64,000 nucleotides of DNA from NCBI GenBank assembly GCA_011620595.1, contig WOYX01000004.1, positions 61,800 through 125,799 of the forward strand. Reading direction: 5' to 3'. The stretch is from Bacteroidales bacterium. Lineage in GTDB: Bacteria > Bacteroidota > Bacteroidia > Bacteroidales > VadinHA17. Shown here in pieces: positions 1 through 64,000 of this stretch. The notes beneath the pieces are model-generated. The model did no database searches and was not told where the DNA came from. It was given only the letters and a program-made list of their open reading frames with translations. The translations under genes and the position numbers were made by a program. Position 1 is the stretch's first letter, and each line of letters opens with the position of its first letter.

Positions 1-3
1 GGG

Positions 4-71
4 GTCAGATCTTGAGCCTAAGCAGCATTAGGCTGAATTGCCGGGATCAGATCTTGAGCGTAAGCAGCATC
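4..71. repeat. Imperfect 25-bp direct repeat at the cdaA 3' end
   Basis: Positions about 4-28 and 46-70 carry the same 25-bp segment with two differences, 42 bp apart. The inner copy encodes the last residues of CdaA and its stop codon. The outer copy repeats the same end, MLLRLKI-stop, outside the gene. This looks like a short duplication of the gene end or an inserted repeat unit; the window edge prevents seeing more copies. Confidence 0.55.
15..34. terminator. Hairpin downstream of cdaA
   Basis: A 7-bp perfect stem, AGCCTAA and TTAGGCT, flanks the loop GCAGCA just beyond the cdaA stop codon. There is no clear T-run, so it may be a weak terminator or part of the imperfect direct repeat that covers positions 4-71. 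Confidence 0.3.
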
Positions 72-841
72 TGCCGAAGTTCATTGGGTGTCACATCCTC
101 CTGAACCTTGCCGGCATCGGCGACGGAGATACAGCCCCTTTCCTCGGAGACGATTATCACAAGCGCATCAGTCTGTTCGGTAAGTCCTATTCCTGCCCTG
201 TGTCTCATGCCGAACCTGGAGGGAAGCCCCGTCTGGTCTGTGGAAGGCAGCGGACAGCGAGCGGCAAAAATCTTCCCGTTCTGTATCAGTACGGCACCGT
301 CATGGAGGGGAGACCCCTTGTAGAAAATTGTTTTCAGCAGCTCATCGGTGACAAGTGAATTGAGAAGCTCTCCCCCTTCAGAATAGATATCCAGCAGGCT
401 TGTACGGCCAATGGCTATGAGGGCACCGGTGTGCGACTGTGCCATTGACTCCACGGCATGAACTATCTCTTCCACTATCTGGCTGGTAGTCTGATCCACC
501 CCGCCGGTGGGGAAGTACCTGTCAAAGGTGAACCTGTTGCGATTCATGTACCTGTTGCCTATGGCAAGCAGGAAGCGCCGTATCTCCTGCTGAAACACAA
601 TGATCAGGGCTATCACCCCCACTCCGATCACCTGTCCGATAATGGCGCTGATCAGCTCCATATTCAGCGCCTTGACCACCAGCCAGAAGAGATAGACAAA
701 GAAGATCCCAAGGAAAATACTGAAGGCAGCCGTACCCCTGATAAGACGATAAAGCTGGTAGAGAATGAACGCTACCATGAATATATCGATGATATCTAGA
801 ATGTTGAAATCGAACATTAAACTGAGTGCGGTGACCGACAA
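47..841 (-). CDS. cdaA: Diadenylate cyclase CdaA (c-di-AMP synthase)
   Basis: Membrane-bound diadenylate cyclase that condenses two ATP into the second messenger c-di-AMP, which in other bacteria controls osmolyte and cell-wall homeostasis. The 264-residue protein has three N-terminal membrane segments (about residues 12-30, 38-58 and 62-83) and then a DAC domain with the catalytic DGA motif at 181-183 and RHR at 213-215. Length and order match the CdaA/YbbP family. It starts 2 bases after folP ends on the same strand, so the two are probably co-transcribed; folP-cdaA pairing is common in Bacteroidota. The last codons lie inside a short direct repeat. Confidence 0.95.
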   Translation of the reverse strand: MSVTALSLMFDFNILDIIDIFMVAFILYQLYRLIRGTAAFSIFLGIFFVYLFWLVVKALNMELISAIIGQVIGVGVIALIIVFQQEIRRFLLAIGNRYMNRNRFTFDRYFPTGGVDQTTSQIVEEIVHAVESMAQSHTGALIAIGRTSLLDIYSEGGELLNSLVTDELLKTIFYKGSPLHDGAVLIQNGKIFAARCPLPSTDQTGLPSRFGMRHRAGIGLTEQTDALVIIVSEERGCISVADAGKVQEDVTPNELRQMLLTLKI

Positions 842-843
842 AT

Positions 844-1698
844 TTAAGAATATTGATCGAATAGGATGCCCTCGGGGTAAATCTTTTCAAAAAGAGTGAC
901 TACCTGCCGGGCTTCCCTGACATCATGGACTCTCAGGATCGAAGCGCCCTTCATGAGTGCGGTCATATTCAATGCTGCAGTTCCCGTAAGAGCCTCATCA
1001 GGAGTAATATCCAGGGTTTTCCAGATCATCGACTTGCGGGAGAGGCCAGCCAGCAGCGGCAGGCCTGCCACCCTGAATTCGGAAAACCGTCTGAGCATCT
1101 CGAAATTATGTTCTGTTGTCTTGCCAAACCCGAACCCAGGGTCAAGTATTATATCCTTCACTCCTGCCTGTCTGAGCCTCGCAGCCCTCTCGCTTAACCA
1201 GAGCAGAACCTCTGCCACAACATCCCCGTAGGTAGGGTTGAGCTGCATTGTCTGAGGTGTCCCCTGCATATGCATCATAATGTAGGGTACGTTCAGCCTG
1301 GCGACCAGTGCAAACATATCCCGGTCCATCTCTCCACCGGAGATATCATTGATGATGTCAGCCCCGCCGCTGCTCACCGCCGCTTCCGCCACCGCGGCAC
1401 GATAGGTGTCAACCGATATTATAGCATCAGGAAAAGCTTTGCGGATAAGCAGGAGAGCATCGCAGACGCGTTTCTTCTCAACCTCCGCCGTAACTGCGAC
1501 TGCTCCGGGACGTGTGGAACAGCCACCAAGATCAAGGATATCAGCCCCATCTGAAAGCATCTTCTCTGCCGCAGCCAGAATCTCACTGGCGGAATTATAC
1601 CTGCTGGAAGAATAGAAGGAATCTTCGGTAAGATTAATAATCCCCATAATCCCGGGCTTTGCCAGGTCAAGCAGCATGCCTCTGATATTTATGAACAT
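844..1698 (-). CDS. folP: Dihydropteroate synthase
   Basis: Makes 7,8-dihydropteroate from hydroxymethyl-dihydropterin diphosphate and p-aminobenzoate in folate synthesis, in the cytoplasm. The 284-residue TIM-barrel enzyme shows the family signatures in order: GIINLTEDSF near the start, LDLGGCSTRPGA (about 57-68), the pterin-pocket segment DIINDISGG, LDPGFGFGKT (about 187-196), AGLSRKS and a late RVHDV. It is the first gene of the folP-cdaA unit. The 168-base gap to the divergent tmk gene must hold promoters for both directions. Confidence 0.96.
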   Translation of the reverse strand: MFINIRGMLLDLAKPGIMGIINLTEDSFYSSSRYNSASEILAAAEKMLSDGADILDLGGCSTRPGAVAVTAEVEKKRVCDALLLIRKAFPDAIISVDTYRAAVAEAAVSSGGADIINDISGGEMDRDMFALVARLNVPYIMMHMQGTPQTMQLNPTYGDVVAEVLLWLSERAARLRQAGVKDIILDPGFGFGKTTEHNFEMLRRFSEFRVAGLPLLAGLSRKSMIWKTLDITPDEALTGTAALNMTALMKGASILRVHDVREARQVVTLFEKIYPEGILFDQYS

Positions 1699-1811
1699 AA
1701 TCCTTATCGTACAGTCACAAATATAGTCATTGGTTCACAACAATAACCTGCCTTCATATCCTGTTCATAAATTGAGTATACTGCGCTCCGGGTGACTTTT
1801 CATTAATTTTC

Positions 1812-1819
1812 TATCTTTA
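1812..1819 (+). promoter_or_regulatory. Candidate -7 element for the tmk operon
   Basis: TATCTTTA differs from the Bacteroidota consensus TAnnTTTG only in the last base and lies 47 bases before the tmk start codon in the folP/tmk divergent gap. No convincing -33 TTTG was found at the expected spacing. Confidence 0.35.
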
Positions 1820-1866
1820 GAACTCCGGAGAAGGCGGTGAACCGTCAGACGTACTGAAACAGGGAG

Positions 1867-2553
1867 ATGAAGCTAATTGTTATAGAAGGACTGGACGGAG
1901 CAGGCAAATCGACACAGATCGGTTTGCTTAAGAAGTGGTTCACTGAGAGAAAAATCAACCACCATTATATCCATTTTCCCCGCATGGATGCCCCCTGGTT
2001 CGGAGAGCTGATTGCCCGTTTCCTGAGAGGCGAATTCGGCGAGATCAGCCAGGTAGATCCCTACCTTGTGGCCATGCTCTATGCCGGCGACCGCAGGGAT
2101 GCAGCCCCGATTATCAAGGAATGGCTCAGTGAGGGAAATTATGTCATCCTCGACCGCTATGCCTATTCCAATATAGCATATCAGTGCGCGAAACTAAACA
2201 CCCCGGGGGAAGTTGAGAAACTGAAGGAGTGGATACTCACACTTGAGTTCGGACACTTTGATATTCCCAGACCTGACATAAACATATTTCTTGATGTACC
2301 CTTCAGGTTCACTGCCGAGAAACTTGCATCCCGGCGTACCGGAAATGACAGAAGCTACCTGAACGGACGGGCTGACATACATGAAAGCAGTCTCAGTTTC
2401 CAGGAAAAGGTCCGCGAGATCTACCTTAAGGTGGCCGAGACCGATACCAGTCTGGAGGTGGTCAACTGCTGCAAAAAAGAAGGTGAAATACTGGCTCAGG
2501 AAGAGATATTCCGGTTGATATTGATAAAACTAAAAGAGAAAAATATTATATAA
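1867..2553 (+). CDS. tmk: Thymidylate kinase
   Basis: Phosphorylates dTMP to dTDP with ATP. The 228-residue P-loop kinase begins with the Walker A motif EGLDGAGKST (residues 7-16). It has the DRYAYSN motif near residue 99 that contacts the thymidine nucleotide and a LID region with ASRRTGNDR. It is somewhat longer than the E. coli enzyme (213 residues). Its stop codon overlaps the next start by one base (TAATG), so translation is likely coupled to the DoxX-like gene, and tpiA follows in the same unit. Confidence 0.92.
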   Translation: MKLIVIEGLDGAGKSTQIGLLKKWFTERKINHHYIHFPRMDAPWFGELIARFLRGEFGEISQVDPYLVAMLYAGDRRDAAPIIKEWLSEGNYVILDRYAYSNIAYQCAKLNTPGEVEKLKEWILTLEFGHFDIPRPDINIFLDVPFRFTAEKLASRRTGNDRSYLNGRADIHESSLSFQEKVREIYLKVAETDTSLEVVNCCKKEGEILAQEEIFRLILIKLKEKNII

Positions 2554-3794
2554 TGAGTACTTTAACACGGATAGGCAGGATTCTGACTGGTCTGATATTT
2601 GTTTTTTCCGGATTTGTAAAGGGCATAGATCCTATGGGTACTGCCTTCAAGATAGGAGACTACCTGACAGCCTTCCAAATGGAGTGGATTGACGGCATTG
2701 CCCTCCCGCTTTCTCTATTGCTCTGCCTTGTCGAGTTCGTAACGGGCATGATGCTCATCACAGGATCAATGGTAAACCTTGCCTCGTGGATGGCAGCACT
2801 ATTTATGGCACTCTTCACCCCTCTGACCCTGATCCTTGCCATATTCAATCCTGTTTCCGACTGCGGATGCTTCGGCGATGCCATTGTGATGACCAACTGG
2901 CAGACATTCTTCAAAAATATTGTCATCACCCTGCTTGTTGTCTTTGTTTTTGCAAGAAGACGCGACAGGACGGCCGTTCTTCCGGTAGTGACAGGACTGA
3001 ATGCCACTGTGGCATTTGTATTCCTCTTTCTGCTGTTCATGAGATACAACCTTGCATATCTTCCCGTGATAGATTTCAGGCCATACAGCACAGGCACCAG
3101 CCTCCCTGAAGCAATGGCTATACCGCCTGACGCTGAACCTGATAAATATGACATAAGGTTTATCTATGAGAAAGAGGGAGTACAACAGGAATTCACCCTC
3201 AACAATTATCCTGCAGATGACACGGCATGGAAATTCATTGACCAGAAGTCGGTGCTGATATCCAGGGGCTATGTTCCTCCTATACATGATTTTACGCTGG
3301 TAACTGAGCAGGGGCTCGACATGACCGACCAGGTTACAGGTGAGCCTGGAGATGTCATGCTCATGATCGCCAGGGATCTGGAAAAGTCTGACAGAGACGG
3401 GCTTGTAATGGGTTATGATCTCGGGCTGGAGATGCAGAAACGCGGGGTGAGATTTCACATTGTTACGGCGACACCTCCGGATCAGGCCCGTGGCATGGTC
3501 ACCGGCTTCAATGCGCTCTACGCCGATGAGATCACACTCAAAACGGTAATAAGGTCTGACCCGGGATTCGTGCTTCTCCATAACGGTACAATAACGGGCA
3601 AATGGTCATACCATAATCTTCCCGACAGGGATGAGTTTTCCGGTGATCTGAATGCCCTTGCCATCAGGACACAGACAAAGAGAAACGGCAGGATGGTCAC
3701 TGCCATTGCCGTGCTCACCGTTCTTCTTGCCGTCGCAGTGACTCTGCCCTTCAGTGCAAATGGGAAGAAGGAAGAAAAAATCGTAAAACAATAA
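2553..3794 (+). CDS. DoxX-like membrane protein, BT_3928 family
   Basis: A 413-residue inner-membrane protein. The N-terminal half has four or five helices of the DoxX/MauE type (starting [17 protein letters not shown]) and a cytosine-rich-like loop motif DCGCFGDA with two cysteines near residue 106, as in MauE-like proteins. A roughly 170-residue soluble part follows, then a final helix near residues 383-400. The family is conserved between tmk and tpiA in Bacteroidota. The MauE resemblance suggests a role in thiol-disulfide or electron transfer at the membrane, but this is inference; the function is not established. Confidence 0.75.
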
Positions 3795-3805
3795 ATATCA
3801 ATACT

Positions 3806-4564
3806 ATGAGAAAGAAGATAATTGCAGGAAACTGGAAGATGAACATGGATCTTGGTGAGGGTGTAGCTCTGGCAACAGGCATCAATAAACAGCTTGTCAG
3901 CGAGCCACCTGAGGGCAAGGAGGTAATACTCTGTACGCCGGCAATCCATCTTAGTATCGTGGGCCCTCTGCTCAATGCTCCCGGCCTGAGTGCAGGGGCT
4001 CAGAACTGTAATGACCACAGGTCAGGAGCCTACACCGGTGAAATATCTGCCGCCATGATAAAAAGCACGGGAGCATCAAGCGTTATCATTGGCCACTCTG
4101 AACGCCGCTCCTACTACGGTGAAGATGATGAACTTCTTGCAGCCAAGACTGCCGAGGCACTCTATAACGGCCTGCGCGTGATTTTCTGCTGCGGAGAGGT
4201 ATTGGCCGAGAGAGAGAAGAACATCCATTTTGATGTGGTCAGAAGACAGCTGAGTAAAGCTCTGTTCGTGCTTCCCAAAGGGGACTTCAGCAGATGCATT
4301 ATTGCCTATGAACCTGTCTGGGCCATAGGCACCGGTGTAACAGCCAGCCCCGCACAGGCACAGGAGATGCATCATTTCATCCGTAACCTCGTAAGGGAAC
4401 AATACGGCGATGAGACTGCAGAAGAGACCACCATTCTATATGGCGGAAGCTGCAAGGCGTCAAATGCTGCAGAACTCTTCGCCAATCCTGATGTCGACGG
4501 CGGACTCATAGGAGGGGCTTCTCTGGTAAAGGAGGAATTTCTGAACATAATCAGGGCGCTTTGA
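3806..4564 (+). CDS. tpiA: Triosephosphate isomerase
   Basis: Interconverts dihydroxyacetone phosphate and glyceraldehyde 3-phosphate in glycolysis. The 252-residue barrel enzyme shows the substrate-binding start AGNWKMN (Asn and Lys), catalytic histidine in IIGHSERRS, catalytic glutamate in [11 protein letters not shown], and the phosphate-binding YGGS and GLIGGASL motifs near the end. Third gene of the tmk-DoxX-tpiA unit, 11 bases after the DoxX-like gene and 7 bases before the next gene. Confidence 0.98.
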
Positions 4565-4571
4565 CAAAAGG

Positions 4572-7500
4572 ATGAGGAAGATCATTCTCATTTTTCTGGT
4601 AGCGGCACTGCCTCCACTGAGTGCAGCAGGACAGGGACAGTTCTCCGGTGACACTGCCACCTTCCCCGCAGAGCTGACCTCCTTCATGGGCACCCTGGTC
4701 AGCAAATCGGAAATAGCGGAGATTGAGCTTTTCAAATCACTGTATGACAGTACCTGTTTCTCACGTGAGACCAAAGACCGGATCATTAATGTTGCCAGCC
4801 AGCTGAGAGGACGCAGAATTAGCCAGGTACCCGGTTTTATCTATTTTATACGAACCCTCACCGACTTTGTGGAGACCAACCAGAATAAAAATGAGGTTAG
4901 CGCGTGGCTGGCAGGGCTCAGTGAGATGGCCTTTGACCCCCGGTTCTCCAATGCCTCCATCGAAAAGTTCATTGAGGTGACCGGTCTGCTGCTCGTTGAT
5001 CAGACCATCTACGCGGCCGGATCGGTGAGATGGAAAACCAGGGGCGGAAAAGTGGAGTTTGTGCGTGATACCGTAATGAAGATTGACATCCAAACGGTGA
5101 CGCTGGTAGGCTTCCTGGGAAAGGACAGCACGGAGATCCATAACTTTTCGGGCACCTACTACCCCGATCTCTTCCGCCTCTACTGCGAAGAGGGAACTGT
5201 AACGTGGCAGAAAGCAGGTTATGACCCCTCAAAAGTGTTCGCCACCATTTCCGATTTCAATATTGATGTCACCAAAAGCGAATTCACATGTGACTCCTCG
5301 CTTCTCACCCACCCCGACTACTTTCGTGAGCCGGTGCCGGGGAAGCTTACCGACAGGGCAGTGGAGATTGTATCACCTGAAAAGGCAACCATGCCCAGGT
5401 TTGAGACCTATGAAAACAGGTTCTTTATTGAAGATATTTACAGGGACGTTGACTATGAGGGAGGTCTTGCGCTTGAGGGTGCCCTTGTCAGAGGCACAGG
5501 CACCAACTGGTTCCCGGCCAGCATCAGCCTCTACAGAAATGACACCCTGGCCATTCATGTATCATCCAAAAACTTCCTGTTTTCACAGAAGAGCATCAGC
5601 AGTATCGACGCCTCCTCTACCCTCTTTCTCAAGCGGGACTCAGTCTTCCACTCCAGCCTGGGCTTCTCCTACAATGCCACCACCAGGGAGGTCAGCATGT
5701 TTCGGACAAACAGTCCGCTGTCACGAAGTCCATATTTTGATTCCTACCATAACCTTGACCTCTACTTTGAACATCTCTCATGGGATATGGATGACCCGTT
5801 TATTGTAATGTCGCGGACAAGGGGTTCATCAATAGGGGCAGCAAGGTTCGAGTCTGTCTCATTTTACAACGAGGCCAACTTCTTCAGGCTGATGAGGTTC
5901 GACGAGGTACATCCTCTATACCGAATCCGGGATTATGCGAAATCATACGGGTATGACATCTTCCCCGTTGAAGGTCTTGCGAAATGGCTGCGCATGCCTG
6001 TAGAACAGGCAACAGCCCTCTGTATTGAGTTGGCAAACAACGGTTTTCTCTTTTATGACCGCAACTTCAACGAGGTAGCTATCAAGCCAAAAGTAGACGA
6101 TTATATTGCATCATTTGCCAAAAAGAAGGATTATGATGCCATCTCCATCTACAGCGAAACACGTGATGAGGAGGAGAACGCCATTTTGGATCTAAACACC
6201 TTTGACCTTGATATAAGAGGCGTCAGGGCAGTTTCCCTGAGCGACTCGCAAAATGTGGCTATAAGACCCTACGGTGGACGTCTGGTGATAGGCAAAAACA
6301 GGTCTATCTCATTTGACGGCATAGTCCAGGCCGGCCTGTTCACAATATACGGGAAACAGTTTTCATTCAGCTATGACACATTCAGCATCTTTCTTGACAG
6401 GATCGATTCCCTGAAAATCGCCGTTGAGACCGAAGAGAGGGATGCGTTTGGAAGGCCGGTGATAAAGCGTATCGATAACATGATCGAGATGGCGTCAGCA
6501 CGGCTGCTTATTGATGATCCCCTCAACAAATCAGGACTGAAAAGCCTCAGGCAATACCCAATCATCAATTCCACCAAGGACTCATATATCTTTTACGATG
6601 AGATACGTGATCTCGACGGGCTGTATGAAAAGGAGAAGTTCTACTTCAGGCTTGATCCATTTACATACAACAACATAGATCACTACACCAATAAAGACAT
6701 GGCCCTCCTGGGCACATTTGTCGGAGGCGGGATAATAGAACCCCTGCGACAGGTCCTCACTGTGCAACCCGACACATCCCTGGGATTCTCCATGATTATT
6801 CCGCCGGAAGGCATTCCCATATACGACGGACGGGGTATGCTGTACAACCATCTAAGCATGAGCAACTCAGGACTGATTGGCAGTGGCCGTGTTGACCATC
6901 TTACGGCTACTGCCGTGGCCGACACATTCCGTTTTTTCCCGGAATTCATGATAACCAGGGCTGACAGGTTCACAATGAAGCCTGACACGCTGCAGAGGTT
7001 TCCCGAACTTAGCTCGGAAGACGTTGATATCCAGTGGCTAACCACCCCAGATGAATGGTATGCCCAGAGCAGCGAGGGAAAGGTCTTCGATATGTTCGGG
7101 AACGGCACTACCATGGAAGGGACACTCATTCTCAAGCCTGACAGGCTGGAGGGCAGCGGTCAGACGGAGATGGCTGATTCCCGTATTACCTCTGAGACCT
7201 TCTCCTTTGGCGCCATGACAGTTGATGCCGACACATCCGACTACTACCTGAAGGCACTGCGCGGCAGCGGCTACGGCTTCGTTGCCAGCAATGCAAAAAC
7301 ACACGTCGATTTTGCGGAGCAGAAATCTTATTTCAGCCTTAATACCGATTCATCTTTCGTTGTTTTTCCAGGTATCGAGTATTTCTCCAGGATGACCAAC
7401 TTTGAATATGACATGCAAAGTAAGGTATTGGATATGTGGCAGAGAGGAAGGGAGTCCAAGGCTCTCCTGACGGCTGACGAGCTTCTCAGGGTGCCGCCGG

Positions 7501-9065
7501 GGATGATGGAGAAACCGACATTCCTCTCTACCAACAACATGAAGGATACCGTGAAGTTCCAGTCGGGCTCCGCATCATATTTCCTGCAGGATGAATCACT
7601 TGAGGTGAGAGATGTCAATTATATTCCGGTAGCCGATGCGCTTGTGCAACCAGGCGGAGGCGTACTCTACATATCAAGGGGGGGCAGAATCAAGGAGACA
7701 GACAGCGCACTTGTGGCAATAAACAACAGGCATCTGATACATTCGGCAAGAATAAATATTGAGAGCAGTGCCAATTATTACGGATCGGGCAAATATGATT
7801 ATACGGACGAGACTGGCGCAAGCCAGCTGATAGAGTTCTCTGAGATCAGGGTTGACACCATGGCCACAAGAGCCACGGGATATATCCCCGAATCACAGAA
7901 CTTCACACTCAGTCCTGCATTCACCTTCGCCGGCGATGTGAGCCTCCGGGCTGCAGAAGAGCACCTGAGGTTCACCGGTGCTGCAGGAATTGTCACCGCC
8001 TGTAAGAATATAGGTAACCTGCCGGTGAAGTTCAGCTCTATGATAGATCCGATGAATATCCTTATTCCGGTTGACGAAAAACCGAGAGACATAGATGATA
8101 ATCTGCTCTTCTCGGGAACTTTTGTCACCCTTGATTCTGCAGGAGTATACGGCACCTTCCTCTCCCCGAGGAAGTCGTGGAGTGACAATCCTCTTCTCAC
8201 TGTCAGCGGGTACCTGTTCCACGACAGGGGTGCGGGGCAGTATCACATAGCCTCACTTGAGAAGCTCTCAAACCGGAGCCTTCACGGCAATATGATCTCT
8301 TTCGACAGAAACTTTTGCATCCTTAAAAGCGAGGGCACTATTGACTTCGGTGTCAACTATGACCGGGTAAGGCTCAGCAGCGCCGGCCTCGTCACCCATG
8401 ATACCGACTCGTCAAAGGTAAGGGTACAGACGATGCTCGGTCTCTCCTTCCACTACAGCGCAGAGGCTCTTGAACTCATGGCCGGCGACATTCGGACCGT
8501 ACCAACACTCCGTACTGTCAACCTCTCTTCTGAATTCAACAGCAAGGCAATGCGTGACCTTATCGGAGTGCAGGCTGCCAGAACACTTAATGAGGAGCTT
8601 CAGCTATTCGGGGTGGCCAGATCGCTCCCTAAGGAATATTCGTTCCAGATGCTGCTCAACGACGTTACACTGGTCTGGAATGCCTCTTCCATGTCTTTCA
8701 TCTCAGAAGGAAAGATCGGGGTTGGTTTCATCGGGAACCAGCCGCTGAATGTCTATGTTGATGGTTGGGTAGAGCTGCAGAGAAAGAGATCGGGTGACCT
8801 CCTGGATATCTACCTTAAGGCAGACAACAATGTATGGTACTGGTTCTCATACTTCAGGGGAATAATGATGAGCTACTCATCCAACTCCTCATACAATGAC
8901 CTTCTCAACAGTATAAAGGAGAAGGATAGAAGAGATCCAGGAGCACGGTCACGTGATGAATACCAGTACATGATCGGACTGCCTGACAGGCTGGAGAGGT
9001 TCCTCAGACGAATGGAGAGCGGGGGCAGCGGTTTTGAAGAGAATCCCTACCGGTATGATCAGTAA
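4572..9065 (+). CDS. Very large secreted protein of unknown function
   Basis: A 1497-residue protein that I do not recognise. It begins with a Sec-type signal peptide of about 20 residues (MRKIILIFLVAALPPLSAAG). No further membrane helix, catalytic motif or exact internal repeat is evident. The sequence is rich in short alternating polar/hydrophobic stretches such as DLDIRGVRAVSLSDSQ, which suggests a mostly beta-stranded periplasmic or outer-membrane-associated protein. The C-terminus is polar, with no sorting-domain signature that I can recognise. It follows tpiA by 7 bases, so it is probably the last gene of the tmk operon. Its end overlaps the convergent phosphoesterase gene by 7 bases. 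Confidence 0.85.
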   Translation: MRKIILIFLVAALPPLSAAGQGQFSGDTATFPAELTSFMGTLVSKSEIAEIELFKSLYDSTCFSRETKDRIINVASQLRGRRISQVPGFIYFIRTLTDFVETNQNKNEVSAWLAGLSEMAFDPRFSNASIEKFIEVTGLLLVDQTIYAAGSVRWKTRGGKVEFVRDTVMKIDIQTVTLVGFLGKDSTEIHNFSGTYYPDLFRLYCEEGTVTWQKAGYDPSKVFATISDFNIDVTKSEFTCDSSLLTHPDYFREPVPGKLTDRAVEIVSPEKATMPRFETYENRFFIEDIYRDVDYEGGLALEGALVRGTGTNWFPASISLYRNDTLAIHVSSKNFLFSQKSISSIDASSTLFLKRDSVFHSSLGFSYNATTREVSMFRTNSPLSRSPYFDSYHNLDLYFEHLSWDMDDPFIVMSRTRGSSIGAARFESVSFYNEANFFRLMRFDEVHPLYRIRDYAKSYGYDIFPVEGLAKWLRMPVEQATALCIELANNGFLFYDRNFNEVAIKPKVDDYIASFAKKKDYDAISIYSETRDEEENAILDLNTFDLDIRGVRAVSLSDSQNVAIRPYGGRLVIGKNRSISFDGIVQAGLFTIYGKQFSFSYDTFSIFLDRIDSLKIAVETEERDAFGRPVIKRIDNMIEMASARLLIDDPLNKSGLKSLRQYPIINSTKDSYIFYDEIRDLDGLYEKEKFYFRLDPFTYNNIDHYTNKDMALLGTFVGGGIIEPLRQVLTVQPDTSLGFSMIIPPEGIPIYDGRGMLYNHLSMSNSGLIGSGRVDHLTATAVADTFRFFPEFMITRADRFTMKPDTLQRFPELSSEDVDIQWLTTPDEWYAQSSEGKVFDMFGNGTTMEGTLILKPDRLEGSGQTEMADSRITSETFSFGAMTVDADTSDYYLKALRGSGYGFVASNAKTHVDFAEQKSYFSLNTDSSFVVFPGIEYFSRMTNFEYDMQSKVLDMWQRGRESKALLTADELLRVPPGMMEKPTFLSTNNMKDTVKFQSGSASYFLQDESLEVRDVNYIPVADALVQPGGGVLYISRGGRIKETDSALVAINNRHLIHSARINIESSANYYGSGKYDYTDETGASQLIEFSEIRVDTMATRATGYIPESQNFTLSPAFTFAGDVSLRAAEEHLRFTGAAGIVTACKNIGNLPVKFSSMIDPMNILIPVDEKPRDIDDNLLFSGTFVTLDSAGVYGTFLSPRKSWSDNPLLTVSGYLFHDRGAGQYHIASLEKLSNRSLHGNMISFDRNFCILKSEGTIDFGVNYDRVRLSSAGLVTHDTDSSKVRVQTMLGLSFHYSAEALELMAGDIRTVPTLRTVNLSSEFNSKAMRDLIGVQAARTLNEELQLFGVARSLPKEYSFQMLLNDVTLVWNASSMSFISEGKIGVGFIGNQPLNVYVDGWVELQRKRSGDLLDIYLKADNNVWYWFSYFRGIMMSYSSNSSYNDLLNSIKEKDRRDPGARSRDEYQYMIGLPDRLERFLRRMESGGSGFEENPYRYDQ

Positions 9066-9568
9066 TCGCCGCTGCGGCCACGGTTACCGAACTCAATCAC
9101 CTCCATTCCAGACAGGGTATCACCTTCGACCGTAAACCGTAGGAGAGTCATGACACGGTGCATGCCCGTCTTTCCGGCAGCACCGGGATTGATACAGAGC
9201 ATTTTGTGGCTTTTGTCGTAGATAACCTTGCATATATGTGAATGACCGCACACGAATATGTCGGGATTCAGTTCCCTTATGAGTTCCAGCGCGCGAGGCG
9301 CATAATGACCGGGATATCCTCCTACATGTATTAGCAGTACTTTCTTTGAGCCGGCCCTGAAAAAGAGATACTCCTGTGTCGCTCTCCTGACGTCAAACCC
9401 GTCAACGTTGCCCCAGACGGCACGAAGGGGTCTGAAGGTCTCCAGCTCTGTTATTACGTCAATGCTGCCGGCATCACCTGCATGCCAGATCTCATCGACC
9501 TCTGCAAAATGTTCATAAACAGCCGGGGCAACCCAGCCATGGGTGTCTGACATGACGCCTATCTTCAT
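9059..9568 (-). CDS. YfcE/MJ0936-family metallophosphoesterase
   Basis: A 169-residue calcineurin-like phosphoesterase of the small YfcE type, acting on phosphodiester substrates not identifiable from sequence. Metal ligands appear in order: SDTHG near residue 8, HAGD (35-38), GNVD (54-57), HVGG, GHSH (about 108-111) and INPGA. Length matches the family. It is convergent with the 1497-residue gene (7-base overlap) and diverges from rsmE across a 58-base gap. Confidence 0.9.
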   Translation of the reverse strand: MKIGVMSDTHGWVAPAVYEHFAEVDEIWHAGDAGSIDVITELETFRPLRAVWGNVDGFDVRRATQEYLFFRAGSKKVLLIHVGGYPGHYAPRALELIRELNPDIFVCGHSHICKVIYDKSHKMLCINPGAAGKTGMHRVMTLLRFTVEGDTLSGMEVIEFGNRGRSGDY

Positions 9569-9626
9569 TACCGGAATTGAAATTACAACTGCTAAAATCC
9601 GTAAATTTGCGGAAAGAAGCGCAAAA

Positions 9627-10331
9627 ATGCAGATTTTTTATTGCGGAGAAATTTCTCACGGGAGAGCCCTATTCAGCCGGGAGGAGTCACGGCACTGCAT
9701 TAAAGTGCTGCGCATGAGAGGCGGAGAAGAGATCACCTTCACTGACGGACAGGGCAACCTTTACGAGGGAGTGATAAAGGAAGCCGACCCCTCTGCAATG
9801 TCCGCAACAGTCACCTCAGTGACACATGATTACGGAAGGAGGGGGTACAGGCTTCATATTGCAATCTCGCCACTTAAGAATGATGACAGGCTTGAATGGT
9901 TCATTGAAAAGGCCGTTGAAACAGGCATAGATGAAATTACCCCTCTCCTCTGTGCCAGGACCGAAAAGAGCAGGATAAGGAGGGAGAGACTGGAGGGTCT
10001 GATCCTCTCTGCCATGAAACAGTCGGTCAAAAGCTACCTGCCGCAATTGAACAATCCGGTCCGATTCTTCGACTTTATTGCCGGGCCGTATGAGGGCAAG
10101 AGGATCATTGCCTCCTGTGATCCGGCCGTTGAACGAATACCTGTAACCTCAGCCTTCAACCGGGGTGATGATGTGGTGATGATGATCGGTCCGGAGGGCG
10201 ACTTCACAACGGAGGAGGTCACTGCAGCCCTTCAGGCCGGATTTAAGCCTGTGCATATAGGTCCCAGCCGGCTCAGAACAGAAACAGCAGGCGTTGTGGC
10301 CTGCTGCTCTGTCTACCTGTCCAACTTGTGA
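9627..10331 (+). CDS. rsmE: 16S rRNA (uracil1498-N3)-methyltransferase
   Basis: Methylates N3 of U1498 in 16S rRNA using S-adenosylmethionine. The 234-residue protein has an N-terminal PUA-like domain (MQIFYCGEISHG...) and a C-terminal SPOUT domain with the knot signature MIGPEGDFTTEE and GPSRLRTETA at the end. The reading frame is open further upstream to 9543. The ATG at 9627 was chosen because homologues begin at this conserved MQIFYC segment and the upstream 28 codons lie in the divergent promoter gap. Confidence 0.95.
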   Translation: MQIFYCGEISHGRALFSREESRHCIKVLRMRGGEEITFTDGQGNLYEGVIKEADPSAMSATVTSVTHDYGRRGYRLHIAISPLKNDDRLEWFIEKAVETGIDEITPLLCARTEKSRIRRERLEGLILSAMKQSVKSYLPQLNNPVRFFDFIAGPYEGKRIIASCDPAVERIPVTSAFNRGDDVVMMIGPEGDFTTEEVTAALQAGFKPVHIGPSRLRTETAGVVACCSVYLSNL

Positions 10332-10335
10332 CCTG

Positions 10336-10560
10336 TCACCCTCCCGGGATAAAGTCAAATGCTTCTTCTATTCTTTTCAGCGGCAGGTTATAGAATTCCG
10401 TGTAACGGCATCTCTCACATATAACCGCTGTATAACGCCTCCCAGGTATACTGAACACCTGGGTGAACTGGCTGTGCTGCATAATCACACCTTTTACTTC
10501 TTATTGCCTTCCCCCGCATTTCGGACAGGTATACTTAATCACTGGCGTTTCATTTTTCAT
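10336..10560 (-). pseudogene. Zn-ribbon protein (DUF2082-like) broken by an in-frame stop
   Basis: Reading the minus strand from the ATG at 10560 gives MKNETPVIKYTCPKCGGRQ, then a TAA (10501-10503). The same frame continues for 54 more codons with a second zinc knuckle (VICERCRYTEFYNLP) before a TGA at 10336. The two CxxC pairs and the ICERCRYTEFY ending match the short Zn-ribbon nucleic-acid-binding family PF09855. The interrupted codon sits where homologues usually have Tyr, so a point mutation is the simplest cause. It overlaps the end of the Arc-like gene by 11 bases and would be translated after it. It ends 4 bases from convergent rsmE. Confidence 0.75.
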
Positions 10561-10735
10561 CACTCTTTTCGTTTTTGTTCTCATTTTTTGTCTTCAGACG
10601 TCCGGCCTTGCGCAGTGCCTGGTCAAGAATCCATTCTATCTGACCGTTGGTGCTGCGAAACTCGTCAGAGGCCCATTTCTCTATGGCACCAAGCTTGTCC
10701 GGATCCATCCGCAAGACGAATGACTTCTTCTGCAT
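10550..10735 (-). CDS. Arc-like ribbon-helix-helix protein
   Basis: A 61-residue basic protein with an Arc/MetJ-type fold signature. A short N-terminal strand KKSFVLRMDP is followed by two helices ending in NGQIEWILDQALRKAG, as in Arc-family DNA-binding proteins. In Bacteroidota a protein of this type commonly follows an SPFH-domain gene and precedes a Zn-ribbon gene. Here both partners are damaged while this frame is intact. It starts 2 bases after the stop of the truncated SPFH gene. Role unknown; it could be an orphan DNA-binding protein or simply the not-yet-mutated part of a dead module. Confidence 0.75.
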   Translation of the reverse strand: MQKKSFVLRMDPDKLGAIEKWASDEFRSTNGQIEWILDQALRKAGRLKTKNENKNEKSDEK

Positions 10736-10737
10736 GA

Positions 10738-10986
10738 CTACTGATGCAGGGTGCCGGTGTTGATGATCGGATTGGGATCCTTGTCACCGCACAGCACCAT
10801 CACCATAGATTCATTCGGGTTGACTACCATCAGTCCCGGAAGGATGAGTAAGGAAACTATAATCAGTACCACCCCCAGCCAGATGATCTCATGAATGAAC
10901 GCAAAAACCACTGCTGTCAGAACCGGCAGTCCCAGCAAGAGGAAAAGATACCCTGATGCTGCCCTGAAAATTTTTTCTTCTTTCAT
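10738..10986 (-). pseudogene. N-terminal stub of an SPFH/band-7 membrane protein
   Basis: Only 82 residues remain of a family that normally has about 280-300. The stub keeps the polar N-terminus, two membrane helices (about residues 13-31 and 34-52) and the opening of the SPFH domain, PGLMVVNPNESMVMVLCG. It then runs into an unrelated tail and a TAG directly before the Arc-like gene. The whole SPFH fold and coiled coil are missing, consistent with a deletion of roughly 600 bp between the stub and the Arc-like gene. The stub could still be expressed as a small membrane protein. Confidence 0.75.
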
Positions 10987-11013
10987 AATATTTGATATTA
11001 TTTTGATATCACT

Positions 11014-11042
11014 AATATATCATATCAAATCATAAAAGTCAA
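11014..11042 (-). promoter_or_regulatory. Sigma70-like promoter of the SPFH module
   Basis: On the minus strand TTGACT (11037-11042) and TATATT (11014-11019) are separated by exactly 17 bases, close to the classical -35/-10 consensus rather than the Bacteroidota -33/-7 pattern. Predicted initiation near 11007 gives a leader of about 20 bases to the ATG at 10986. The region is AT-rich, so chance similarity is possible. Confidence 0.4.
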
Positions 11043-11061
11043 GTAAAAACGAAAAAAAAAT

Positions 11062-11069
11062 TACATTTG
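11062..11069 (+). promoter_or_regulatory. -7 element TACATTTG before the methyltransferase
   Basis: A perfect TAnnTTTG match ends 4 bases before the ATG at 11074. Transcription would start at or next to the start codon, implying a leaderless mRNA or a downstream start. Confidence 0.4.
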
Positions 11070-11073
11070 GGCC

Positions 11074-11871
11074 ATGCATGAACGTCACAGCGACCGTGAG
11101 CTCTATTTCAGGGAGCAGGCACATACCACTTCAAGGCATGTTATTCCATTCATTGAGAGCATCATGCCTATTAACGATTCGATGTCGGTGCTGGAGATAG
11201 GGTGTGGTGAAGGGGGAAACCTCCTGCCGTTTCTTGAGGCGGGATGCAGTCGTCTGACGGGTATAGACCTTTCAGAAAACAAGATTGAGAATGCCCGCAG
11301 CTTTTATTCCGCAATTCCCGGAGGAGACAGGATTGAGTTCATTGCGTCTGACATTTATGATTCAGCCCCGGCAGGCTCCTTTGATCTGGTGATGATGCGT
11401 GATGTACTTGAACATATTCACGACCAGGCACGGTTCATAGGGTTTGTAAAGAGGTTTATCAATCGCGGCGGTATCCTGTTTATTGCCTTTCCTCCATGGA
11501 ACAACCCCTTCGGGGGGCACCAGCAGATGTGTGAAAGCAGGGTTCTTTCGAAGCTTCCCTGGATTCATCTCCTTCCACGCAGGATATACAGGTGGCTCCT
11601 GCGCACTGCGGGAGAGACCCCGGCCCGTATTGAAGGTCTTCTTGAGATAAAGGATACCGGCATTAATATCGGCCGGTTTGAGAGGATTGTAAAGAGAGAG
11701 GGATTCTCCATCCAGAGAAAGTCCCTCTGGCTTATAAATCCAAATTTTGAGATCAAGTTCGGCCTCCGTCCCCGCAGGCTGCCTTACCTCCTGGGTGAAA
11801 TCCCCTATCTCAGAAACTTCATGGCAACCACAGGCTACTATATTATTTCAATGCCTCCTCAAGAGCCCTGA
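11074..11871 (+). CDS. Class I SAM-dependent methyltransferase
   Basis: A 265-residue methyltransferase of the UbiE/Methyltransf_11 type with unknown substrate. SAM-binding motif I is VLEIGCGEGGNL (about residues 39-50), the acidic ribose-binding motif is LTGIDLSE, and motif IV/V is SFDLVMMRDVLEHI, which resembles enzymes acting on lipids or small molecules. The C-terminal third is rich in Arg and aromatic residues. Monocistronic. Its 3' end overlaps the convergent metallopeptidase gene by 29 bases. The alternative in-frame start at residue 32 would remove little of the core. Confidence 0.85.
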   Translation: MHERHSDRELYFREQAHTTSRHVIPFIESIMPINDSMSVLEIGCGEGGNLLPFLEAGCSRLTGIDLSENKIENARSFYSAIPGGDRIEFIASDIYDSAPAGSFDLVMMRDVLEHIHDQARFIGFVKRFINRGGILFIAFPPWNNPFGGHQQMCESRVLSKLPWIHLLPRRIYRWLLRTAGETPARIEGLLEIKDTGINIGRFERIVKREGFSIQRKSLWLINPNFEIKFGLRPRRLPYLLGEIPYLRNFMATTGYYIISMPPQEP

Positions 11872-13876
11872 TAACGGGCTGTGCCGAGATCTTTACTCCT
11901 GCGGCCTGGTTCATCCAATGCTGTGGTGTGAGGCGTCCGAGACTGTACATGCGGTCAATCTCATCAGAGAAATCCTTGCCTTTCAGGTGATCTTCAATCT
12001 GAAACTGGATTATCTGTCCGTAGGCATAGTTCTGAAGGTAAAGAGGTCCGTTGATCATGTGCGAATAGATGGCCAGCAACGGTGAGTCACTCACCCCCAT
12101 TACCGGAGCAAAATATTTGTTCCAGACCTCAACTGCCGTCCTGACTGTCTGTTCCCTGAGCTCTGCGGGTGTAGCCTGCTGGTTCTCATAGAGCCACTTC
12201 CATAACTTCATCTCCACCATGCTGACCCCCATTATCTCCATCAGTGACCATGCAGCATCGAGTGTCTGGAGGCTCTCCTTCTCCGGGTTGTCCTCCTTCA
12301 TGCCGAGAAGCATGAGGTCACGGTCCTGGAATAGGAATGCCGTTGCCTCTGTGAATGCTGTGTTTGGCACACCGGATAGCATGTAATAGTCAACATCATA
12401 GAGAGAGATTGTCTGTTCCACATTATGACCGAACTCGTGGACGGCAATATTGTAGCCCTTGTAGTCCATGCCCTTGTCCGAGACGCGGGTACGAAGGTGC
12501 GATACTGCTCCCTTCATCCCGGCACCCCAGGCATGGCCTGAGCCTCTGGCAGGATCAACTACTATCCTGTCAGCGATCTGTTTTGCCCTCTCGGGTGACC
12601 ATCCCAGCTTTACGAGCATGGCCGGCATACCCATTTTGAAAGCGGCGGGGGTCGGATAGAGGGCTGAAGTCCTGGCAGTAAGAAGGCTCTCGGGGATTGA
12701 GCTTCTCGATTTGAATCCGTCATACCAGATGTCATAGGGCCGCAGATCGCGTCCCAGCCTTGATTCAATAACCTCACCAAGTTTCTTCAGCTGTGGTGAA
12801 CTGAGATATTCATCAAAGAGAGCCTCCGTATCTTCCTGTGAAATTTCCATACCGCCGGAGAAACTTCGGAGAATGGCGGTGTTCATCCCCGGAACATAAG
12901 GGTCAATAGCCCTCTCCGAGTTGAAAATATTCAGAAGATGCGAATAACGGGTATCCGGCTCAGCATCCAGCTCAACGACAGAGCCATTCTGCACTGTCTT
13001 ATTGGAATAGGGAAACCATTCATATTCAGCGCTGTTAATGACTTTCCCGGGTATCTCCTGACGGATGATGCGCTCCATGACCCTGTAAACCATCTCCTGC
13101 TTCTCTGCACCGTTTTCCTTGTCGGCATAATTCGATTTGATTTCGTCACGCAGGTTCCAGTGAGAAAGGAGTATCATATCATCGGGAAAAAGCTGCTTTC
13201 CGTCGTCCGTACGCAGCTTCCCCATATGTATATTGTATTCTGCGATATACATCTCCGCGTTACCCATTGCCACCGTTGCGGCCTGGTTCAGTTCGGCCGG
13301 CACACGTGATACAAACTGGTCACCGAGCCGTGCCATTGCCCACTCTTCGCGGCTCCATCCCGAACCAAGTTCCTCCTTTTCCGCAAGGGTATAGTATGGG
13401 AAGTTGAGGGCTATCACAAAGGCAATCCTGTTATTGTAGAAATCGGTCTGCAGATGTGAGCCCACGGAGTAGTTGCCGAACATGCGGTCTACCTTGTCAA
13501 TCTCACCGACAGCCTCGTCAAGCACCTTCCTCAGATCAATCGTGATCTCGTTCATGTTACCCGAGAGCGACTCGAAGTAGTTGCTGACCTTCAAAAAGAC
13601 ATCCCTCCGTTTTCCCGGATCAGAGATGTAGTTGGCGGCAACAAAATCGGCAAACTCCTCAGAGGTGCCGTCCTCCGCCCTCCAGAGTGATGCGGCATGC
13701 TTCACTCCCTTTTCGAGCAGCATTTTATTAGCCCGGGGTTGTTCTTCAATTACACGATCTACAACACCTGCAATCACTGTATCACCGATGAAGCCGGATG
13801 CTGTCACTTCAACCTTTTTGTCCGCTGAGGAACAGGCAGTCAGTACCAGGGTCATAAGAACCAGTATTTTTCTCAT
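11843..13876 (-). CDS. HEFGH zinc metallopeptidase lipoprotein
   Basis: A 677-residue protein with a lipoprotein signal peptide (lipobox VLTACSS, Cys at 15), so probably anchored in a membrane facing the periplasm. The zinc motif HEFGH lies near residues 478-482 and a downstream glutamate in FTEATAFLF, about 29 residues later, is the likely third ligand. This is a gluzincin arrangement as in M3-like oligopeptidases. The N-terminal 450 residues are mainly helical. Substrate not identifiable. It is transcribed alone, with a hairpin between it and the sigma-factor operon upstream. Confidence 0.8.
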   Translation of the reverse strand: MRKILVLMTLVLTACSSADKKVEVTASGFIGDTVIAGVVDRVIEEQPRANKMLLEKGVKHAASLWRAEDGTSEEFADFVAANYISDPGKRRDVFLKVSNYFESLSGNMNEITIDLRKVLDEAVGEIDKVDRMFGNYSVGSHLQTDFYNNRIAFVIALNFPYYTLAEKEELGSGWSREEWAMARLGDQFVSRVPAELNQAATVAMGNAEMYIAEYNIHMGKLRTDDGKQLFPDDMILLSHWNLRDEIKSNYADKENGAEKQEMVYRVMERIIRQEIPGKVINSAEYEWFPYSNKTVQNGSVVELDAEPDTRYSHLLNIFNSERAIDPYVPGMNTAILRSFSGGMEISQEDTEALFDEYLSSPQLKKLGEVIESRLGRDLRPYDIWYDGFKSRSSIPESLLTARTSALYPTPAAFKMGMPAMLVKLGWSPERAKQIADRIVVDPARGSGHAWGAGMKGAVSHLRTRVSDKGMDYKGYNIAVHEFGHNVEQTISLYDVDYYMLSGVPNTAFTEATAFLFQDRDLMLLGMKEDNPEKESLQTLDAAWSLMEIMGVSMVEMKLWKWLYENQQATPAELREQTVRTAVEVWNKYFAPVMGVSDSPLLAIYSHMINGPLYLQNYAYGQIIQFQIEDHLKGKDFSDEIDRMYSLGRLTPQHWMNQAAGVKISAQPVIRALEEALK

Positions 13877-13947
13877 TTTAATCTTGTTTTTGCTAAGGTA
13901 AAAAAATCGTCACACAAAAATGAAATCCTGTGCCATGGATATAACAA

Positions 13948-13973
13948 ATGAGGCTTTCTTCCGAAAGCCTCAT
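13948..13973 (-). terminator. Terminator hairpin after the sigma-factor operon
   Basis: An 11-bp perfect stem (ATGAGGCTTTC / GAAAGCCTCAT) with a 4-base loop lies 37 bases beyond the stop of the 71-residue gene. On the minus strand a T-containing stretch follows. Confidence 0.7.
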
Positions 13974-14010
13974 CATATATCAGCCGGATTACCGGCTATG
14001 GACTCAGGAT

Positions 14011-14226
14011 CTATTTCCCGGACTTCCGGGCTTTTTTGCGTCTGATCTTTTCAAACAAGTCTGCAACAACATCATCAGAGGGCTGATCCTCCATGTCGGG
14101 AAGCAAAACGCTCAGGGCCGAATCAATACCAAAGGCATCAGCTATCAGGTCTGAAGGTGTATTGGTAACCTCGAAATAAGAAAGCAAGAGGGTAGAATTC
14201 TTATCCATAGGCGTTTTTGTTCTCAT
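14011..14226 (-). CDS. Small conserved-type protein downstream of the ECF sigma gene
   Basis: A 71-residue protein without signal peptide or membrane helix: a central acidic helix-forming part (SALSVLLPDMEDQPSDD) and a very basic tail (KIRRKKARKSGK). I do not recognise the family. It starts 34 bases after the ECF sigma factor stop and precedes a strong terminator, so it is the second gene of that operon. A role as modulator of the sigma factor is possible but unproven; it lacks the membrane span of typical anti-sigma factors. Confidence 0.6.
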   Translation of the reverse strand: MRTKTPMDKNSTLLLSYFEVTNTPSDLIADAFGIDSALSVLLPDMEDQPSDDVVADLFEKIRRKKARKSGK

Positions 14227-14260
14227 AAAAGAGAAACGCCACGCATAATCAAAAATTGTA

Positions 14261-14848
14261 TCAGCTAAGTGAAAGGGTGATATTTTTTTCCACCATTATT
14301 TTACGCATGTTGATAAGTGCATAACGCATCCTGCCAAGGGCAGTATTGATACTGACACCTGTCATGTCGGCAATCTCCTTGAAGCTCATTCCGGCATAAT
14401 GCCTCATGATTACCACCTCACGCTGGTCTTCCGGCAGTCCGTTTATCAGGCTCCTCACGTCACGCATCACCTGCCTGCGCACAATGACATCCTCAACATT
14501 GTCATCCGACAGTTTCCTTGAGTTGAGCAGGTCTGCCTCGTAGTCATCGTTAAGGACTATACCCATCTGTTTCTCGTGTCTGAAGTGGTCAATGATCAGG
14601 TTATGAGCTATACGCATCACCCACGAAATAAACCTTCCGTCATCCTGGTACCGGCCGGCGCGGATTGACTGTACCACCTTCAGGAAAGTGTCCTGGAAGA
14701 CGTCGTCGGCCAGATCGCGGTTGCGAATGTAAAGGCTGATATAAGAATAGACTTTGCTTTTGTGGCGCAGGATAAGCAGCTCTATGCTTCTTTCATTACC
14801 GTCTACGTAGCTCTTAATAAGCTCATAATCGGTCATTTTACTCTTCAT
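14261..14848 (-). CDS. ECF-family RNA polymerase sigma factor
   Basis: A 195-residue group 4 sigma factor. Region 2 includes DLADDVFQDTFLKV and the -10-binding segment FISWVMRIAHNLIIDHFR (about 72-90). Region 4 carries the HTH with GMSFKEIADMTGVSINTALGRMRYA (about 150-175). An acidic linker of about 30 residues separates them. No transmembrane anti-sigma gene is adjacent; the only partner is the 71-residue protein downstream. An internal Met at residue 5 (14836) is an alternative start. Confidence 0.93.
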   Translation of the reverse strand: MKSKMTDYELIKSYVDGNERSIELLILRHKSKVYSYISLYIRNRDLADDVFQDTFLKVVQSIRAGRYQDDGRFISWVMRIAHNLIIDHFRHEKQMGIVLNDDYEADLLNSRKLSDDNVEDVIVRRQVMRDVRSLINGLPEDQREVVIMRHYAGMSFKEIADMTGVSINTALGRMRYALINMRKIMVEKNITLSLS

Positions 14849-15223
14849 AACTAACTCTTTTGGTTCACGAGTACAGTTATACGATAGGCGGCCCTCCTTT
14901 GTTTCGTTTGTGTTTTTTTCTGTTGGGTTATACGGATTGTATTACCCTATTGTTTCATTAGATGATTAAACTATTATTTCATTGGTCTAATGGAATTTAC
15001 ATGAAACAAGATAATCATTCCCCTGTGTGTCTGCTCATGTAAGTTTCATTCGTAAATCTATAATACTGACTGCAATGGTTGAATGTAACCTGCATGAAAA
15101 ATAACGGAAAATTCCTTATGTAAGATCTTCTTCATGCAAGTTGCGCTTATACTCAAGGCAAAGAAAACAAAATTTAATCAATACAAAATCATTAATTTTG
15201 GCTTTTTCGCAAACGGAGATCGC
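14849..15223. other. AT-rich divergent gap between the sigma operon and uvrA
   Basis: 375 bases with no supported gene. The frame of uvrA is open back to 15134, but the promoter element at 15193-15200 argues that this part is untranscribed leader DNA. Near-repeats of ATGAAA/TTTCAT occur (around 14954, 14978, 15001, 15048 and 15094), which could be binding sites; I cannot assign them. Confidence 0.4.
15193..15200 (+). promoter_or_regulatory. -7 element TAATTTTG of uvrA
   Basis: A perfect TAnnTTTG match 23 bases before the ATG at 15224. It gives a leader of about 20 bases and supports 15224 rather than 15134 as the uvrA start. Confidence 0.6.
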
Positions 15224-18031
15224 ATGAAGGGTAATATTGAAATCAAGGGAGCAAGAGTACATAACCTAAAGAATATAACCCTGACAATTCCCCGTGACAG
15301 CCTCATAGTCATAACCGGAGTATCAGGGTCCGGAAAGTCTTCACTTGCATTTGACACCATATATGCCGAAGGTCAGAGGAGATATGTGGAGAGTCTCTCC
15401 TCCTACGCGAGGCAGTTTCTCGGGCGCATGAACAAGCCCGATGTAGATTTCATCAACGGCATACCTCCGGCCATAGCCATCGAGCAGAAGGTCAACACCC
15501 GCAATCCCAGGTCAACGGTCGGCACCAGCACCGAGATCTACGATTACCTGCGGCTGCTCTGGGCCCGTGTCGGACATACCATCTCTCCCATCTCCGGCAG
15601 GGAAGTAAGAAAACATACCGTTGATGACGTGGTTAATTACCTTGCCGCGTTGCCTGAAGGAAGCCGCATTCTGCTGACAGCCCCAGTGGATGTACCGGAA
15701 GATGTTGATCCGTCAGAGTTTATCAGCTTCCTGTTGAAACAGGGTTATAACCGCATAAGTACCGAAAAGGGTCTTGTGAGGCTCGATGATGAGGGTGCTG
15801 CAGACCTGATTGGCAAGATGCCACGGCTTGACCTTATAATAGACAGGTTCCCGACAGGACACAGCCCTGAAGAGCTGAGCCGTGCCGCCGACTCAGTGCA
15901 GACAGCATTTCTCACCGGAAGGGGGCATATCACCCTTACCGTGACTGATGAAGAGACAACACAGAGTGTTAGTTTCTCTGATAAATTCGAGGAAGATGGT
16001 ATCACCTTTGAAGAGCCGACCGAACACCTCTTCAGCTTTAATTCACCCATTGGCGCCTGCCCCGAATGTGAGGGATACGGTAAGGTAATAGGTATCGATG
16101 AAAACCTTGTCATACCCGATGAAAACCTCTCGGTATATGATGACGCCATCGCCTGCTGGAGGGGAGAGACGATGAAGCAATGGAAGGAGAGGCTCATATA
16201 CAATGCTGACAAGTTTGACTTCCCCATTCATAAACCCTGGCACAGGCTCACTCCCGAACAGAAGGCCCTGGTATGGAGCGGTAACAGGTATTTCTTCGGA
16301 CTGAACCAGTTTTTCCAGCATCTCGAGGAGAAGAAATACAAGATACAGTACAGGGTCATGCTCAGCCGCTACAGGGGCAAGCGCACATGTCCCTCCTGCG
16401 ATGGCAACAGGCTCCGCAAGGAGGCCGGTTGGGTGAAGGTAGGCGGCAGGTCCATTACGGAGATAGCCGCCATGCCGGTGAGTGAAGCTCATGAGTTCTT
16501 TGAACACCTGACCCTCAACGGTGAGGAGAGAGAGATAGCAGGGCGGCTTCTTAAGGAGATACAGCAGCGACTGGGATTTCTCGTGAATGTGGGGCTAAGC
16601 TACCTGACCCTTCACAGGCTCTCCAACACGCTATCAGGAGGAGAGTCGCAGCGCATCAACCTCGCCACCTCACTGGGCAGCAGCCTGGTGGGATCACTCT
16701 ATATTCTTGATGAGCCCAGCATCGGACTCCATCCCCGCGATACCAACCTTCTGGTGAACGTGCTTGAGGAACTGCGTGATCTTGGCAACACGGTTATTGT
16801 GGTAGAGCACGAGGAAGAGATCATCAGGGCCGCAGACCAGATAATAGATATGGGGCCGGCTGCCGGGACACATGGCGGAGAGGTGATCTACCAGGGAAGC
16901 GCACAGTTCCCGAAGAAGAACAGTTCCCTTACCGCGGCATACATGACCGGTATGATGCGTATTGAGGAGCCGGCAGTGCGGCGCAGATGGCACAGCTACA
17001 TAGCTGTAAAAGGTGCACGTGAGAATAACCTTAAGGATATTGATGTCAGATTCCCGCTCCATACCATTACTGCCGTGACGGGAGTCAGCGGTTCAGGCAA
17101 GAGCACGCTGGTACATGATATCCTCTTCAATGCACTCTCTTTGAAACTGGGTAACAACGGCCTGAAGCCGGGCCGCTTCACTGCAATGGAGGGAGACATG
17201 GCCGGCATCACGGCCGTGGAACTGATAGACCAGAACCCGATAGGCAAGTCAAGCCGCTCCAACCCCGTCACCTACCTTAAGGCCTTTGATGAAATCCGCA
17301 AGCTCTTCGCAGATCAGCAGGCCGCAGTACAATCGGGATTCAAGCCTGCCCACTTCTCATTCAATGTTGAAGGCGGACGGTGCGAGGAGTGCCAGGGCGA
17401 GGGCGTCATAAGAGTCGAGATGCAGTTTATGGCCGACGTGGAGCTGACATGTGAGACATGCAAGGGAATGCGCTTCAAGCGTGATATCCTGGATGTACGG
17501 TTCCGCGGCAGAAACATTTACGACGTGCTGGAAATGACCATTGACGAAGCGATAGAGTTCTTCGGCGAATGTAAGGATAAGAGCTGCAAGAAGATAGCTG
17601 ACAAGCTGAAACCGCTGGCAGATGTGGGCCTTGGGTATGTCAGGCTGGGGCAGTCGTCATCAACCCTCTCCGGCGGCGAGAGCCAGCGCGTCAAGCTGGC
17701 ATACTACCTGAGCCAGGAGAAGAGCAGCGAGAAAATGCTCTTCGTCTTCGACGAGCCCACCACCGGACTCCACTTTCACGATATCGGGAAGCTGATGAAA
17801 TCACTCAACGCCCTCGTCGATCACGGTCACTCGGTAATACTCATTGAACACAACGTGGAGGTTATCAAGTGCGCCGACTGGGTCATTGATCTCGGTCCTG
17901 AAGGAGGTGAAAAAGGAGGATATGTGGTATTTGAGGGAACCCCGGAGCAGCTTGCAGCATGCGAATCTTCACATACGGGAAAATATCTGAGAGCAAAGGT
18001 TTCCTCCTTCGGGAAGGCTGCAGGGAATTGA
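15224..18031 (+). CDS. uvrA: Excinuclease ABC subunit A
   Basis: DNA-damage recognition ATPase of nucleotide excision repair, working as a dimer with UvrB. The 935-residue protein has two ABC ATPase units. The first has Walker A GVSGSGKSS near residue 30 and signature LSGGESQRINLA. The second has GVSGSGKSTLV near residue 620 and LSGGESQRVKLA. Zinc-knuckle cysteines appear in CPECEGYG, in the inserted domain (CPSCDGNR) and in CEECQGEG with CETCKG. Homologues begin at the MKGNIEIKGARVHN segment, which matches the chosen ATG and the promoter. Confidence 0.98.
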   Translation: MKGNIEIKGARVHNLKNITLTIPRDSLIVITGVSGSGKSSLAFDTIYAEGQRRYVESLSSYARQFLGRMNKPDVDFINGIPPAIAIEQKVNTRNPRSTVGTSTEIYDYLRLLWARVGHTISPISGREVRKHTVDDVVNYLAALPEGSRILLTAPVDVPEDVDPSEFISFLLKQGYNRISTEKGLVRLDDEGAADLIGKMPRLDLIIDRFPTGHSPEELSRAADSVQTAFLTGRGHITLTVTDEETTQSVSFSDKFEEDGITFEEPTEHLFSFNSPIGACPECEGYGKVIGIDENLVIPDENLSVYDDAIACWRGETMKQWKERLIYNADKFDFPIHKPWHRLTPEQKALVWSGNRYFFGLNQFFQHLEEKKYKIQYRVMLSRYRGKRTCPSCDGNRLRKEAGWVKVGGRSITEIAAMPVSEAHEFFEHLTLNGEEREIAGRLLKEIQQRLGFLVNVGLSYLTLHRLSNTLSGGESQRINLATSLGSSLVGSLYILDEPSIGLHPRDTNLLVNVLEELRDLGNTVIVVEHEEEIIRAADQIIDMGPAAGTHGGEVIYQGSAQFPKKNSSLTAAYMTGMMRIEEPAVRRRWHSYIAVKGARENNLKDIDVRFPLHTITAVTGVSGSGKSTLVHDILFNALSLKLGNNGLKPGRFTAMEGDMAGITAVELIDQNPIGKSSRSNPVTYLKAFDEIRKLFADQQAAVQSGFKPAHFSFNVEGGRCEECQGEGVIRVEMQFMADVELTCETCKGMRFKRDILDVRFRGRNIYDVLEMTIDEAIEFFGECKDKSCKKIADKLKPLADVGLGYVRLGQSSSTLSGGESQRVKLAYYLSQEKSSEKMLFVFDEPTTGLHFHDIGKLMKSLNALVDHGHSVILIEHNVEVIKCADWVIDLGPEGGEKGGYVVFEGTPEQLAACESSHTGKYLRAKVSSFGKAAGN

Positions 18032-18176
18032 AAGAGATACTGATACAATCCATTTAATCAAACAGGCGGCTTTGATCTGTTCCGGTTACTCTGTGACTCT
18101 CAATATACTGTTCACTACCCGGATAAGAAACAATGTGTGATGGAGTTTAAAGCTACATATTAATTACAGTGAATTC
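18032..18176. other. Gap between uvrA and the sulfatase remnant
   Basis: 145 bases with no recognisable gene, promoter motif or hairpin. The missing C-terminal part of the sulfatase was searched for here on the minus strand and not found. Confidence 0.4.
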
Positions 18177-18180
18177 TCAA

Positions 18181-18578
18181 TCATCTATCCTCCCCGTATA
18201 TTCCCTGCTCCGACTTTCCGCTAAAAGCGCCGGATACTCCCAGCGGCACATCCGGCAGTGGTGGGCCAGGCAGATAGAAAGGCTTCGAACTGTTTCTGTG
18301 AATAAATTCAATGGCTCTCTTCGTAAACTGAAGTGTAAATTGGAAATGATCAGGGTTTGTGGCAATAACCTGTTCATTTTCAATCAACGGCAGGGGCGGG
18401 TAATAATCCCTTGTGTGAGTGTGCCAGGGCCACATGTCATGGAAAGGTCTCCGTAACCCATGTCATCAGGGTAGATCAGGATGACATTTACCGGCCTCTC
18501 ATTACCCGTCGCAGCAAGTATGACACCCATGTGAGCGAGGCCGGGCACAGCGAACAGCAGTACCATTAGTCTTTTCAT
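18181..18578 (-). pseudogene. Deleted arylsulfatase pseudogene
   Basis: The minus strand starts with a signal peptide and the sulfatase metal-binding opening NVILIYPDDMGYGDLS (frame from 18578). It then jumps, with a frame change near 18436-18450, to a segment typical of the middle of arylsulfatases: DMWPWHT, YPPLPLIENEQVIATNPD, FTKRAIEFIHRN, VPLGVSGAF and GKSEQGIYG, ending at 18181. Roughly 120 codons between the two parts, including the C-x-(P/A)-S-R site for formylglycine, and the whole C-terminal half are missing. The gene cannot encode an active sulfatase. Confidence 0.85.
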
Positions 18579-18603
18579 TTACAGTAAATTATCCAATGTC
18601 AGA

Positions 18604-20142
18604 TCATTGTTTTAACCAACGGTTTCTGTTTCGTCCCATTAGTTTTTCAATCTCATCAATCTCCTTCGGAATCTTCTGTGACAACACAACATGCCCGGTT
18701 TCAGTGATCAGGACATCATCCTCGATCCTGACTCCGATGTTTTTGTATTTCTCATATACAGGCAGAACGCGGTCAATAAACTCTCCAGTCTCTGCCTCAC
18801 TGACCCTGCCGCTGAATATCTCGGAAAGCTGCGACAAACCGTCTTCCCGCAGGTAGATGCCGGGCTCGACAGTCAGCACCATCCCTTTCTCCAGGGGTCT
18901 TCCTATTGCCGTATCTACAGCCATATACTCCCTGATAAACGCGCCGGGGAAGCCGTAGTTTCCGGCGTCATGGACATTAAGTCCCAGGTAATGGTTGATC
19001 TGGTAAATCGTGTAGAACTCCTTCTGCCATACGGATGCTGTGTCTGTCAGCAATCCCAGGTCAAAGAGGCCTCTGGCAATAACCGCGGTGGCTTTCGCAT
19101 GCCCTCCGTAGAGTGGTCTGCCGGGCTGAAGCTCGTCGATGGCTGCCTTCTGTGCTTTAAGAACCAGTTCGTAGATTTCTCTCTGTTCCTTTGTAAAATG
19201 GCCGTTCACCGGGATTGTCCTCGATATGTCGGCAGCATAATAGCCATATTCTGCTCCTATATCCATCAGAAGGAGGTCGCCGTCCTCCATTTTTCTGTTG
19301 TTTTCTGAGTAATGGAGTGTAACGGTATTGGGACCCGAGCCGGTGATGGATGAAAATGCAGGTCTGGCAGCTCCGTTCCGGTGGAATGTATATTCAACCA
19401 TCGCTTCGATCTCAAACTCATACATTCCGGGCCGGCATATGCGGCAGGCATTCACGAAGGCATCGCCGGTGATGTCAATGGCCTTCTTCATCCTCGATAT
19501 CTCTGAATCATCCTTGAAGACCCGCATCTCTTCGAGCAGCGGTGTCATATCCCTGATGATTGTCTCAGGCTTGCGTTGCTTTCCGGCTTCCGTCAAAATA
19601 ATACTCCTGAGCATCCTGTCCCTGAAATCGATATAGAGAGGTGTGCCCTTGCCAAGATACTCCCCGATCAGGCCCTGCAACTCAGAATACGCAACGATAG
19701 TATCAAATCCGTATGAATCCATTATCTCTTCATCCGGCTGTGCACCTCCGTTATAAATGATGTCTCGCCTTGACCTCTCACGCAGGAAAAGAGAATATGA
19801 GCCGGGCGAACCCTTTTCCATGACAACAATACTCATAGGCTGGTCAAAACCTGTCAGATAGTAAAAGTTGTCGTTCACACGGTACTCGCAGTGGTCTCCT
19901 GAAGGAAAACTGCCCGAACTGATAATGACGACACCTTCTTCAATCCGGCCCGTAAGCCTGCTTCTCCTCTCTGAAAATACCTTCATCAGGTCGTCGGTCA
20001 TTTCGAGATCACTGATGTCCGGAGTTGCCGGGTTCTCCTTTTCAGCTCCTGAGCGACCGTTGCATCCGGAGAGTATCATAAGATTCAACACAAGAATAAT
20101 CAAGCTCTCAATTGGACCGGGTTTTGCGGATTGAATTTTCAT
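18604..20142 (-). CDS. Aminopeptidase P-type (Xaa-Pro) peptidase, lipoprotein
   Basis: M24B metallopeptidase that removes N-terminal residues before proline. The 512-residue protein carries a lipobox (MILSGC, Cys at about 27), so it is predicted to be a membrane-anchored export form rather than the usual cytosolic PepP. The N-terminal creatinase-like domain spans about residues 50-200. The catalytic pita-bread domain has metal ligands in LLMDIGAEYG (Asp), ADISRT (Asp), NHYLGLNVHD (His), TVEPGIY (Glu) and GVRIEDD (Glu). Monocistronic, divergent from the DUF1295 gene across 61 bases. Confidence 0.9.
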   Translation of the reverse strand: MKIQSAKPGPIESLIILVLNLMILSGCNGRSGAEKENPATPDISDLEMTDDLMKVFSERRSRLTGRIEEGVVIISSGSFPSGDHCEYRVNDNFYYLTGFDQPMSIVVMEKGSPGSYSLFLRERSRRDIIYNGGAQPDEEIMDSYGFDTIVAYSELQGLIGEYLGKGTPLYIDFRDRMLRSIILTEAGKQRKPETIIRDMTPLLEEMRVFKDDSEISRMKKAIDITGDAFVNACRICRPGMYEFEIEAMVEYTFHRNGAARPAFSSITGSGPNTVTLHYSENNRKMEDGDLLLMDIGAEYGYYAADISRTIPVNGHFTKEQREIYELVLKAQKAAIDELQPGRPLYGGHAKATAVIARGLFDLGLLTDTASVWQKEFYTIYQINHYLGLNVHDAGNYGFPGAFIREYMAVDTAIGRPLEKGMVLTVEPGIYLREDGLSQLSEIFSGRVSEAETGEFIDRVLPVYEKYKNIGVRIEDDVLITETGHVVLSQKIPKEIDEIEKLMGRNRNRWLKQ

Positions 20143-20203
20143 TTTAATGAATGTCTACTGTTAAATATTTTTTCTTACATCTTTGAGACCAAATTAGGCA
20201 TTT

Positions 20204-21103
20204 ATGACGACTATTCTGTCGCCGTTTTCGCTAAAAATCCTGTCAGGATTCGAACCGCAGTTTCAGTCCCTGGTTTCGACATGGATCAACCTGATGATTG
20301 CAGTTGTACTGGTCTGTTTCCTTGTGAGTGAGATTACAAGAAACTACAGCCAGGTTGACAAGCTCCGGAGCCTGATGCCGCCGGCATATGCATGGATTAC
20401 GGTTATGGCCTATCCGTCACCCAGGCTATTTCTGATGGCCTCTCTGGTGACAGTCTGGGGTATAAGGCTTAGTTTCAATTTTTACCGTAAAGGAGGTTAC
20501 AGCATAATCCCCTGGCAGGGAGAGGAGGATTACCGCTGGAAGATACTGAAAGACACCAGCGCCCTCAGAGGAAGGTTCAGGTTCGGACTCTTCAATCTTC
20601 TCTTTATATCATTCTATCAGAACCTGCTCATCCTTCTCTTCTCCACCCCCCTGCTGATGGCGGCACTTTACCAGGGTGTACCGATGGGTGTTACTGACCT
20701 GGTTGCCTCAACGCTTATGCTTCTGTTCATAGTTACCGAAACCATAGCAGACAACCAGCAGTACAGTTTCCAGACTGTGAAACGCAGCCCGGCGGAAAAG
20801 GAAAATGAGAAACGGTACGGTGAATCACTCAACAAGGGCTTTCTTACGGAAGGGCTGTGGAAGTATGTCCGACATCCCAACTTTGCCTCCGAGCAGGCAA
20901 TTTGGATAAGCTTCTATCTCTTCAGCGTGGCCGCCTCGGGCAGATGGATCAACATCACCCTGTCTGGTCCGGTGCTGCTGGTGATTCTCTTTATCGGGAG
21001 CTCAATAATGACGGAAAATATAAGCAGCAGCAAATACCCGGATTACACCATATACCAGAAAGAGGTACCCAAATTCATTCCCCGGATCATCAGGCGGAAG
21101 TAA
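20204..21103 (+). CDS. DUF1295/steroid 5-alpha-reductase-like membrane protein
   Basis: A 299-residue integral membrane protein with about seven helices, for example residues 27-43, 76-92 and 129-150. The C-terminal [17 protein letters not shown] motif is typical of the DUF1295 and 5-alpha-reductase/ICMT-like superfamily, whose members bind NADPH or SAM in this region. The specific reaction is unknown. Its stop codon overlaps the end of convergent acr3 by 14 bases. A near-match to the -7 box (CATCTTTG) lies about 20 bases before the start. Confidence 0.8.
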
Positions 21104-22151
21104 GGTCTGGTTTGAAATACCTCGTCTTCATCCTGAGCGCTACGTTGACCAGAGCGATCATCACCGGCACTTCAATCAGCGGCCCGATCACTGCAGCAAA
21201 AGCTTCGCCTGAATTGATGCCAAACACAGCAATGGCAACCGCTATCGCCAGTTCAAAGTTGTTGCTGGCGGCAGTAAAAGAGAGGGTCGCGGTCTGTTCA
21301 TAATTTGCCCCCGCCCTCCGGCTGATGAAGAATGAGACAAAAAACATCACAACAAAATAAATCACCAGCGGAATGGCTATCCTCACAACATCAAGTGGTA
21401 TCTTGACTATATACTCACCTTTTAGCGAGAACATTACAAAAATGGTAAAGAGCAATGCGATCAGTGTGAGAGGACTGATCTTCGGTATGAACTTCGTGTG
21501 ATACCACTCCTTACTTTTTACGCGTATTAAAATGAACCTTGTCAGGAAACCTGCAATGAAGGGTATCCCGAGGTAAATAAATACACTCTCGGCAATTTGC
21601 GCTATGGTGATCTGTTCAACCGCATCATTCACCGGCAGTCCGAACCAGCCCGGAAGGACAGCAATAAAGAAATAGGCATAGACAGAGAAGAAGAGCACCT
21701 GGAAAATCGAGTTAAATGCCACCAGGCCGGCGGAGTACTGGGTATCGCCCTTTGCCAGGTCGTTCCAGACAATCACCATGGCTATGCACCTCGCCAGACC
21801 AATGAGTATAAGGCCATACATATAGTCAATGTTGAACCTGAGGAACAGGATGGCCAGAAAGAACATGAGAACGGGCCCTATTATCCAGTTCTGTACAAGT
21901 GACAGCCCGAGCACGCGGGTGTTCCTGAATACATCCGGCAACTCCTCGTACTTTACCTTAGCCAGAGGCGGGTACATCATAACTATCAGGCCTATCGCAA
22001 TCGGGATATTGGTCGTTCCGCTGGAGAGACTGTTCCAGAAAACGGCTATCTCCGGGCTGATCCAGCCGATGACAACACCGGCAAGCATTGCAAGGATAAT
22101 CCACAGTGTGAGATACCGGTCAAGCAGTTTGAGACGCTTCCTTGAAGGCAT
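21090..22151 (-). CDS. acr3: Acr3-type arsenite efflux permease
   Basis: Extrudes arsenite across the inner membrane using the proton gradient. The 353-residue protein has about ten helices and shows the Acr3 signature [19 protein letters not shown] with the cysteine essential in studied homologues, plus the early [10 protein letters not shown] and LVQNWIIGP segments. It is the last gene of a minus-strand unit: rhodanese-like, arsC, arsM, acr3. The 117-base gap to arsM holds four GATTTGC heptamers. It overlaps the convergent DUF1295 gene by 14 bases. Confidence 0.94.
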
Positions 22152-22157
22152 AATCAG

Positions 22158-22185
22158 GATTTGCGATTTGCGATTTGCGATTTGC
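22158..22185. repeat. Tandem heptamer array (GATTTGC)x4
   Basis: Four perfect copies of GATTTGC followed by the degenerate GAATTTTG, placed between arsM and acr3. The same unit recurs at 32089-32123 and, inverted, at 32283-32303. Confidence 0.9.
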
Positions 22186-22268
22186 GAATTTTGTTTCGGT
22201 CAATTTATTTCAGGCACTGTTATTATGTATCAGTTTTCCGGCTTTTTGGCTGCAGAACTATTCATTAT

Positions 22269-23048
22269 TCAGGGTTTGATGGCTGATACAGTTATGCTAA
22301 ATACACCATTGCCTTCTTTATCTTCTGCCTGATCAAGAACATTGTCCGGCAACTCAATTTTCTTTTGCTTGTGAATGGTGATATCTGAAAAGCCGCTGTG
22401 CCGGATGAATCCAAGATACTCTTCCATGGCAGAGGCACCGGAAACGCAGCCGGCATATAGCTCTACGTCAGAGCGTGCCTTTTCTGAAAGGATACCCTTT
22501 ACCACCACATCTGAGATGCAGAAATGGCCACTGCTTTTCAGTACCCTGAAGATCTCGCTGAACGCTTTTTCCTTGTCAGGCACGAGATTCAGCACACAGT
22601 TTGAAAGGACAACATCATACCTGTTGTCCTCAAGGGGCATCTCTTCTATGTCACCCCTGATGAATTCAACATTGTTGTAGCCCAGTTTCTTCCTGTTATC
22701 TTCAGCTTTCCGGAGCATTGATTCAGTAAAATCGAGTCCGGTCACATGACCTGCATCACCGGTCAAAGACCTGGCAACAAAGCAGTCGTTTCCGGCACCG
22801 CAACCGAGATCAAGAACATGGTCACCCGGACGGATATTCGCATAATCAACCGGCACACCGCAGCCGAGGCTCAGGTCAGCATCAGGCACATACCCGTCAA
22901 GATGATCATAACTTTCATTAAAGGTATTGATACCCTCTGATGAGCAACAACCGGGCTTGCAGCAGCAGGAGCCGGATGCGAACTTGTCAGAGGATGCTAT
23001 TTTTCCGTACTTCTCCTGTACGATAAGTTTCAGTTCTGAGGGATTCAT
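22269..23048 (-). CDS. arsM: Arsenite S-adenosylmethionine methyltransferase
   Basis: Methylates As(III) to mono- and further methylated arsenicals with SAM in the cytoplasm. The 259-residue protein has the SAM motif VLDLGCGAGNDCF (about 78-90). Three cysteines stand where arsenite is bound in characterised ArsM: C63 (SLGCG), C151 (SNCVLNLV) and C201 (YAGCVSGA). An additional CCCKPGCC cluster (28-35) is typical of many bacterial ArsM. Its start overlaps the arsC stop by 4 bases (ATGA), indicating translational coupling. Confidence 0.95.
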   Translation of the reverse strand: MNPSELKLIVQEKYGKIASSDKFASGSCCCKPGCCSSEGINTFNESYDHLDGYVPDADLSLGCGVPVDYANIRPGDHVLDLGCGAGNDCFVARSLTGDAGHVTGLDFTESMLRKAEDNRKKLGYNNVEFIRGDIEEMPLEDNRYDVVLSNCVLNLVPDKEKAFSEIFRVLKSSGHFCISDVVVKGILSEKARSDVELYAGCVSGASAMEEYLGFIRHSGFSDITIHKQKKIELPDNVLDQAEDKEGNGVFSITVSAIKP

Positions 23049-23470
23049 GATTGTTCCTTAATGTTATGGTTGTAAAACTCCAGAAATGTCTCGCGAATCA
23101 GGTCGCGAATCCTTATGTACTCTCCGTGAATGAACTCAGGCGTGCCTGTGGCATTTGAGGGATCCTCGAACCCAAGATGGAGCCGCTGCTTCACTCTGCC
23201 GAAAAACGCCGGACATGTCTCATTGGCGTCATCACAGACTGTGATAACATAATCCCACTCCTCATCCAGGTATTCATCAACATTGTGAGGTGTATGGTGG
23301 CTTATATCAATCCCCAAATCAGCCATGACCTCCACGGCTTTGGGATTGATATGTGGAGCAGGCTCAGTACCGCCTGACCTCACATAAAGCGTTTCGTCAA
23401 ACGACTGCAGGAAGCCGTGAGCCATCTGGCTGCGGCAGCTGTTTCCCGTGCAAAGAATAAGTATTTTCAT
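23045..23470 (-). CDS. arsC: Arsenate reductase, low-molecular-weight phosphatase type
   Basis: Reduces arsenate to arsenite using a cysteine relay regenerated by thioredoxin. The 141-residue protein begins with the P-loop CTGNSCR (Cys7-X5-Arg13). The two further relay cysteines are at about 79 and 86 in VITVCDDANETC, and the general acid is in FEDPSNATG. The ATG at 23470 is preferred over an in-frame GTG three codons upstream. It feeds arsenite to the co-transcribed arsM and acr3. Confidence 0.94.
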   Translation of the reverse strand: MKILILCTGNSCRSQMAHGFLQSFDETLYVRSGGTEPAPHINPKAVEVMADLGIDISHHTPHNVDEYLDEEWDYVITVCDDANETCPAFFGRVKQRLHLGFEDPSNATGTPEFIHGEYIRIRDLIRETFLEFYNHNIKEQS

Positions 23471-23506
23471 ATTTTTCACTTTTGCCTGTTTCCTATTGCC
23501 TTATGT

Positions 23507-23541
23507 GACTGCCGACTGTGGACTGCAGACTGACGACTCCG
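23507..23541. repeat. Tandem heptamer array GACTGNN x5
   Basis: Five consecutive heptamers, GACTGCC, GACTGTG, GACTGCA, GACTGAC and GACTCCG, in the gap between the rhodanese-like gene and arsC. A reverse-oriented relative lies at 32246-32266. Confidence 0.8.
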
Positions 23542-23623
23542 GTATTGCCTTCACTGCAATCCGGTTCCCTCGCTAAATTGACCCACCGGGTCATTTTCAT
23601 ACGCCTGGCCCTCTACTGCCTCA

Positions 23624-24040
23624 TTACCCCTTATTCCTTGGCCTCAACTGGCAAACGCACGATCCGCTCAGTTGCTCAGTGATGTCTATTTTCAGCGGTA
23701 AACCGTCCTGCTCCCACGCCACTATCCCTCCGGCAAGATTAGCAATATTCGCAAATCCCTTTGCCAGGAGAAACTCCATGACCTCGTGGCTTCTCAATCC
23801 AACTGAGTCGGCAATGATAAGCGGCTGTTCGCGCGACAGATCAACATAATCCTTTTCGATTCTGCTCTTAGGTAAATGGAGCAATCGGGGAACATCAAAA
23901 TTCTTGTAGCCTGTCAGCCTCTCTTCCCTGACATCCAAAATCACTGCACCGCCCTCGGTGGCTTCGGCATAAGCTTCACGCGGAGTGAGATTCAGGAACC
24001 CGCCGCTGCAGAATCCCCTGTTATGATACAATTCAGACAT
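23624..24040 (-). CDS. Rhodanese-like protein without the catalytic cysteine
   Basis: A 138-residue single-domain rhodanese fold: AVILDVREE (about 32-40), HLPKSRI, the active-loop region LIIADSVGLRSHEV (74-87) and the C-terminal NLAGGIVAWEQDGLPL. The loop position normally held by the nucleophilic Cys is Asp78 (codon GAC), so sulfurtransfer is unlikely. The tail CVCQLRPRNKG adds a Cys-x-Cys pair that might bind metal or arsenite; this is inference. It is the first gene of the arsC-arsM-acr3 unit, downstream of an ArsR-type operator. Confidence 0.85.
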   Translation of the reverse strand: MSELYHNRGFCSGGFLNLTPREAYAEATEGGAVILDVREERLTGYKNFDVPRLLHLPKSRIEKDYVDLSREQPLIIADSVGLRSHEVMEFLLAKGFANIANLAGGIVAWEQDGLPLKIDITEQLSGSCVCQLRPRNKG

Positions 24041-24097
24041 AGCCCCTTACTAAGGATATTAGTTTTGTACCGGACTGTTTCTTGCAGTTTCAGCATT

Positions 24098-24105
24098 CAA
24101 ATATA
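24098..24105 (-). promoter_or_regulatory. -7 element of the rhodanese-arsC-arsM-acr3 operon
   Basis: On the minus strand TATATTTG, a perfect TAnnTTTG. The adjacent palindrome at 24109-24128 occupies the spacer and the -33 region, so a bound repressor would block polymerase. Confidence 0.6.
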
Positions 24106-24108
24106 ATC

Positions 24109-24128
24109 ATTTCGTTAATTTACGAAAT
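24109..24128. promoter_or_regulatory. Candidate ArsR operator 1
   Basis: ATTTCG-TTAATTTA-CGAAAT, a 6+8+6 palindrome in front of the acr3-containing operon. The same half-sites and spacing occur at three other arsenic-island promoters (28413, 29867, 30228). Confidence 0.75.
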
Positions 24129-24235
24129 AGAACATGATAATTTTTCATAATTACAACAATCCGGGATACATAAAAATTTCAAGCTATGAAGCCCGGATGA
24201 ACATCACAGTTACCAGTGCCAAAGCGGATCAATGT

Positions 24236-24339
24236 CAGAAGTTCTTTTTGAAGTCGTCCATCTTGTCCGCCATATAGATGATAGTGATGAATATGACAGC
24301 TGCAACAGCGGCAATTATCCAGTTACTTGTACTCCAGGT
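24236..24339 (-). pseudogene. Possible remnant of a small membrane protein
   Basis: The minus strand encodes a 34-codon stretch with a clear membrane helix, SNWIIAAVAAVIFITIIYM, and a polar end MADKMDDFKKNF before a stop at 24236. There is no start codon upstream in frame; a stop precedes it. A second short frame directly upstream (VRLQEHLAGLG...NLEYK) could be the missing N-terminus shifted in frame. Apart from this, the 387-base gap 24041-24427 holds only the operon promoter and operator 1. Low certainty. Confidence 0.3.
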
Positions 24340-24427
24340 TCACCGCTTGCTGGTTCAGTATCTGCCGGCCTAAACCAGCCAGATGTTCCTGTAACCTCAC
24401 TTTTTTATTGACCTGATAATCAGCAAA

Positions 24428-25138
24428 TCAGTTCTTTATTTCAAGCTTGTAACCGAGTGTAGGGATCGTAACAATCCGCACCGAGGGATCACCTTTAAGA
24501 TAGCCCCGCAATTTGGATATAAATACGTCAAGACTTCGGCCTGTATAGTAATCAGCTTCGCCCCATACATCAATCATTATCTCTTCACGGGTAACAATAT
24601 TATTAACGGAAGTGGCAAGTTTACCGAGTATTCTGCTCTCCTTTATGGTCATTCTCTGTGAATTGCCGCCTTGCATCAGACTGAGATTCCCGGGATCAAA
24701 CGAAAACCGGCCGATATTGATGATCTCAGCTTCATCAGGTGACTCAGTTACGGACCTGTTCGTTCTTCCTAGCACGGCCCTGATCCTGTAGAGTAGCTCT
24801 TCCTCGTCGAATGGCTTGGTTATGTAGTCATCCACCCCGAGGCGAAACCCGGTGATCTTGTCTTCCTTGAGAGAGCGTGCAGAGATAATTATCACCGGAA
24901 TCCTGCTGTCAAGCTCCTTAATCCTGGCCGTCAGCGTAAATCCATCCATGCCGGGAAGCATAATATCAATCAGGCAGAAGTCAGCCCCGACTCTTGTGAA
25001 TCCCTGCAGCGCTGACTGACCATCGCGGTACAGTTTAACCTCAAACCCGTTTGACTCAAGGAAATCGACCAGCAAAAAACCCAGGTTGAGATCATCCTCA
25101 ACAAGCAGTATTCTTGTATGTTTATAATTTTCCGTCAT
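24428..25138 (-). CDS. OmpR/PhoB-family response regulator
   Basis: A 236-residue regulator. The receiver domain (residues 8-120) has acidic residues VEDD, the phosphoacceptor Asp in CLIDIMLPGMDGF and the Lys in DDYITKPFDEEE. The winged-helix DNA-binding domain (about 140-234) ends with RSLDVFISKLRGYLKGDP and TLGYKLEI. It overlaps the upstream kinase gene by 17 bases, so both are one unit. A cluster of phased direct repeats upstream of the neighbouring Cys-rich gene is its most likely target. Confidence 0.93.
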   Translation of the reverse strand: MTENYKHTRILLVEDDLNLGFLLVDFLESNGFEVKLYRDGQSALQGFTRVGADFCLIDIMLPGMDGFTLTARIKELDSRIPVIIISARSLKEDKITGFRLGVDDYITKPFDEEELLYRIRAVLGRTNRSVTESPDEAEIINIGRFSFDPGNLSLMQGGNSQRMTIKESRILGKLATSVNNIVTREEIMIDVWGEADYYTGRSLDVFISKLRGYLKGDPSVRIVTIPTLGYKLEIKN

Positions 25139-26393
25139 TTTTGGCAGCCAGAGGAAGTTCGAGGGTCACCGTCAGGCCTCCCTCCTTCCTGTTCACGATT
25201 CTGATGTTGCCTCTCATTCCTGAAATTATACCCCGAACCTGATATAGTCCCAGGCCAAAGCCGTCAACACTGTGTATATTTCCTTCAGGTACACGAAAAT
25301 ACTTCTCAAATACTTTTTCCCTGTATTCCTTTGTTATGCCTGGACCGTTGTCCTCAATTACAATGTGAAGCTTCTGGTCCCCTGAGGTCAGCCTGATTAA
25401 TATTTCAGGTCGCTGACCTGAATACTTGACTGCATTGTCAATCAGGTTCCCGAGGGCAATATGAAACAGGTCAGTATTGCCTGTAACCGTGAACCTGTCT
25501 CCTGCTCTCTCAATAGCTATCTTCCCTCCCTTCTGTTCAACCTGCACTCTGAACGTTTCTGCAATATCTTCCACAGCCGCGCCGGCATCTATCTCCTCCG
25601 CGGGCAACGATCTGTCAATGTCGGCAAAATCGGTTTTAAGCAACTTCTCAACTTTCTCATTCAGTTTGCTCTGCTCGGTTTTGATTACATTGGTGTAAAA
25701 CGACAGTTTTTCATCGTTTTCCACTTTCTCGCTTTTAGAAAGCATGCTGTTTGCGAGAGATATGTTGGTCAGCGGGGTTTTAAACTCATGAGTAACATTA
25801 TTTACGAAATCCACAATGCTCTCCGACAAGAACCTCTCCCGCCTGTAATAGTTATATATTATTATGAATGAAATGGATATTAAAAACAGAAGCAACATTG
25901 AAAAGATAAAGATATCACCCATCTGGGCAAGAATGAAATCACGTTTCTCGGGAAATCTCAAACTGAGTTTATATCCTGATTTTTCAAGCATCTCTTCCAG
26001 GCCATTGCTGAGATAAGTGTTCTTCGTCCGGGTTATTTTTGCAGCCTGATCTGCTCCTACAATATCAAATTCAAAATCAAGTCCTATACCGTAGAAATTA
26101 AGGTCCTGCCTTATCATTGACTGAATGTCGGCCCACTCTTCCCTGGTTTTCATTACCAGCATGCAGGACTCGTACCGTCCCTCTCTCAGACAATTGTTTA
26201 CCTCACTGCAAATTTCCTCGTTTCTCGTAAGATTCTCCACGATTCTGTTCATGGCCATTTCAACGCTGTGGCTAAACTGGGCCTCCTGCACACGTGCTGC
26301 CTTCAGAATCCAGGAGAACTGGATGCCGGTAAGAGCTAACAGAGCTCCGAAGGCCATTATCAGAATTGTGAGCTGTATTCCTGATTTTTTCAT
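25122..26393 (-). CDS. Membrane sensor histidine kinase
   Basis: A 423-residue kinase. It has a first membrane helix (about 8-28), a periplasmic sensor of about 140 residues with two cysteines close together (EEICSEVNNCL and SCM), a second helix (about 170-190), then HisKA with the phosphoacceptor in NNVTHEFKTPLTNISLAN and an HATPase domain (N-box LGNLIDNAVKYS, G1 EDNGPGI, G2 GFGLGLYQV). The periplasmic cysteines, and its place inside an arsenic island facing a Cys-rich secreted protein, suggest a metal(loid)- or thiol-responsive sensor. That is inference. Confidence 0.92.
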   Translation of the reverse strand: MKKSGIQLTILIMAFGALLALTGIQFSWILKAARVQEAQFSHSVEMAMNRIVENLTRNEEICSEVNNCLREGRYESCMLVMKTREEWADIQSMIRQDLNFYGIGLDFEFDIVGADQAAKITRTKNTYLSNGLEEMLEKSGYKLSLRFPEKRDFILAQMGDIFIFSMLLLFLISISFIIIYNYYRRERFLSESIVDFVNNVTHEFKTPLTNISLANSMLSKSEKVENDEKLSFYTNVIKTEQSKLNEKVEKLLKTDFADIDRSLPAEEIDAGAAVEDIAETFRVQVEQKGGKIAIERAGDRFTVTGNTDLFHIALGNLIDNAVKYSGQRPEILIRLTSGDQKLHIVIEDNGPGITKEYREKVFEKYFRVPEGNIHSVDGFGLGLYQVRGIISGMRGNIRIVNRKEGGLTVTLELPLAAKNDGKL

Positions 26394-26432
26394 CAGTTCA
26401 AAAATACAGAGTTTTAATAATGTGTGTCAAGA

Positions 26433-26480
26433 TTTAACATCGATATAACACGATTTAACAACGGTATAACCTGTTTAAAA
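26433..26480 (+). promoter_or_regulatory. Phased direct repeats, candidate response-regulator binding site
   Basis: Five direct repeats of the form (T/A)TTAACA: TTTAACA 26433, TATAACA 26444, TTTAACA 26454, TATAACC 26465 and TTTAAAA 26474. Spacing is 11, 10, 11 and 9 bases, one helical turn each, as in PhoB/OmpR boxes. They end just before the -7 element of the Cys-rich gene and lie between it and the kinase gene. Confidence 0.65.
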
Positions 26481-26491
26481 AACTGTCTGGT

Positions 26492-26499
26492 TAATTTTG
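26492..26499 (+). promoter_or_regulatory. -7 element TAATTTTG of the Cys-rich gene
   Basis: A perfect TAnnTTTG match 25 bases before the ATG at 26524. It supports that start over the upstream in-frame ATG at 26497, which lies within the promoter. Confidence 0.6.
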
Positions 26500-26523
26500 A
26501 CACAAACAAAAACTCTTATGGTT

Positions 26524-26874
26524 ATGAAAAAGGTCATCCTTGGAATTTCAGCTCTTGTTATTCTGTCATTTGTTATGATAACAGCGGTCAATGCGCAGAA
26601 TGATCAGAAGAAGGAAAAGAAGGCTAAGACAGAAGCCGTTAAAGACTGTTCAAAATGTCCCTCGGCTGCCACCTGCGGCATAGCGGCCGGAGAGGCTCCG
26701 GTACCCGGTTCACAGGCAAACCATGCAGCTGCCAGCTGTGATCCCGCAAAATGTGATCCCGCAAAATGCAAGGATGGAAAATGCGATCCTGCCTGCAAAG
26801 CCAACTGCACGAAAGCCGGTCCTGATGCTGGGTGCACACCGGCAAAATGCCCTGCCGGCGCTGGGAAAAAATAA
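26524..26874 (+). CDS. Cys-rich exported protein, candidate metal(loid) binder
   Basis: A 116-residue protein. A Sec signal peptide (MKKVILGISALVILSFVMI...VNA) is followed by a Lys-rich linker and then a domain with 11 cysteines, many in a repeated Cys-Asp-Pro-Ala-Lys-Cys pattern (CDPAKCDPAKC, CKDGKCDPACKANC, CTPAKC). There are no aromatic residues in the Cys-rich part. The composition is metallothionein-like and it would sit in the periplasm. It is divergent from the two-component genes inside the arsenic island and ends at a strong terminator. Binding of arsenite or another thiophilic metal is inferred, not shown. Confidence 0.85.
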   Translation: MKKVILGISALVILSFVMITAVNAQNDQKKEKKAKTEAVKDCSKCPSAATCGIAAGEAPVPGSQANHAAASCDPAKCDPAKCKDGKCDPACKANCTKAGPDAGCTPAKCPAGAGKK

Positions 26875-26911
26875 GCTTCAGAGCCCATCCCGGCAGTATA
26901 CCATTCGCATT

Positions 26912-26957
26912 ACAACCAGGTCACGCCATCTTCGCTAACAGATCGTGACCTGGTTGT
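26912..26957. terminator. Strong (bidirectional) terminator
   Basis: A 14-bp perfect inverted repeat (ACAACCAGGTCACG / CGTGACCTGGTTGT) with an 18-base loop, followed on the plus strand by TTTTCTTC. It ends the Cys-rich gene; on the minus strand it overlaps the end of the truncated thioredoxin-like frame. Confidence 0.8.
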
Positions 26958-27039
26958 TTTCTTCAAGCACTTCCCTTACAGGTTTCTTGAGCCTGACGCA
27001 GTTTGTGCATCCGGAGTCTGGTACTTTTATATCAAGCAT
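26935..27039 (-). pseudogene. Truncated thioredoxin-like gene
   Basis: A 34-codon frame 11 bases after the permease stop: MLDIKVPDSGCTNCVRLKK followed by a helix and ending NNQVTIC-stop. It matches the first 40% of small thioredoxin/glutaredoxin-like proteins such as the 77-residue one at 29615 (CPKC there, CTNC here). The rest of the fold is replaced by the terminator hairpin. In other genomes a full-length protein of this type follows such permeases, so this is probably a decayed partner. A functional CxxC peptide cannot be excluded. Confidence 0.65.
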
Positions 27040-27050
27040 AGTAAATCATT

Positions 27051-28394
27051 TTAGAAGATTGATCCATATATAAGTCCTGATATTGTTGCCATGACAACCA
27101 CAAGGCTGACATATACTGCAGTCTTTTGATTTCCAATAATACCTCGTATAACCAGCATATTGGGCAGCGAGAGCGAAGGTCCTGCCAGCAGAAGAGCCAG
27201 GGCTGGACCTTTACCCATTCCTGAGGCTATCAGCCCCTGCAGAATAGGTACCTCAGTCAATGTGGCAAAATACATGAACGCCCCCACTATAGAAGCAAAG
27301 AAATTTGAGAACACGGAGTTGCCACCTACCAGCTTTGCGATCCATTCACTGGGGATGATGCCGGGAATAGACTGACCGTCATGAGTTGAACCAAGCAGAA
27401 AACCGGCAATCACGACCCCGATTCCAAGAAGAGGAAGAATCTGCTTGGCGAATCCCCAGGTTGAGAGGGTCCATTCCCGGTTCTCATCGTCCTGCTTATC
27501 AAGAAGTGTAATTACGCTGAGCGCGGCTATTCCGACAATCATCGGGACCAGTGGCCGGAGCTTGTCACTTTCAATCAGTGAATTCGACAAGAATACCGAT
27601 ATCACAGTCACAACTGCGGCGGCCAATACCCACTGCCATTTAATTTTAAGGATCTTAATTAGTGACCCTGCAAGCACCAGGCTGAAAAATCCCGTTATGT
27701 ACCATTTGTATGAATAGATATAGTACCAGGCACTTGATGTATCATTTGCAGCCGGGCTACCCCAGTTGGCAAAAACAAGTATCAGCACCAGTGTAAAGAA
27801 ATGAGTCATCGTCTGCCACATAGGCCTCTTTTCCTTCTCAACCATAACGTTCATCTGGTCTACTCTCTTCTGCTGCTCTTCCTTACGGTAAAAAAGTGAC
27901 ATTAAAAGCCCTATCACAACACTGAAAACCACCGCGCCAATGATCCGGGCAACGCCCATCTCAAAGCCCAATATTCGGGCTGTCAGAATGATTGCCAGTA
28001 TATTGATTGCCGGACCCGAATAGAGGAAAGCAATTGCCGGGCCGAGGCCTGCGCCTCGCTTATGAATGCTTGAGAAGAGCGGCAGGATGGTGCAGGAGCA
28101 AACCGCCAGAATGGTGCCCGAGACGGCAGCAACGGAGTATGCCAGCCATTTCTTTGCGTTGGCACCGAAATATTTTATCACCGACCCCTGGCTGACAAAG
28201 ACCGATATAACACCGGCAATAAAAAATGCCGGCAGAAGACAAAGGATCACGTGCTCCCTGGCATACCACTTTACCAGATCAAAAGTCGCCGCAATCGCAG
28301 TGTTGAAACGGACGCTTTCAATCGGCATGAAAAACGCGAACACAAATACCACAATGATCCACAGAAGGATCTTCAGCTCTTTCTTCAGTTCCAT
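27051..28394 (-). CDS. ArsP-type permease (UPF0718/DUF318 family)
   Basis: A 447-residue membrane protein with about ten helices. The family motif VCSCTILPLFSSI lies near residue 100 and YSGPAINILAIILTARI follows. The second half repeats the pattern (FATLTEVPILQGL, LLAGPSLSLPN). Characterised ArsP members export trivalent organoarsenicals such as methylarsenite, and the vicinal cysteines are shared. Its place next to arsEFG and arsR, with its own copy of the arsenic operator, supports a role in organoarsenical export; other family members have unknown substrates. Confidence 0.85.
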   Translation of the reverse strand: MELKKELKILLWIIVVFVFAFFMPIESVRFNTAIAATFDLVKWYAREHVILCLLPAFFIAGVISVFVSQGSVIKYFGANAKKWLAYSVAAVSGTILAVCSCTILPLFSSIHKRGAGLGPAIAFLYSGPAINILAIILTARILGFEMGVARIIGAVVFSVVIGLLMSLFYRKEEQQKRVDQMNVMVEKEKRPMWQTMTHFFTLVLILVFANWGSPAANDTSSAWYYIYSYKWYITGFFSLVLAGSLIKILKIKWQWVLAAAVVTVISVFLSNSLIESDKLRPLVPMIVGIAALSVITLLDKQDDENREWTLSTWGFAKQILPLLGIGVVIAGFLLGSTHDGQSIPGIIPSEWIAKLVGGNSVFSNFFASIVGAFMYFATLTEVPILQGLIASGMGKGPALALLLAGPSLSLPNMLVIRGIIGNQKTAVYVSLVVVMATISGLIYGSIF

Positions 28395-28412
28395 TTTTAT
28401 TTAATGATTATC

Positions 28413-28432
28413 ATTTCGCAAAAACCCGAAAT
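28413..28432. promoter_or_regulatory. Candidate ArsR operator 2
   Basis: ATTTCG-CAAAAACC-CGAAAT, ending 19 bases before the permease start codon. Half-sites and 8-base spacer are identical in form to the other three sites. Confidence 0.7.
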
Positions 28433-28448
28433 GCACAAATAATTTTTT

Positions 28449-29150
28449 TTAAATCAAGGCAATTATAATATAATAGATCCCCACTCCGATGAAGAGTACT
28501 GCCACCACCCTCCTGAACCATATCTCAAAGGTTTTGATCCGGCTGTACATTTTGCCGACACTGCTTACCGCATAAGCCAATAACCATGCAAAGATAATTA
28601 CAGGAATTCCGGTGGCCAGGGCAAAAATCAGGGGCAGATAGAGTCCGCCAGCACTGGCCACGGTAATTGGTATCAGCATTACGAAGTACAAAACTCCGCT
28701 GTACGGGCAGAAGGCCATTGCAAACAGAATTCCAAGCAACAGCGTATTCAGATAACTCTTTCTGCCCCTCTCTCCAATCTTCTCAGTGATCGAGCTCATG
28801 CCGCCCGGAAGCTTGAATTTGATTATGTCGAGCATAAAGAGTCCTATCAGAATTAAAATCGGTCCCAGCAGTTTTTCTCCCCATTTCTGGAACCAGCCGG
28901 AAATATCCATCTGGCTGGCGCCAAAGAAAATGATCAGTGCAATGCCTACATATGTAATTGCCCTTCCGAGAGTATAAACAAGTCCATTGAGAAATACCCT
29001 TCTCCTGTCAGTGAGATCACGGCTGATAAAGCCTATTGCCGAAATATTCGTTGCCAGAGGGCATGGGCTGATGGCAGTCATCAGCCCCAGAATAGCTGCT
29101 GTTAAAAAGGTATACTGAGAGTTCTCAAGTATCTTCTGAAGAAGCTCCAT
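28449..29150 (-). CDS. arsG: ArsG-family efflux permease (DsbD-like)
   Basis: A 233-residue membrane protein with six or seven helices of the CcdA/DsbD fold and one cysteine in each half (AISPCPLATN, Cys30; AMAFCPYSG, near 150), as in electron-transporting relatives. Family knowledge: ArsG works with ArsE and ArsF in extrusion of aromatic arsenicals such as aminophenyl-arsenicals. Its ATG overlaps the arsF stop (1 base) and arsE lies just upstream, reproducing the arsEFG order. Confidence 0.85.
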   Translation of the reverse strand: MELLQKILENSQYTFLTAAILGLMTAISPCPLATNISAIGFISRDLTDRRRVFLNGLVYTLGRAITYVGIALIIFFGASQMDISGWFQKWGEKLLGPILILIGLFMLDIIKFKLPGGMSSITEKIGERGRKSYLNTLLLGILFAMAFCPYSGVLYFVMLIPITVASAGGLYLPLIFALATGIPVIIFAWLLAYAVSSVGKMYSRIKTFEIWFRRVVAVLFIGVGIYYIIIALI

Positions 29151-29602
29151 CAGTTATCTGTCAACGCCTTAAGCAACGGATCAACCGTCTTCCTGATCTC
29201 TTCCTTAAGTTTCTCCGGGCTGTTGCGCACATTCATGAAACCTTCGCTTGTAAGGTCAATCACGGTATCGCCGCTGACAACCAGCAAACACTGACCCGTG
29301 GCATTGACGCGTTTGGCGTCAGCTTCAGATGACTTATCTTCAATGTTAAGCGTCCTGAAAACAACAGTTCCTTTCTCTGTCTCAACAGGGTATAATTCCT
29401 TAACGGCATCCCTGGCAACATTCTCAACGGCCTGGCAGGTTACGCAGCGACGGGTCAGGTGAAAATAGATTACCTCCACCTTATCCTTTGAAAATCCATC
29501 AGCTTCTTCTGCCACAGAGGGATTTCCTTCACTGAAAGCAAAAATCGCAATGGCTGCCGCAGCTATCGCAACAACAGCCAGAACCGGTAACAGCTTCTTC
29601 AT
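29150..29602 (-). CDS. arsF: ArsF-family thioredoxin-like protein
   Basis: A 150-residue protein with an N-terminal signal or anchor helix (about 4-22) and an exported thioredoxin-like domain with Cys53-Val-Thr-Cys56 in LTRRCVTCQAV, and a third cysteine in NATGQCLLVV. Databases name this family as the ArsF subunit of a nitrophenyl-compound nitroreductase. The sequence itself shows a thiol-redox domain and no flavin-binding motif. It overlaps arsG and follows arsE by 12 bases. Confidence 0.82.
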   Translation of the reverse strand: MKKLLPVLAVVAIAAAAIAIFAFSEGNPSVAEEADGFSKDKVEVIYFHLTRRCVTCQAVENVARDAVKELYPVETEKGTVVFRTLNIEDKSSEADAKRVNATGQCLLVVSGDTVIDLTSEGFMNVRNSPEKLKEEIRKTVDPLLKALTDN

Positions 29603-29614
29603 ATCCGTACAGTT

Positions 29615-29848
29615 TTATTTGGTAAACAGTCGTTTTAATTCCTCTGCCGACGGGACCCGTCCCTTCAGAACAACCTTTTCATCGACTACAAGCGCCGGAG
29701 TTGTCATCACACCGTAGTTCATAATGTCCACGATATCCTCTACCTTGGTGACCGTGGCATCTATACCGTTCTGCTCAACAACCTCACGGGTCAGTTTCTC
29801 CAGGGTTTTGCATTTGGGGCACCCTGGCCCCAGGATTTTAATTTCCAT
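29615..29848 (-). CDS. Small thioredoxin/glutaredoxin-like protein (ArsE-like position)
   Basis: A 77-residue cytoplasmic redox protein of the MTH895/TM0996 type with active site GPGCPKCKTL (Cys10-Pro-Lys-Cys13) and cis-proline in MTTPALVV. It precedes arsF and arsG in one unit, so it probably passes electrons to or from them, or to ArsC. It stands where arsE is expected; equating it with ArsE is inference from order. A shortened relative lies at 26935. Confidence 0.85.
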   Translation of the reverse strand: MEIKILGPGCPKCKTLEKLTREVVEQNGIDATVTKVEDIVDIMNYGVMTTPALVVDEKVVLKGRVPSAEELKRLFTK

Positions 29849-29866
29849 ATCTTTTATTCTCCCTTC

Positions 29867-29886
29867 ATTTCGTAAAACGTCGAAAT
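29867..29886. promoter_or_regulatory. Candidate ArsR operator 3
   Basis: ATTTCG-TAAAACGT-CGAAAT in the 53-base gap between arsR and the arsE-like gene, ending 19 bases before the latter's start. Confidence 0.72.
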
Positions 29887-29901
29887 ACTATATTAAATTT
29901 T

Positions 29902-30219
29902 TTATCGCTTGAAAAATTTATTCAGTAACAATTTTGCCTCGTCCCAATTCTCTCGATTGATGCAGTATTTAATATAGGGAGGATTGATCTCTCCCTGTAT
30001 CAGCCCCGCCTTCTTTAGCTCCTTAAGATGTTCTGACAGGGTTGAGCGGGCTATGGGCAGTTCCTCCGCCATATCTCCGCTGTAACAGCATTTGTCGAGA
30101 TTGTTTGCCAGAAAATCCATTACGAATACCCGCACCGGGTGAGAGAGGGCCTTGGCATACCTCGCCAGCTTCTCCTGATCATCTGAATAATATTTTTTCC
30201 TGGCCGGCTTTGCTTCCAT
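29902..30219 (-). CDS. arsR: ArsR/SmtB-family repressor
   Basis: A 105-residue winged-helix repressor that leaves DNA when bound to arsenite. The helix-turn-helix is ELPIARSTLSEHLKELKKAGLI (from about residue 54). The vicinal Cys44-Cys45 in DKCCYSGDM and a further Cys in YCINREN provide a likely As(III) site. It is the first gene of arsR-arsEFG and carries operator 4 over its own start site, so it is probably autoregulated and controls the four ATTTCG-N8-CGAAAT sites. Confidence 0.93.
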   Translation of the reverse strand: MEAKPARKKYYSDDQEKLARYAKALSHPVRVFVMDFLANNLDKCCYSGDMAEELPIARSTLSEHLKELKKAGLIQGEINPPYIKYCINRENWDEAKLLLNKFFKR

Positions 30220-30227
30220 TTCATTTC

Positions 30228-30254
30228 ATTTCGGGAAACGACGAAACAAAAATA
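30228..30254 (-). promoter_or_regulatory. arsR promoter with candidate ArsR operator 4
   Basis: ATTTCG-GGAAACGA-CGAAAC (30228-30247; one mismatch in the last base) lies over the predicted start site. Directly upstream on the minus strand is TATTTTTG (30247-30254), a perfect TAnnTTTG -7 element. Confidence 0.7.
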
Positions 30255-30403
30255 GTGATTTTTTCATGCAAAGATTATCAGGGCGCAATTTTATTATCCG
30301 GGCTGTATGAAGCATCAAAACCCGGTAAATGTTGCACAGCATTCTACATTGCAAATTCTGCGCGGGATGTCACATTTATACAATAGAATTTACCTCGAGC
30401 CTG

Positions 30404-30844
30404 ATGGAGAAGATCAGGAGCAACCCGGAAGCCCTCCCCCTGAACTCAGTTGTGCCGGCATGCATTCATTATCCCTTTCTCACTGAGACGTTCAGGAAGG
30501 AGTTTGAGCGCCTGGGAAACTACCAGGAAAACGGTGAATATATTTACCGCTCCCTAATAGCGGAGGACCAGATCCAGGTCAACCCGGCCCCGGTTGTCGC
30601 AGTGCTGCTTTATGCTCACCTGGCCGACAAAAACCTGCTGAACAACACCGGATTGAGTGCAAGCGAATTCCATGTAAGTGTTCCTAACGTTCTTAACAGG
30701 AAGGTGGAGCTGCGTGACGACGGTTCATTTACTTCTGATTACAAGTACGGCCGCAAGGCAGATGATCTGCAGGAATATGTCAGGGCGGCACCCTTCAGCC
30801 GCACTTCCATCCCTGCTGAAATCCTCAGCCGGCTGTCGCAATAG
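30404..30844 (+). CDS. Hypothetical cytoplasmic protein
   Basis: A 146-residue protein that I do not recognise. No signal peptide or helix-rich membrane part; the middle is hydrophobic and helical (APVVAVLLYAHLADKN) and the end polar. The frame is open upstream to 30329, but the ATG at 30404 starts a more protein-like composition. It stands alone between divergent arsR and the amidotransferase, outside the operator set, so nothing links it to arsenic. Confidence 0.6.
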   Translation: MEKIRSNPEALPLNSVVPACIHYPFLTETFRKEFERLGNYQENGEYIYRSLIAEDQIQVNPAPVVAVLLYAHLADKNLLNNTGLSASEFHVSVPNVLNRKVELRDDGSFTSDYKYGRKADDLQEYVRAAPFSRTSIPAEILSRLSQ

Positions 30845-30968
30845 ATCCCGGAAGTCTATCACATGATGGCGTCATTCAACCAGGAAAATGTCATGACTGA
30901 ATATCCGGGATTGAACTGGCGTATTGTATCGCAATAAGATTTACATTTACCGCATAAATATTTGCAGC

Positions 30969-32075
30969 ATGAAAAAACTGTTTCTTTGCCTGGCGATTTT
31001 CTCGCTGTTTATCTCTCTCTCCGCACAGAACTTCTTCCGTGCAGAGTTCAGCAGGGAAAAAGATTATGTCATCCTGGTCAACCCAACTGTCGGTAACATA
31101 GAAGTTGTGGATTTCCTTCTGAAAAACGGATTGCTTGACATTGACACCGACAGGGTGGGTTTCGTTGGCGTCTATCACACAAGCCAGAAGTATGATTTTT
31201 CCAGGTCGGCTGACCATATCAACACCGGCGGTTTAAAGAACTTTCACCTCCATGAGGTAAGGGGACCGCTTACCGAAGATCTTCTTTACCGTGAGAACCC
31301 CTGTAGTGACGACCTCCGTCTGATTTTCAAAAACTCCATCGGAGTCTTTTTCTTTGGAGGGGAGGACATTCCTCCGTCAGTCTACGGTGAGGAAAACTGG
31401 TATTCCGAGACAAGCGATCCGGGAAGACATTTTTTTGAAGTAACTTTTCTGTTTCATCTTTTGGGAAGCACACTTAATACAACCTTTACACCGTTGCTCG
31501 AGGAAAAGCCTGACTACCTGGTAACAGGGTTCTGCCTGGGGATGCAGACAATGAACGTAGCTGCCGGTGGCACCCTGTATCAGGATATCCCGGCACAGAT
31601 ATACGGAAGCTACAGGCCGGAGACGCATGTCCTGATCGATCGTGCCAACCAGCATCGCAACAATTGGCAGAAAGTGAAGGAAGGGCCAGGCTATATGAGC
31701 AGCAGTCTTCATCCGGTAAGGTTCACTGAGCACGGATTCTTCGGGAAAACCGTCAGGGTGCCGCGCAAGCTGCAGCCCCTGGTATACAGCAGCCACCATC
31801 AGTCGCTCCGTGATGTAGCTCCCTGTTTCGATGTCACCGCACTCTCCATGGATGGCAAGGTGGTTGAAGGGATAGCCCATGTCAGTTATCCGAATGTCTT
31901 TTCGGTGCAGTTTCACCCCGAGGTTTCAGCACTGTATGAAGACCGTGCCCTGGTTAGATTTGAGCCCGACGATAAGCCTGTCACTCTGCACTCCATGCTG
32001 GACAAAGCGAGTCTGAAGTTCCACAGGAAATACTGGGGGCACATAACTGACGTCATTATGGAACTGGCGAGATAG
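30969..32075 (+). CDS. Exported class I glutamine amidotransferase-like (C26) protein
   Basis: A 368-residue protein with a signal peptide (MKKLFLCLAIFSLFISLSA) and a class I amidotransferase/gamma-glutamyl hydrolase domain: nucleophile in VTGFCLGMQTMN (Cys near 188) and His-Glu in SVQFHPEVS (near 315). Also FFGGEDIPPSVYG, typical of the PuuD-like C26 group. Export is unusual for PuuD-type enzymes and suggests hydrolysis of an envelope or external gamma-glutamyl compound. The substrate is not deducible. An upstream in-frame ATG at 30924 lacks a signal peptide and is less likely. Confidence 0.82.
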   Translation: MKKLFLCLAIFSLFISLSAQNFFRAEFSREKDYVILVNPTVGNIEVVDFLLKNGLLDIDTDRVGFVGVYHTSQKYDFSRSADHINTGGLKNFHLHEVRGPLTEDLLYRENPCSDDLRLIFKNSIGVFFFGGEDIPPSVYGEENWYSETSDPGRHFFEVTFLFHLLGSTLNTTFTPLLEEKPDYLVTGFCLGMQTMNVAAGGTLYQDIPAQIYGSYRPETHVLIDRANQHRNNWQKVKEGPGYMSSSLHPVRFTEHGFFGKTVRVPRKLQPLVYSSHHQSLRDVAPCFDVTALSMDGKVVEGIAHVSYPNVFSVQFHPEVSALYEDRALVRFEPDDKPVTLHSMLDKASLKFHRKYWGHITDVIMELAR

Positions 32076-32088
32076 TCAGCCCACTTGC

Positions 32089-32123
32089 GATTTACGATTT
32101 GCGATTTGCGAATTTCGAATTGG
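32089..32123. repeat. Heptamer array GATTTGC-type
   Basis: Units GATTTAC, GATTTGC, GATTTGC, GAATTTC and GAATTGG in the gap after the amidotransferase gene; same unit as at 22158. Followed by GGGGTCAG, a string also found at the left window edge. Confidence 0.75.
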
Positions 32124-32245
32124 GGTCAGGCATTTTTGTAATGAAAAAAATCAAACGAATACTGACTGCAAACCGAGGTTAGACACTCGTGAAGCACATC
32201 CGGGTCTTCAGGTATCGTAAGATAGGCTGCAAGCCTTAAAGTATT

Positions 32246-32303
32246 GCAGACAGCAGTCGGCAGTCAAATTAAATCGTCAATTGCAAATCCCAAATCGCAA
32301 ATC
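32246..32303. repeat. Inverted heptamer arrays before the pntB stop
   Basis: GCAGACA, GCAGTCG, GCAGTCA (reverse of GACTGNN) at 32246-32266, and GCAAATC, CCAAATC, GCAAATC (reverse of GATTTGC) at 32283-32303, the last touching the pntB stop codon. With the forward array at 32089 they bracket the 227-base gap. The rest of the gap (32124-32245) holds nothing recognisable. Confidence 0.75.
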
Positions 32304-33739
32304 TACAATGCCTTAATCTCCGTGACCAGTGCCTGCAATGTGCTTTTGGCGTCTCCAAAGAGCATGCGGGTCTTGCCGTTGAAGAAGAGCATATTCTCTA
32401 TGGCAGCATAGCCCTTACCCATCCCGCGCTTCATGACAATGATGTTTTTGGCGTCACGTGCCTTCACAATGGGCATGCCGTATATCGGGCTCGAGGGATC
32501 ATCCTCGGCTGCCGGGTTGACAACGTCATTGGCACCGATGACCACGATCACATCGGTATTGGGAAGGTCCGGATTGATCTCGTCGCTCTCCACCAACTGT
32601 TCATAAGGCACGTCGGCCTCCGCCATCAGCACGTTCATATGTCCTGGCATGCGTCCTGCCACAGGATGAATGGCATACTTCACCTCTACCCCTTTCTCAT
32701 CAAGGAGCTTATCGAGTTCATGGCATATATGCTGTGCCTGTGCCACTGCCAGTCCGTATCCCGGCACTATCACCACCTTTTTGGAGTAGCTCAGGAGCAC
32801 GGCAGCATCTGAAACCGTTATCTCTTTTACGGTGCCGCCCTCCGTAGTGGCAGCTGCTCCTCCTCCGCCGAAGACACCAACAATGACATTGAGCAGTGAA
32901 CGGTTCATGGCGCGGCACATCAGTATTGTAAGAATGGTTCCTGCCGATCCGACGAGTATCCCACCGGTAAGCATTGCCTGGTTATTGTACAGGAACCCTC
33001 CCATTGCGGCAGCCACACCGGTAAAGCTGTTCAGAAGTGATATCACCACCGGCATGTCAGCGCCGCCGATGGGCATGACGAACAGCACACCGTAGACGAC
33101 AGAGATGGCAAAGAGGATGAGGATCAGCGGTGTCAGCTCCGAAGAGGCTTGCACGTCACGGGTCATTATGTAGACAATAAAGGCAATGATAACAACCAGA
33201 ATTGTAACGTTGACATATTTCATCGCCCTGACCCTGAGATCACCCATCCAGCCGTCGAGCTTGCCAAAGGCAATCATGCTTCCGGCCCATGATACCGATC
33301 CTATCACCAGGCCAAGGAGTATAGCCAGCACATGACCGTTGGCCATGCCTGTTCTGGCAACAAGCTCAGTGCTGATATGAGGGAACTCCATCATGGAGAT
33401 GAGGGCTGCGGTAGCGCCTCCCATACCATTGAAGAAAGAGACCAGCTGAGGCATCGCTGTCATCTTCACCTTTACGGCTATGACCCATCCGATGGCCGTG
33501 CCGATGACAATGGCAGCCAGGATCCATCCTATATTGCCAATCGGTTCTCCCTCCTTCTGGTGGAGCAGGATGGTGGCAGCAATGGCCATTATCATACCGA
33601 TGGCAGCAATAATATTACCCCTTCTTGCGGTGAGGGGGTGACTGAGCATTTTCAATCCGAGAATGAAAAAGACAGAGGCAATAATATAGGTTATCTCAAG
33701 TATCGAGACACCTGCCGAAAACTGGGAAACATCATTCAT
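32303..33739 (-). CDS. pntB: NAD(P) transhydrogenase subunit beta
   Basis: Membrane and NADP(H)-binding subunit of the proton-pumping transhydrogenase that converts NADH and NADP+ to NADPH. The 478-residue protein has about nine helices (GMGGATAALISMMEF is a family segment) and a C-terminal NADP-binding domain III starting at VVIVPGYGLAVAQAQH, with HPVAGRMPGHMNVLMAEA and VIGANDVVNPAA. Last gene of zwf-pgl-pntAA-pntAB-pntB. Confidence 0.97.
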   Translation of the reverse strand: MNDVSQFSAGVSILEITYIIASVFFILGLKMLSHPLTARRGNIIAAIGMIMAIAATILLHQKEGEPIGNIGWILAAIVIGTAIGWVIAVKVKMTAMPQLVSFFNGMGGATAALISMMEFPHISTELVARTGMANGHVLAILLGLVIGSVSWAGSMIAFGKLDGWMGDLRVRAMKYVNVTILVVIIAFIVYIMTRDVQASSELTPLILILFAISVVYGVLFVMPIGGADMPVVISLLNSFTGVAAAMGGFLYNNQAMLTGGILVGSAGTILTILMCRAMNRSLLNVIVGVFGGGGAAATTEGGTVKEITVSDAAVLLSYSKKVVIVPGYGLAVAQAQHICHELDKLLDEKGVEVKYAIHPVAGRMPGHMNVLMAEADVPYEQLVESDEINPDLPNTDVIVVIGANDVVNPAAEDDPSSPIYGMPIVKARDAKNIIVMKRGMGKGYAAIENMLFFNGKTRMLFGDAKSTLQALVTEIKAL

Positions 33740-33775
33740 AGTACGACTATTTGCAGCAAATGGGATAAAGCAGGG

Positions 33776-34078
33776 TTATTTTTTCTTTTTAAACATCTCA
33801 AGCATCCTGTCGGTGACAACAAATCCGCCAACGACGTTGAGCGTGCCGAGCACAACAGCGAGAAAACCGAGTATCATTGCCCCCGTTGTCTCAGCGTGGC
33901 CCATGACAATAATAGCTCCGATTATGACAACCCCGTGGATGGCGTTTGCACCTGACATCAGTGGGGTGTGAAGAATTGCAGGCACATGGCTTATAACCTC
34001 AATGCCCAGGAATATTGAGAGGATCACCATATAAATGATGCCCCTGTTTGCCATAAAAAATTCAAGAAATCCTTCCAT
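33776..34078 (-). CDS. pntAB: Transhydrogenase alpha-2 membrane subunit
   Basis: A 100-residue membrane protein with three helices, equivalent to the C-terminal part of E. coli PntA. It includes HVPAILHTPLMSGANAIHGVV and FVVTDRMLEMFKKK, both family hallmarks. The split alpha subunit (pntAA + pntAB) is the three-gene form also known from Rhodospirillum. It lies 8 bases after pntAA. Confidence 0.95.
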   Translation of the reverse strand: MEGFLEFFMANRGIIYMVILSIFLGIEVISHVPAILHTPLMSGANAIHGVVIIGAIIVMGHAETTGAMILGFLAVVLGTLNVVGGFVVTDRMLEMFKKKK

Positions 34079-34086
34079 TATACAGT

Positions 34087-35217
34087 TTATTTTATTTCAA
34101 GCATCTGTTTTACTCTCGGACTGACATACTCTCCGCCGTGTACCGCCGTGGTTCCGAAGATGACCTCGTCTCCCATGTCCGGCACAATCCTGCCCTCCTT
34201 GTCGATCATAATTTTCAGCAGGTTAATTATATTGTTGCCGAACATCCGGCTGGCATCCGAGGGCATATCTGATGGATAGTCTGATTTTCCTATTATCGTG
34301 ACCCCGTTAGCCTTTATGGCAGCTCCATTCTCCGTCAGTTCACAGTTACCTCCTGACGAAGCCGCAAGGTCTATGATCACCGACCCGGGTTTCATTTTGG
34401 CCACGGTCTCTCTGAGTATCAGCACAGGAGCCCGTTTGCCAGGTATCTGCGCCGTGGCGATGATCACGTCAGCGGCGGCAGCGCGTTGCTGGATAAGCTC
34501 CTGCTGCCGCTTTTTGAATTCTTCGGTCTGCTCTACGGCATAGCCTCCTGCGGCAGCATCTTCAACCGCACCTTCAACCTCGACAAATTTGCCGCCAAGG
34601 CTTTTCACCTCCTCCTTCACGGCTGACCTCACATCAAAAACCTCAACCACGGCTCCAAGCTTGCGGGCTATGGCAATAGCCTGCAGCCCGGCAACACCGG
34701 CACCCAGTATCAATACCCGTGAAGGCTTGATGGTTCCCGCGGCCGACATGAACATAGGAAAAAACCGCGGCAGCAGGTATGCAGCCTCCAGCACCGCCTT
34801 GTAACCTGAAACCGTAGCCATGGAAGAAAGTATATCCATAGACTGTGCCCGCGTGATCCTGGGCACCAGGTCAAGGGCAAGAAGGGTAACTCCCCTCTGC
34901 CTGATCTTTTCCAGCCACTCCCTGTTTTCAACCGGGTCAAGTACGGTACAGAGTATCTGCCCGTCCCTGTAAGCACCCACATCGTCTGATACCGGCGGGT
35001 TAATGCAGAGCAGCAGATCAGCTTTGGAGAGGACCTCCGTCCTCTTTGCGGGTAAGGCACCGGCAGCCTCGTATTCACTGTCAGGGGCGTATGCTCTCTC
35101 CCCGGCTCCATGCTCAACCATAAGGTCAAGACCAAGCTTTTTCAAAGCTGCCGCTTCACCTGGAAGGAGGGCAACCCTGTTTTCCTTTCCAGTCTCTTTA
35201 AGAATTCCTGCGATCAT
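34087..35217 (-). CDS. pntAA: Transhydrogenase alpha-1 NAD-binding subunit
   Basis: A 376-residue soluble NAD(H)-binding domain I related to alanine dehydrogenase: N-terminal GILKETGKENRVALLPG, Rossmann motif VLILGAGVAGLQAIAIARKLGA (about 168-189), the mobile-loop region and GSVIIDLAASSGGNCE. It lacks the membrane part, which is the separate next gene. Co-directional with pgl and zwf upstream (30-base gap). Confidence 0.96.
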   Translation of the reverse strand: MIAGILKETGKENRVALLPGEAAALKKLGLDLMVEHGAGERAYAPDSEYEAAGALPAKRTEVLSKADLLLCINPPVSDDVGAYRDGQILCTVLDPVENREWLEKIRQRGVTLLALDLVPRITRAQSMDILSSMATVSGYKAVLEAAYLLPRFFPMFMSAAGTIKPSRVLILGAGVAGLQAIAIARKLGAVVEVFDVRSAVKEEVKSLGGKFVEVEGAVEDAAAGGYAVEQTEEFKKRQQELIQQRAAAADVIIATAQIPGKRAPVLILRETVAKMKPGSVIIDLAASSGGNCELTENGAAIKANGVTIIGKSDYPSDMPSDASRMFGNNIINLLKIMIDKEGRIVPDMGDEVIFGTTAVHGGEYVSPRVKQMLEIK

Positions 35218-35247
35218 ATAGAGTTTTTTATAAGAATTGAATAATGT

Positions 35248-35979
35248 CTATTTCTTCAACAACGAGGCGGCTTCACTGTCAAGCATCCATAACAGCTGTC
35301 CCGAACCCGGATTAACCCACGATGCCGGATACCTCTCGTAACCGGACTTCTTTTCCACTATTTCAGAAACAATGGAAGCCTTGCCCTTGCCTGTAACTAT
35401 ATAGTATACTTTGGATGAGTTATTGATAAGCCTGCCTGTGGCCGTGATCCTCTTGCGGCCGGTGCCCGGATGTACCGACACGTCGAAAAGACGGGCGGTG
35501 GCAAAGAGATCGGGCCTGTCAGAAAAGACCGAGGCAGTGTGGCCGTCATCTCCGAGGCCCAGAAGCATCAGGTCAAACTGAGGTATTCCGTTGAAGAAGG
35601 GGACCATGGAGCTGACAAGCTCTGAATATTGCCTTGCCTCTTCTTCCGGATCATCTTCCCCCATGATCCTGAGAACGTTTGCATCAGGGATTGGTACATT
35701 CTGCAACATGCTTTCATAGGCCATACGGTAGTTGCTCTCGCTGTCATCCGGAGCTACGCAACGCTCATCACCCCAGAAGACCAGCATCTTTTCCCAGCTT
35801 ATCCTGTCAGCATAATTGTCTGAAATGTATTTGAAGATAAACTCCGGTGTAGACCCGCCTGAGAGCGCAACGGTATAGTAATGGTCAGGTTCAATCCTGT
35901 CAAGATCCCTGGTCAGCATTTCAGCGAAACTTTGCGCCAGGGCTTCGCGGTCGGAGAACACTCTGACTGAATATGACAT
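35248..35979 (-). CDS. pgl: 6-phosphogluconolactonase
   Basis: Hydrolyses 6-phosphogluconolactone in the oxidative pentose phosphate pathway. The 243-residue protein has the SugarP-isomerase-like fold: VALSGGSTPEFIF (about 40-52), FWGDERCVAPDDSESNY, LLGLGDDGHTASVF and VTGKGKA. The ATG at 35979 is preferred to the in-frame TTG four codons upstream. It is directly downstream of zwf, its substrate supplier. Confidence 0.95.
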   Translation of the reverse strand: MSYSVRVFSDREALAQSFAEMLTRDLDRIEPDHYYTVALSGGSTPEFIFKYISDNYADRISWEKMLVFWGDERCVAPDDSESNYRMAYESMLQNVPIPDANVLRIMGEDDPEEEARQYSELVSSMVPFFNGIPQFDLMLLGLGDDGHTASVFSDRPDLFATARLFDVSVHPGTGRKRITATGRLINNSSKVYYIVTGKGKASIVSEIVEKKSGYERYPASWVNPGSGQLLWMLDSEAASLLKK

Positions 35980-36008
35980 TTTCTGCAACAATCAGGAAAT
36001 AAAACTAA

Positions 36009-37529
36009 TCATAATTCGCAATAAACACCATCTTCGGCCAGATTTTTACATGGGTATCTCCATGTTAGTTCACTCTCCTCGATAAGATCATCTGCTCTCT
36101 CCGGTCCCCATGTCCCTGCCGGATAACCATAGACAGGAATTGAACTGTCGTTCTTCCAGGCTTCAATAATGGGGTCAAGGAACTTCCATGCTGCCATAAC
36201 GGCGTCTGATCTCGTATAGAGAGTCGAATCACCCTTCATGCAGTCATACAGCAGTCTCTCATAGGCTTCGGGAATCCTTTCAGCAGCAAGGTCAGAGTAG
36301 TGAAAGTCCATGTTTACATTCTTTACCTTAAATCCGGCTCCGGGGATTTTCATGCCGAACTTCAGCAGTAACCCCTCATCGGGCTGTATTCTGATAATCA
36401 ACTGGTTACACCCATCGCACAGACTCTCACCGGAAAACAGGTAGTGAGGTGTAGGTTTGAAATGGATCACTGCCTCGGTGACGCGGGTTGGCAATCTCTT
36501 TCCGGTTCTTAAATAGAAAGGTACTCCGCCCCATCTCCAGTTATCAATATTGAATTTCAGCGCGGCAAATGTCTCGGTCATGGATGCCGGGTCCACATTC
36601 GCCTCCTCACGGTATCCCTTCAGCCATTCCCCCCTGACATGAGCCCCGGTATACTGACCGCGAATTGCAGTCCGGTGAACCTCGTCACTGCTGATCGGCC
36701 TGAGAGACTCAAATACCTTTACAAGTTCATTCCTTATGGACGTGGAATCTATCGAGGACGGAGGTTCCATGGCTACAAAACCTACGAGATGCAGCAGGTG
36801 ATTCTGCACCATGTCGCGCAGTGCGCCCGAACCCTCGTAATAAGATCCCCTCATCTCAACACCCAGAGTCTCTGAGGAGGTGATCTCCACATGATGCACA
36901 TAATTACGGTTCCACAGTGGCTCAAAGATGCCGTTGGAGAACCTTGTCACAAGGATATTCTGCACCGTCTCCTTGCCCAGGTAATGATCAATACGGAATA
37001 TCTGGTTTTCGTTCCATGTCTCAAGAAGTGTTCTGTTAAGTTTTTCTGCACTCCTGTAATCGTAACCGAACGGTTTCTCAATGATCATCCTCTTCCAACC
37101 ATCCCCCTCATTGTTCAGACCCTGCAGGGCCAGATTGCGGGGTATAACACCATACAGATCAGGAGGAACAGAAAGGTAAAAAAGTAAGTTCCCGCCAATA
37201 CTGAACTTCTGGCTGATCATCTCCAGAAAATCAGGAAGACGTTTGTAGGCACCGGTAACGGATGTGTCAAAATCAATGTAATGAAATAAAGCAACAAACT
37301 CATCTGTATTTGTTCCGGACTTTTCACCTTCTGATCCGGCCAGGGCCCTTCTCACTTCCTTGCGATATGCCTCATCCGTAACTCCGGTTCTGCCCGTGGC
37401 AACCACAGCAAACCTTTCAGGCATCAGATTCTCATTGTACAGGGCATATAACGCCGGCACAATTTTCCTCATAGCCAGGTCACCCCTACCTCCAAAAATC
37501 ACAATGATCAGATTGTCAGGCCTCTCCAT
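36009..37529 (-). CDS. zwf: Glucose-6-phosphate 1-dehydrogenase
   Basis: Oxidises glucose 6-phosphate to 6-phosphogluconolactone, making NADPH. The 506-residue protein shows the N-terminal nucleotide motif IFGGRGDLAMRK (Arg where GASGDL is usual), the substrate site RIDHYLGKETVQNIL (about 179-193), EKPFGYD, and the C-terminal RIQPDEG. First gene of the five-gene NADPH unit. Confidence 0.97.
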   Translation of the reverse strand: MERPDNLIIVIFGGRGDLAMRKIVPALYALYNENLMPERFAVVATGRTGVTDEAYRKEVRRALAGSEGEKSGTNTDEFVALFHYIDFDTSVTGAYKRLPDFLEMISQKFSIGGNLLFYLSVPPDLYGVIPRNLALQGLNNEGDGWKRMIIEKPFGYDYRSAEKLNRTLLETWNENQIFRIDHYLGKETVQNILVTRFSNGIFEPLWNRNYVHHVEITSSETLGVEMRGSYYEGSGALRDMVQNHLLHLVGFVAMEPPSSIDSTSIRNELVKVFESLRPISSDEVHRTAIRGQYTGAHVRGEWLKGYREEANVDPASMTETFAALKFNIDNWRWGGVPFYLRTGKRLPTRVTEAVIHFKPTPHYLFSGESLCDGCNQLIIRIQPDEGLLLKFGMKIPGAGFKVKNVNMDFHYSDLAAERIPEAYERLLYDCMKGDSTLYTRSDAVMAAWKFLDPIIEAWKNDSSIPVYGYPAGTWGPERADDLIEESELTWRYPCKNLAEDGVYCEL

Positions 37530-37641
37530 TTATTTGGGTTTGATTTTCCAATTTAAATCCTTTCCGGTACCTGACGCTTGTTCGCCCGAATACCTGAAAT
37601 AACAGGATTTTCAACCGTTTAGCGTAGCCTGGTAACAATAA

Positions 37642-37649
37642 CAAATATA
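37642..37649 (-). promoter_or_regulatory. Candidate -7 element of zwf operon
   Basis: TATATTTG on the minus strand, perfect TAnnTTTG, about 110 bases before the zwf start codon. Confidence 0.4.
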
Positions 37650-37775
37650 AAAAAAGCAGTAACACAACCAACTCATGAACGAAAAATGATCTGAAATTGC
37701 AGCCAATCTTTGTTAAAAGTCTATGTTGTTGAATATGCCTTACTTACGTTTTCCTGTTTTTAGGGGTGTTGTTAA

Positions 37776-37807
37776 TTTAAACATATGTATATATTTTAAA
37801 CACATGT
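37776..37807 (+). promoter_or_regulatory. Direct repeat pair, possible enhancer sites
   Basis: TTTAAACATATGT (37776-37788) and TTTAAACACATGT (37795-37807), one mismatch, 19-base period, each with a near-palindromic ACAyATGT core. They lie about 130-160 bases upstream of the sigma54-like promoter, a distance usual for NtrC-type activator sites. Confidence 0.35.
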
Positions 37808-37935
37808 CTATTTCATTTATTATCTGTAACTTACATGGATCGATAAAAATATCTGTATATTATTTCAACATTCCTGGCGAACCCGAAGACCTAATTTGGT
37901 ATACTATATCTCTCTTTATCAACATGATATAACGT

Positions 37936-37952
37936 TTGGCATGCAAATTGGA
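37936..37952 (+). promoter_or_regulatory. Sigma54-like -24/-12 promoter
   Basis: TTGGCATG-CAAA-TTGGA fits YTGGCACG-N4-TTGCW except for the T in GCATG and G for C in the -12 GC. Initiation near 37963 would give a leader of about 30 bases. The operon encodes an NtrC-type activator. Confidence 0.35.
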
Positions 37953-37993
37953 AAGGTGGCATAAAATAGTATTATACATCAACAACTAATGAT

Positions 37994-39664
37994 ATGAAAA
38001 GAATTATTCCATTGACAATCTGCCTGATAATGCTGCACTTGGGCATCATGGACGGTCAGAAAGGCAAAATTGAACCTGCTCAGAATCCCATAAACCGGGT
38101 CAGTGTTGCAAGTGACACGGAAACTGAGACCCTGACAAAGATGTGGATAGAAGGGTTTCGTGGAAAATACCCTGAAGCTGAGGTGATCTCTCTCCCATCA
38201 GAGGAGTTTGCCGACGCTGACATTATGTTCATCACCGGCAGTTCATCGAAATCTGCCGCAGAGACAGCTGCATGGAAAATAGTTGTGGGGCGTGATGTAA
38301 TTGTCCCGGTAATGAATGCGACGAGTCCTTTCCTTTACGGCATCTCAGAAAGCGGAATCTCTCCGGAGAAGTTTGGCGGAATACTGACTGCTGAAGGTAC
38401 ATCCACCTGGGGTGATCTTCTCAATAATGATGACCTCTCCCCTGTCAGCGTTTTAATACCTGATGACATTACCGTGGTCAGTGCCTTGTCAAGGTTCGTT
38501 CAAACAGATCCGGCGCGTGTCAGAGCCATATCCTCGCTCTCATCTGCGCACATTCCGGCTGCACTTAAAAGTAACCCGCAAGCAATAGCATTCTGCCGCC
38601 TGGCTGATATAACCGACCAAACAGGCCGGGGATTCATTGATGGTATACAAATAATACCCGTCGATGTGAACAATAACGCAAGATCGGACTATTTCGAACA
38701 GTTCTATGCCGATTACAACAGTTTCAGCAGAGGAGTCTATATTGGCAAGTATCCGAAAGCACTGTGCAATAATATCTATGCTGCCTCAGCCACAAATCCT
38801 TCGCCGGGAGCACCCTCCGATCTGATAAGGTATGTACTGGTCGACGGACAATCACTCCTGGCGGGAACCGGCTTTACAGCCCTTGCACCGGGAGAAGGCA
38901 TGATCAGAATGGATGCACTGGTTCCTGACCAGGCTCTGGTAACGGCTGGCAGTGACGGCCGTCCGGCATTAAGGGCATGGATCTGGATCCTGGCTGTGAT
39001 CGTGACAGTTACATCTGCAGCATACGTAATATACCGGTTAACCAGGTCAGGTTCAGAGGAAATCGTTTCACCCAGGCAAAAGCCATCACTGGCATTCAGC
39101 CTCAAGTCCCTGATCACACCCCCGGGAATATTGTTTGACAGAGGCCATACATGGGCCTTTATGGAAAAGGACGGTCTTGTAAGGATAGGCATTGACGACT
39201 TCCTTCAGCATGTAACCGGTTCCCTGACCCGCCTCAGAATGAAGGACCCCGGCGAAATGGTACATAAGGGCGAACATGTGGTGTCTGTCGTACAGAACGG
39301 CAAACAACTTGACATTAAATCTCCTGTAAGTGGCAGAATTGTCATGCGGAATGAGAAGCTGACGGCTGATACCGGGATAATGAACAACTCGCCGTTTGAT
39401 GAGGGCTGGATTTATGCCATTGAACCTGACAACTGGGAGAAGGAATCACGTCTGCTGGAATTTCCCGGGAAGTATATTGATTACCTGAAAGAGGAATTTG
39501 CACGGATCAGGGATTTTCTCACAGTTATGCCCGGACCTGGTGATACAAGATATGCTCATGTGGTTTTACAGGATGGAGGTGAGTTTAAGGACGGATTTCT
39601 TGAGGAATTCGGACCTGAGGTCTGGGAAGAGTTCCAGGAAAAATTTCTGGAGAGATCCCGTTAG
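37994..39664 (+). CDS. Periplasmic-binding domain fused to a GcvH-like domain
   Basis: A 556-residue chimera: signal peptide (1-20), a PstS-like substrate-binding domain (about 35-310, with GRDVIVPVMNATSP and TWGDLL), one membrane helix (about 329-348, WIWILAVIVTVTSAAYVIY), then a glycine-cleavage H-protein-like domain (about 376-500; HTWAFMEKDGLVRIGIDDF, KSPVSGRIV, FDEGWIYAI). The binding domain should be periplasmic and the H-like domain cytoplasmic. At the usual lipoyl-lysine position the residue is Gly, with a Lys one place later (NGKQLDIKSPVSG), so lipoylation is doubtful. Likely a sensor or scaffold for the kinase operon that follows. Function unknown. Confidence 0.8.
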   Translation: MKRIIPLTICLIMLHLGIMDGQKGKIEPAQNPINRVSVASDTETETLTKMWIEGFRGKYPEAEVISLPSEEFADADIMFITGSSSKSAAETAAWKIVVGRDVIVPVMNATSPFLYGISESGISPEKFGGILTAEGTSTWGDLLNNDDLSPVSVLIPDDITVVSALSRFVQTDPARVRAISSLSSAHIPAALKSNPQAIAFCRLADITDQTGRGFIDGIQIIPVDVNNNARSDYFEQFYADYNSFSRGVYIGKYPKALCNNIYAASATNPSPGAPSDLIRYVLVDGQSLLAGTGFTALAPGEGMIRMDALVPDQALVTAGSDGRPALRAWIWILAVIVTVTSAAYVIYRLTRSGSEEIVSPRQKPSLAFSLKSLITPPGILFDRGHTWAFMEKDGLVRIGIDDFLQHVTGSLTRLRMKDPGEMVHKGEHVVSVVQNGKQLDIKSPVSGRIVMRNEKLTADTGIMNNSPFDEGWIYAIEPDNWEKESRLLEFPGKYIDYLKEEFARIRDFLTVMPGPGDTRYAHVVLQDGGEFKDGFLEEFGPEVWEEFQEKFLERSR

Positions 39665-39729
39665 CAGTTTCGTTTGATTTCCGTCGCAACTATTTAGCAT
39701 TGATCCTAATCTGACCTGATTTCAATCGT

Positions 39730-39948
39730 ATGAGTCATGACCACATCTACGGCGTGCGCGAAGCCGTAAGTACTGGTTATCTCTATCTGTCAGCTGTGCC
39801 TTTTGAGGAGCCGGGACTGAATACAATCATTCAGAAATCTTCCTGCCCTGCCCTCACCAAGGGGTTTCTCCAGGCAGTGCCCTCAATATTTGTCCTGTGT
39901 GTGGCCTGCCTTGCTGCCGGGAATCAACCAGGTTACCAAAAACAATAA
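39730..39948 (+). CDS. Small putative membrane protein
   Basis: A 72-residue frame between the chimera and the kinase: polar N-terminus MSHDHIYGVREAVSTGYLY, then SSCPALTKGFLQAVPSIF and one hydrophobic helix (SIFVLCVACLAAG). No family recognised. Composition is protein-like and the direction matches the operon. It may be a small subunit or the leftover end of a larger deleted gene. A 17-codon frame with an upstream GAGG (39967-40020, MSNGTYIAPGAVSERST) follows and may also be a remnant. Confidence 0.4.
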   Translation: MSHDHIYGVREAVSTGYLYLSAVPFEEPGLNTIIQKSSCPALTKGFLQAVPSIFVLCVACLAAGNQPGYQKQ

Positions 39949-40160
39949 CCATAACGAGGTTCACTATGAGTAACGGCACCTATATTGCTCCCGGCGCAGT
40001 GAGCGAAAGGAGCACCTGAAATAACGCTGTCATGAGGTCCGTAATGGTCAACTGAAGATTTTTTTGTACATTGTAGAGGATTTATACATTCAATGCCAGT
40101 CCTCTCCTGAAGAGAGGTACAGAGCTGCAAAGAGATGTAATACTGCTAAAAACAACCGCA

Positions 40161-41831
40161 ATGGCAACCCCCGGTGACAACAGCCCCCTTCGCAGATCAT
40201 TGCTGACCCGCCTCATCAGCCGCTTCAGACTCAAATCAACGATCTACAGCAGGGTTGTGGGCATAATCGCATTCGCAGCCATTGTCCTTTTTCTTTCGTT
40301 CAATATCATCTTCAGGACGGTCTATGTTAATTATTTCAACACTGTACTCAAACAGAACGGGAATAATATCGGTGCAATAGTGGAGGGGGCACTTTACACA
40401 TCAATGCTTGAGAATGACAAGAGCACCCTCCACGGAACACTGGATATCATTAATACCATGCCGGGCATTGACGATGTCAATCTGTATGACCAGAATGACA
40501 ACCTGGCCTATTCTTCCTTCACCGCTGAAACGGAATATCACAGTAATCCCGACTGTATTTCATGTCACTCCGATCTGAACGAGATGTTTGCAAAGAGAGA
40601 GAAGAGCTACACTATAATTGATGAGAAGAGTGATTGCAGCATGAATCCCAACCAGCCGGGCCAGAGGCACCTGCTTATAAGAAGGCCGATCCTGAATGAG
40701 ATGTCATGCTACACTGCATCATGCCACGCACACAGTGAAACCGACGAGGTGCTCGGCTCACTGATAATCAGGATGCCTCTCAAAGATCTCGACAATGCCC
40801 TGCAGAAATCTTCTGTTGAGTTTCTCCTCATGGCACTGATCATTACCGCCATAATTGTCCTGATGCTAATTCTTTTTACCAGAAAGAAGATCAAAGACCC
40901 GTTGAACAGCATCATAACAGCCAGTGAGGCAGTTTCTGCCGGCGAGATGAAGACCAGGCTGGATATACGGCCTGATCTGCTTGACGACATGAAGATGGTC
41001 TCCCTGGCATTCAATAATATGCTCGACAACATTGACAACGCAACTGAGGAACTGGAGAACTGGTCAAAACAACTTGAGTACAAGGTTCAGAAGAAGTCCG
41101 AAGAGCTTTCGGAAGCACAAAATGAACTTATTAATGTTGAAAGGATAGCCTCGCTCGGCAAGCTCTCGGCATCAGTGGCACACGAAATCAACAACCCATT
41201 GTCAGGGATACTGATTTACACAAAACTGGTTTACAAGCAGCTTGACGGTCAGGATATTGATCCCGAAAAAAAGGAGAACATGCTCCGGAAGCTCAAGCTC
41301 ATTGAGACCGAGACCAAACGCTGCGGAGATATAGTAAAGGGTCTTCTCGATTTCTCGCAGAAAGACCAGGATGACTTCGAGGTGAGGCACCTGAATGAAC
41401 TGGTACAGGACACGTATGATCTGATGATGCATCACATAAAGATTGCCAACATCACCTTCCTGACAGATCTGTCAGCCCGTTCTGATCTCATCTTCTGCAA
41501 TCCCAACCAGGTAAAACAGGCATGCATCGCTCTGCTGGTAAACGCCTCCGAAGCGGTGACCGATAACGGTGAGATAGTAATCCGGACAAAAAACAGTGAG
41601 AGTGATACTGTAAGACTTGAGATATCGGATAACGGTTCTGGCATAGCTCCGGAAGATATCCCACACATTTTTGAACCTTTCTTCTCGACAAAACGAGATG
41701 CAAGAGGCATCGGGTTGGGACTTCCGATCGTTCACGGAATAGTTCAGAATCATGGCGGGAAGATAGAAGTTGATTCCGTGGTAGGCAGAGGAACCACAAT
41801 GTCACTGATTTTTCCTTTAAAAAACGCGTAA
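40161..41831 (+). CDS. Histidine kinase with c-type haem motifs in its sensor domain
   Basis: A 556-residue kinase: membrane helix (about 34-56), periplasmic sensor of about 160 residues with Cys132-Ile-Ser-Cys135-His136 (a CxxCH haem-c motif) and Cys183-x4-Cys188-His189, second helix (about 222-244), HAMP, coiled coil, HisKA (SVAHEINNPLSGILIYTK) and HATPase (NASEAVTDNGE, SDNGSGI, GIGLGLPIVHG). The HisKA type resembles NtrB/AtoS kinases, fitting the adjacent NtrC-like regulator. Haem would allow sensing of redox state or a gas such as NO or CO; haem attachment is inferred from the motif alone. Confidence 0.9.
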   Translation: MATPGDNSPLRRSLLTRLISRFRLKSTIYSRVVGIIAFAAIVLFLSFNIIFRTVYVNYFNTVLKQNGNNIGAIVEGALYTSMLENDKSTLHGTLDIINTMPGIDDVNLYDQNDNLAYSSFTAETEYHSNPDCISCHSDLNEMFAKREKSYTIIDEKSDCSMNPNQPGQRHLLIRRPILNEMSCYTASCHAHSETDEVLGSLIIRMPLKDLDNALQKSSVEFLLMALIITAIIVLMLILFTRKKIKDPLNSIITASEAVSAGEMKTRLDIRPDLLDDMKMVSLAFNNMLDNIDNATEELENWSKQLEYKVQKKSEELSEAQNELINVERIASLGKLSASVAHEINNPLSGILIYTKLVYKQLDGQDIDPEKKENMLRKLKLIETETKRCGDIVKGLLDFSQKDQDDFEVRHLNELVQDTYDLMMHHIKIANITFLTDLSARSDLIFCNPNQVKQACIALLVNASEAVTDNGEIVIRTKNSESDTVRLEISDNGSGIAPEDIPHIFEPFFSTKRDARGIGLGLPIVHGIVQNHGGKIEVDSVVGRGTTMSLIFPLKNA

Positions 41832-41841
41832 GACGGATGAT

Positions 41842-43179
41842 ATGGCAGAAAAGATTTCCATTCTGATTGTTGATGATGAAGAATCCGTCAGGGATTCATT
41901 GCTAAACTGGTTCATTGAGGACGGGTACAGCGTAGAGTGTGCGGAGAACGCAAAAAAAGCGCTTCAACTTCTTGAGGGCAGGGATTTTGACATCATCCTT
42001 GCCGACATAAAGATGCCGGGCATGGACGGGATGGAGATGCACAGGCGCATTAAAGCCCTGAACAGGGATTCCATCGTCATCATCATGACTGCATTCGCAT
42101 CGGTTGACACGGCTGTACAGGCGCTCAAAGACGGTGCATTTGATTATATCACAAAGCCTTTTGATCCTGATGACCTGTCGCACCTCATCCGCAATGCTGC
42201 GGCACAGATAGCTCTTAAAGGAGAAAATGAGGCCCTGAAAAGCAGAGTCACCAACCTTGAAGCCATAGATGATTTTATTGGTCAGAGCGATGCCATCCGA
42301 AAGGTGCTTGATCAGATTAAGAGTGTAGCCCAGTCAAATTCCTCGGTAATAATCACAGGTGAGAGCGGTACGGGCAAGGAGCTGGTTGCTAGGGCGATCC
42401 ATTCAAACTCTGCCCGCAGGTACTTCCCACTCATCAGTGTCCATTGCGGTGCCCTGACCGAGAGCCTTCTCGAAAGTGAACTCTTCGGCCATGAGAAAGG
42501 AGCCTTCACAGGTGCCACATTCAATCGCAAGGGCAGGTTCGAAATGGCCGACGGCGGCACTATCTTCCTTGACGAGATAGCCACCATCTCACCCAAGATG
42601 CAGATCGAGCTGCTGAGAGTCCTTGAAACCAAAAGCTTCGTCCGTGTGGGAGGCAACAGGGAGATAACATCTGACTTCAGGGTCATATGCGCTACAAACA
42701 GGGACCTGAAAGGAATGGTAGCCAACGGTACGTTCCGCGAAGATCTCTTCTACAGGCTGAATGTTGTCAATATCACCATTCCTCCATTGCGTGAAAGGAC
42801 TGAAGATATTCCGCTGCTTGTCAGTCACTTCATAAAAAAGTACTGCACCTCCATGAGCCGAGACCTGATAACAATTGATCCTGCAGCACTTAAACACCTT
42901 GAAAAGTTCGAGTTCCCCGGGAATGTCCGGGAACTGGAGAATATGATCGAACGTGCGATAGTTATCGGCAACGGCAAGGAGATAAAGCTGAAAGACCTCC
43001 CAATGGGTAAGGAGGCTATCAGCAGCTCCGTTGAAAGCCTCGAAGAGCTTGAGAAGAGACACATTGAGGATATCCTTATGAAATACAGCTGGAATGTGTC
43101 CCGCTCTGCCAGAGCCCTAAATGTTGACAGAGTTACTCTTTACAACAAAATCAGGAAATATGGTCTGAAGAAAGATTAG
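41842..43179 (+). CDS. NtrC-family sigma54-dependent response regulator
   Basis: A 445-residue regulator: receiver domain with Asp in IILADIKMPGMDG (about residue 53) and FDYITKPFDPDD; AAA+ domain with Walker A GESGTGKELVARAIH (about 172-186), the sigma54-contact loop GAFTGA (ELFGHEKGAFTGATF), Walker B GGTIFLDEIA; and a C-terminal Fis-type helix-turn-helix (SWNVSRSARALNVDRVTLYNKIRKYGL). Partner of the kinase 10 bases upstream. A sigma54-like promoter lies before the first gene of the operon. Confidence 0.96.
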   Translation: MAEKISILIVDDEESVRDSLLNWFIEDGYSVECAENAKKALQLLEGRDFDIILADIKMPGMDGMEMHRRIKALNRDSIVIIMTAFASVDTAVQALKDGAFDYITKPFDPDDLSHLIRNAAAQIALKGENEALKSRVTNLEAIDDFIGQSDAIRKVLDQIKSVAQSNSSVIITGESGTGKELVARAIHSNSARRYFPLISVHCGALTESLLESELFGHEKGAFTGATFNRKGRFEMADGGTIFLDEIATISPKMQIELLRVLETKSFVRVGGNREITSDFRVICATNRDLKGMVANGTFREDLFYRLNVVNITIPPLRERTEDIPLLVSHFIKKYCTSMSRDLITIDPAALKHLEKFEFPGNVRELENMIERAIVIGNGKEIKLKDLPMGKEAISSSVESLEELEKRHIEDILMKYSWNVSRSARALNVDRVTLYNKIRKYGLKKD

Positions 43180-43199
43180 CCATCAACGATTCTTGCTCA

Positions 43200-43739
43200 T
43201 TGAAAGAGAAAAAAATAATATTGCTTTCCAACGGCCCTTTTGAAAAGGAGTTTCTGAGAAGGATCGCACTGGCAGTTGAATCTGAGTTCAGGTACCAGGT
43301 CAGTACCGAGGAGTGTCACCTGGATCTCAACCCCTACTACAATCCGGCGAGGCGGCAATATGACGGGAATAAGCTCCTGCATCATCTTTACGGATGTACC
43401 CAAAACAAATATGACCGGCTGATCTGTCTTTTCAGGATTGACCTTTACATTCCCATTCTCACTTACATCTTCGGGCAGGCTGTACTGGGTGAAAAGACTG
43501 CAATTGCTTCCATATATCGGCTAAGGAATGAGCTCTATGGCCTGAGCAAGGATGAATATCTGCTTCTCTCCAGGGCCATTAAGGAAGTGATACATGAGCT
43601 GGGTCACACATTCGGGCTTTTGCACTGCCATGTACCTTCCTGTGTCATGCGTTCAAGCACCTATGTCGAAGACATAGACCAGAAAAGCAGCAGTTTGTGC
43701 AACAGATGCAGGACACTGTTTGAGGAGGGGCAGAAATGA
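43200..43739 (+). CDS. Archaemetzincin-family zinc metalloprotease
   Basis: A 179-residue protein with the extended zinc motif HELGHTFGLLHC (about residues 137-148), followed by CVMRSSTYVEDIDQKSSSLCNRC, which supplies the family's four-cysteine structural zinc site. Archaemetzincins are intracellular aminopeptidase-like metalloproteases of unclear role. No ATG exists in frame, so the start is a TTG at 43200, 20 bases after the NtrC-type gene. Probably last in the operon; a hairpin follows at once. Confidence 0.9.
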   Translation: MKEKKIILLSNGPFEKEFLRRIALAVESEFRYQVSTEECHLDLNPYYNPARRQYDGNKLLHHLYGCTQNKYDRLICLFRIDLYIPILTYIFGQAVLGEKTAIASIYRLRNELYGLSKDEYLLLSRAIKEVIHELGHTFGLLHCHVPSCVMRSSTYVEDIDQKSSSLCNRCRTLFEEGQK

Positions 43740-43740
43740 A

Positions 43741-43774
43741 GGAGAGTGTCCTGCTGAATAATAAGACACCCTCC
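43741..43774. terminator. Hairpin between convergent genes
   Basis: GGAGAGTGTC and GACACCCTCC (one G-T wobble) form a 10-bp stem with a 14-base loop between the archaemetzincin stop and the convergent 147-residue gene. No T-run. Confidence 0.6.
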
Positions 43775-43795
43775 TGCTATTACCTTACGAGAGTT

Positions 43796-44239
43796 TTATT
43801 TCGCCTTGAAACCGAACATTATAGCCACGCAACCGCTGGCTGGAAGCTCATCCCTGATACCGAATGTTGTAACCTTGATCATTATCTTCAGCTGCTGGCT
43901 TGCCTCCAGCTTGAAATCCCAGATATTGGTAAGACCCCCCTCCCTGTTTGAAAAGAGCACCTTGCCAGTGGCATCGAGTACGGTGAATTCTATAGGTGGA
44001 AGTCCGTCAGCACCGCAGATAACGAGCCTGTAATCAAGATCAGAGTAGAAGGTCTTGTAGAGTTCAGCCTCCTCACCTTCAACCAGTACTGCGGCATGGT
44101 AGTTGCCGTCGTGAAGATAGGCACCCAACTCTTTTTTGCACAGAGACTTGGCAAATCCCTTGCACTGTGCGGCTGCTTCTCCACCCCCGATAAGGGAGAG
44201 TAATACTGCAAGAACTATTGTTTGTATAATCTGTTTCAT
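43796..44239 (-). CDS. Secreted protein of unknown function
   Basis: A 147-residue protein with a signal peptide (MKQIIQTIVLAVLLSLIGGGEAAAQ) and a mature part with Cys-x(7)-Cys near the start and beta-rich repeats such as PIEFTVLDATGKVLFSNR. No family recognised; proteins of this size with a C2-like beta fold are common in Bacteroidota envelopes. It follows the 306-residue lipoprotein gene by 6 bases, so both form one unit. Confidence 0.75.
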   Translation of the reverse strand: MKQIIQTIVLAVLLSLIGGGEAAAQCKGFAKSLCKKELGAYLHDGNYHAAVLVEGEEAELYKTFYSDLDYRLVICGADGLPPIEFTVLDATGKVLFSNREGGLTNIWDFKLEASQQLKIMIKVTTFGIRDELPASGCVAIMFGFKAK

Positions 44240-44245
44240 CGGACT

Positions 44246-45166
44246 CTATTTTACATATGCGTTTCTGATCTCTCCAACCTTCTCCTTGATAGCCGTGAAA
44301 ACCTCCGGCTTCATCTCCGACAATGCCGAGCCCGTGATCTCCGTCACTCCGGTTGCCTTGTCCAGCCGTGCCGAGGAGGGTGCCGACGAACGCTCAACCT
44401 TGTCAAAAAGGAGTTTCAATTCCCTTATGGGGCCCAGCAGTTCCTGTATGGCGCTGTTGTCATTGTAGGTCTCAAGGAGACGTATCATATCATCGACTGA
44501 CATCTTCTGATCGGCGATGGTACTCACCAGTTTATTGCCTTTGAAATTCTTCATCTCAACCATATTGGTAGAGATATATAGTCCTTCAATGAAGCCCCCG
44601 GCGATGATGGTGGCGGCAACCGCATGCTGTTCGTCATCCTCCAGGTAGGCCTGTGAGTTGAGGAAGGTTTCCGAAACAATCTCCATAATCACATCACGGT
44701 TGTTGATGTTTTGCTCCAGCCTTTCAATGGTCGTTTCATCGATTGCATCAAGTATTCCAAGCCCCGTAGCCATATTCTCGGCTGCCTCCATATAATTGAC
44801 AAGGAGTGAAGTCTCGTCATACATACTCGCAAAACTGAGATCACATACAAAAATCCCGAGGTTGAGAGCCATACTCTTGCTTGTGGTGTAGTTGGCCCTG
44901 TTCTCAACGGGATTAAGCAGAGTGGCATCAAAAGCGGCTCCTGCCTCCCTGATCAGCTGCGCCACCTCCAGAGGAGTGGGAAGAGCATTGAAAACCTTCT
45001 CTGCGGTCTTTATCTGCTCCATGGTCTGCTCATCAGCACTGACAGCTTCCGTGGTTGCCTTAGGGCTCTCTCCTTTTTTCTTTCCCTTGCATGATGTGAT
45101 GACCATACAGATTGAGAGAGCTGTCACTCCCAGAATAAGTGGCAGAATTTTAAGCTTAATGTTCAT
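44246..45166 (-). CDS. Conserved-type lipoprotein
   Basis: A 306-residue lipoprotein (lipobox MVITSCKG, Cys at about 26) with an alpha-helical mature part and no catalytic motif. Segments such as LNLGIFVCDLSFASMYDE and AVAATIIAGGFIEGLYI resemble an uncharacterised lipoprotein family common in Bacteroidota; function unknown. Divergent from the HEAT-like gene and co-directional with the secreted 147-residue protein. Confidence 0.78.
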   Translation of the reverse strand: MNIKLKILPLILGVTALSICMVITSCKGKKKGESPKATTEAVSADEQTMEQIKTAEKVFNALPTPLEVAQLIREAGAAFDATLLNPVENRANYTTSKSMALNLGIFVCDLSFASMYDETSLLVNYMEAAENMATGLGILDAIDETTIERLEQNINNRDVIMEIVSETFLNSQAYLEDDEQHAVAATIIAGGFIEGLYISTNMVEMKNFKGNKLVSTIADQKMSVDDMIRLLETYNDNSAIQELLGPIRELKLLFDKVERSSAPSSARLDKATGVTEITGSALSEMKPEVFTAIKEKVGEIRNAYVK

Positions 45167-45262
45167 AATGATCTTGGTTTTTAGAGTTCACAGGCTTACA
45201 TCCGACCAAATTACCACTTATTTTTTTATTAATCAAATGTGCCATTAAGTTATTATTACACA

Positions 45263-45270
45263 TAAATTTG
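45263..45270 (+). promoter_or_regulatory. -7 element TAAATTTG of the HEAT-like gene
   Basis: A perfect TAnnTTTG match; predicted initiation near 45274 gives a leader of about 14 bases to the ATG at 45288. Confidence 0.55.
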
Positions 45271-45287
45271 TTCAAAACTTACAATAA

Positions 45288-45803
45288 ATGATTAAGTCTG
45301 AAAAGAAACTTGCTGAGCTCAGTAAAATACTCAGTAACGCAAAGTATAACGAGATTTATGACCGGATTAGTATGCTCCGGGCAGAAGAACCTTTTGAGGG
45401 GGCGATCAACCTCCTGGCACGGTTCTATGATGAGTCGGACATGGAAGAGATAAAAAGGGTGATATCCGCATTTTTCAATGACATGAAGGAGAGATCGGGA
45501 CGCGCTGAGGTCATAAGCTCGCTTGGGGCTGTAAGGAAGCCGGAAACAAAGGCCATGCTGGCATCTTCATGCTGGCATTCCGGACTCGATTACTCGGAAT
45601 ACGCCCGACCTTTGGGTGAGGCATTCATGTCCGGTGATTACATGACCTCCCTTGAGTGCTTCACGGTACTTGAAAACTGCAGTGACACAATAAGTGCCGA
45701 CGACAAAACCGAACTCATTGATCGGCTCAGCAGGAAAATGGTACAGTATGACGCTCCCATGCACAAACTGGCTGAGGAACTTATCTCAGTGCTCAGACAG
45801 TAG
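45288..45803 (+). CDS. HEAT-repeat-like helical protein
   Basis: A 171-residue all-helical cytoplasmic protein. The pattern of paired amphipathic helices (ISSLGAVRKPETKAMLASSCW, PLGEAFMSGDYMTSLECFTVL) suggests three or four HEAT/ARM-like repeats. No catalytic motif. Monocistronic; convergent with the DHOD-like gene, 7 bases apart. Probably a protein-interaction module; partner unknown. Confidence 0.7.
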   Translation: MIKSEKKLAELSKILSNAKYNEIYDRISMLRAEEPFEGAINLLARFYDESDMEEIKRVISAFFNDMKERSGRAEVISSLGAVRKPETKAMLASSCWHSGLDYSEYARPLGEAFMSGDYMTSLECFTVLENCSDTISADDKTELIDRLSRKMVQYDAPMHKLAEELISVLRQ

Positions 45804-45810
45804 CCGTACG

Positions 45811-46788
45811 CTAAATGTAGGAGCTGTAGTGCTTCATGAACTGTGATCTCTCAAAGAGCGCCGGGTTGTCTATGTTACGGTAGTTAAGCCTCCCCCTGAA
45901 GTCGTCGATGGTCATGAACTCCTTGTCTTCCATCCACTTATGCATTGCTTCATTGATCTCGGAGATTACCCTGAAACCTCTCCTGTAGAGAGATGAGCAG
46001 ACCTGTACCGTGGTGGCTCCTGCCAGAAGATACTTGATGGCATCTTCCCCGGTGTACACTCCTGTGGATGCTGAGATGTCAATCTTGATATCCTGCGCAC
46101 TGACCATCCCCACCCAGCGGAGAACATAGCGTTGTTCAACAGGATTGGAGAGTACGGAGGCAGGAACAACCTCCATGGTGTTTATGTCAAAGTCAGGCTC
46201 ATAGAACCTGTTGAACATGACAATGCCAGAGGCACCGTGATTACGTATCTGCCAGGCAAAATTGAGAAGGTTTGAGAAGCGCAGGCCAATCTTTACCGTA
46301 ACGGGGATCTTCAGTTTTTTTGTGAGACTGTCTATGATCCTGAAGTACACATTTTCGGCATCGGTGCTCTTCTGACCTTTGTCCACAGGTATGAAGAAAA
46401 TATTCACCTCCAGGGCACTGGCACCCGCATTTTCTATCTCAACGGCAAAATCGGTCCACCCTTTTTCGGAAAAGCAGTTGATACTGGCTATCACCGGTAT
46501 CTGTACGCTCATGCGGGCATTCCTGATCAGCTCAAGATAGGTCTCAACGCTGTTGTTGCGGATATAGTACAGCAGGTAATCGTCGGCCTCGGGATATGAT
46601 CCTTCTGATGACATCGAGTGAACCTGGGAGACTATCTGTTCCTCGAACAGGGATTTAAGTACGACTGCACCGGCACCTGCTGCCTCAGCTTCCTTTATTG
46701 AATCGACCTTTGATGTGAAATTCGAACTCCCGGCAATAACAGGACTCTTCAGATCCAGTCCCAGGTAACGTGTACTGATTGTGCTCAT
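45811..46788 (-). CDS. Dihydroorotate dehydrogenase-like flavoprotein
   Basis: A 325-residue TIM-barrel protein of the DHOD/PreA class binding FMN (VIAGSSNFTSKVDSIKEAEAAGAGA, PVTVKIGLR, GASGIVMFNR, ISASTGVYTGEDAIKYLLAGATTVQV). It lacks clear identity with PyrD and is usually annotated as DHOD-like protein of unknown substrate. The ATG at 46788 is preferred; the longer frame from 46812 would overlap yggS by 23 bases. Confidence 0.85.
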   Translation of the reverse strand: MSTISTRYLGLDLKSPVIAGSSNFTSKVDSIKEAEAAGAGAVVLKSLFEEQIVSQVHSMSSEGSYPEADDYLLYYIRNNSVETYLELIRNARMSVQIPVIASINCFSEKGWTDFAVEIENAGASALEVNIFFIPVDKGQKSTDAENVYFRIIDSLTKKLKIPVTVKIGLRFSNLLNFAWQIRNHGASGIVMFNRFYEPDFDINTMEVVPASVLSNPVEQRYVLRWVGMVSAQDIKIDISASTGVYTGEDAIKYLLAGATTVQVCSSLYRRGFRVISEINEAMHKWMEDKEFMTIDDFRGRLNYRNIDNPALFERSQFMKHYSSYI

Positions 46789-46789
46789 T

Positions 46790-47464
46790 TTATCTTTTAA
46801 TTCGTTCTCCAAATATAAGTGTTCCGACCCTGATCATGGTGCTTCCCTCCTCCACGGCTACAGGCCAGTCGCCTGTCATTCCCATGGATATCTCCCTGAA
46901 GAATTCGTTCTCCCTGAAGTGTCTCTCACGCATGTTTCTGAAGATCAGTGCCAGCGTTCGGAACTCTCTTCTGACCTGTTCCATATCATCAGTAAAGGTT
47001 GCGATTCCCATGACACCGCAGATGCGCACGGCACGAAGAGAGGCTGCAACCTCTGTCCAGTTGGTGCCGTCAGCTTCCTCAACACCAAAACCCTGCTTGG
47101 TCTTTTCGGAGGCTATATGAAACTGCAGCAGGCAATCGATCTGTTGATCCTGTCTGACAGCTTCGTCATCAATCCTTGCAAGCAGCCTCAGCGAATCCAC
47201 TGACTCTATCACGGAGGCCGCGGCTACCGCCTGCCTGACCTTGTTTGACTGCAGGTGGCCTATAAGATGCCACTTGACATCAGGAGGCAGCAGATCCTTC
47301 TTGGCTGACAGCTCCTGCACCCTGTTTTCACCGAGGAGCCTCACTCCGGCATTGTATGCCTCCAACGCCTCCTCCGCACTGCGGGTTTTGGTTACCGCAA
47401 CGACCTTCACCTCCGGGGGAAGCTCCCTCAGCAGGTTTTCAATATTCGTTGCAATCTTTCCCAT
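46790..47464 (-). CDS. PLP homeostasis protein YggS/PLPBP
   Basis: A 224-residue single-domain barrel that binds pyridoxal 5'-phosphate and controls its free level. Seen: VVAVTKTRSAEEALEAY with the Schiff-base Lys (near 26), GENRVQEL, WHLIGHLQSNKVR, and late FREISMGMTGDWPVAVEEGSTMIRVGTLIFG. Placed in the serine operon, where SerC is PLP-dependent; the link is contextual. Confidence 0.94.
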   Translation of the reverse strand: MGKIATNIENLLRELPPEVKVVAVTKTRSAEEALEAYNAGVRLLGENRVQELSAKKDLLPPDVKWHLIGHLQSNKVRQAVAAASVIESVDSLRLLARIDDEAVRQDQQIDCLLQFHIASEKTKQGFGVEEADGTNWTEVAASLRAVRICGVMGIATFTDDMEQVRREFRTLALIFRNMRERHFRENEFFREISMGMTGDWPVAVEEGSTMIRVGTLIFGERIKR

Positions 47465-47481
47465 GGTACCGGAGTACTCTG

Positions 47482-48732
47482 TCAGTCAAGTTTATGAATT
47501 ACCAGTCCGCTCCTCAGCTTGGGTTCGAACCAGGTTGTCTTTGGGGGCATGATATTGCCGGTGTCGGCGATGGTTATCAACTGCTGCATTGATACCGGAA
47601 AGAGGGCAAACGCAACCTTCATCTCACCGCTGTCAACCCTGCGCTTCAGTTCACCCAGGCCTCTGATCCCGCCGACAAAATCAATGCGTTTCGATCTTCT
47701 GAGATCCTGTATGTCCAGCAGCGGAACCAGCACCTTCTCTGTGAGAATGGTTACGTCAAGCACGCCTATGGGGTCACTGTCGTCATAGGTACCCTTCAGG
47801 GCAGTGAGGCTGTACCACTGTCCGTCAAGGTACATGCCGAAGTTATGCAGCTTGCCGGGGTGGTAAGTTTTGGCACCCTTTGCGGTTACGGTAAACGACT
47901 CCTTCAGCCTCTCCAGGAACTGTTCCGGAGTCATGCCATTAAGGTCCTTCACAACCCTGTTGTAATCAAGGATATTGAGCTGGTCATCCGGAAAGTGCAC
48001 AGCAAGAAAGAAGTTGTACTCCTCATCACCTCGGTGTAACGGATTCCTCTCCCTCTTCTCCTTGCCGACCAGGGCAGCAGCAGCCGTGCGGTGATGTCCG
48101 TCAGCTACATACATAAAGGGCACCTCCTTGGCAAAGATCATCTCAATTGTGTCATTTACAGTCTTGTCCCGCACAACCCAGAAGTGATGGCCTATACCGT
48201 CCTCAGCCACAAAATCGTATTCCGGCTTCTCCTTACTGACAATCCGTTCCACAATCCTGTCGAGCTTCCTGACAGCAGGATATGCCAGGAGCACAGGCTC
48301 AATGTTGGCATTACTGGATCGCACGTGGACCATACGGTCCTCCTCCTTATCAGGCCTTGTCAGCTCATGCTTTTTAATAACACCTGAGAGATAGTCATCG
48401 ACTGATGCAGCACCCACGATGCCATACTGCGTGCGTCCCTTCATTGTCTGGGCATAGATGTAAAAATGGGGCGATTCATCCTGCACAAGCCACCCTCTCT
48501 CCTGCCAGGCAGTGAAGTTTTCAAAAGCCTTCCGGTAGACCTCCTCCGAATGCACGTCAGTGCCTTCAGGCAGGTCTATCTCTGACCTGGTGATGTGAAG
48601 AAGAGATTTCTCCTTGCCCTCAGCCATGATGGCAGCCTCTGCCGAATTCATGACATCATATGGAAGGCAGGCGATCTCCGCTGCCATGCTCGCCGGCGGA
48701 CGCAGTCCCCGGAACGGTTTAACAACAGCCAT
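47482..48732 (-). CDS. DUF1015-family protein
   Basis: A 416-residue protein of the DUF1015 family (PFRGLRPP, CLPYDVM near the start; MYVADGHHRTAAAALV near the middle; FPDDQLNILDYNRVV). The GHHRTAA segment is reminiscent of ParB/Srx-type nucleotide-binding proteins with kinase activity; family relatives next to serA/serC suggest a link to serine metabolism. In this operon it follows serA by 20 bases. Biochemical activity is not established from the sequence. Confidence 0.88.
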   Translation of the reverse strand: MAVVKPFRGLRPPASMAAEIACLPYDVMNSAEAAIMAEGKEKSLLHITRSEIDLPEGTDVHSEEVYRKAFENFTAWQERGWLVQDESPHFYIYAQTMKGRTQYGIVGAASVDDYLSGVIKKHELTRPDKEEDRMVHVRSSNANIEPVLLAYPAVRKLDRIVERIVSKEKPEYDFVAEDGIGHHFWVVRDKTVNDTIEMIFAKEVPFMYVADGHHRTAAAALVGKEKRERNPLHRGDEEYNFFLAVHFPDDQLNILDYNRVVKDLNGMTPEQFLERLKESFTVTAKGAKTYHPGKLHNFGMYLDGQWYSLTALKGTYDDSDPIGVLDVTILTEKVLVPLLDIQDLRRSKRIDFVGGIRGLGELKRRVDSGEMKVAFALFPVSMQQLITIADTGNIMPPKTTWFEPKLRSGLVIHKLD

Positions 48733-48752
48733 ATCTTAAAATTAACAAATTC

Positions 48753-49679
48753 CTATTTTTGTTTGTTCACTCTGAAGGTTTCGTCACCTGTAGCAAAGAA
48801 AGCTACTATCTGTCTTGCTGCTGCCACACCGGCGTTGATATTTGCCTCTTCCGTCTGTGCCCCCATCTTCTTCGGGGTGAAGAAATAGCGTCCGGCAAAC
48901 TTCTCAGCGAAGAGAGAAGCATTGTCAGGTGCCACATCGGAGAGATACCTTATGTCACTCCTCTTCTCCATCATCGCTATGAGTTCAGCCTCATTGATGA
49001 CCTCCTTGCGGGCAGTATTCACCAGCACGCCTCCGGACGGCATGAGTGAGATCAGTTTTTTGCCTATCGATCCCCTGGTCTTATCATTGGCCGGTATGTG
49101 AAGTGAGACGTACTGACATGTGGAATAAAGCTCCTCAACAGTATCAACGGGAGTAACACCTGCTTCACGCATTGTCTTCTGACCTACAAACGGATCGTAT
49201 GCGTATGTTTCCATGCCAAAACCTGATGCTATGCGGGCCATGCACCTGCCCACATTCCCGAAGGCATGAAGTCCGAGTCTCTTGCCCATGAGCTCTGAAC
49301 CCGTCTTGCCGTCAAAGCCTCCACGTGCAGAGTAGAGCATCATGCCGAAAGCCAGTTCTGCAACAGCGTTGGAGTTCTGGCCAGGGGTGTTCATGGCCAC
49401 GACACCGGAAGCAGTGCATCCGTTAAGGTCGAGATTATCGTATCCTGCACCTGCTCTTACCACTATCTTCAGTTTTGGGGCAGCAGCCAGAAGAGCGGCA
49501 TCCACAATGTCAGAACGGACAATCAGCGCATCGGCATCGGCGACTGCAGCGTGCAACTCCTCCGGGGTCCTGTATTTCTCAAGTAGAGCAAGGGTGTGTC
49601 CGCCCTTCTCAGCCACGTCACGTATCTGCGAAATGGCCAGGGGGGCAAAGGGTTTTTCAGTGGCTACCAGTATTTTCAT
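48753..49679 (-). CDS. serA: D-3-phosphoglycerate dehydrogenase
   Basis: First committed step of serine synthesis: oxidises 3-phosphoglycerate with NAD+. The 308-residue short form lacks the ACT regulatory domain. Seen: VVRAGAGYDNLD, Rossmann motif GLHAFGNVGRCMARIASGFG (about 134-153), catalytic Arg in VNTARKEVIN. The usual catalytic His region near the end is altered in appearance (FFTPKKMGAQTEEANINAG, where TPHIGAST is usual), as in Bacteroidota homologues with a Lys-Met pair. Downstream of serC by 11 bases. Confidence 0.92.
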   Translation of the reverse strand: MKILVATEKPFAPLAISQIRDVAEKGGHTLALLEKYRTPEELHAAVADADALIVRSDIVDAALLAAAPKLKIVVRAGAGYDNLDLNGCTASGVVAMNTPGQNSNAVAELAFGMMLYSARGGFDGKTGSELMGKRLGLHAFGNVGRCMARIASGFGMETYAYDPFVGQKTMREAGVTPVDTVEELYSTCQYVSLHIPANDKTRGSIGKKLISLMPSGGVLVNTARKEVINEAELIAMMEKRSDIRYLSDVAPDNASLFAEKFAGRYFFTPKKMGAQTEEANINAGVAAARQIVAFFATGDETFRVNKQK

Positions 49680-49690
49680 GATGCTACGGT

Positions 49691-50761
49691 TTAGTATTTG
49701 TTTTCAAACTCCTTCATACAGTCAACCAGGGCTATCACACTCTCAATAGGCAGCGCATTGTAGAGTGAGGCGCGGAAACCGCCGACAGACCGGTGACCTG
49801 TAATACCTATCATACCTTTTGACTTGGCAAAGTCGGCAAAATCTTTCTCCAGCCCGGTGTAGCTGTCTGACATTACAAAACATGCATTCATCAGCGACCT
49901 GTCATTATGGTCGGGAACGGTAGCCCTGAAGAGCTTGTTGCGTTCTATCTCGTCATATAGCAGGGCAGCCTTCTCCCTGTTGATTCTGTGCATCGCACTG
50001 AGCCCACCCTTCTGTTTCAGCCACTCAAGGGTCTTAAGGGCTGCAAAGACAATCATTACCGGTGGAGTGTTGAACATCGATTCTTTTTCAATGTGGGTCT
50101 TGTAATTGAGCATCGTGGGAATCTGGCGGGTTACTTTACCCAGCACTGAATCTTTAATGATGACAATGGTGACCCCTGCCGGAGCAAGGTTCTTCTGCGC
50201 ACCGCCGTAGATGACAGAGTATTTTGAGACGTCAACAGGGCGGCTGAAGATATCAGACGACATGTCAGCCACCAGGGGTACTGAGACATCAGGGTCTTCC
50301 TTCATCTCAGTGCCGTAAATGGTGTTGTTGGTTGTGATATGAAAATAGTCGGCGTCAGAAGGAACCGTGTAGCCTTTGGGTATGTAGTTGAAATTTTTGT
50401 CTTTCGATGAAGCAACCTCGACAGCCTCCCCGAAGAGCCGTGCCTCCCTGAGTGCCTTGCCGGCCCACTCGCCGGTGTTCAGGTAGGCAGATTTCTTCTC
50501 CATGAGGTTCATTGGCAGCATTGCAAACTGCAGGCTTGCCCCTCCTCCGAGGAATATGACGGAGTAACCCTCAGGAACATCCAGCAGTTCCTTCACGTGA
50601 TTCACCACGCTGTCCATCACTGCCACAAATTCCTTGCTCCGATGGGAGACCTCCATTATTGAGAGGCCGGTGCCTGCAAAATCCCTGATCGCTTCAATCA
50701 CCTTCTCATTTGTATACTGAGGCATGATTGAAGGGCCTGCGTAAAAGTTGTGTATTTTCAT
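49691..50761 (-). CDS. serC: Phosphoserine aminotransferase
   Basis: Transaminates 3-phosphohydroxypyruvate with glutamate. The 356-residue class V aminotransferase starts at the conserved [14 protein letters not shown], which decides the ATG at 50761 over the longer open frame to 50824. The PLP lysine is in [12 protein letters not shown] (about 197-203), with [14 protein letters not shown] and [15 protein letters not shown] as further signatures. First gene of serC-serA-DUF1015-yggS-DHOD-like. Confidence 0.96.
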
Positions 50762-50846
50762 TTCTGTAAAGTTTATATTGTTAATCTGTTTATTCCATTC
50801 TGAAATGGTCCGTTCCCGGGTCACATCATCCGGGCATCTTTCCGTG

Positions 50847-51563
50847 TCACAGCGCCACCAGCTTTCCGTCGCGCAAAACCGGTATCTTCTCCGTCACATC
50901 AAATGTATGACAAAATTCAAGACAGTCATCCAGCCCCTTATCCCTGAGCCTTGATCTCTGTGCTGCCTTACCGATGTATCCCATAAGATCGTCTTTGGCG
51001 ATATTCCACAGGTCAGTCGCAGCATGCACCGAATCACAGATGGTGGCAAACCTGCCTCCCTTCAGCAGCCTCTCGGCAATGGCTCCTGCGCAGAGCGTAT
51101 CCTCGAGGTTGAAACGGTTCTTCCACCCGGCGCAGACGATGACCACCTTTCTATCCTGCATCTCCAGCCAGTTGCAGAGTGCTGAGAAGTTGAGGTATGA
51201 TCCTATCACCACCTGATGACACTCTGAGGCCCTGTTCATTATCCCCGTGCCGTTGGTGGTGCTGTAAACCACGCTCCTTCCCATCACTTTCTCAGTGGTG
51301 AAGTTGAATGGCGAATTACCGAAGTCGGCAAAACTGAGCACAAAGCCGTCACGCTCGGCTGCAAGGAGATGCCCCTTTCCTTTCATCTCCCGCGCCTCCT
51401 CCACCGTTGATACCGGAATGATCTCCCTGGCGCCGTTGGCAAATGCATTGCATATTGAACTTGTAGCACGCAGTACATCAACAACCACTATTATGGCCTC
51501 GAGGTCTTCGTGCGCACTGAAGATCGCAGGGGTAAAGCATATTTCAAGCCACTTCTGTGTCAT
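50847..51563 (-). CDS. 2-phosphosulfolactate phosphatase (ComB family)
   Basis: A 238-residue ComB-family acid phosphatase: [20 protein letters not shown] (about 26-45), [22 protein letters not shown] and [20 protein letters not shown]. In coenzyme M producers ComB makes sulfolactate; many bacteria without coenzyme M carry homologues of unknown substrate. Co-directional between gcvT (22-base gap) and serC (85-base gap). Confidence 0.88.
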
Positions 51564-51585
51564 TTTCGGATGAGAGCAACGGATA

Positions 51586-52698
51586 TTAATGCTTCTTGTA
51601 AAAGGGCAGGGATGTGACCCTGGCCTTCAGGTCTTTTCCCCTTATACGGATAAATATCTCACTGTCTGTTTTCCAGAAGTTGCGTTTCAGGTATGCCATC
51701 CCTATACCCTGTTTGAGCATGGGTGACATCGTCCCTGAGGTGACCTCTCCAATATTGTTTCCTTCAGCGTCCACAACCTCATAATGCTGTCTGGGTATAC
51801 CCTTGTCGACCATCACAAAACCTTTCAGGCGCCGTTCTGTTCCCTCCTCCTTCTGTCTGAGCAGCAGTTCCCTGTCGATAAAGTCCTTGCCGGGCACGAA
51901 TTTCGTGATCCAGCCCAAACCTGCTTCGATGGGTGAAGTGGTATCATCGATATCATTGCCGTAGAGACAGAAGCCCATCTCAAGGCGCAGGGTATCCCTG
52001 GCACCCAGGCCCACCGGCCTGATGCCATACTCCTCTCCCGCTTTGAAGACCGCCTCCCAGAGTCGGGGGGCATCCTCATTCCTGACGTAGATCTCACATC
52101 CGCCTGCGCCTGTATATCCTGTGGTTGACAAGATCACCTTTTCAATCCCGGCAAACGTCAGCACCTTGAAGGTATAGTACTCCATATCCGTCACCGGCTC
52201 ATCAGTCAGCTTCTGCATTGCCTGAAGGGCCAGCGGACCCTGTACCGCCAGCTGGGCAGTACCTTCGGAAGCATTGTGCATATCCTTGCCCGGACCTGCT
52301 ACGATACCGAAGCGACCGGCGTGACTGACACACCACTCCCAGTCTTTCTCAATGTTTGCCGCATTGACCACGAGAAGATACTTCTCCGCACTGAAACGAT
52401 AAATGAGCAGATCATCAACTATCCCTCCCCTGCCGTTTGGGAAACAGGTATACTGCACCTTTCCGTCAGTCAGCGCCGACACGTCATTGGTGGTGATATA
52501 CTGCAGGAAATCAAGTGCCCGGGGTCCGTTTACCCAGAACTCACCCATGTGTGAGACATCGAAGACACCAACCTTCTCCCGAACTGTTATATGCTCCTCG
52601 TTTATTCCCGCGTACTCAACAGGCATATTATAACCGGCAAAAGGTATGATCCTGGCACCAAGAGCCTCATGGAACTTAAGAAACGGAGTATTTTTCAT
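51586..52698 (-). CDS. gcvT: Glycine cleavage system T protein
   Basis: Aminomethyltransferase that takes the aminomethyl group from lipoylated H protein and makes methylenetetrahydrofolate. The 370-residue protein shows [11 protein letters not shown] (about 44-54), [18 protein letters not shown] with the catalytic Asp, [33 protein letters not shown] and [11 protein letters not shown]. gcvH and gcvP are not in the window; the GcvH-like domain at 38 kb is not a plausible partner because it lacks the lipoyl lysine. Confidence 0.97.
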
Positions 52699-52818
52699 TA
52701 TAAAACTTTTAGTATCAAAAGCAAAAGTATCATTTTTAACAAGAATAATTGATGCGATAAATCATGTTTGGCCGGGCTCTTTCAGGGACTCCCGTGAGGC
52801 TGAAGATTACATTATTTC

Positions 52819-52826
52819 TATATTTG
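52819..52826 (+). promoter_or_regulatory. -7 element TATATTTG of the Hpt-STAS pair
   Basis: A perfect TAnnTTTG match 19 bases before the ATG at 52845; it excludes the upstream ATG at 52764 as the translation start. Confidence 0.6.
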
Positions 52827-52844
52827 TATCCGGAACCAAAGTTC

Positions 52845-53204
52845 ATGCAAATGGAATATACCATTTTCAAGCCTGAATACCTCGTCAGCGTCACCGGAGG
52901 TGATCCGGAGGTGATGGAGGAGATAGCAGGAATCTTTTTAAACCAGATCCCGGAGTTCGTTATTGAGATGAATGAACTCCTTGAGCATGAAAAGTATTAT
53001 GAGCTTGGGCTGCTGGCGCACAAGGCAAAGGGATCGGTATCAGTGATGGGTATGGATAATACCGCCATAATGCTCAAGGAGTTTGAACTGCTGGCCAAAG
53101 CGGGTGAACAGAAGGAACGATACCTGGATTTCATACAGAAGTTCCGGGATGATGCCTCTACGGTTACGGCTGAGATAAACGACTATCTGTCCAGGTCAAG
53201 GTAG
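52845..53204 (+). CDS. Hpt-domain phosphotransfer protein
   Basis: A 119-residue four-helix Hpt protein with the phosphorylatable histidine in GLLAHKAKGSVSVMGM, matching the HxxKG motif. Such proteins pass phosphoryl groups between receiver domains. No hybrid kinase is adjacent, so partners lie elsewhere. It precedes a STAS-domain gene by 6 bases, suggesting a common signalling route. ATGs at 52845 and 52851 are both possible. Confidence 0.85.
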   Translation: MQMEYTIFKPEYLVSVTGGDPEVMEEIAGIFLNQIPEFVIEMNELLEHEKYYELGLLAHKAKGSVSVMGMDNTAIMLKEFELLAKAGEQKERYLDFIQKFRDDASTVTAEINDYLSRSR

Positions 53205-53210
53205 TTACTG

Positions 53211-53564
53211 ATGGTGATCTCTGAAAAAATTGACGGCATTGAGGTGGTAAGTTTCACCACTGACAGGATCGATGCCCTGAATATTGACAGGATCAGGCCT
53301 GACATCCTGAAACTTTTCGAGACCCCCTTCACGAAGGTGGTTATTGACCTTGCCGGCGTTGACTACTTTGACAGCACCGCCTGTGCCATGATACTGCACC
53401 TGCTGAGGGTCTCCCACTCCAATTACTGCACCATCAGGCTCTGCGGCCTGACACAGTCAGCCAGGGAACTCTTCGAACTACTGCAGCTTCACAAGGCCCT
53501 TGATATCCACACCGACCGCGAGAGCTGTCTCGAGAGTTACCGACGCAACGGACCTTCGTGCTAG
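53211..53564 (+). CDS. STAS-domain anti-anti-sigma-like protein
   Basis: A 117-residue SpoIIAA-type STAS protein: VVSFTTDRIDALNI, KVVIDLAGVDYFDSTACAMILHLL (about 43-66), with Ser in FDSTA at the usual phosphorylation position. Likely regulated by a serine kinase of the SpoIIAB/SiaB type; a SiaB homologue lies 6.3 kb downstream. Its end overlaps convergent clpB by 4 bases. Confidence 0.85.
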   Translation: MVISEKIDGIEVVSFTTDRIDALNIDRIRPDILKLFETPFTKVVIDLAGVDYFDSTACAMILHLLRVSHSNYCTIRLCGLTQSARELFELLQLHKALDIHTDRESCLESYRRNGPSC

Positions 53565-56152
53565 CTGTTGCCTATAACAAGGTTACCTCCCTGGATATCT
53601 ATCCTTACCACCTTCTCCCTGTCAACCTCGCCGGCAATTATTGCTTTTGACAGCTCATTTACTATCTCCTTTTGTATCAGTCGTTTCACTGGTCGCGCTC
53701 CGAACAGCGGGTCAAAACCCCTGTCGGCAAGCCACTCTACAGCCTTCTCCGTAAGCTCACTCCTGATGCCCTTTTCTTCAAGCATGCGCGCCACCCTGCT
53801 GAACTGCAGCCTTACTATCTCGCGTATCTGTTCCACAGTAAGAGGCCTGAACATGACGATCTCGTCAACACGGTTTACAAACTCGGGCCTGAGGGTATTC
53901 CTGAGCATCTGTATCAACTCATTTCGCAGTCTGTCAGCCTTCTCTTCATCCATCTCGCCGTTGCTCTCCCCGATGCTCTCGCGTATCAGAGAAGAACCAA
54001 GGTTTGATGTCATGATGATAATGGTGTTGCGAAAGTTGACTGTTCTACCCTTGTTATCTGTCAGCCGGCCGTCGTCAAGCACCTGAAGCAGGATGTTGAA
54101 CACATCGGGATGTGCTTTCTCTATCTCATCGAGCAGCACTACCGAGTAGGGTTTGTGTCTTATTGCTTCGGTGAGCTGCCCTCCCTCATCATAACCCACA
54201 TATCCGGGAGGCGCTCCCACAAGCCTTGAGACACTGTGTCTCTCCTGATACTCGGTCATGTCTATCCGCGTCATCAGGTTTTCATTGTTGAAGAGGTACT
54301 CCGCCAGTGCCCGTGCCAGCTCTGTCTTGCCAACACCTGTGGTGCCGAGAAAAATAAAGGAGCCAACAGGCTTCCTGTCATCCTGAAGACCGGCCCGGGA
54401 CCTGCGTACGGCGTTGGAGACGGCGGCTATGGCCTCATCCTGACCCACCACCCGTTTATGCAACTCCTCTTCGAGCCTCAGGAGCTTGTCCCTCTCACTT
54501 TCGAGCATGCGTGTTACCGGGATGCCGGTCCAGCGTGATACTATCTCTGCGATGTCATCAGCGCGCACATCATCGCGAACCATTGAGCCTGAATCCCTCT
54601 TCTCCTCTATCTCTTTCTGCAGTGCAGCCGACTCGCTCTCATTCTCCACCAGGCGTCCGTAACGTATCTCGGCCACTCTGCCGTAATCACCCGCTCTCTC
54701 AGCGCTCTCAGCCTGGAACCGCAGCTCTTCAGCCTCCTGTTTCTTCTTCTGAAGTTTCTCGACAAGATCCTTTTCAGAACGCCAGCGGGCCTTCATCGCA
54801 TCGCGGTTTGCGGCGAGGTCGGCGATCTCCTTTGAGAGCTCCTTCTCCTTAACGGCATCACCATCGCGGCGTACTGCCTCACGCTCTATCTCCAGCTGCC
54901 TGATGAGCCTGTCAGCACTGTCTATCTCCTCCGGCACGGAGTTCATCTCCAGCCTGAGCCGGGCAGCTGCCTCATCAATAAGATCAATAGCCTTGTCAGG
55001 GAGAAACCTGTCAGTAATATACCTGTATGATAGGTCAACAGCTGCAATTATTGCCTCATCCCTTATTATCACCTTGTGATGAGCCTCATACTTCTCCCTC
55101 AACCCTCGCAGTATTGAGATGGCGTCAGCCCTGTCAGGTTCATTGATCATGACCACCTGGAAACGGCGCTGCAGGGCCTTGTCTGTCTCAAAGAACTTCT
55201 GGTACTCGTTCAGCGTGGTGGCACCGATGGCACGCAACTCACCCTTGGCCAGTGCCGGCTTGAGAATGTTGGCGGCATCCATGGCCCCCTCTCCCTTGCC
55301 GGCGCCGACAAGAGTGTGTATCTCGTCAATGAAGAGGATCACCTGGCCGTCAGAAGCTATCACCTCATTCACAACCGACTTGAGCCTCTCCTCAAACTCA
55401 CCCTTATATTTGGCTCCGGCTATCAACGCTCCCATATCCAGTGAATAGATCTTCCTGTCAAGGAGTCCCTCGGGCACGTCGCCACGGACAATACGGTGTG
55501 CCAGACCTTCAGCGATGGCGGTCTTGCCGACGCCGGGCTCACCGATAAGGATAGGGTTGTTCTTTGAGCGGCGCGACAGTATCTGCAGCACGCGCCTGAT
55601 CTCTTCATCCCTGCCGATGACAGGATCGAGCTTACCTACACGGGCACGCTCATTCAGGTCAATGGCATAACGGTTCAGGGAGTCGTAGGTCTCCTCCTGC
55701 GACTGGCCGGTGACCTTTGCACCTTTTCTCAGATCACTTATTGCTGCATTGAGGTTGTCAGCGGTAATACCCTGCTCCTTCATCATCCGTGCGGCTGCAT
55801 CTGATCCTTCCGGTATGGCAAGGAGAATGTGCTCTACAGATACAAACCGGTCCTGCATCTTTGCGGCGTGATCTGCCGCACGGTTGAAGACCGCTGAGCA
55901 GGCCTTCGAGAAATATGGCTCACCGCCGCTCACGCGCGGATAGCTCTCAATGAGATCATCAACGGCTTTGTTGAAAACAGCACTGTTGACACCGCTCTTT
56001 GAAAGTATATATGACACTATGCTTTCAGCCTCGGTAACTATCCCCTTGAGCAGATGCCCGCACTCGATGGCCTGCTGCCCCATGCCGGCAGCTACCTCGG
56101 CCGCCTTCTGAACCGATTCCTGTGCTTTAATGGTGAAATTTTCAAAATTCAT
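53561..56152 (-). CDS. clpB: Chaperone ClpB disaggregase
   Basis: Hexameric AAA+ protein that extracts polypeptides from aggregates together with DnaK. From the ATG at 56152 (conserved [15 protein letters not shown]) it has 863 residues: Clp N-domain repeats, first AAA with [18 protein letters not shown], a long coiled-coil middle domain (about 410-530), second AAA with [18 protein letters not shown] and [15 protein letters not shown]. The C-terminus keeps the [11 protein letters not shown] sensor-2 region. The frame is open 14 codons further upstream, in a Lys-rich stretch unlike the family. Heat-inducible in most bacteria. Confidence 0.97.
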
Positions 56153-56308
56153 GTTACTTAACTTTTTTTTCTTTTCGTTCAATTTTTTTGCCACACTATC
56201 AGAAGAGGATAGTTCATGCCAATATGACAGATTACAGATACTATAGGTCCCGTCAGTTCGTTATAATAAACTCAGAACTGTAATACACGCGAGCAAAACC
56301 ACTCCGGA

Positions 56309-59300
56309 ATGAATGAGAAGATATTAAGGACCCTGATGCATCTCTTTGCCATCATTGCCCCCGCGCAGGACAACGGCACGGACAGGCGCAAGGTTGTGGA
56401 GGCGTTTCTCAGGCCCCATCTCAACCAGGAGGGAGTGGATGCCTATCTGAAGATCTTTGATAACTATTATTCCGAGGCACAGCAGCGCCTAAAAAAGGGA
56501 AATGAGGCCCGCAGGAACGCGGCTATCTCAGTCAGGATAATAAAGATCTGTTTCGATATCGGAACCCAGCTAACCCTTAACCAGAAGATCATTGTACTGG
56601 TGCAGCTCCTTGAATATTGCCGCTCTGACAGCGCCGAGGTGAGCGGCACCGAGCTGGAGTTCATCATCACTGCTGCCGAGGGGTTTAACGTTGACCCCGA
56701 AGACTACCAACTGATCCGCGAGTTTGTTCTTTCTTCACGTTCAGAGGTGCCGGAATCATCCAGGGTGCTTGTCATAGACAGTGAACCCGGAGAAAACTAT
56801 GAAAAAACCCACCACATACGAAACGAGACGCTGCGGGGCCAGGTGAGGTTCCTGAACCTGCCCCAGGCAGACATGCTCTTCGTGCGGTCATTCGGTACCG
56901 GAGAGCTGCTGCTGAGCGGTCAGCTGCGGCACGAGGACAGGGTCTACCTCTTTGAGCGCGGGGCTTCACTCAAGTTCATGAGCAGCAAGCCCATATACTA
57001 CAGCGAGGTGATCAGACAGTTCCTTGATGAGAAGGCACTGGCATCAAGGGTGGTATATGAGGTCCGCGACATAGAATACAAGTTCAAGGAGGGAGACCTT
57101 GGGCTTCACTCCATGAGCTTCATGGAAGAGTCGGGAAGACTCATAGGCATTATGGGCGCCTCAGGAGCCGGCAAATCGACACTGCTGAGTGTCCTCAACG
57201 GTATCAACAGGCCCCACGCCGGTGAGGTACTGATAAACGGAGTCAATATCCATGACGAGAGTGACAAGGTAAAGGGGCTGATAGGATTTGTTTCCCAGGA
57301 TGACCTTCTGATTGAAGAGCTGTCAGTCTTTGAGAACCTCTTCTACAACGCCAAGCTGTGCTTCGGGAACCTCACCGATCCGGAGATAACATCAAAGGTG
57401 GAGGATGTGCTTCACAGCCTCGGACTCTATGAGATCAGGGACATGAAGGTGGGAACACCCCTCAACAAGAAGATATCCGGAGGACAACGCAAAAGACTTA
57501 ACATCTCACTCGAACTCATCAGGGAGCCCGCTATCCTGTTCCTGGATGAACCTACATCCGGACTCTCCTCGCTCGATTCGGAGAACATCCTTGACCTGCT
57601 CAATGACCTTAAACTCAAAGGCAAGCTGATCTTTGTAGTCATACACCAGCCATCATCTGATATCTTCAAGATGTTTGACAGGCTCATCTTCCTGGACAAT
57701 GGCGGCTATATGATCTACTACGGTGTACCTGTAAGTTCCATAGGCTACTTCAAGGACAGGATGCAGCTTCCCAGGTACAATGACAGCGAATGTCCCGCCT
57801 GCGGCAATGTCAACCCCGAGCAGATTTTCAGCATTGTGGAGTCAAGGGTGTTAGATGAGTTCGGCCGTCCGACGCAGACGCGGAAAATATCCCCTGCCGA
57901 ATGGAATGCCTATTACAAGGAACACCTGGAGGAGATGCCTGCCGCACCGGTACCGGGCAACGGCATACCGGAGATCACCCTGCAGACTCCCGGCAGGTTC
58001 AGACAGTTCCTCGTCTATGCCAAGCGCGACATACTCACCAAGCTGTCAGACGCACAATACCTTGTTGTCACCCTGCTCGAAGCCCCGGTGCTGGCTCTCT
58101 TCCTTGCCTACATCATCAGGTATTTCGACGAGAGTGTGCGCGAACCGACATACATGCTTATCCAGAACAGCAACCTCCCCGTCTATATCTTCATGTCAGT
58201 GATCGTGGCCATCTTCATGGGGCTCACCGTCAGCGCGGAAGAGATCATTAAGGACAGAAAGATACTGCGGCGCGAGTCCTTCCTGAACCTCAGCCGGAAC
58301 AGCTACCTGCTCTCAAAAATAGGGGTACAGTTCCTCATCTCAGCCATTCAGGCCGCCATGTTCGTTGCAGTGGGCAACAGCATCCTCAGCATCAGGGGAA
58401 TGTGGTTTGAATACTGGATCGTACTATTCTCCTGCTGGGCAACAGCGAATATGATGGGACTGCTGATATCCGACAGTTTCAAGACAGTGGTGACAATCTA
58501 CATACTTATTCCTTTCCTCGTCATTCCGCAGATAATCCTCAGTGGCATCATCGTTGAATATGACAGGCTGAACCCCAACATCTCCTCGCCGGTATCCATA
58601 CCTGTCTACGGGGAGGTCATTGCAGCCCGCTGGGGCTACGAGGCACTGGCTGTCGACCAGTTTATCAACAACAGGTTTGAAAAACAGTTCTACCAGTATG
58701 ACAAGGTCATCAGCATTGCAAAGTTCAAAAAGGATATCTGGTACAACGAGATGAGGAGTATCCTGTCCAGGGTTGAGAGCAACATAAGGAAAGAGCGGCT
58801 GGATGATTCCGACAGGCACGATATGATACTCATCCGCAACGAGACAGAGGAAGAGATGGCCTTCACACCTGCAGTCGCATTTGATCCGGCGATCATAGAC
58901 CCTGACAAAATCAGCCTGGGTGCAGTAGAGGCTGCACGTGAATACATCGAGAAGATCCGCAGATATTATATCGAAGTGTCCAAGGAGGCCGTGGAAGCCC
59001 GCGACCAGAGCATCATGGTCTTGGAACGGGCCGACCGCGAGGGATTCATCAAAATGAAGAAGGAGTATACCAACGAATCACTCGAGGAGTTCGTGAGGAA
59101 CGACAATGAGAAGACCAAGATCAAAAGGTACAGGGACAGACTCTATCAGAATTACGACCAGATCTTCCAGGACCCGGAGAATATGTTTGTCAAGGCACAC
59201 TTCTATGCTCCCCGCAAGAGGATATTCGGAGTCTATACCGGTACCCTGGCGGTAAATACCGTTGTCATCTGGTTCATGACGGCCATACTGTACCTGCTGC

Positions 59301-59383
59301 TCTATTTCAGGGTGCTGTACAGGATTCTCGAGTCCTCGGTCAAGCTGAAGAAAGCATGGAGGTACCGTCACAGGAGTGACTGA
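56309..59383 (+). CDS. ABCG-like transporter with N-terminal extension
   Basis: A 1024-residue half-transporter. The N-terminal helical domain (about 1-150) is TerB-like in pattern (TLMHLFAIIAPAQDNGTDRRKVVEAF). A beta-rich segment of about 100 residues is followed by the ABC ATPase with Walker A GASGAGKSTLL (about 282-292), signature ISGGQRKRLNISLEL and Walker B LFLDEPTSGL. The ABC2-type membrane domain has six helices (about 590-760), a long soluble helical loop (about 800-960) and a last helix near 980. Domain order ATPase-then-membrane is the ABCG order. Substrate unknown. Monocistronic, ended by a strong terminator. Confidence 0.85.
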   Translation: MNEKILRTLMHLFAIIAPAQDNGTDRRKVVEAFLRPHLNQEGVDAYLKIFDNYYSEAQQRLKKGNEARRNAAISVRIIKICFDIGTQLTLNQKIIVLVQLLEYCRSDSAEVSGTELEFIITAAEGFNVDPEDYQLIREFVLSSRSEVPESSRVLVIDSEPGENYEKTHHIRNETLRGQVRFLNLPQADMLFVRSFGTGELLLSGQLRHEDRVYLFERGASLKFMSSKPIYYSEVIRQFLDEKALASRVVYEVRDIEYKFKEGDLGLHSMSFMEESGRLIGIMGASGAGKSTLLSVLNGINRPHAGEVLINGVNIHDESDKVKGLIGFVSQDDLLIEELSVFENLFYNAKLCFGNLTDPEITSKVEDVLHSLGLYEIRDMKVGTPLNKKISGGQRKRLNISLELIREPAILFLDEPTSGLSSLDSENILDLLNDLKLKGKLIFVVIHQPSSDIFKMFDRLIFLDNGGYMIYYGVPVSSIGYFKDRMQLPRYNDSECPACGNVNPEQIFSIVESRVLDEFGRPTQTRKISPAEWNAYYKEHLEEMPAAPVPGNGIPEITLQTPGRFRQFLVYAKRDILTKLSDAQYLVVTLLEAPVLALFLAYIIRYFDESVREPTYMLIQNSNLPVYIFMSVIVAIFMGLTVSAEEIIKDRKILRRESFLNLSRNSYLLSKIGVQFLISAIQAAMFVAVGNSILSIRGMWFEYWIVLFSCWATANMMGLLISDSFKTVVTIYILIPFLVIPQIILSGIIVEYDRLNPNISSPVSIPVYGEVIAARWGYEALAVDQFINNRFEKQFYQYDKVISIAKFKKDIWYNEMRSILSRVESNIRKERLDDSDRHDMILIRNETEEEMAFTPAVAFDPAIIDPDKISLGAVEAAREYIEKIRRYYIEVSKEAVEARDQSIMVLERADREGFIKMKKEYTNESLEEFVRNDNEKTKIKRYRDRLYQNYDQIFQDPENMFVKAHFYAPRKRIFGVYTGTLAVNTVVIWFMTAILYLLLYFRVLYRILESSVKLKKAWRYRHRSD

Positions 59384-59402
59384 AATGACGGCAATAAAAG
59401 AG

Positions 59403-59440
59403 GCAGAGGGTGCCCCGGTCTAAAGGCTGACACCCTCTGC
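59403..59440 (+). terminator. Terminator after the ABC transporter
   Basis: A 10-bp perfect stem, GCAGAGGGTG / CACCCTCTGC, with an 18-base loop, followed by TTTATC. It lies between convergent genes and may work in both directions. Confidence 0.75.
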
Positions 59441-59479
59441 TTTATCAAACAACCGATCTTTTACTTTTCATTCAACGGA

Positions 59480-59887
59480 CTACTCAACGATCTCGATCAT
59501 CTTGAAGGGAACCTTGATAATTGAATCATAGTCCTCACCTGCCTCGAGCATATCTTCATCATCCTCTTCATAAAACCAGTTTATCTCCACATCATGTTTC
59601 GACTTGTGAATGGCCTCCAGCCGCTTGAACACATCCAGGATGCATTTTGATGAACTGGTATTGAAGTACTCAAGCCTGATGTTCACCACAGTCTTGTCAA
59701 GAGGTACCTGCATGTAATTGTCAAGCCATTCGTTGAGGGGCTTATAAAACTCGACCGAATTCTCGGGGATAGATCTCCCCCTGATCTCGAAAATGCCCTC
59801 GGAGGCATCAAATTTAACTGATGGTGTTTTGGGTGTTCCTTCGATAATGATCGGTTCCATAGTTATCTTTTTTGTTGATTGTATCAT
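59480..59887 (-). CDS. siaC: SiaC-family (DUF1987) regulatory phosphoprotein
   Basis: A 135-residue protein matching the SiaC/DUF1987 family: IIIEGTPKTPSVKFDASEGIFEIRG, then YFNTSSSKCILDVFK, where the Thr/Ser cluster corresponds to the phosphorylated Thr of SiaC in Pseudomonas, which controls a diguanylate cyclase there. Its first ATG (59887) overlaps the siaB stop as ATGA; an internal ATG at 59860 (MEPIII) matches homologue starts. No cyclase is in the window. Confidence 0.85.
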   Translation of the reverse strand: MIQSTKKITMEPIIIEGTPKTPSVKFDASEGIFEIRGRSIPENSVEFYKPLNEWLDNYMQVPLDKTVVNIRLEYFNTSSSKCILDVFKRLEAIHKSKHDVEINWFYEEDDEDMLEAGEDYDSIIKVPFKMIEIVE

Positions 59888-60438
59888 TCTGTCGCTACCA
59901 GAGCCGTGAGGCGGAAAGCTGTATTTTGGTTGTCATATTTCCTGAACCTGAAGTCAATCCTGTGACCCGTCTTTCTGGCTATGTCAAGCAATCCCAGTCC
60001 TCCCAGTCCCTTCTCCGTTATCTCCTGGTGATTGAGTATCTCCTTGTAGAGCTCCTTGATCTCCTCAGGTGATGAACGGTTTATCCTTGTCAGCTTTTCC
60101 TCAAGTTCCCTTACATGCACAGCGGACACAAAGTTACAGGTGGTCACCCTGTAACCCTTACCAAGCTTTTCCATAACCACCAGCCCGTACCTGTCGGACC
60201 TTGAGGCATGATATCCACGCGGCACCAGGTCGGCATGATGATAAAGGTTCTGCAAGCTCTCGACCAGCACGTTGTAGACCTTCTTCCGTATTCTCGGGGT
60301 CTCACGCGTAGCCAGCAGCTTGCCCTCCACCAGGTCAAGAGCTTTGTTGATAATCTCCGAGTCAACGTTTCCCTTGAAGTAGAGAACAGCCCCTCTGATG
60401 TCAAGGTCACTCACAAGATTTTCAAGATCAAAGCTCAT
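59884..60438 (-). CDS. siaB: SiaB-family protein kinase
   Basis: A 184-residue GHKL-like kinase of the SiaB/DUF6272 family that phosphorylates SiaC in the known system. Seen: MSFDLENLVSDLDIRGAVLYFKG, an N-box-like VLVESLQNLYHHAD with the magnesium-binding Asn, and KGLGGLGLLDIARKTG as the ATP-lid glycines. The -7 element at 60451-60458 covers the upstream TTG of the longer frame, so the ATG at 60438 is the start. Translationally coupled to siaC. The SiaA phosphatase gene is not adjacent. Confidence 0.85.
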   Translation of the reverse strand: MSFDLENLVSDLDIRGAVLYFKGNVDSEIINKALDLVEGKLLATRETPRIRKKVYNVLVESLQNLYHHADLVPRGYHASRSDRYGLVVMEKLGKGYRVTTCNFVSAVHVRELEEKLTRINRSSPEEIKELYKEILNHQEITEKGLGGLGLLDIARKTGHRIDFRFRKYDNQNTAFRLTALVATE

Positions 60439-60450
60439 CGGGCCCGTGTG

Positions 60451-60458
60451 CAAATATA
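60451..60458 (-). promoter_or_regulatory. -7 element TATATTTG of siaB-siaC
   Basis: A perfect TAnnTTTG on the minus strand, 13 bases before the siaB ATG at 60438. Confidence 0.55.
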
Positions 60459-60561
60459 AAATGTTTGTCGCTAATAGAGAACTTACCCAAATACCATTTT
60501 ATTTTATTACCTGACAAGCTTTTTTTGAGCAGGGTTGCAACAGGAGCTGAAAATGTGACTG

Positions 60562-61713
60562 TCACTCGCCCGAAGGATCCGGTCTCTTCCTCGAACCACT
60601 GTAGAGTTCGTAGCCGGCATACCGGCATTTAATATCTCCGTTCAGCAGGTCATATTTTTTGAATGGTTTCAGACCCAACGACTTAAACCCATCGGGTTCG
60701 CCTGACAGTATCCAGGCGGTATATCCTGAGTAACTGTGTTTGAGAGCTGAGCCTGCAGCACTGTAGAACTCATTGATGTTGTCGGTGGCAATCCTGCGTC
60801 CATACGGGGGATTGATGATCAGTGTCCCCTCTTCCGCCGGTGCAGGGCTTGTCATGAAATCGCGCCTGGATATCTCCACAGTGTCAGCAAGACCCGCCTC
60901 CCTTATATTCAGTGTTGCAGTACTGCAGGCCTCTTCAGAAATGTCTGACCCGTATATTTTTACAGGAGAGCGTCTCTCTCTCTTCTCAGCCTCGAACTTC
61001 ACCGACCTGAAAAGGGCAGCATCATAATCCTTCCATCGCATAAATCCGAAATTCTTCCTGTATTTTCCTGGTGCAATGTTGCATGCAATCAGGCCGGCCT
61101 CCGCAGGTATGGTTCCTGACCCGCACATGCCGTCAGCAAGCGGTTTGTCAGCCTTCCATCCCGAGAGAGCGATCATCCCTGCTGCGAGCACCTCGTTCAG
61201 CGGAGCCCCGGAATGGCCACGCCGGTAGCCTCTCCTGTAGAGAGGGGTGACCGTCGTGTCGAGAGAGACCGTCACCATCTCATTGCTGATGTGTACATTG
61301 ACAAGCAGATCCGGCGACTTCTGGTCGACTGAAGGACGTTTCTGCGTGAGCCTCCGGAAAAAGTCGGCAACGGCATCCTTGACCACCAGCGCCACATAAC
61401 CCGAATGGTCGAAATGAGGCGAGTTTACAACTGCTGTTACGGCAAAGGTCATACTGTTGTCAAGCCAGCGGTCCCACTCAATGGCCACCGCCTCATTGTA
61501 CAGATCCCTCTTGCCGGTAACAGTGAAGGAGGCAACAGGCATTAACACCGAGACTGCCAGGCGGCTGTTGTAATTGACTCCGTACAGCATTGATTTGGGG
61601 CCGGCAAAGGACACTGCCCTGTTGAGCAGAGTGACATCTGCGGCACCCAGCGCCCTGAGCTCAGAGGCCAGAGGCTCCTCAAGCCCCAGCAGGGTCTTGG
61701 CAAGAAGCCTCAT
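60562..61713 (-). CDS. THUMP-domain RNA methyltransferase (RlmL-type N2-guanine)
   Basis: A 383-residue protein: N-terminal THUMP RNA-binding domain (about 40-155) and C-terminal methyltransferase with motif I PLADGMCGSGTIPAEAGLIA (about 191-210) and catalytic TLIINPPYGRRI (NPPY, about 296). These match the RlmL N-terminal half (m2G2445 of 23S rRNA) as found as a separate protein in many Bacteroidota. Ends with Lys/Arg-rich residues. Its start overlaps the S41 protease stop by 4 bases, so they are co-transcribed. Confidence 0.9.
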   Translation of the reverse strand: MRLLAKTLLGLEEPLASELRALGAADVTLLNRAVSFAGPKSMLYGVNYNSRLAVSVLMPVASFTVTGKRDLYNEAVAIEWDRWLDNSMTFAVTAVVNSPHFDHSGYVALVVKDAVADFFRRLTQKRPSVDQKSPDLLVNVHISNEMVTVSLDTTVTPLYRRGYRRGHSGAPLNEVLAAGMIALSGWKADKPLADGMCGSGTIPAEAGLIACNIAPGKYRKNFGFMRWKDYDAALFRSVKFEAEKRERRSPVKIYGSDISEEACSTATLNIREAGLADTVEISRRDFMTSPAPAEEGTLIINPPYGRRIATDNINEFYSAAGSALKHSYSGYTAWILSGEPDGFKSLGLKPFKKYDLLNGDIKCRYAGYELYSGSRKRPDPSGE

Positions 61714-63317
61714 TGCACCTCCCTGCGGTAGCCCAGAAACTGATCATAAAGTGTAGGGTCATTCAATATTGAGATTGCCCTGTCAATGGCGTGATCCTCC
61801 CGGTTGACAACCCTGAAGTATTCATTCATATCCCAGAGGTCGCGCGCCACAAGTCCCTTCATCACCTTCAGCATCTCCGGCGCAGAGACGTTATACTGTG
61901 TCACGTCAAACTTCACACCGTTCCTTTCCCCTGCGGCCTTCAGCGCCTCAATGGTCTCATTATCAAATGTGAATTCGCTGTTGAAACGATCAAAAGTCCG
62001 GTACCTGCGCAGGAGCGACTTTCGGTTCCTGTCAGTGTACTCCACCATAAAAACGGGAATGGTGGAGGTACGGATCATGTCACGGTAATAATCCGAATAA
62101 TAGGTGGTATCAATTGGTATGAATACATCCGGAGTGATGCCGCCTCCACCGTAGACGATCCTTTTGTTGGGAATCGTGTATGCTTTTAACGAGTCAGGCA
62201 GACCAAGACTGTCTGCATGTATCAGCTCGCCGTTGAAGTACCTGCTGTAATAATTCTGAAAATATCTGTCAAAACCCTCATTGTAAGGGGTCTGTATCGA
62301 ACGCCCCGACGGTGTGAAGTACCTGGCGATGGTGAGCCTTATCTCGGACCCGTCAGGCAGTGAGAAGCCGTTCTGAACCAAACCCTTGCCAAAGCTCCTG
62401 CGCCCGATTATTATCCCCCGGTCCCAGTCCTGAACCGCTCCGGCAAGTATCTCGCTGGCAGAGGCAGAGCCTTCATCAATCAGGACTGCTATGCGGGCAG
62501 CGGTGAGGCTGCCGGACGGGGCGGACCTGTACTCCTGCCTTGAGGTATGAAGACCCTCAAGATATACTATGAGCTCTTCCGCCGGCAGCAGCTCATCGGC
62601 GATCTGCACCGCCGGAACCATATAGCCGCCGGAGTTACCCCTCAGATCGATGATCAGGCTCTCCATCCTGTTCAGGCTCAGTTGTGCAACAGCCTTCCCA
62701 AACTCCACCGCGGTCTGGTCGGAGAACCTGCTGAGCTTTATATAACCTGTATTTTCCGTCAACATATAAGCGGCGTCAAGACTGTTGACGGGAATCTTGT
62801 CGCGCGTGATGGTGAAGTCAAGCAACTCCTTCTCACCTTTCCGGAAGATGGTCACATCCACCGTGGTACCCTTTGCTCCCCTGAGTCTCTTCTGCACACC
62901 GGTGGTGGAGATGCCGACTCCGGTTACCTTCTCCCCGGCAATCACTACTATCCGGTCTCCGGACTGAATGCCCACCTTCTCGGAAGGTCCGCCGGGAATG
63001 GGTGATATAATAATAATTGTATCGTTGAGTACATTGAACTGTATGCCAATGCCTTCAAAATTACCCTGCAGAGGCTCGTTCTCCTCCTGGACATCCTCGG
63101 CCGGAATGTAAACCGAGTGAGGATCCAGGTTCCTGAGGGTTGTGATTATCATCTGCTCGGCAATCTCAGAGATGTCTACACTGTCAACATAGATGGCCTC
63201 CAGCAACGCCAGGGTCTTGCCGATCTTAAAGGTCTCCTGTGTCAATCCCTGGGCCCTGAGCCCCGTAAAATGAACAAATATCAATACCGTCAGAATGAAT
63301 ACAGATCTCTTTACCAT
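61710..63317 (-). CDS. C-terminal processing peptidase, S41 family
   Basis: A 535-residue exported serine protease: signal peptide (1-22), PDZ domain (about 85-165; FEGIGIQFNVLND, GDRIVVIAGEKVTGVG), S41 domain with YIKLSRFSDQT, LRGNSGGYM, nucleophile in DEGSASASEILAGA (about Ser 285) and the general base Lys in GRRSFGKGLVQ. A C-terminal region of about 130 residues follows. Probably periplasmic processing or quality control of envelope proteins. Confidence 0.94.
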   Translation of the reverse strand: MVKRSVFILTVLIFVHFTGLRAQGLTQETFKIGKTLALLEAIYVDSVDISEIAEQMIITTLRNLDPHSVYIPAEDVQEENEPLQGNFEGIGIQFNVLNDTIIIISPIPGGPSEKVGIQSGDRIVVIAGEKVTGVGISTTGVQKRLRGAKGTTVDVTIFRKGEKELLDFTITRDKIPVNSLDAAYMLTENTGYIKLSRFSDQTAVEFGKAVAQLSLNRMESLIIDLRGNSGGYMVPAVQIADELLPAEELIVYLEGLHTSRQEYRSAPSGSLTAARIAVLIDEGSASASEILAGAVQDWDRGIIIGRRSFGKGLVQNGFSLPDGSEIRLTIARYFTPSGRSIQTPYNEGFDRYFQNYYSRYFNGELIHADSLGLPDSLKAYTIPNKRIVYGGGGITPDVFIPIDTTYYSDYYRDMIRTSTIPVFMVEYTDRNRKSLLRRYRTFDRFNSEFTFDNETIEALKAAGERNGVKFDVTQYNVSAPEMLKVMKGLVARDLWDMNEYFRVVNREDHAIDRAISILNDPTLYDQFLGYRREVQ

Positions 63318-63349
63318 TTCAGTTTAGTCATGATTGTTAACTGTGCCCG

Positions 63350-64000
63350 TTACTCCCACTCAATGGTTGAAGGGGGCTTTGAGCTTATGTCATATACCAC
63401 GCGGTTGACGCCTCTGACCCTGTTGATTATCTGGTTCGAGACCTCGGCGAGGAACTCATGGGGCAGGTGGCTCCAGTCGGCCGTCATGCCGTCTGTGGAG
63501 GTGACGGCACGCAGTACGACGGCATTCTCATATGTTCTCTCGTCACCCATGACGCCTACCGACTGCACCGGCAGGAGGATGACGGCAGCCTGCCAGACAG
63601 TGTCGTAATAGCCACCCTGCTTAAGGCCGTTCACAAAGATAGCATCAGCTTCGCGTAGGGTATTCAGCTTCTCCGGCGTGACATCCCCGATGATACGTAT
63701 CGCCAGTCCCGGTCCGGGAAAAGGATGCCTGCCCAGTATCTCACGGGGCATGTTCAGCGCCTGCCCCACCCTTCTGACTTCATCCTTGAAGAGAAGGCGC
63801 AGGGGCTCCACCACCTTCAGGTGCATCCTCTCGGGCAAACCGCCCACGTTGTGATGTGATTTTATCGTCGCTGACGGGCCATTGACCGTAACCGATTCAA
63901 TCACATCAGGGTAGATGGTACCCTGTGCCAGCCACTTAATGTTTTGTATCTTACTGGCCTCACGGTCAAATACTTCAATAAAGATACGTCCGATGATCTT
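63350..64000 (-). CDS. guaA: GMP synthase (glutamine-hydrolysing), C-terminal part
   Basis: Amidates XMP to GMP. Only the C-terminal 216 codons lie in the window; the gene continues past the right edge. Visible: [72 protein letters not shown] and the terminal [11 protein letters not shown], which is the family's standard ending. These cover the end of the ATP-pyrophosphatase domain and the dimerisation domain. Confidence 0.97.

Follow-up and report, generated by a model that had tools for sequence, protein, structure and literature searches.

A TAAC direct-repeat array as a putative bidirectional operator of an RprY-like two-component system and a divergent exported Cys-rich protein in Bacteroidia

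The boxes of the regulators PhoB, PhoP and KdpE are tandem direct repeats of 6–7 bp that lie one helical turn apart, and regulators of this OmpR/PhoB type occupy such repeats head to tail (PMC4832192, PMC3264566). For example, the PhoP protein of M. tuberculosis binds tandem 7-bp motifs with a 4-bp spacer (PMC4832192), and the half-sites of KdpE are likewise bound as a tandem repeat (PMC3264566). In the cpxRA–cpxP system of Escherichia coli and its relatives, an OmpR-type two-component operon is accompanied by a divergent gene for a small exported protein, which is strongly induced and damps its own kinase (PMC6737893). A further point of reference is the RprXY system of Bacteroides and its relatives; in Porphyromonas, the regulator RprY binds to its own promoter (PMC3646045). 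A literature search, outside which subscription papers mostly fell, returned no published TAAC box for Bacteroidia regulators.

We analyzed a stretch of 64,000 nucleotides from a Bacteroidales genome (hereafter the window), in which a kinase–regulator pair is separated from a divergent gene for an exported Cys-rich protein by a gap of 130 bp (26394–26523), running from the kinase start at 26393 on the minus strand to the ATG of the Cys-rich gene at 26524 on the plus strand. A sequence-only reading had placed in this gap five phased heptamers that end just before a perfect −7 box, had likened them to OmpR/PhoB boxes, and had predicted the Cys-rich gene to be the regulator's main target. The position of the array between these genes and the heptamer starts at 26433, 26444, 26454, 26465 and 26474 were borne out. 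Repeats 1 (TTTAACA, 26433–26439), 2 (TATAACA, 26444–26450), 3 (TTTAACA, 26454–26460) and 4 (TATAACC, 26465–26471), all read on the plus strand, follow one another at steps of 11, 10 and 11 bp, and each contains a TAAC core (26435–26438, 26446–26449, 26456–26459 and 26467–26470, respectively) that is invariant in nine orthologs. The claim of a fifth repeat did not hold: the plus-strand heptamer TTTAAAA (26474–26480), which starts 9 bp further on, is unconserved, with no constant sequence in the genus, and probably lies outside the operator there. The repeats resemble TTAACA, the PhoP box of Bacillus subtilis.

The sensor histidine kinase (423 aa; 25122–26393, minus strand) combines HisKA and HATPase_c domains with a two-TM sensor, its two hydrophobic segments being judged by eye to span the membrane. 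The sensor carries three cysteines, C62, C68 and C77; the first eight sequences all retain the latter two, and many members of the wider set have a C-x5-C pair. A sequence search with the sensor recovered no match, and its AlphaFold model, a weak query with a mean pLDDT of 68, matched no PDB fold at E 0.001. The response regulator (236 aa; 24428–25138, minus strand) contains receiver (PF00072) and winged-helix Trans_reg_C (PF00486) domains, both above their gathering scores, and has RegX3 as a solved relative (5e-40). Its recognition-helix segment GRSLDVFISKLR is essentially invariant, with the family pattern GRS(L/F)DVFI(S/T/A)KLR. These domains place it in the OmpR/PhoB family and, together with the helix segment, lend support to the box geometry that had been proposed; tandem direct-repeat half-sites 10–11 bp apart, as expected for this family, are present at its candidate target promoters. 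Its best NCBIfam match is RprY, at 221.6 bits, well below the equivalog cut-off of 370 bits, and we refer to it as RprY-like. The third gene codes for an exported Lys/Cys-rich protein (116 aa with 11 Cys; 26524–26874, plus strand) with a signal peptide as judged by eye; we took its start as the ATG at 26524, the reading frame from 26497 being a longer TTG-start version. This protein had no Pfam match at E 0.001 and no NCBIfam match above cut-off. Hence, it was assigned neither to the CpxP/Spy/ZraP families, with which it has no curated Pfam or NCBIfam match, nor to a known metallothionein-like family, for which no match exceeded the cut-off.

In the Bacteroidia, the sigma-A element TAnnTTTG occupies positions −12 to −5 (PMC9723704), and candidate boxes of this form are present on both sides of the array. 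The perfect −7 box already reported for the Cys-rich gene, TAATTTTG (26492–26499, plus strand), was recovered, with 25 bp between the start of the last TAAC and that of the box. To this we add a second one facing the kinase gene, TATTTTTG (CAAAAATA on the plus strand; 26399–26406, minus strand), which lies 28 bp from the first TAAC. Given the −12 to −5 placement, the transcript of the Cys-rich gene is predicted to start at about 26504, with a leader of about 20 nt, and that of the kinase 1 nt before its ATG. The distance from the kinase −7 box to the ATG is 5 nt in all seven genus orthologs and 4–7 nt in most others of the order; therefore, we predict a nearly leaderless kinase mRNA, a class that makes up only 5.5% of the mapped mRNAs of Flavobacterium psychrophilum (PMC9723704). 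Repeat 4 lies over the stretch where a −33 element of the Cys-rich promoter would be expected, and the left end of the array is next to the corresponding region of the kinase promoter. The −33 position is used by activators that replace this element and equally by repressors.

The close kinase orthologs number nine: seven belong to the genus, the eighth to a different genus of the family and the ninth to a different family. All nine are preceded by four TAAC cores at steps of 11, 10 and 11 bp and by a divergent gene for a Cys-containing exported protein. Across 12 genomes of the genus, the 38-bp candidate operator (≤3 mismatches) occurs once per genome in eight and nowhere else in those. A strong match to the Cys-rich gene is found in exactly the same eight genomes; the other four have neither, and these genus-mates without array and module keep other kinase systems together with the arrays of those systems. 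The search of relatives that the sequence-only reading had called for thus recovered the repeats wherever the regulator and the Cys-rich gene are both conserved. In one genome (G014), the operator and the Cys gene lie at a contig end with no close kinase match seen, and in another genome (G018) only a kinase fragment was found, also at a contig end. In a search for further targets, the 38-bp operator had no second site even when as many as 3 mismatches were allowed; an 18-bp version with two repeats matched at many scattered places with up to 2 mismatches, and we therefore claim no second target.

Homologs throughout the order and class were collected with a profile of the sensor region. At least three cores were found at 32 of the 41 strong kinase homologs (16/21 in the order and 16/20 in the class) as against 0/14 of the weaker ones, with the cut between strong and weak chosen after the list was seen. 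Some strong homologs have only a core pair (L056, L059, L063, L064, L106, L110 and L124), and two (L066 and L113) have no cores by the automatic start call, a procedure that misses some sites: the G554 locus, arrayless as L113, has a core pair in L164. Among the weaker homologs, L069–L072 and L075 retain two cores spaced by 11 bp, with an unchanged distance to the kinase −7 box. The usual steps are 11-10-11 within the order and 11-11-11 elsewhere in the class, four loci have six cores (11-10-11-10-11), and all triple arrays in 230 kb of sequence (20 neighborhoods) adjoin this module.

The distances to the two promoters proved to be strikingly constant. Where at least three cores are present (41 loci), the distance from the start of the last TAAC to TAnnTTTG is 25 bp in 11 loci and 26 bp in 24, this element being almost absent at other offsets, and CAAAnnTA, i.e., the kinase box read on the other strand, ends 27–29 bp before the first TAAC in 33 of them. 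After removal of redundancy, the TAnnTTTG of the divergent gene lies at 25–26 bp in 28 of 34 loci, where 0.03 were expected, the kinase box lies 27–29 bp from the first TAAC in 26/34, and both registers are present in 22/34. When the count was anchored on the kinase box alone, without selecting for arrays, 116 TAACs fell at the four predicted registers versus 18 elsewhere (≤150 bp, 32 loci). Outside the cores, the gap of the window is just 34–54% identical to those of other loci of the order that keep the cores. An operator shared by two promoters explains such rigid registers in a diverged gap, and drift does not.

The divergent product has an apparent signal peptide or lipobox in the 34 loci, as judged by eye and not by a signal-peptide program, and most of these proteins are small and Lys-rich with at least three cysteines, some displaying a C-D-P-x-x-C motif. 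In some members of the class, the divergent partner is not Cys-rich. Such exceptions include L112 and L115, where it is a small, monoheme cytochrome-like lipoprotein containing a single CxxCH heme motif, and L117 and L119–L121, where it is a large exported protein. In L076, L077, L080 and L081, the product of the gene after the Cys-rich gene begins like a membrane protein and, with the sequence ADFEAYCPFGGIQA, looks like a NapH/FixG-type 4Fe-4S protein. A natural experiment is provided by the insertion of a small gene between the kinase and the Cys-rich gene in G232 (L085, 5440–6120). Here, each of the separated promoters has its own TAAC array—the Cys-rich gene a full four-core version, TTTTAACATCGCGTTAACACGAATTAACGTCCAAATAAC, and the kinase a version with two intact cores and a decayed third, TTTTAACATCACATTAACACGATTTAAATACG.

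As the exact distances to both promoters are kept across the class, the repeats are very probably the landing site of the regulator. We hold with good confidence that they constitute a bidirectional OmpR/PhoB-type operator of the RprY-like regulator, serving both the kinase–regulator genes and the gene for the exported protein. The earlier view of the Cys-rich gene as the regulator's target is thereby supported by conservation, with the amendment that the kinase–regulator pair's own promoter would also be served. We infer that the cognate regulator binds the array, in favor of which count its appropriate DNA-binding domain and essentially invariant helix segment. Mechanistically, two dimers of the phosphorylated regulator would sit in tandem on the same face of the helix, each on one pair of TAAC half-sites, with the last half-site on the right over the −33 region of the Cys-rich promoter and the left array end beside that of the kinase promoter. 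The regulator would most likely activate both sides, resulting in positive autoregulation of the kinase–regulator pair and induction of the exported protein; here, activation over repression is our guess by analogy to cpxRA–cpxP. The envelope role of the exported protein is also a guess: it might bind metals or thiol-reactive stressors or, like CpxP, damp the kinase.

Related arrangements recur elsewhere in the window's genome, as indicated by pattern searches of genomes, from which all the genome-wide counts derive. The triple pattern TAAC-6/7-TAAC-6/7-TAAC has five occurrences, of which three immediately precede kinase genes, and the half-composite CAAAnnTA-27..29-TAAC-6..7-TAAC has four (contigs C5, C30, C44 and C56), immediately preceding four different kinase genes; at least half of the geometry is displayed by three paralogous kinases of this genome. 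In 149 genomes of the class, the half-composite gave 227 matches compared to 126 for a reversed control, and 14 of 34 sampled sites were upstream of a kinase gene. It was not enriched outside the class within the same phylum (~29 versus 67 in the control, counted by hand), and the triple TAAC alone is unspecific in AT-rich genomes, with controls being as frequent. Since half-composite matches stand before kinase genes, the cassette is probably a general two-component device of the class, though C44 has only a core pair.

Among the individual systems, genes for RprX-like kinases of 516–519 aa feature TTTTAACTTTTTGTTAACCRGTTTTAACCTCACTTTAACC (11-10-11) with −7 boxes on both sides, namely in L197 (G000:C30, 14951–15022), L011, L016, L019, L023, L025 and L027; at these loci, a divergent gene for an exported protein is not obvious. 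In a third kinase system (L196, G000:C56, 73838–73950), 28 bp separate the −7 box of the kinase (453 aa) from TAAC repeats; the divergent gene codes for an exported Lys/Glu-rich protein and has TAATTTTA at the 26-bp register. L195 (G000:C44, 85769–85817) contains a fourth kinase, of 516 aa, which starts just beside a half-composite with only two TAAC cores. Triple TAACs are also found upstream of genes for a MoxR-like ATPase and an ABC-transporter ATPase (G000:C22:79536 and G000:C41:16665; L098 and L101), and near-identical sequences recur in genus relatives.

Several other explanations of the array may be weighed against these data. The gap is 72% AT, a composition in which repeats could arise by chance, but a chain of four TAACs at 10/11-bp steps appeared in 0/20,000 dinucleotide shuffles of the gap (the longest, of three, was reached in 8/20,000), the array is the sole chain of at least three at such steps in the 64-kb window, and its registers are conserved class-wide; we accordingly regard chance as having a negligible probability. 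The arrays of paralogous kinases in the same genome that lack an obvious divergent exported gene raise the alternative that the array is a true operator of the kinase–regulator operon only, with the Cys-rich gene as a bystander. This is very improbable given that the kinase and the Cys gene co-occur, that the divergent-gene box holds its register in 28/34 loci, and that the separated Cys gene of L085 retains its own four-core array.

The same-register TAAC cores before other kinase operons of the genome also mean that a paralogous regulator could bind; an RprY ortholog or paralog would then own the array, and the adjoining kinase pair would be its target. The array, however, tracks the module, and genus-mates without both keep their other kinase systems with arrays. 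Moreover, the spacers are system-specific, with ATCG/ACGA here versus TTTTTG/CCRGT at the 519-aa kinase, making a foreign owner improbable. A different question is the sign of regulation: by occupying the −33 region, the regulator may repress one promoter or both, as suggested by the overlap of repeat 4 with the expected −33 place and by the proposal of RprY as a repressor of some genes (PMC3646045). Yet, the geometry fits activators replacing the −35 element equally well, and no −33 motif was seen under repeat 4; we see repression as a somewhat unlikely option. Our preferred reading remains a bidirectional operator of the adjoining regulator, with activation on both sides preferred by analogy with Cpx.

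Genes for ACR3, ArsM, ArsC and rhodanese, and for ArsP, a DsbD-like protein, thioredoxin and ArsR, lie on both flanks of the module in the window (21090–30219). In the five genus relatives whose flanks are long, the module is always followed by arsC, arsM and ACR3, and in four of them by the rhodanese gene as well, with the arsP–dsbD–trx–arsR group on the other side in three, as in the window. These constant neighbors therefore link the module to arsenic resistance in the genus. Outside the genus, arsenic genes adjoin the module in 0/20 loci, and G021, in which close copies of arsM and arsP are adjacent, has no close kinase or Cys-rich match. On this evidence, arsenic cannot be the ancestral signal of the module, and metal stress as an inducing signal is a guess.

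More broadly, we cautiously favor the view that the TAAC operator, ~28 bp from the kinase −7 box and 25–26 bp from that of the divergent partner, is a general, ancient Bacteroidia promoter cassette for two-component systems. Several paralogous systems per genome would reuse it, and in the order the kinase mRNA would be nearly leaderless. Its commonest carrier here would be an unnamed three-gene envelope-sensing module comprising a Cys-bearing sensor, an RprY-like regulator and a small Cys/Lys-rich exported protein. If true, the operators of many uncharacterized two-component systems of the Bacteroidia could be read from sequence by going from the kinase start to a −7 box 4–12 nt before it and thence to TAAC repeats 28 bp further. 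This would furnish a testable target and partner gene for regulators with no assigned function and define a widespread, unnamed envelope-sensing module.

In its architecture, with a kinase–regulator operon, a divergent exported protein and a shared candidate operator, the locus resembles CpxRA–CpxP. However, the exported protein here is Cys/Lys-rich with no family match, damping of the kinase is an analogy, the kinase precedes the regulator, and the array is shared at a fixed register between promoters of the Bacteroidia −7 type. RprXY is close in that RprY is the best NCBIfam match of the regulator and in that the kinase–regulator order is the same as in the 519-aa kinase system of the genome, which has the same 11-10-11 array. 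In contrast, the regulator studied here scores 221.6 bits against the RprY cut-off of 370, the sensor domain of its kinase is shorter and different, and the genome contains the RprX-like system as an operon of its own. Finally, compared to the boxes of PhoB, PhoP and KdpE, the repeats described here are distinguished by a TAAC core and by the placement of four half-sites between two promoters.
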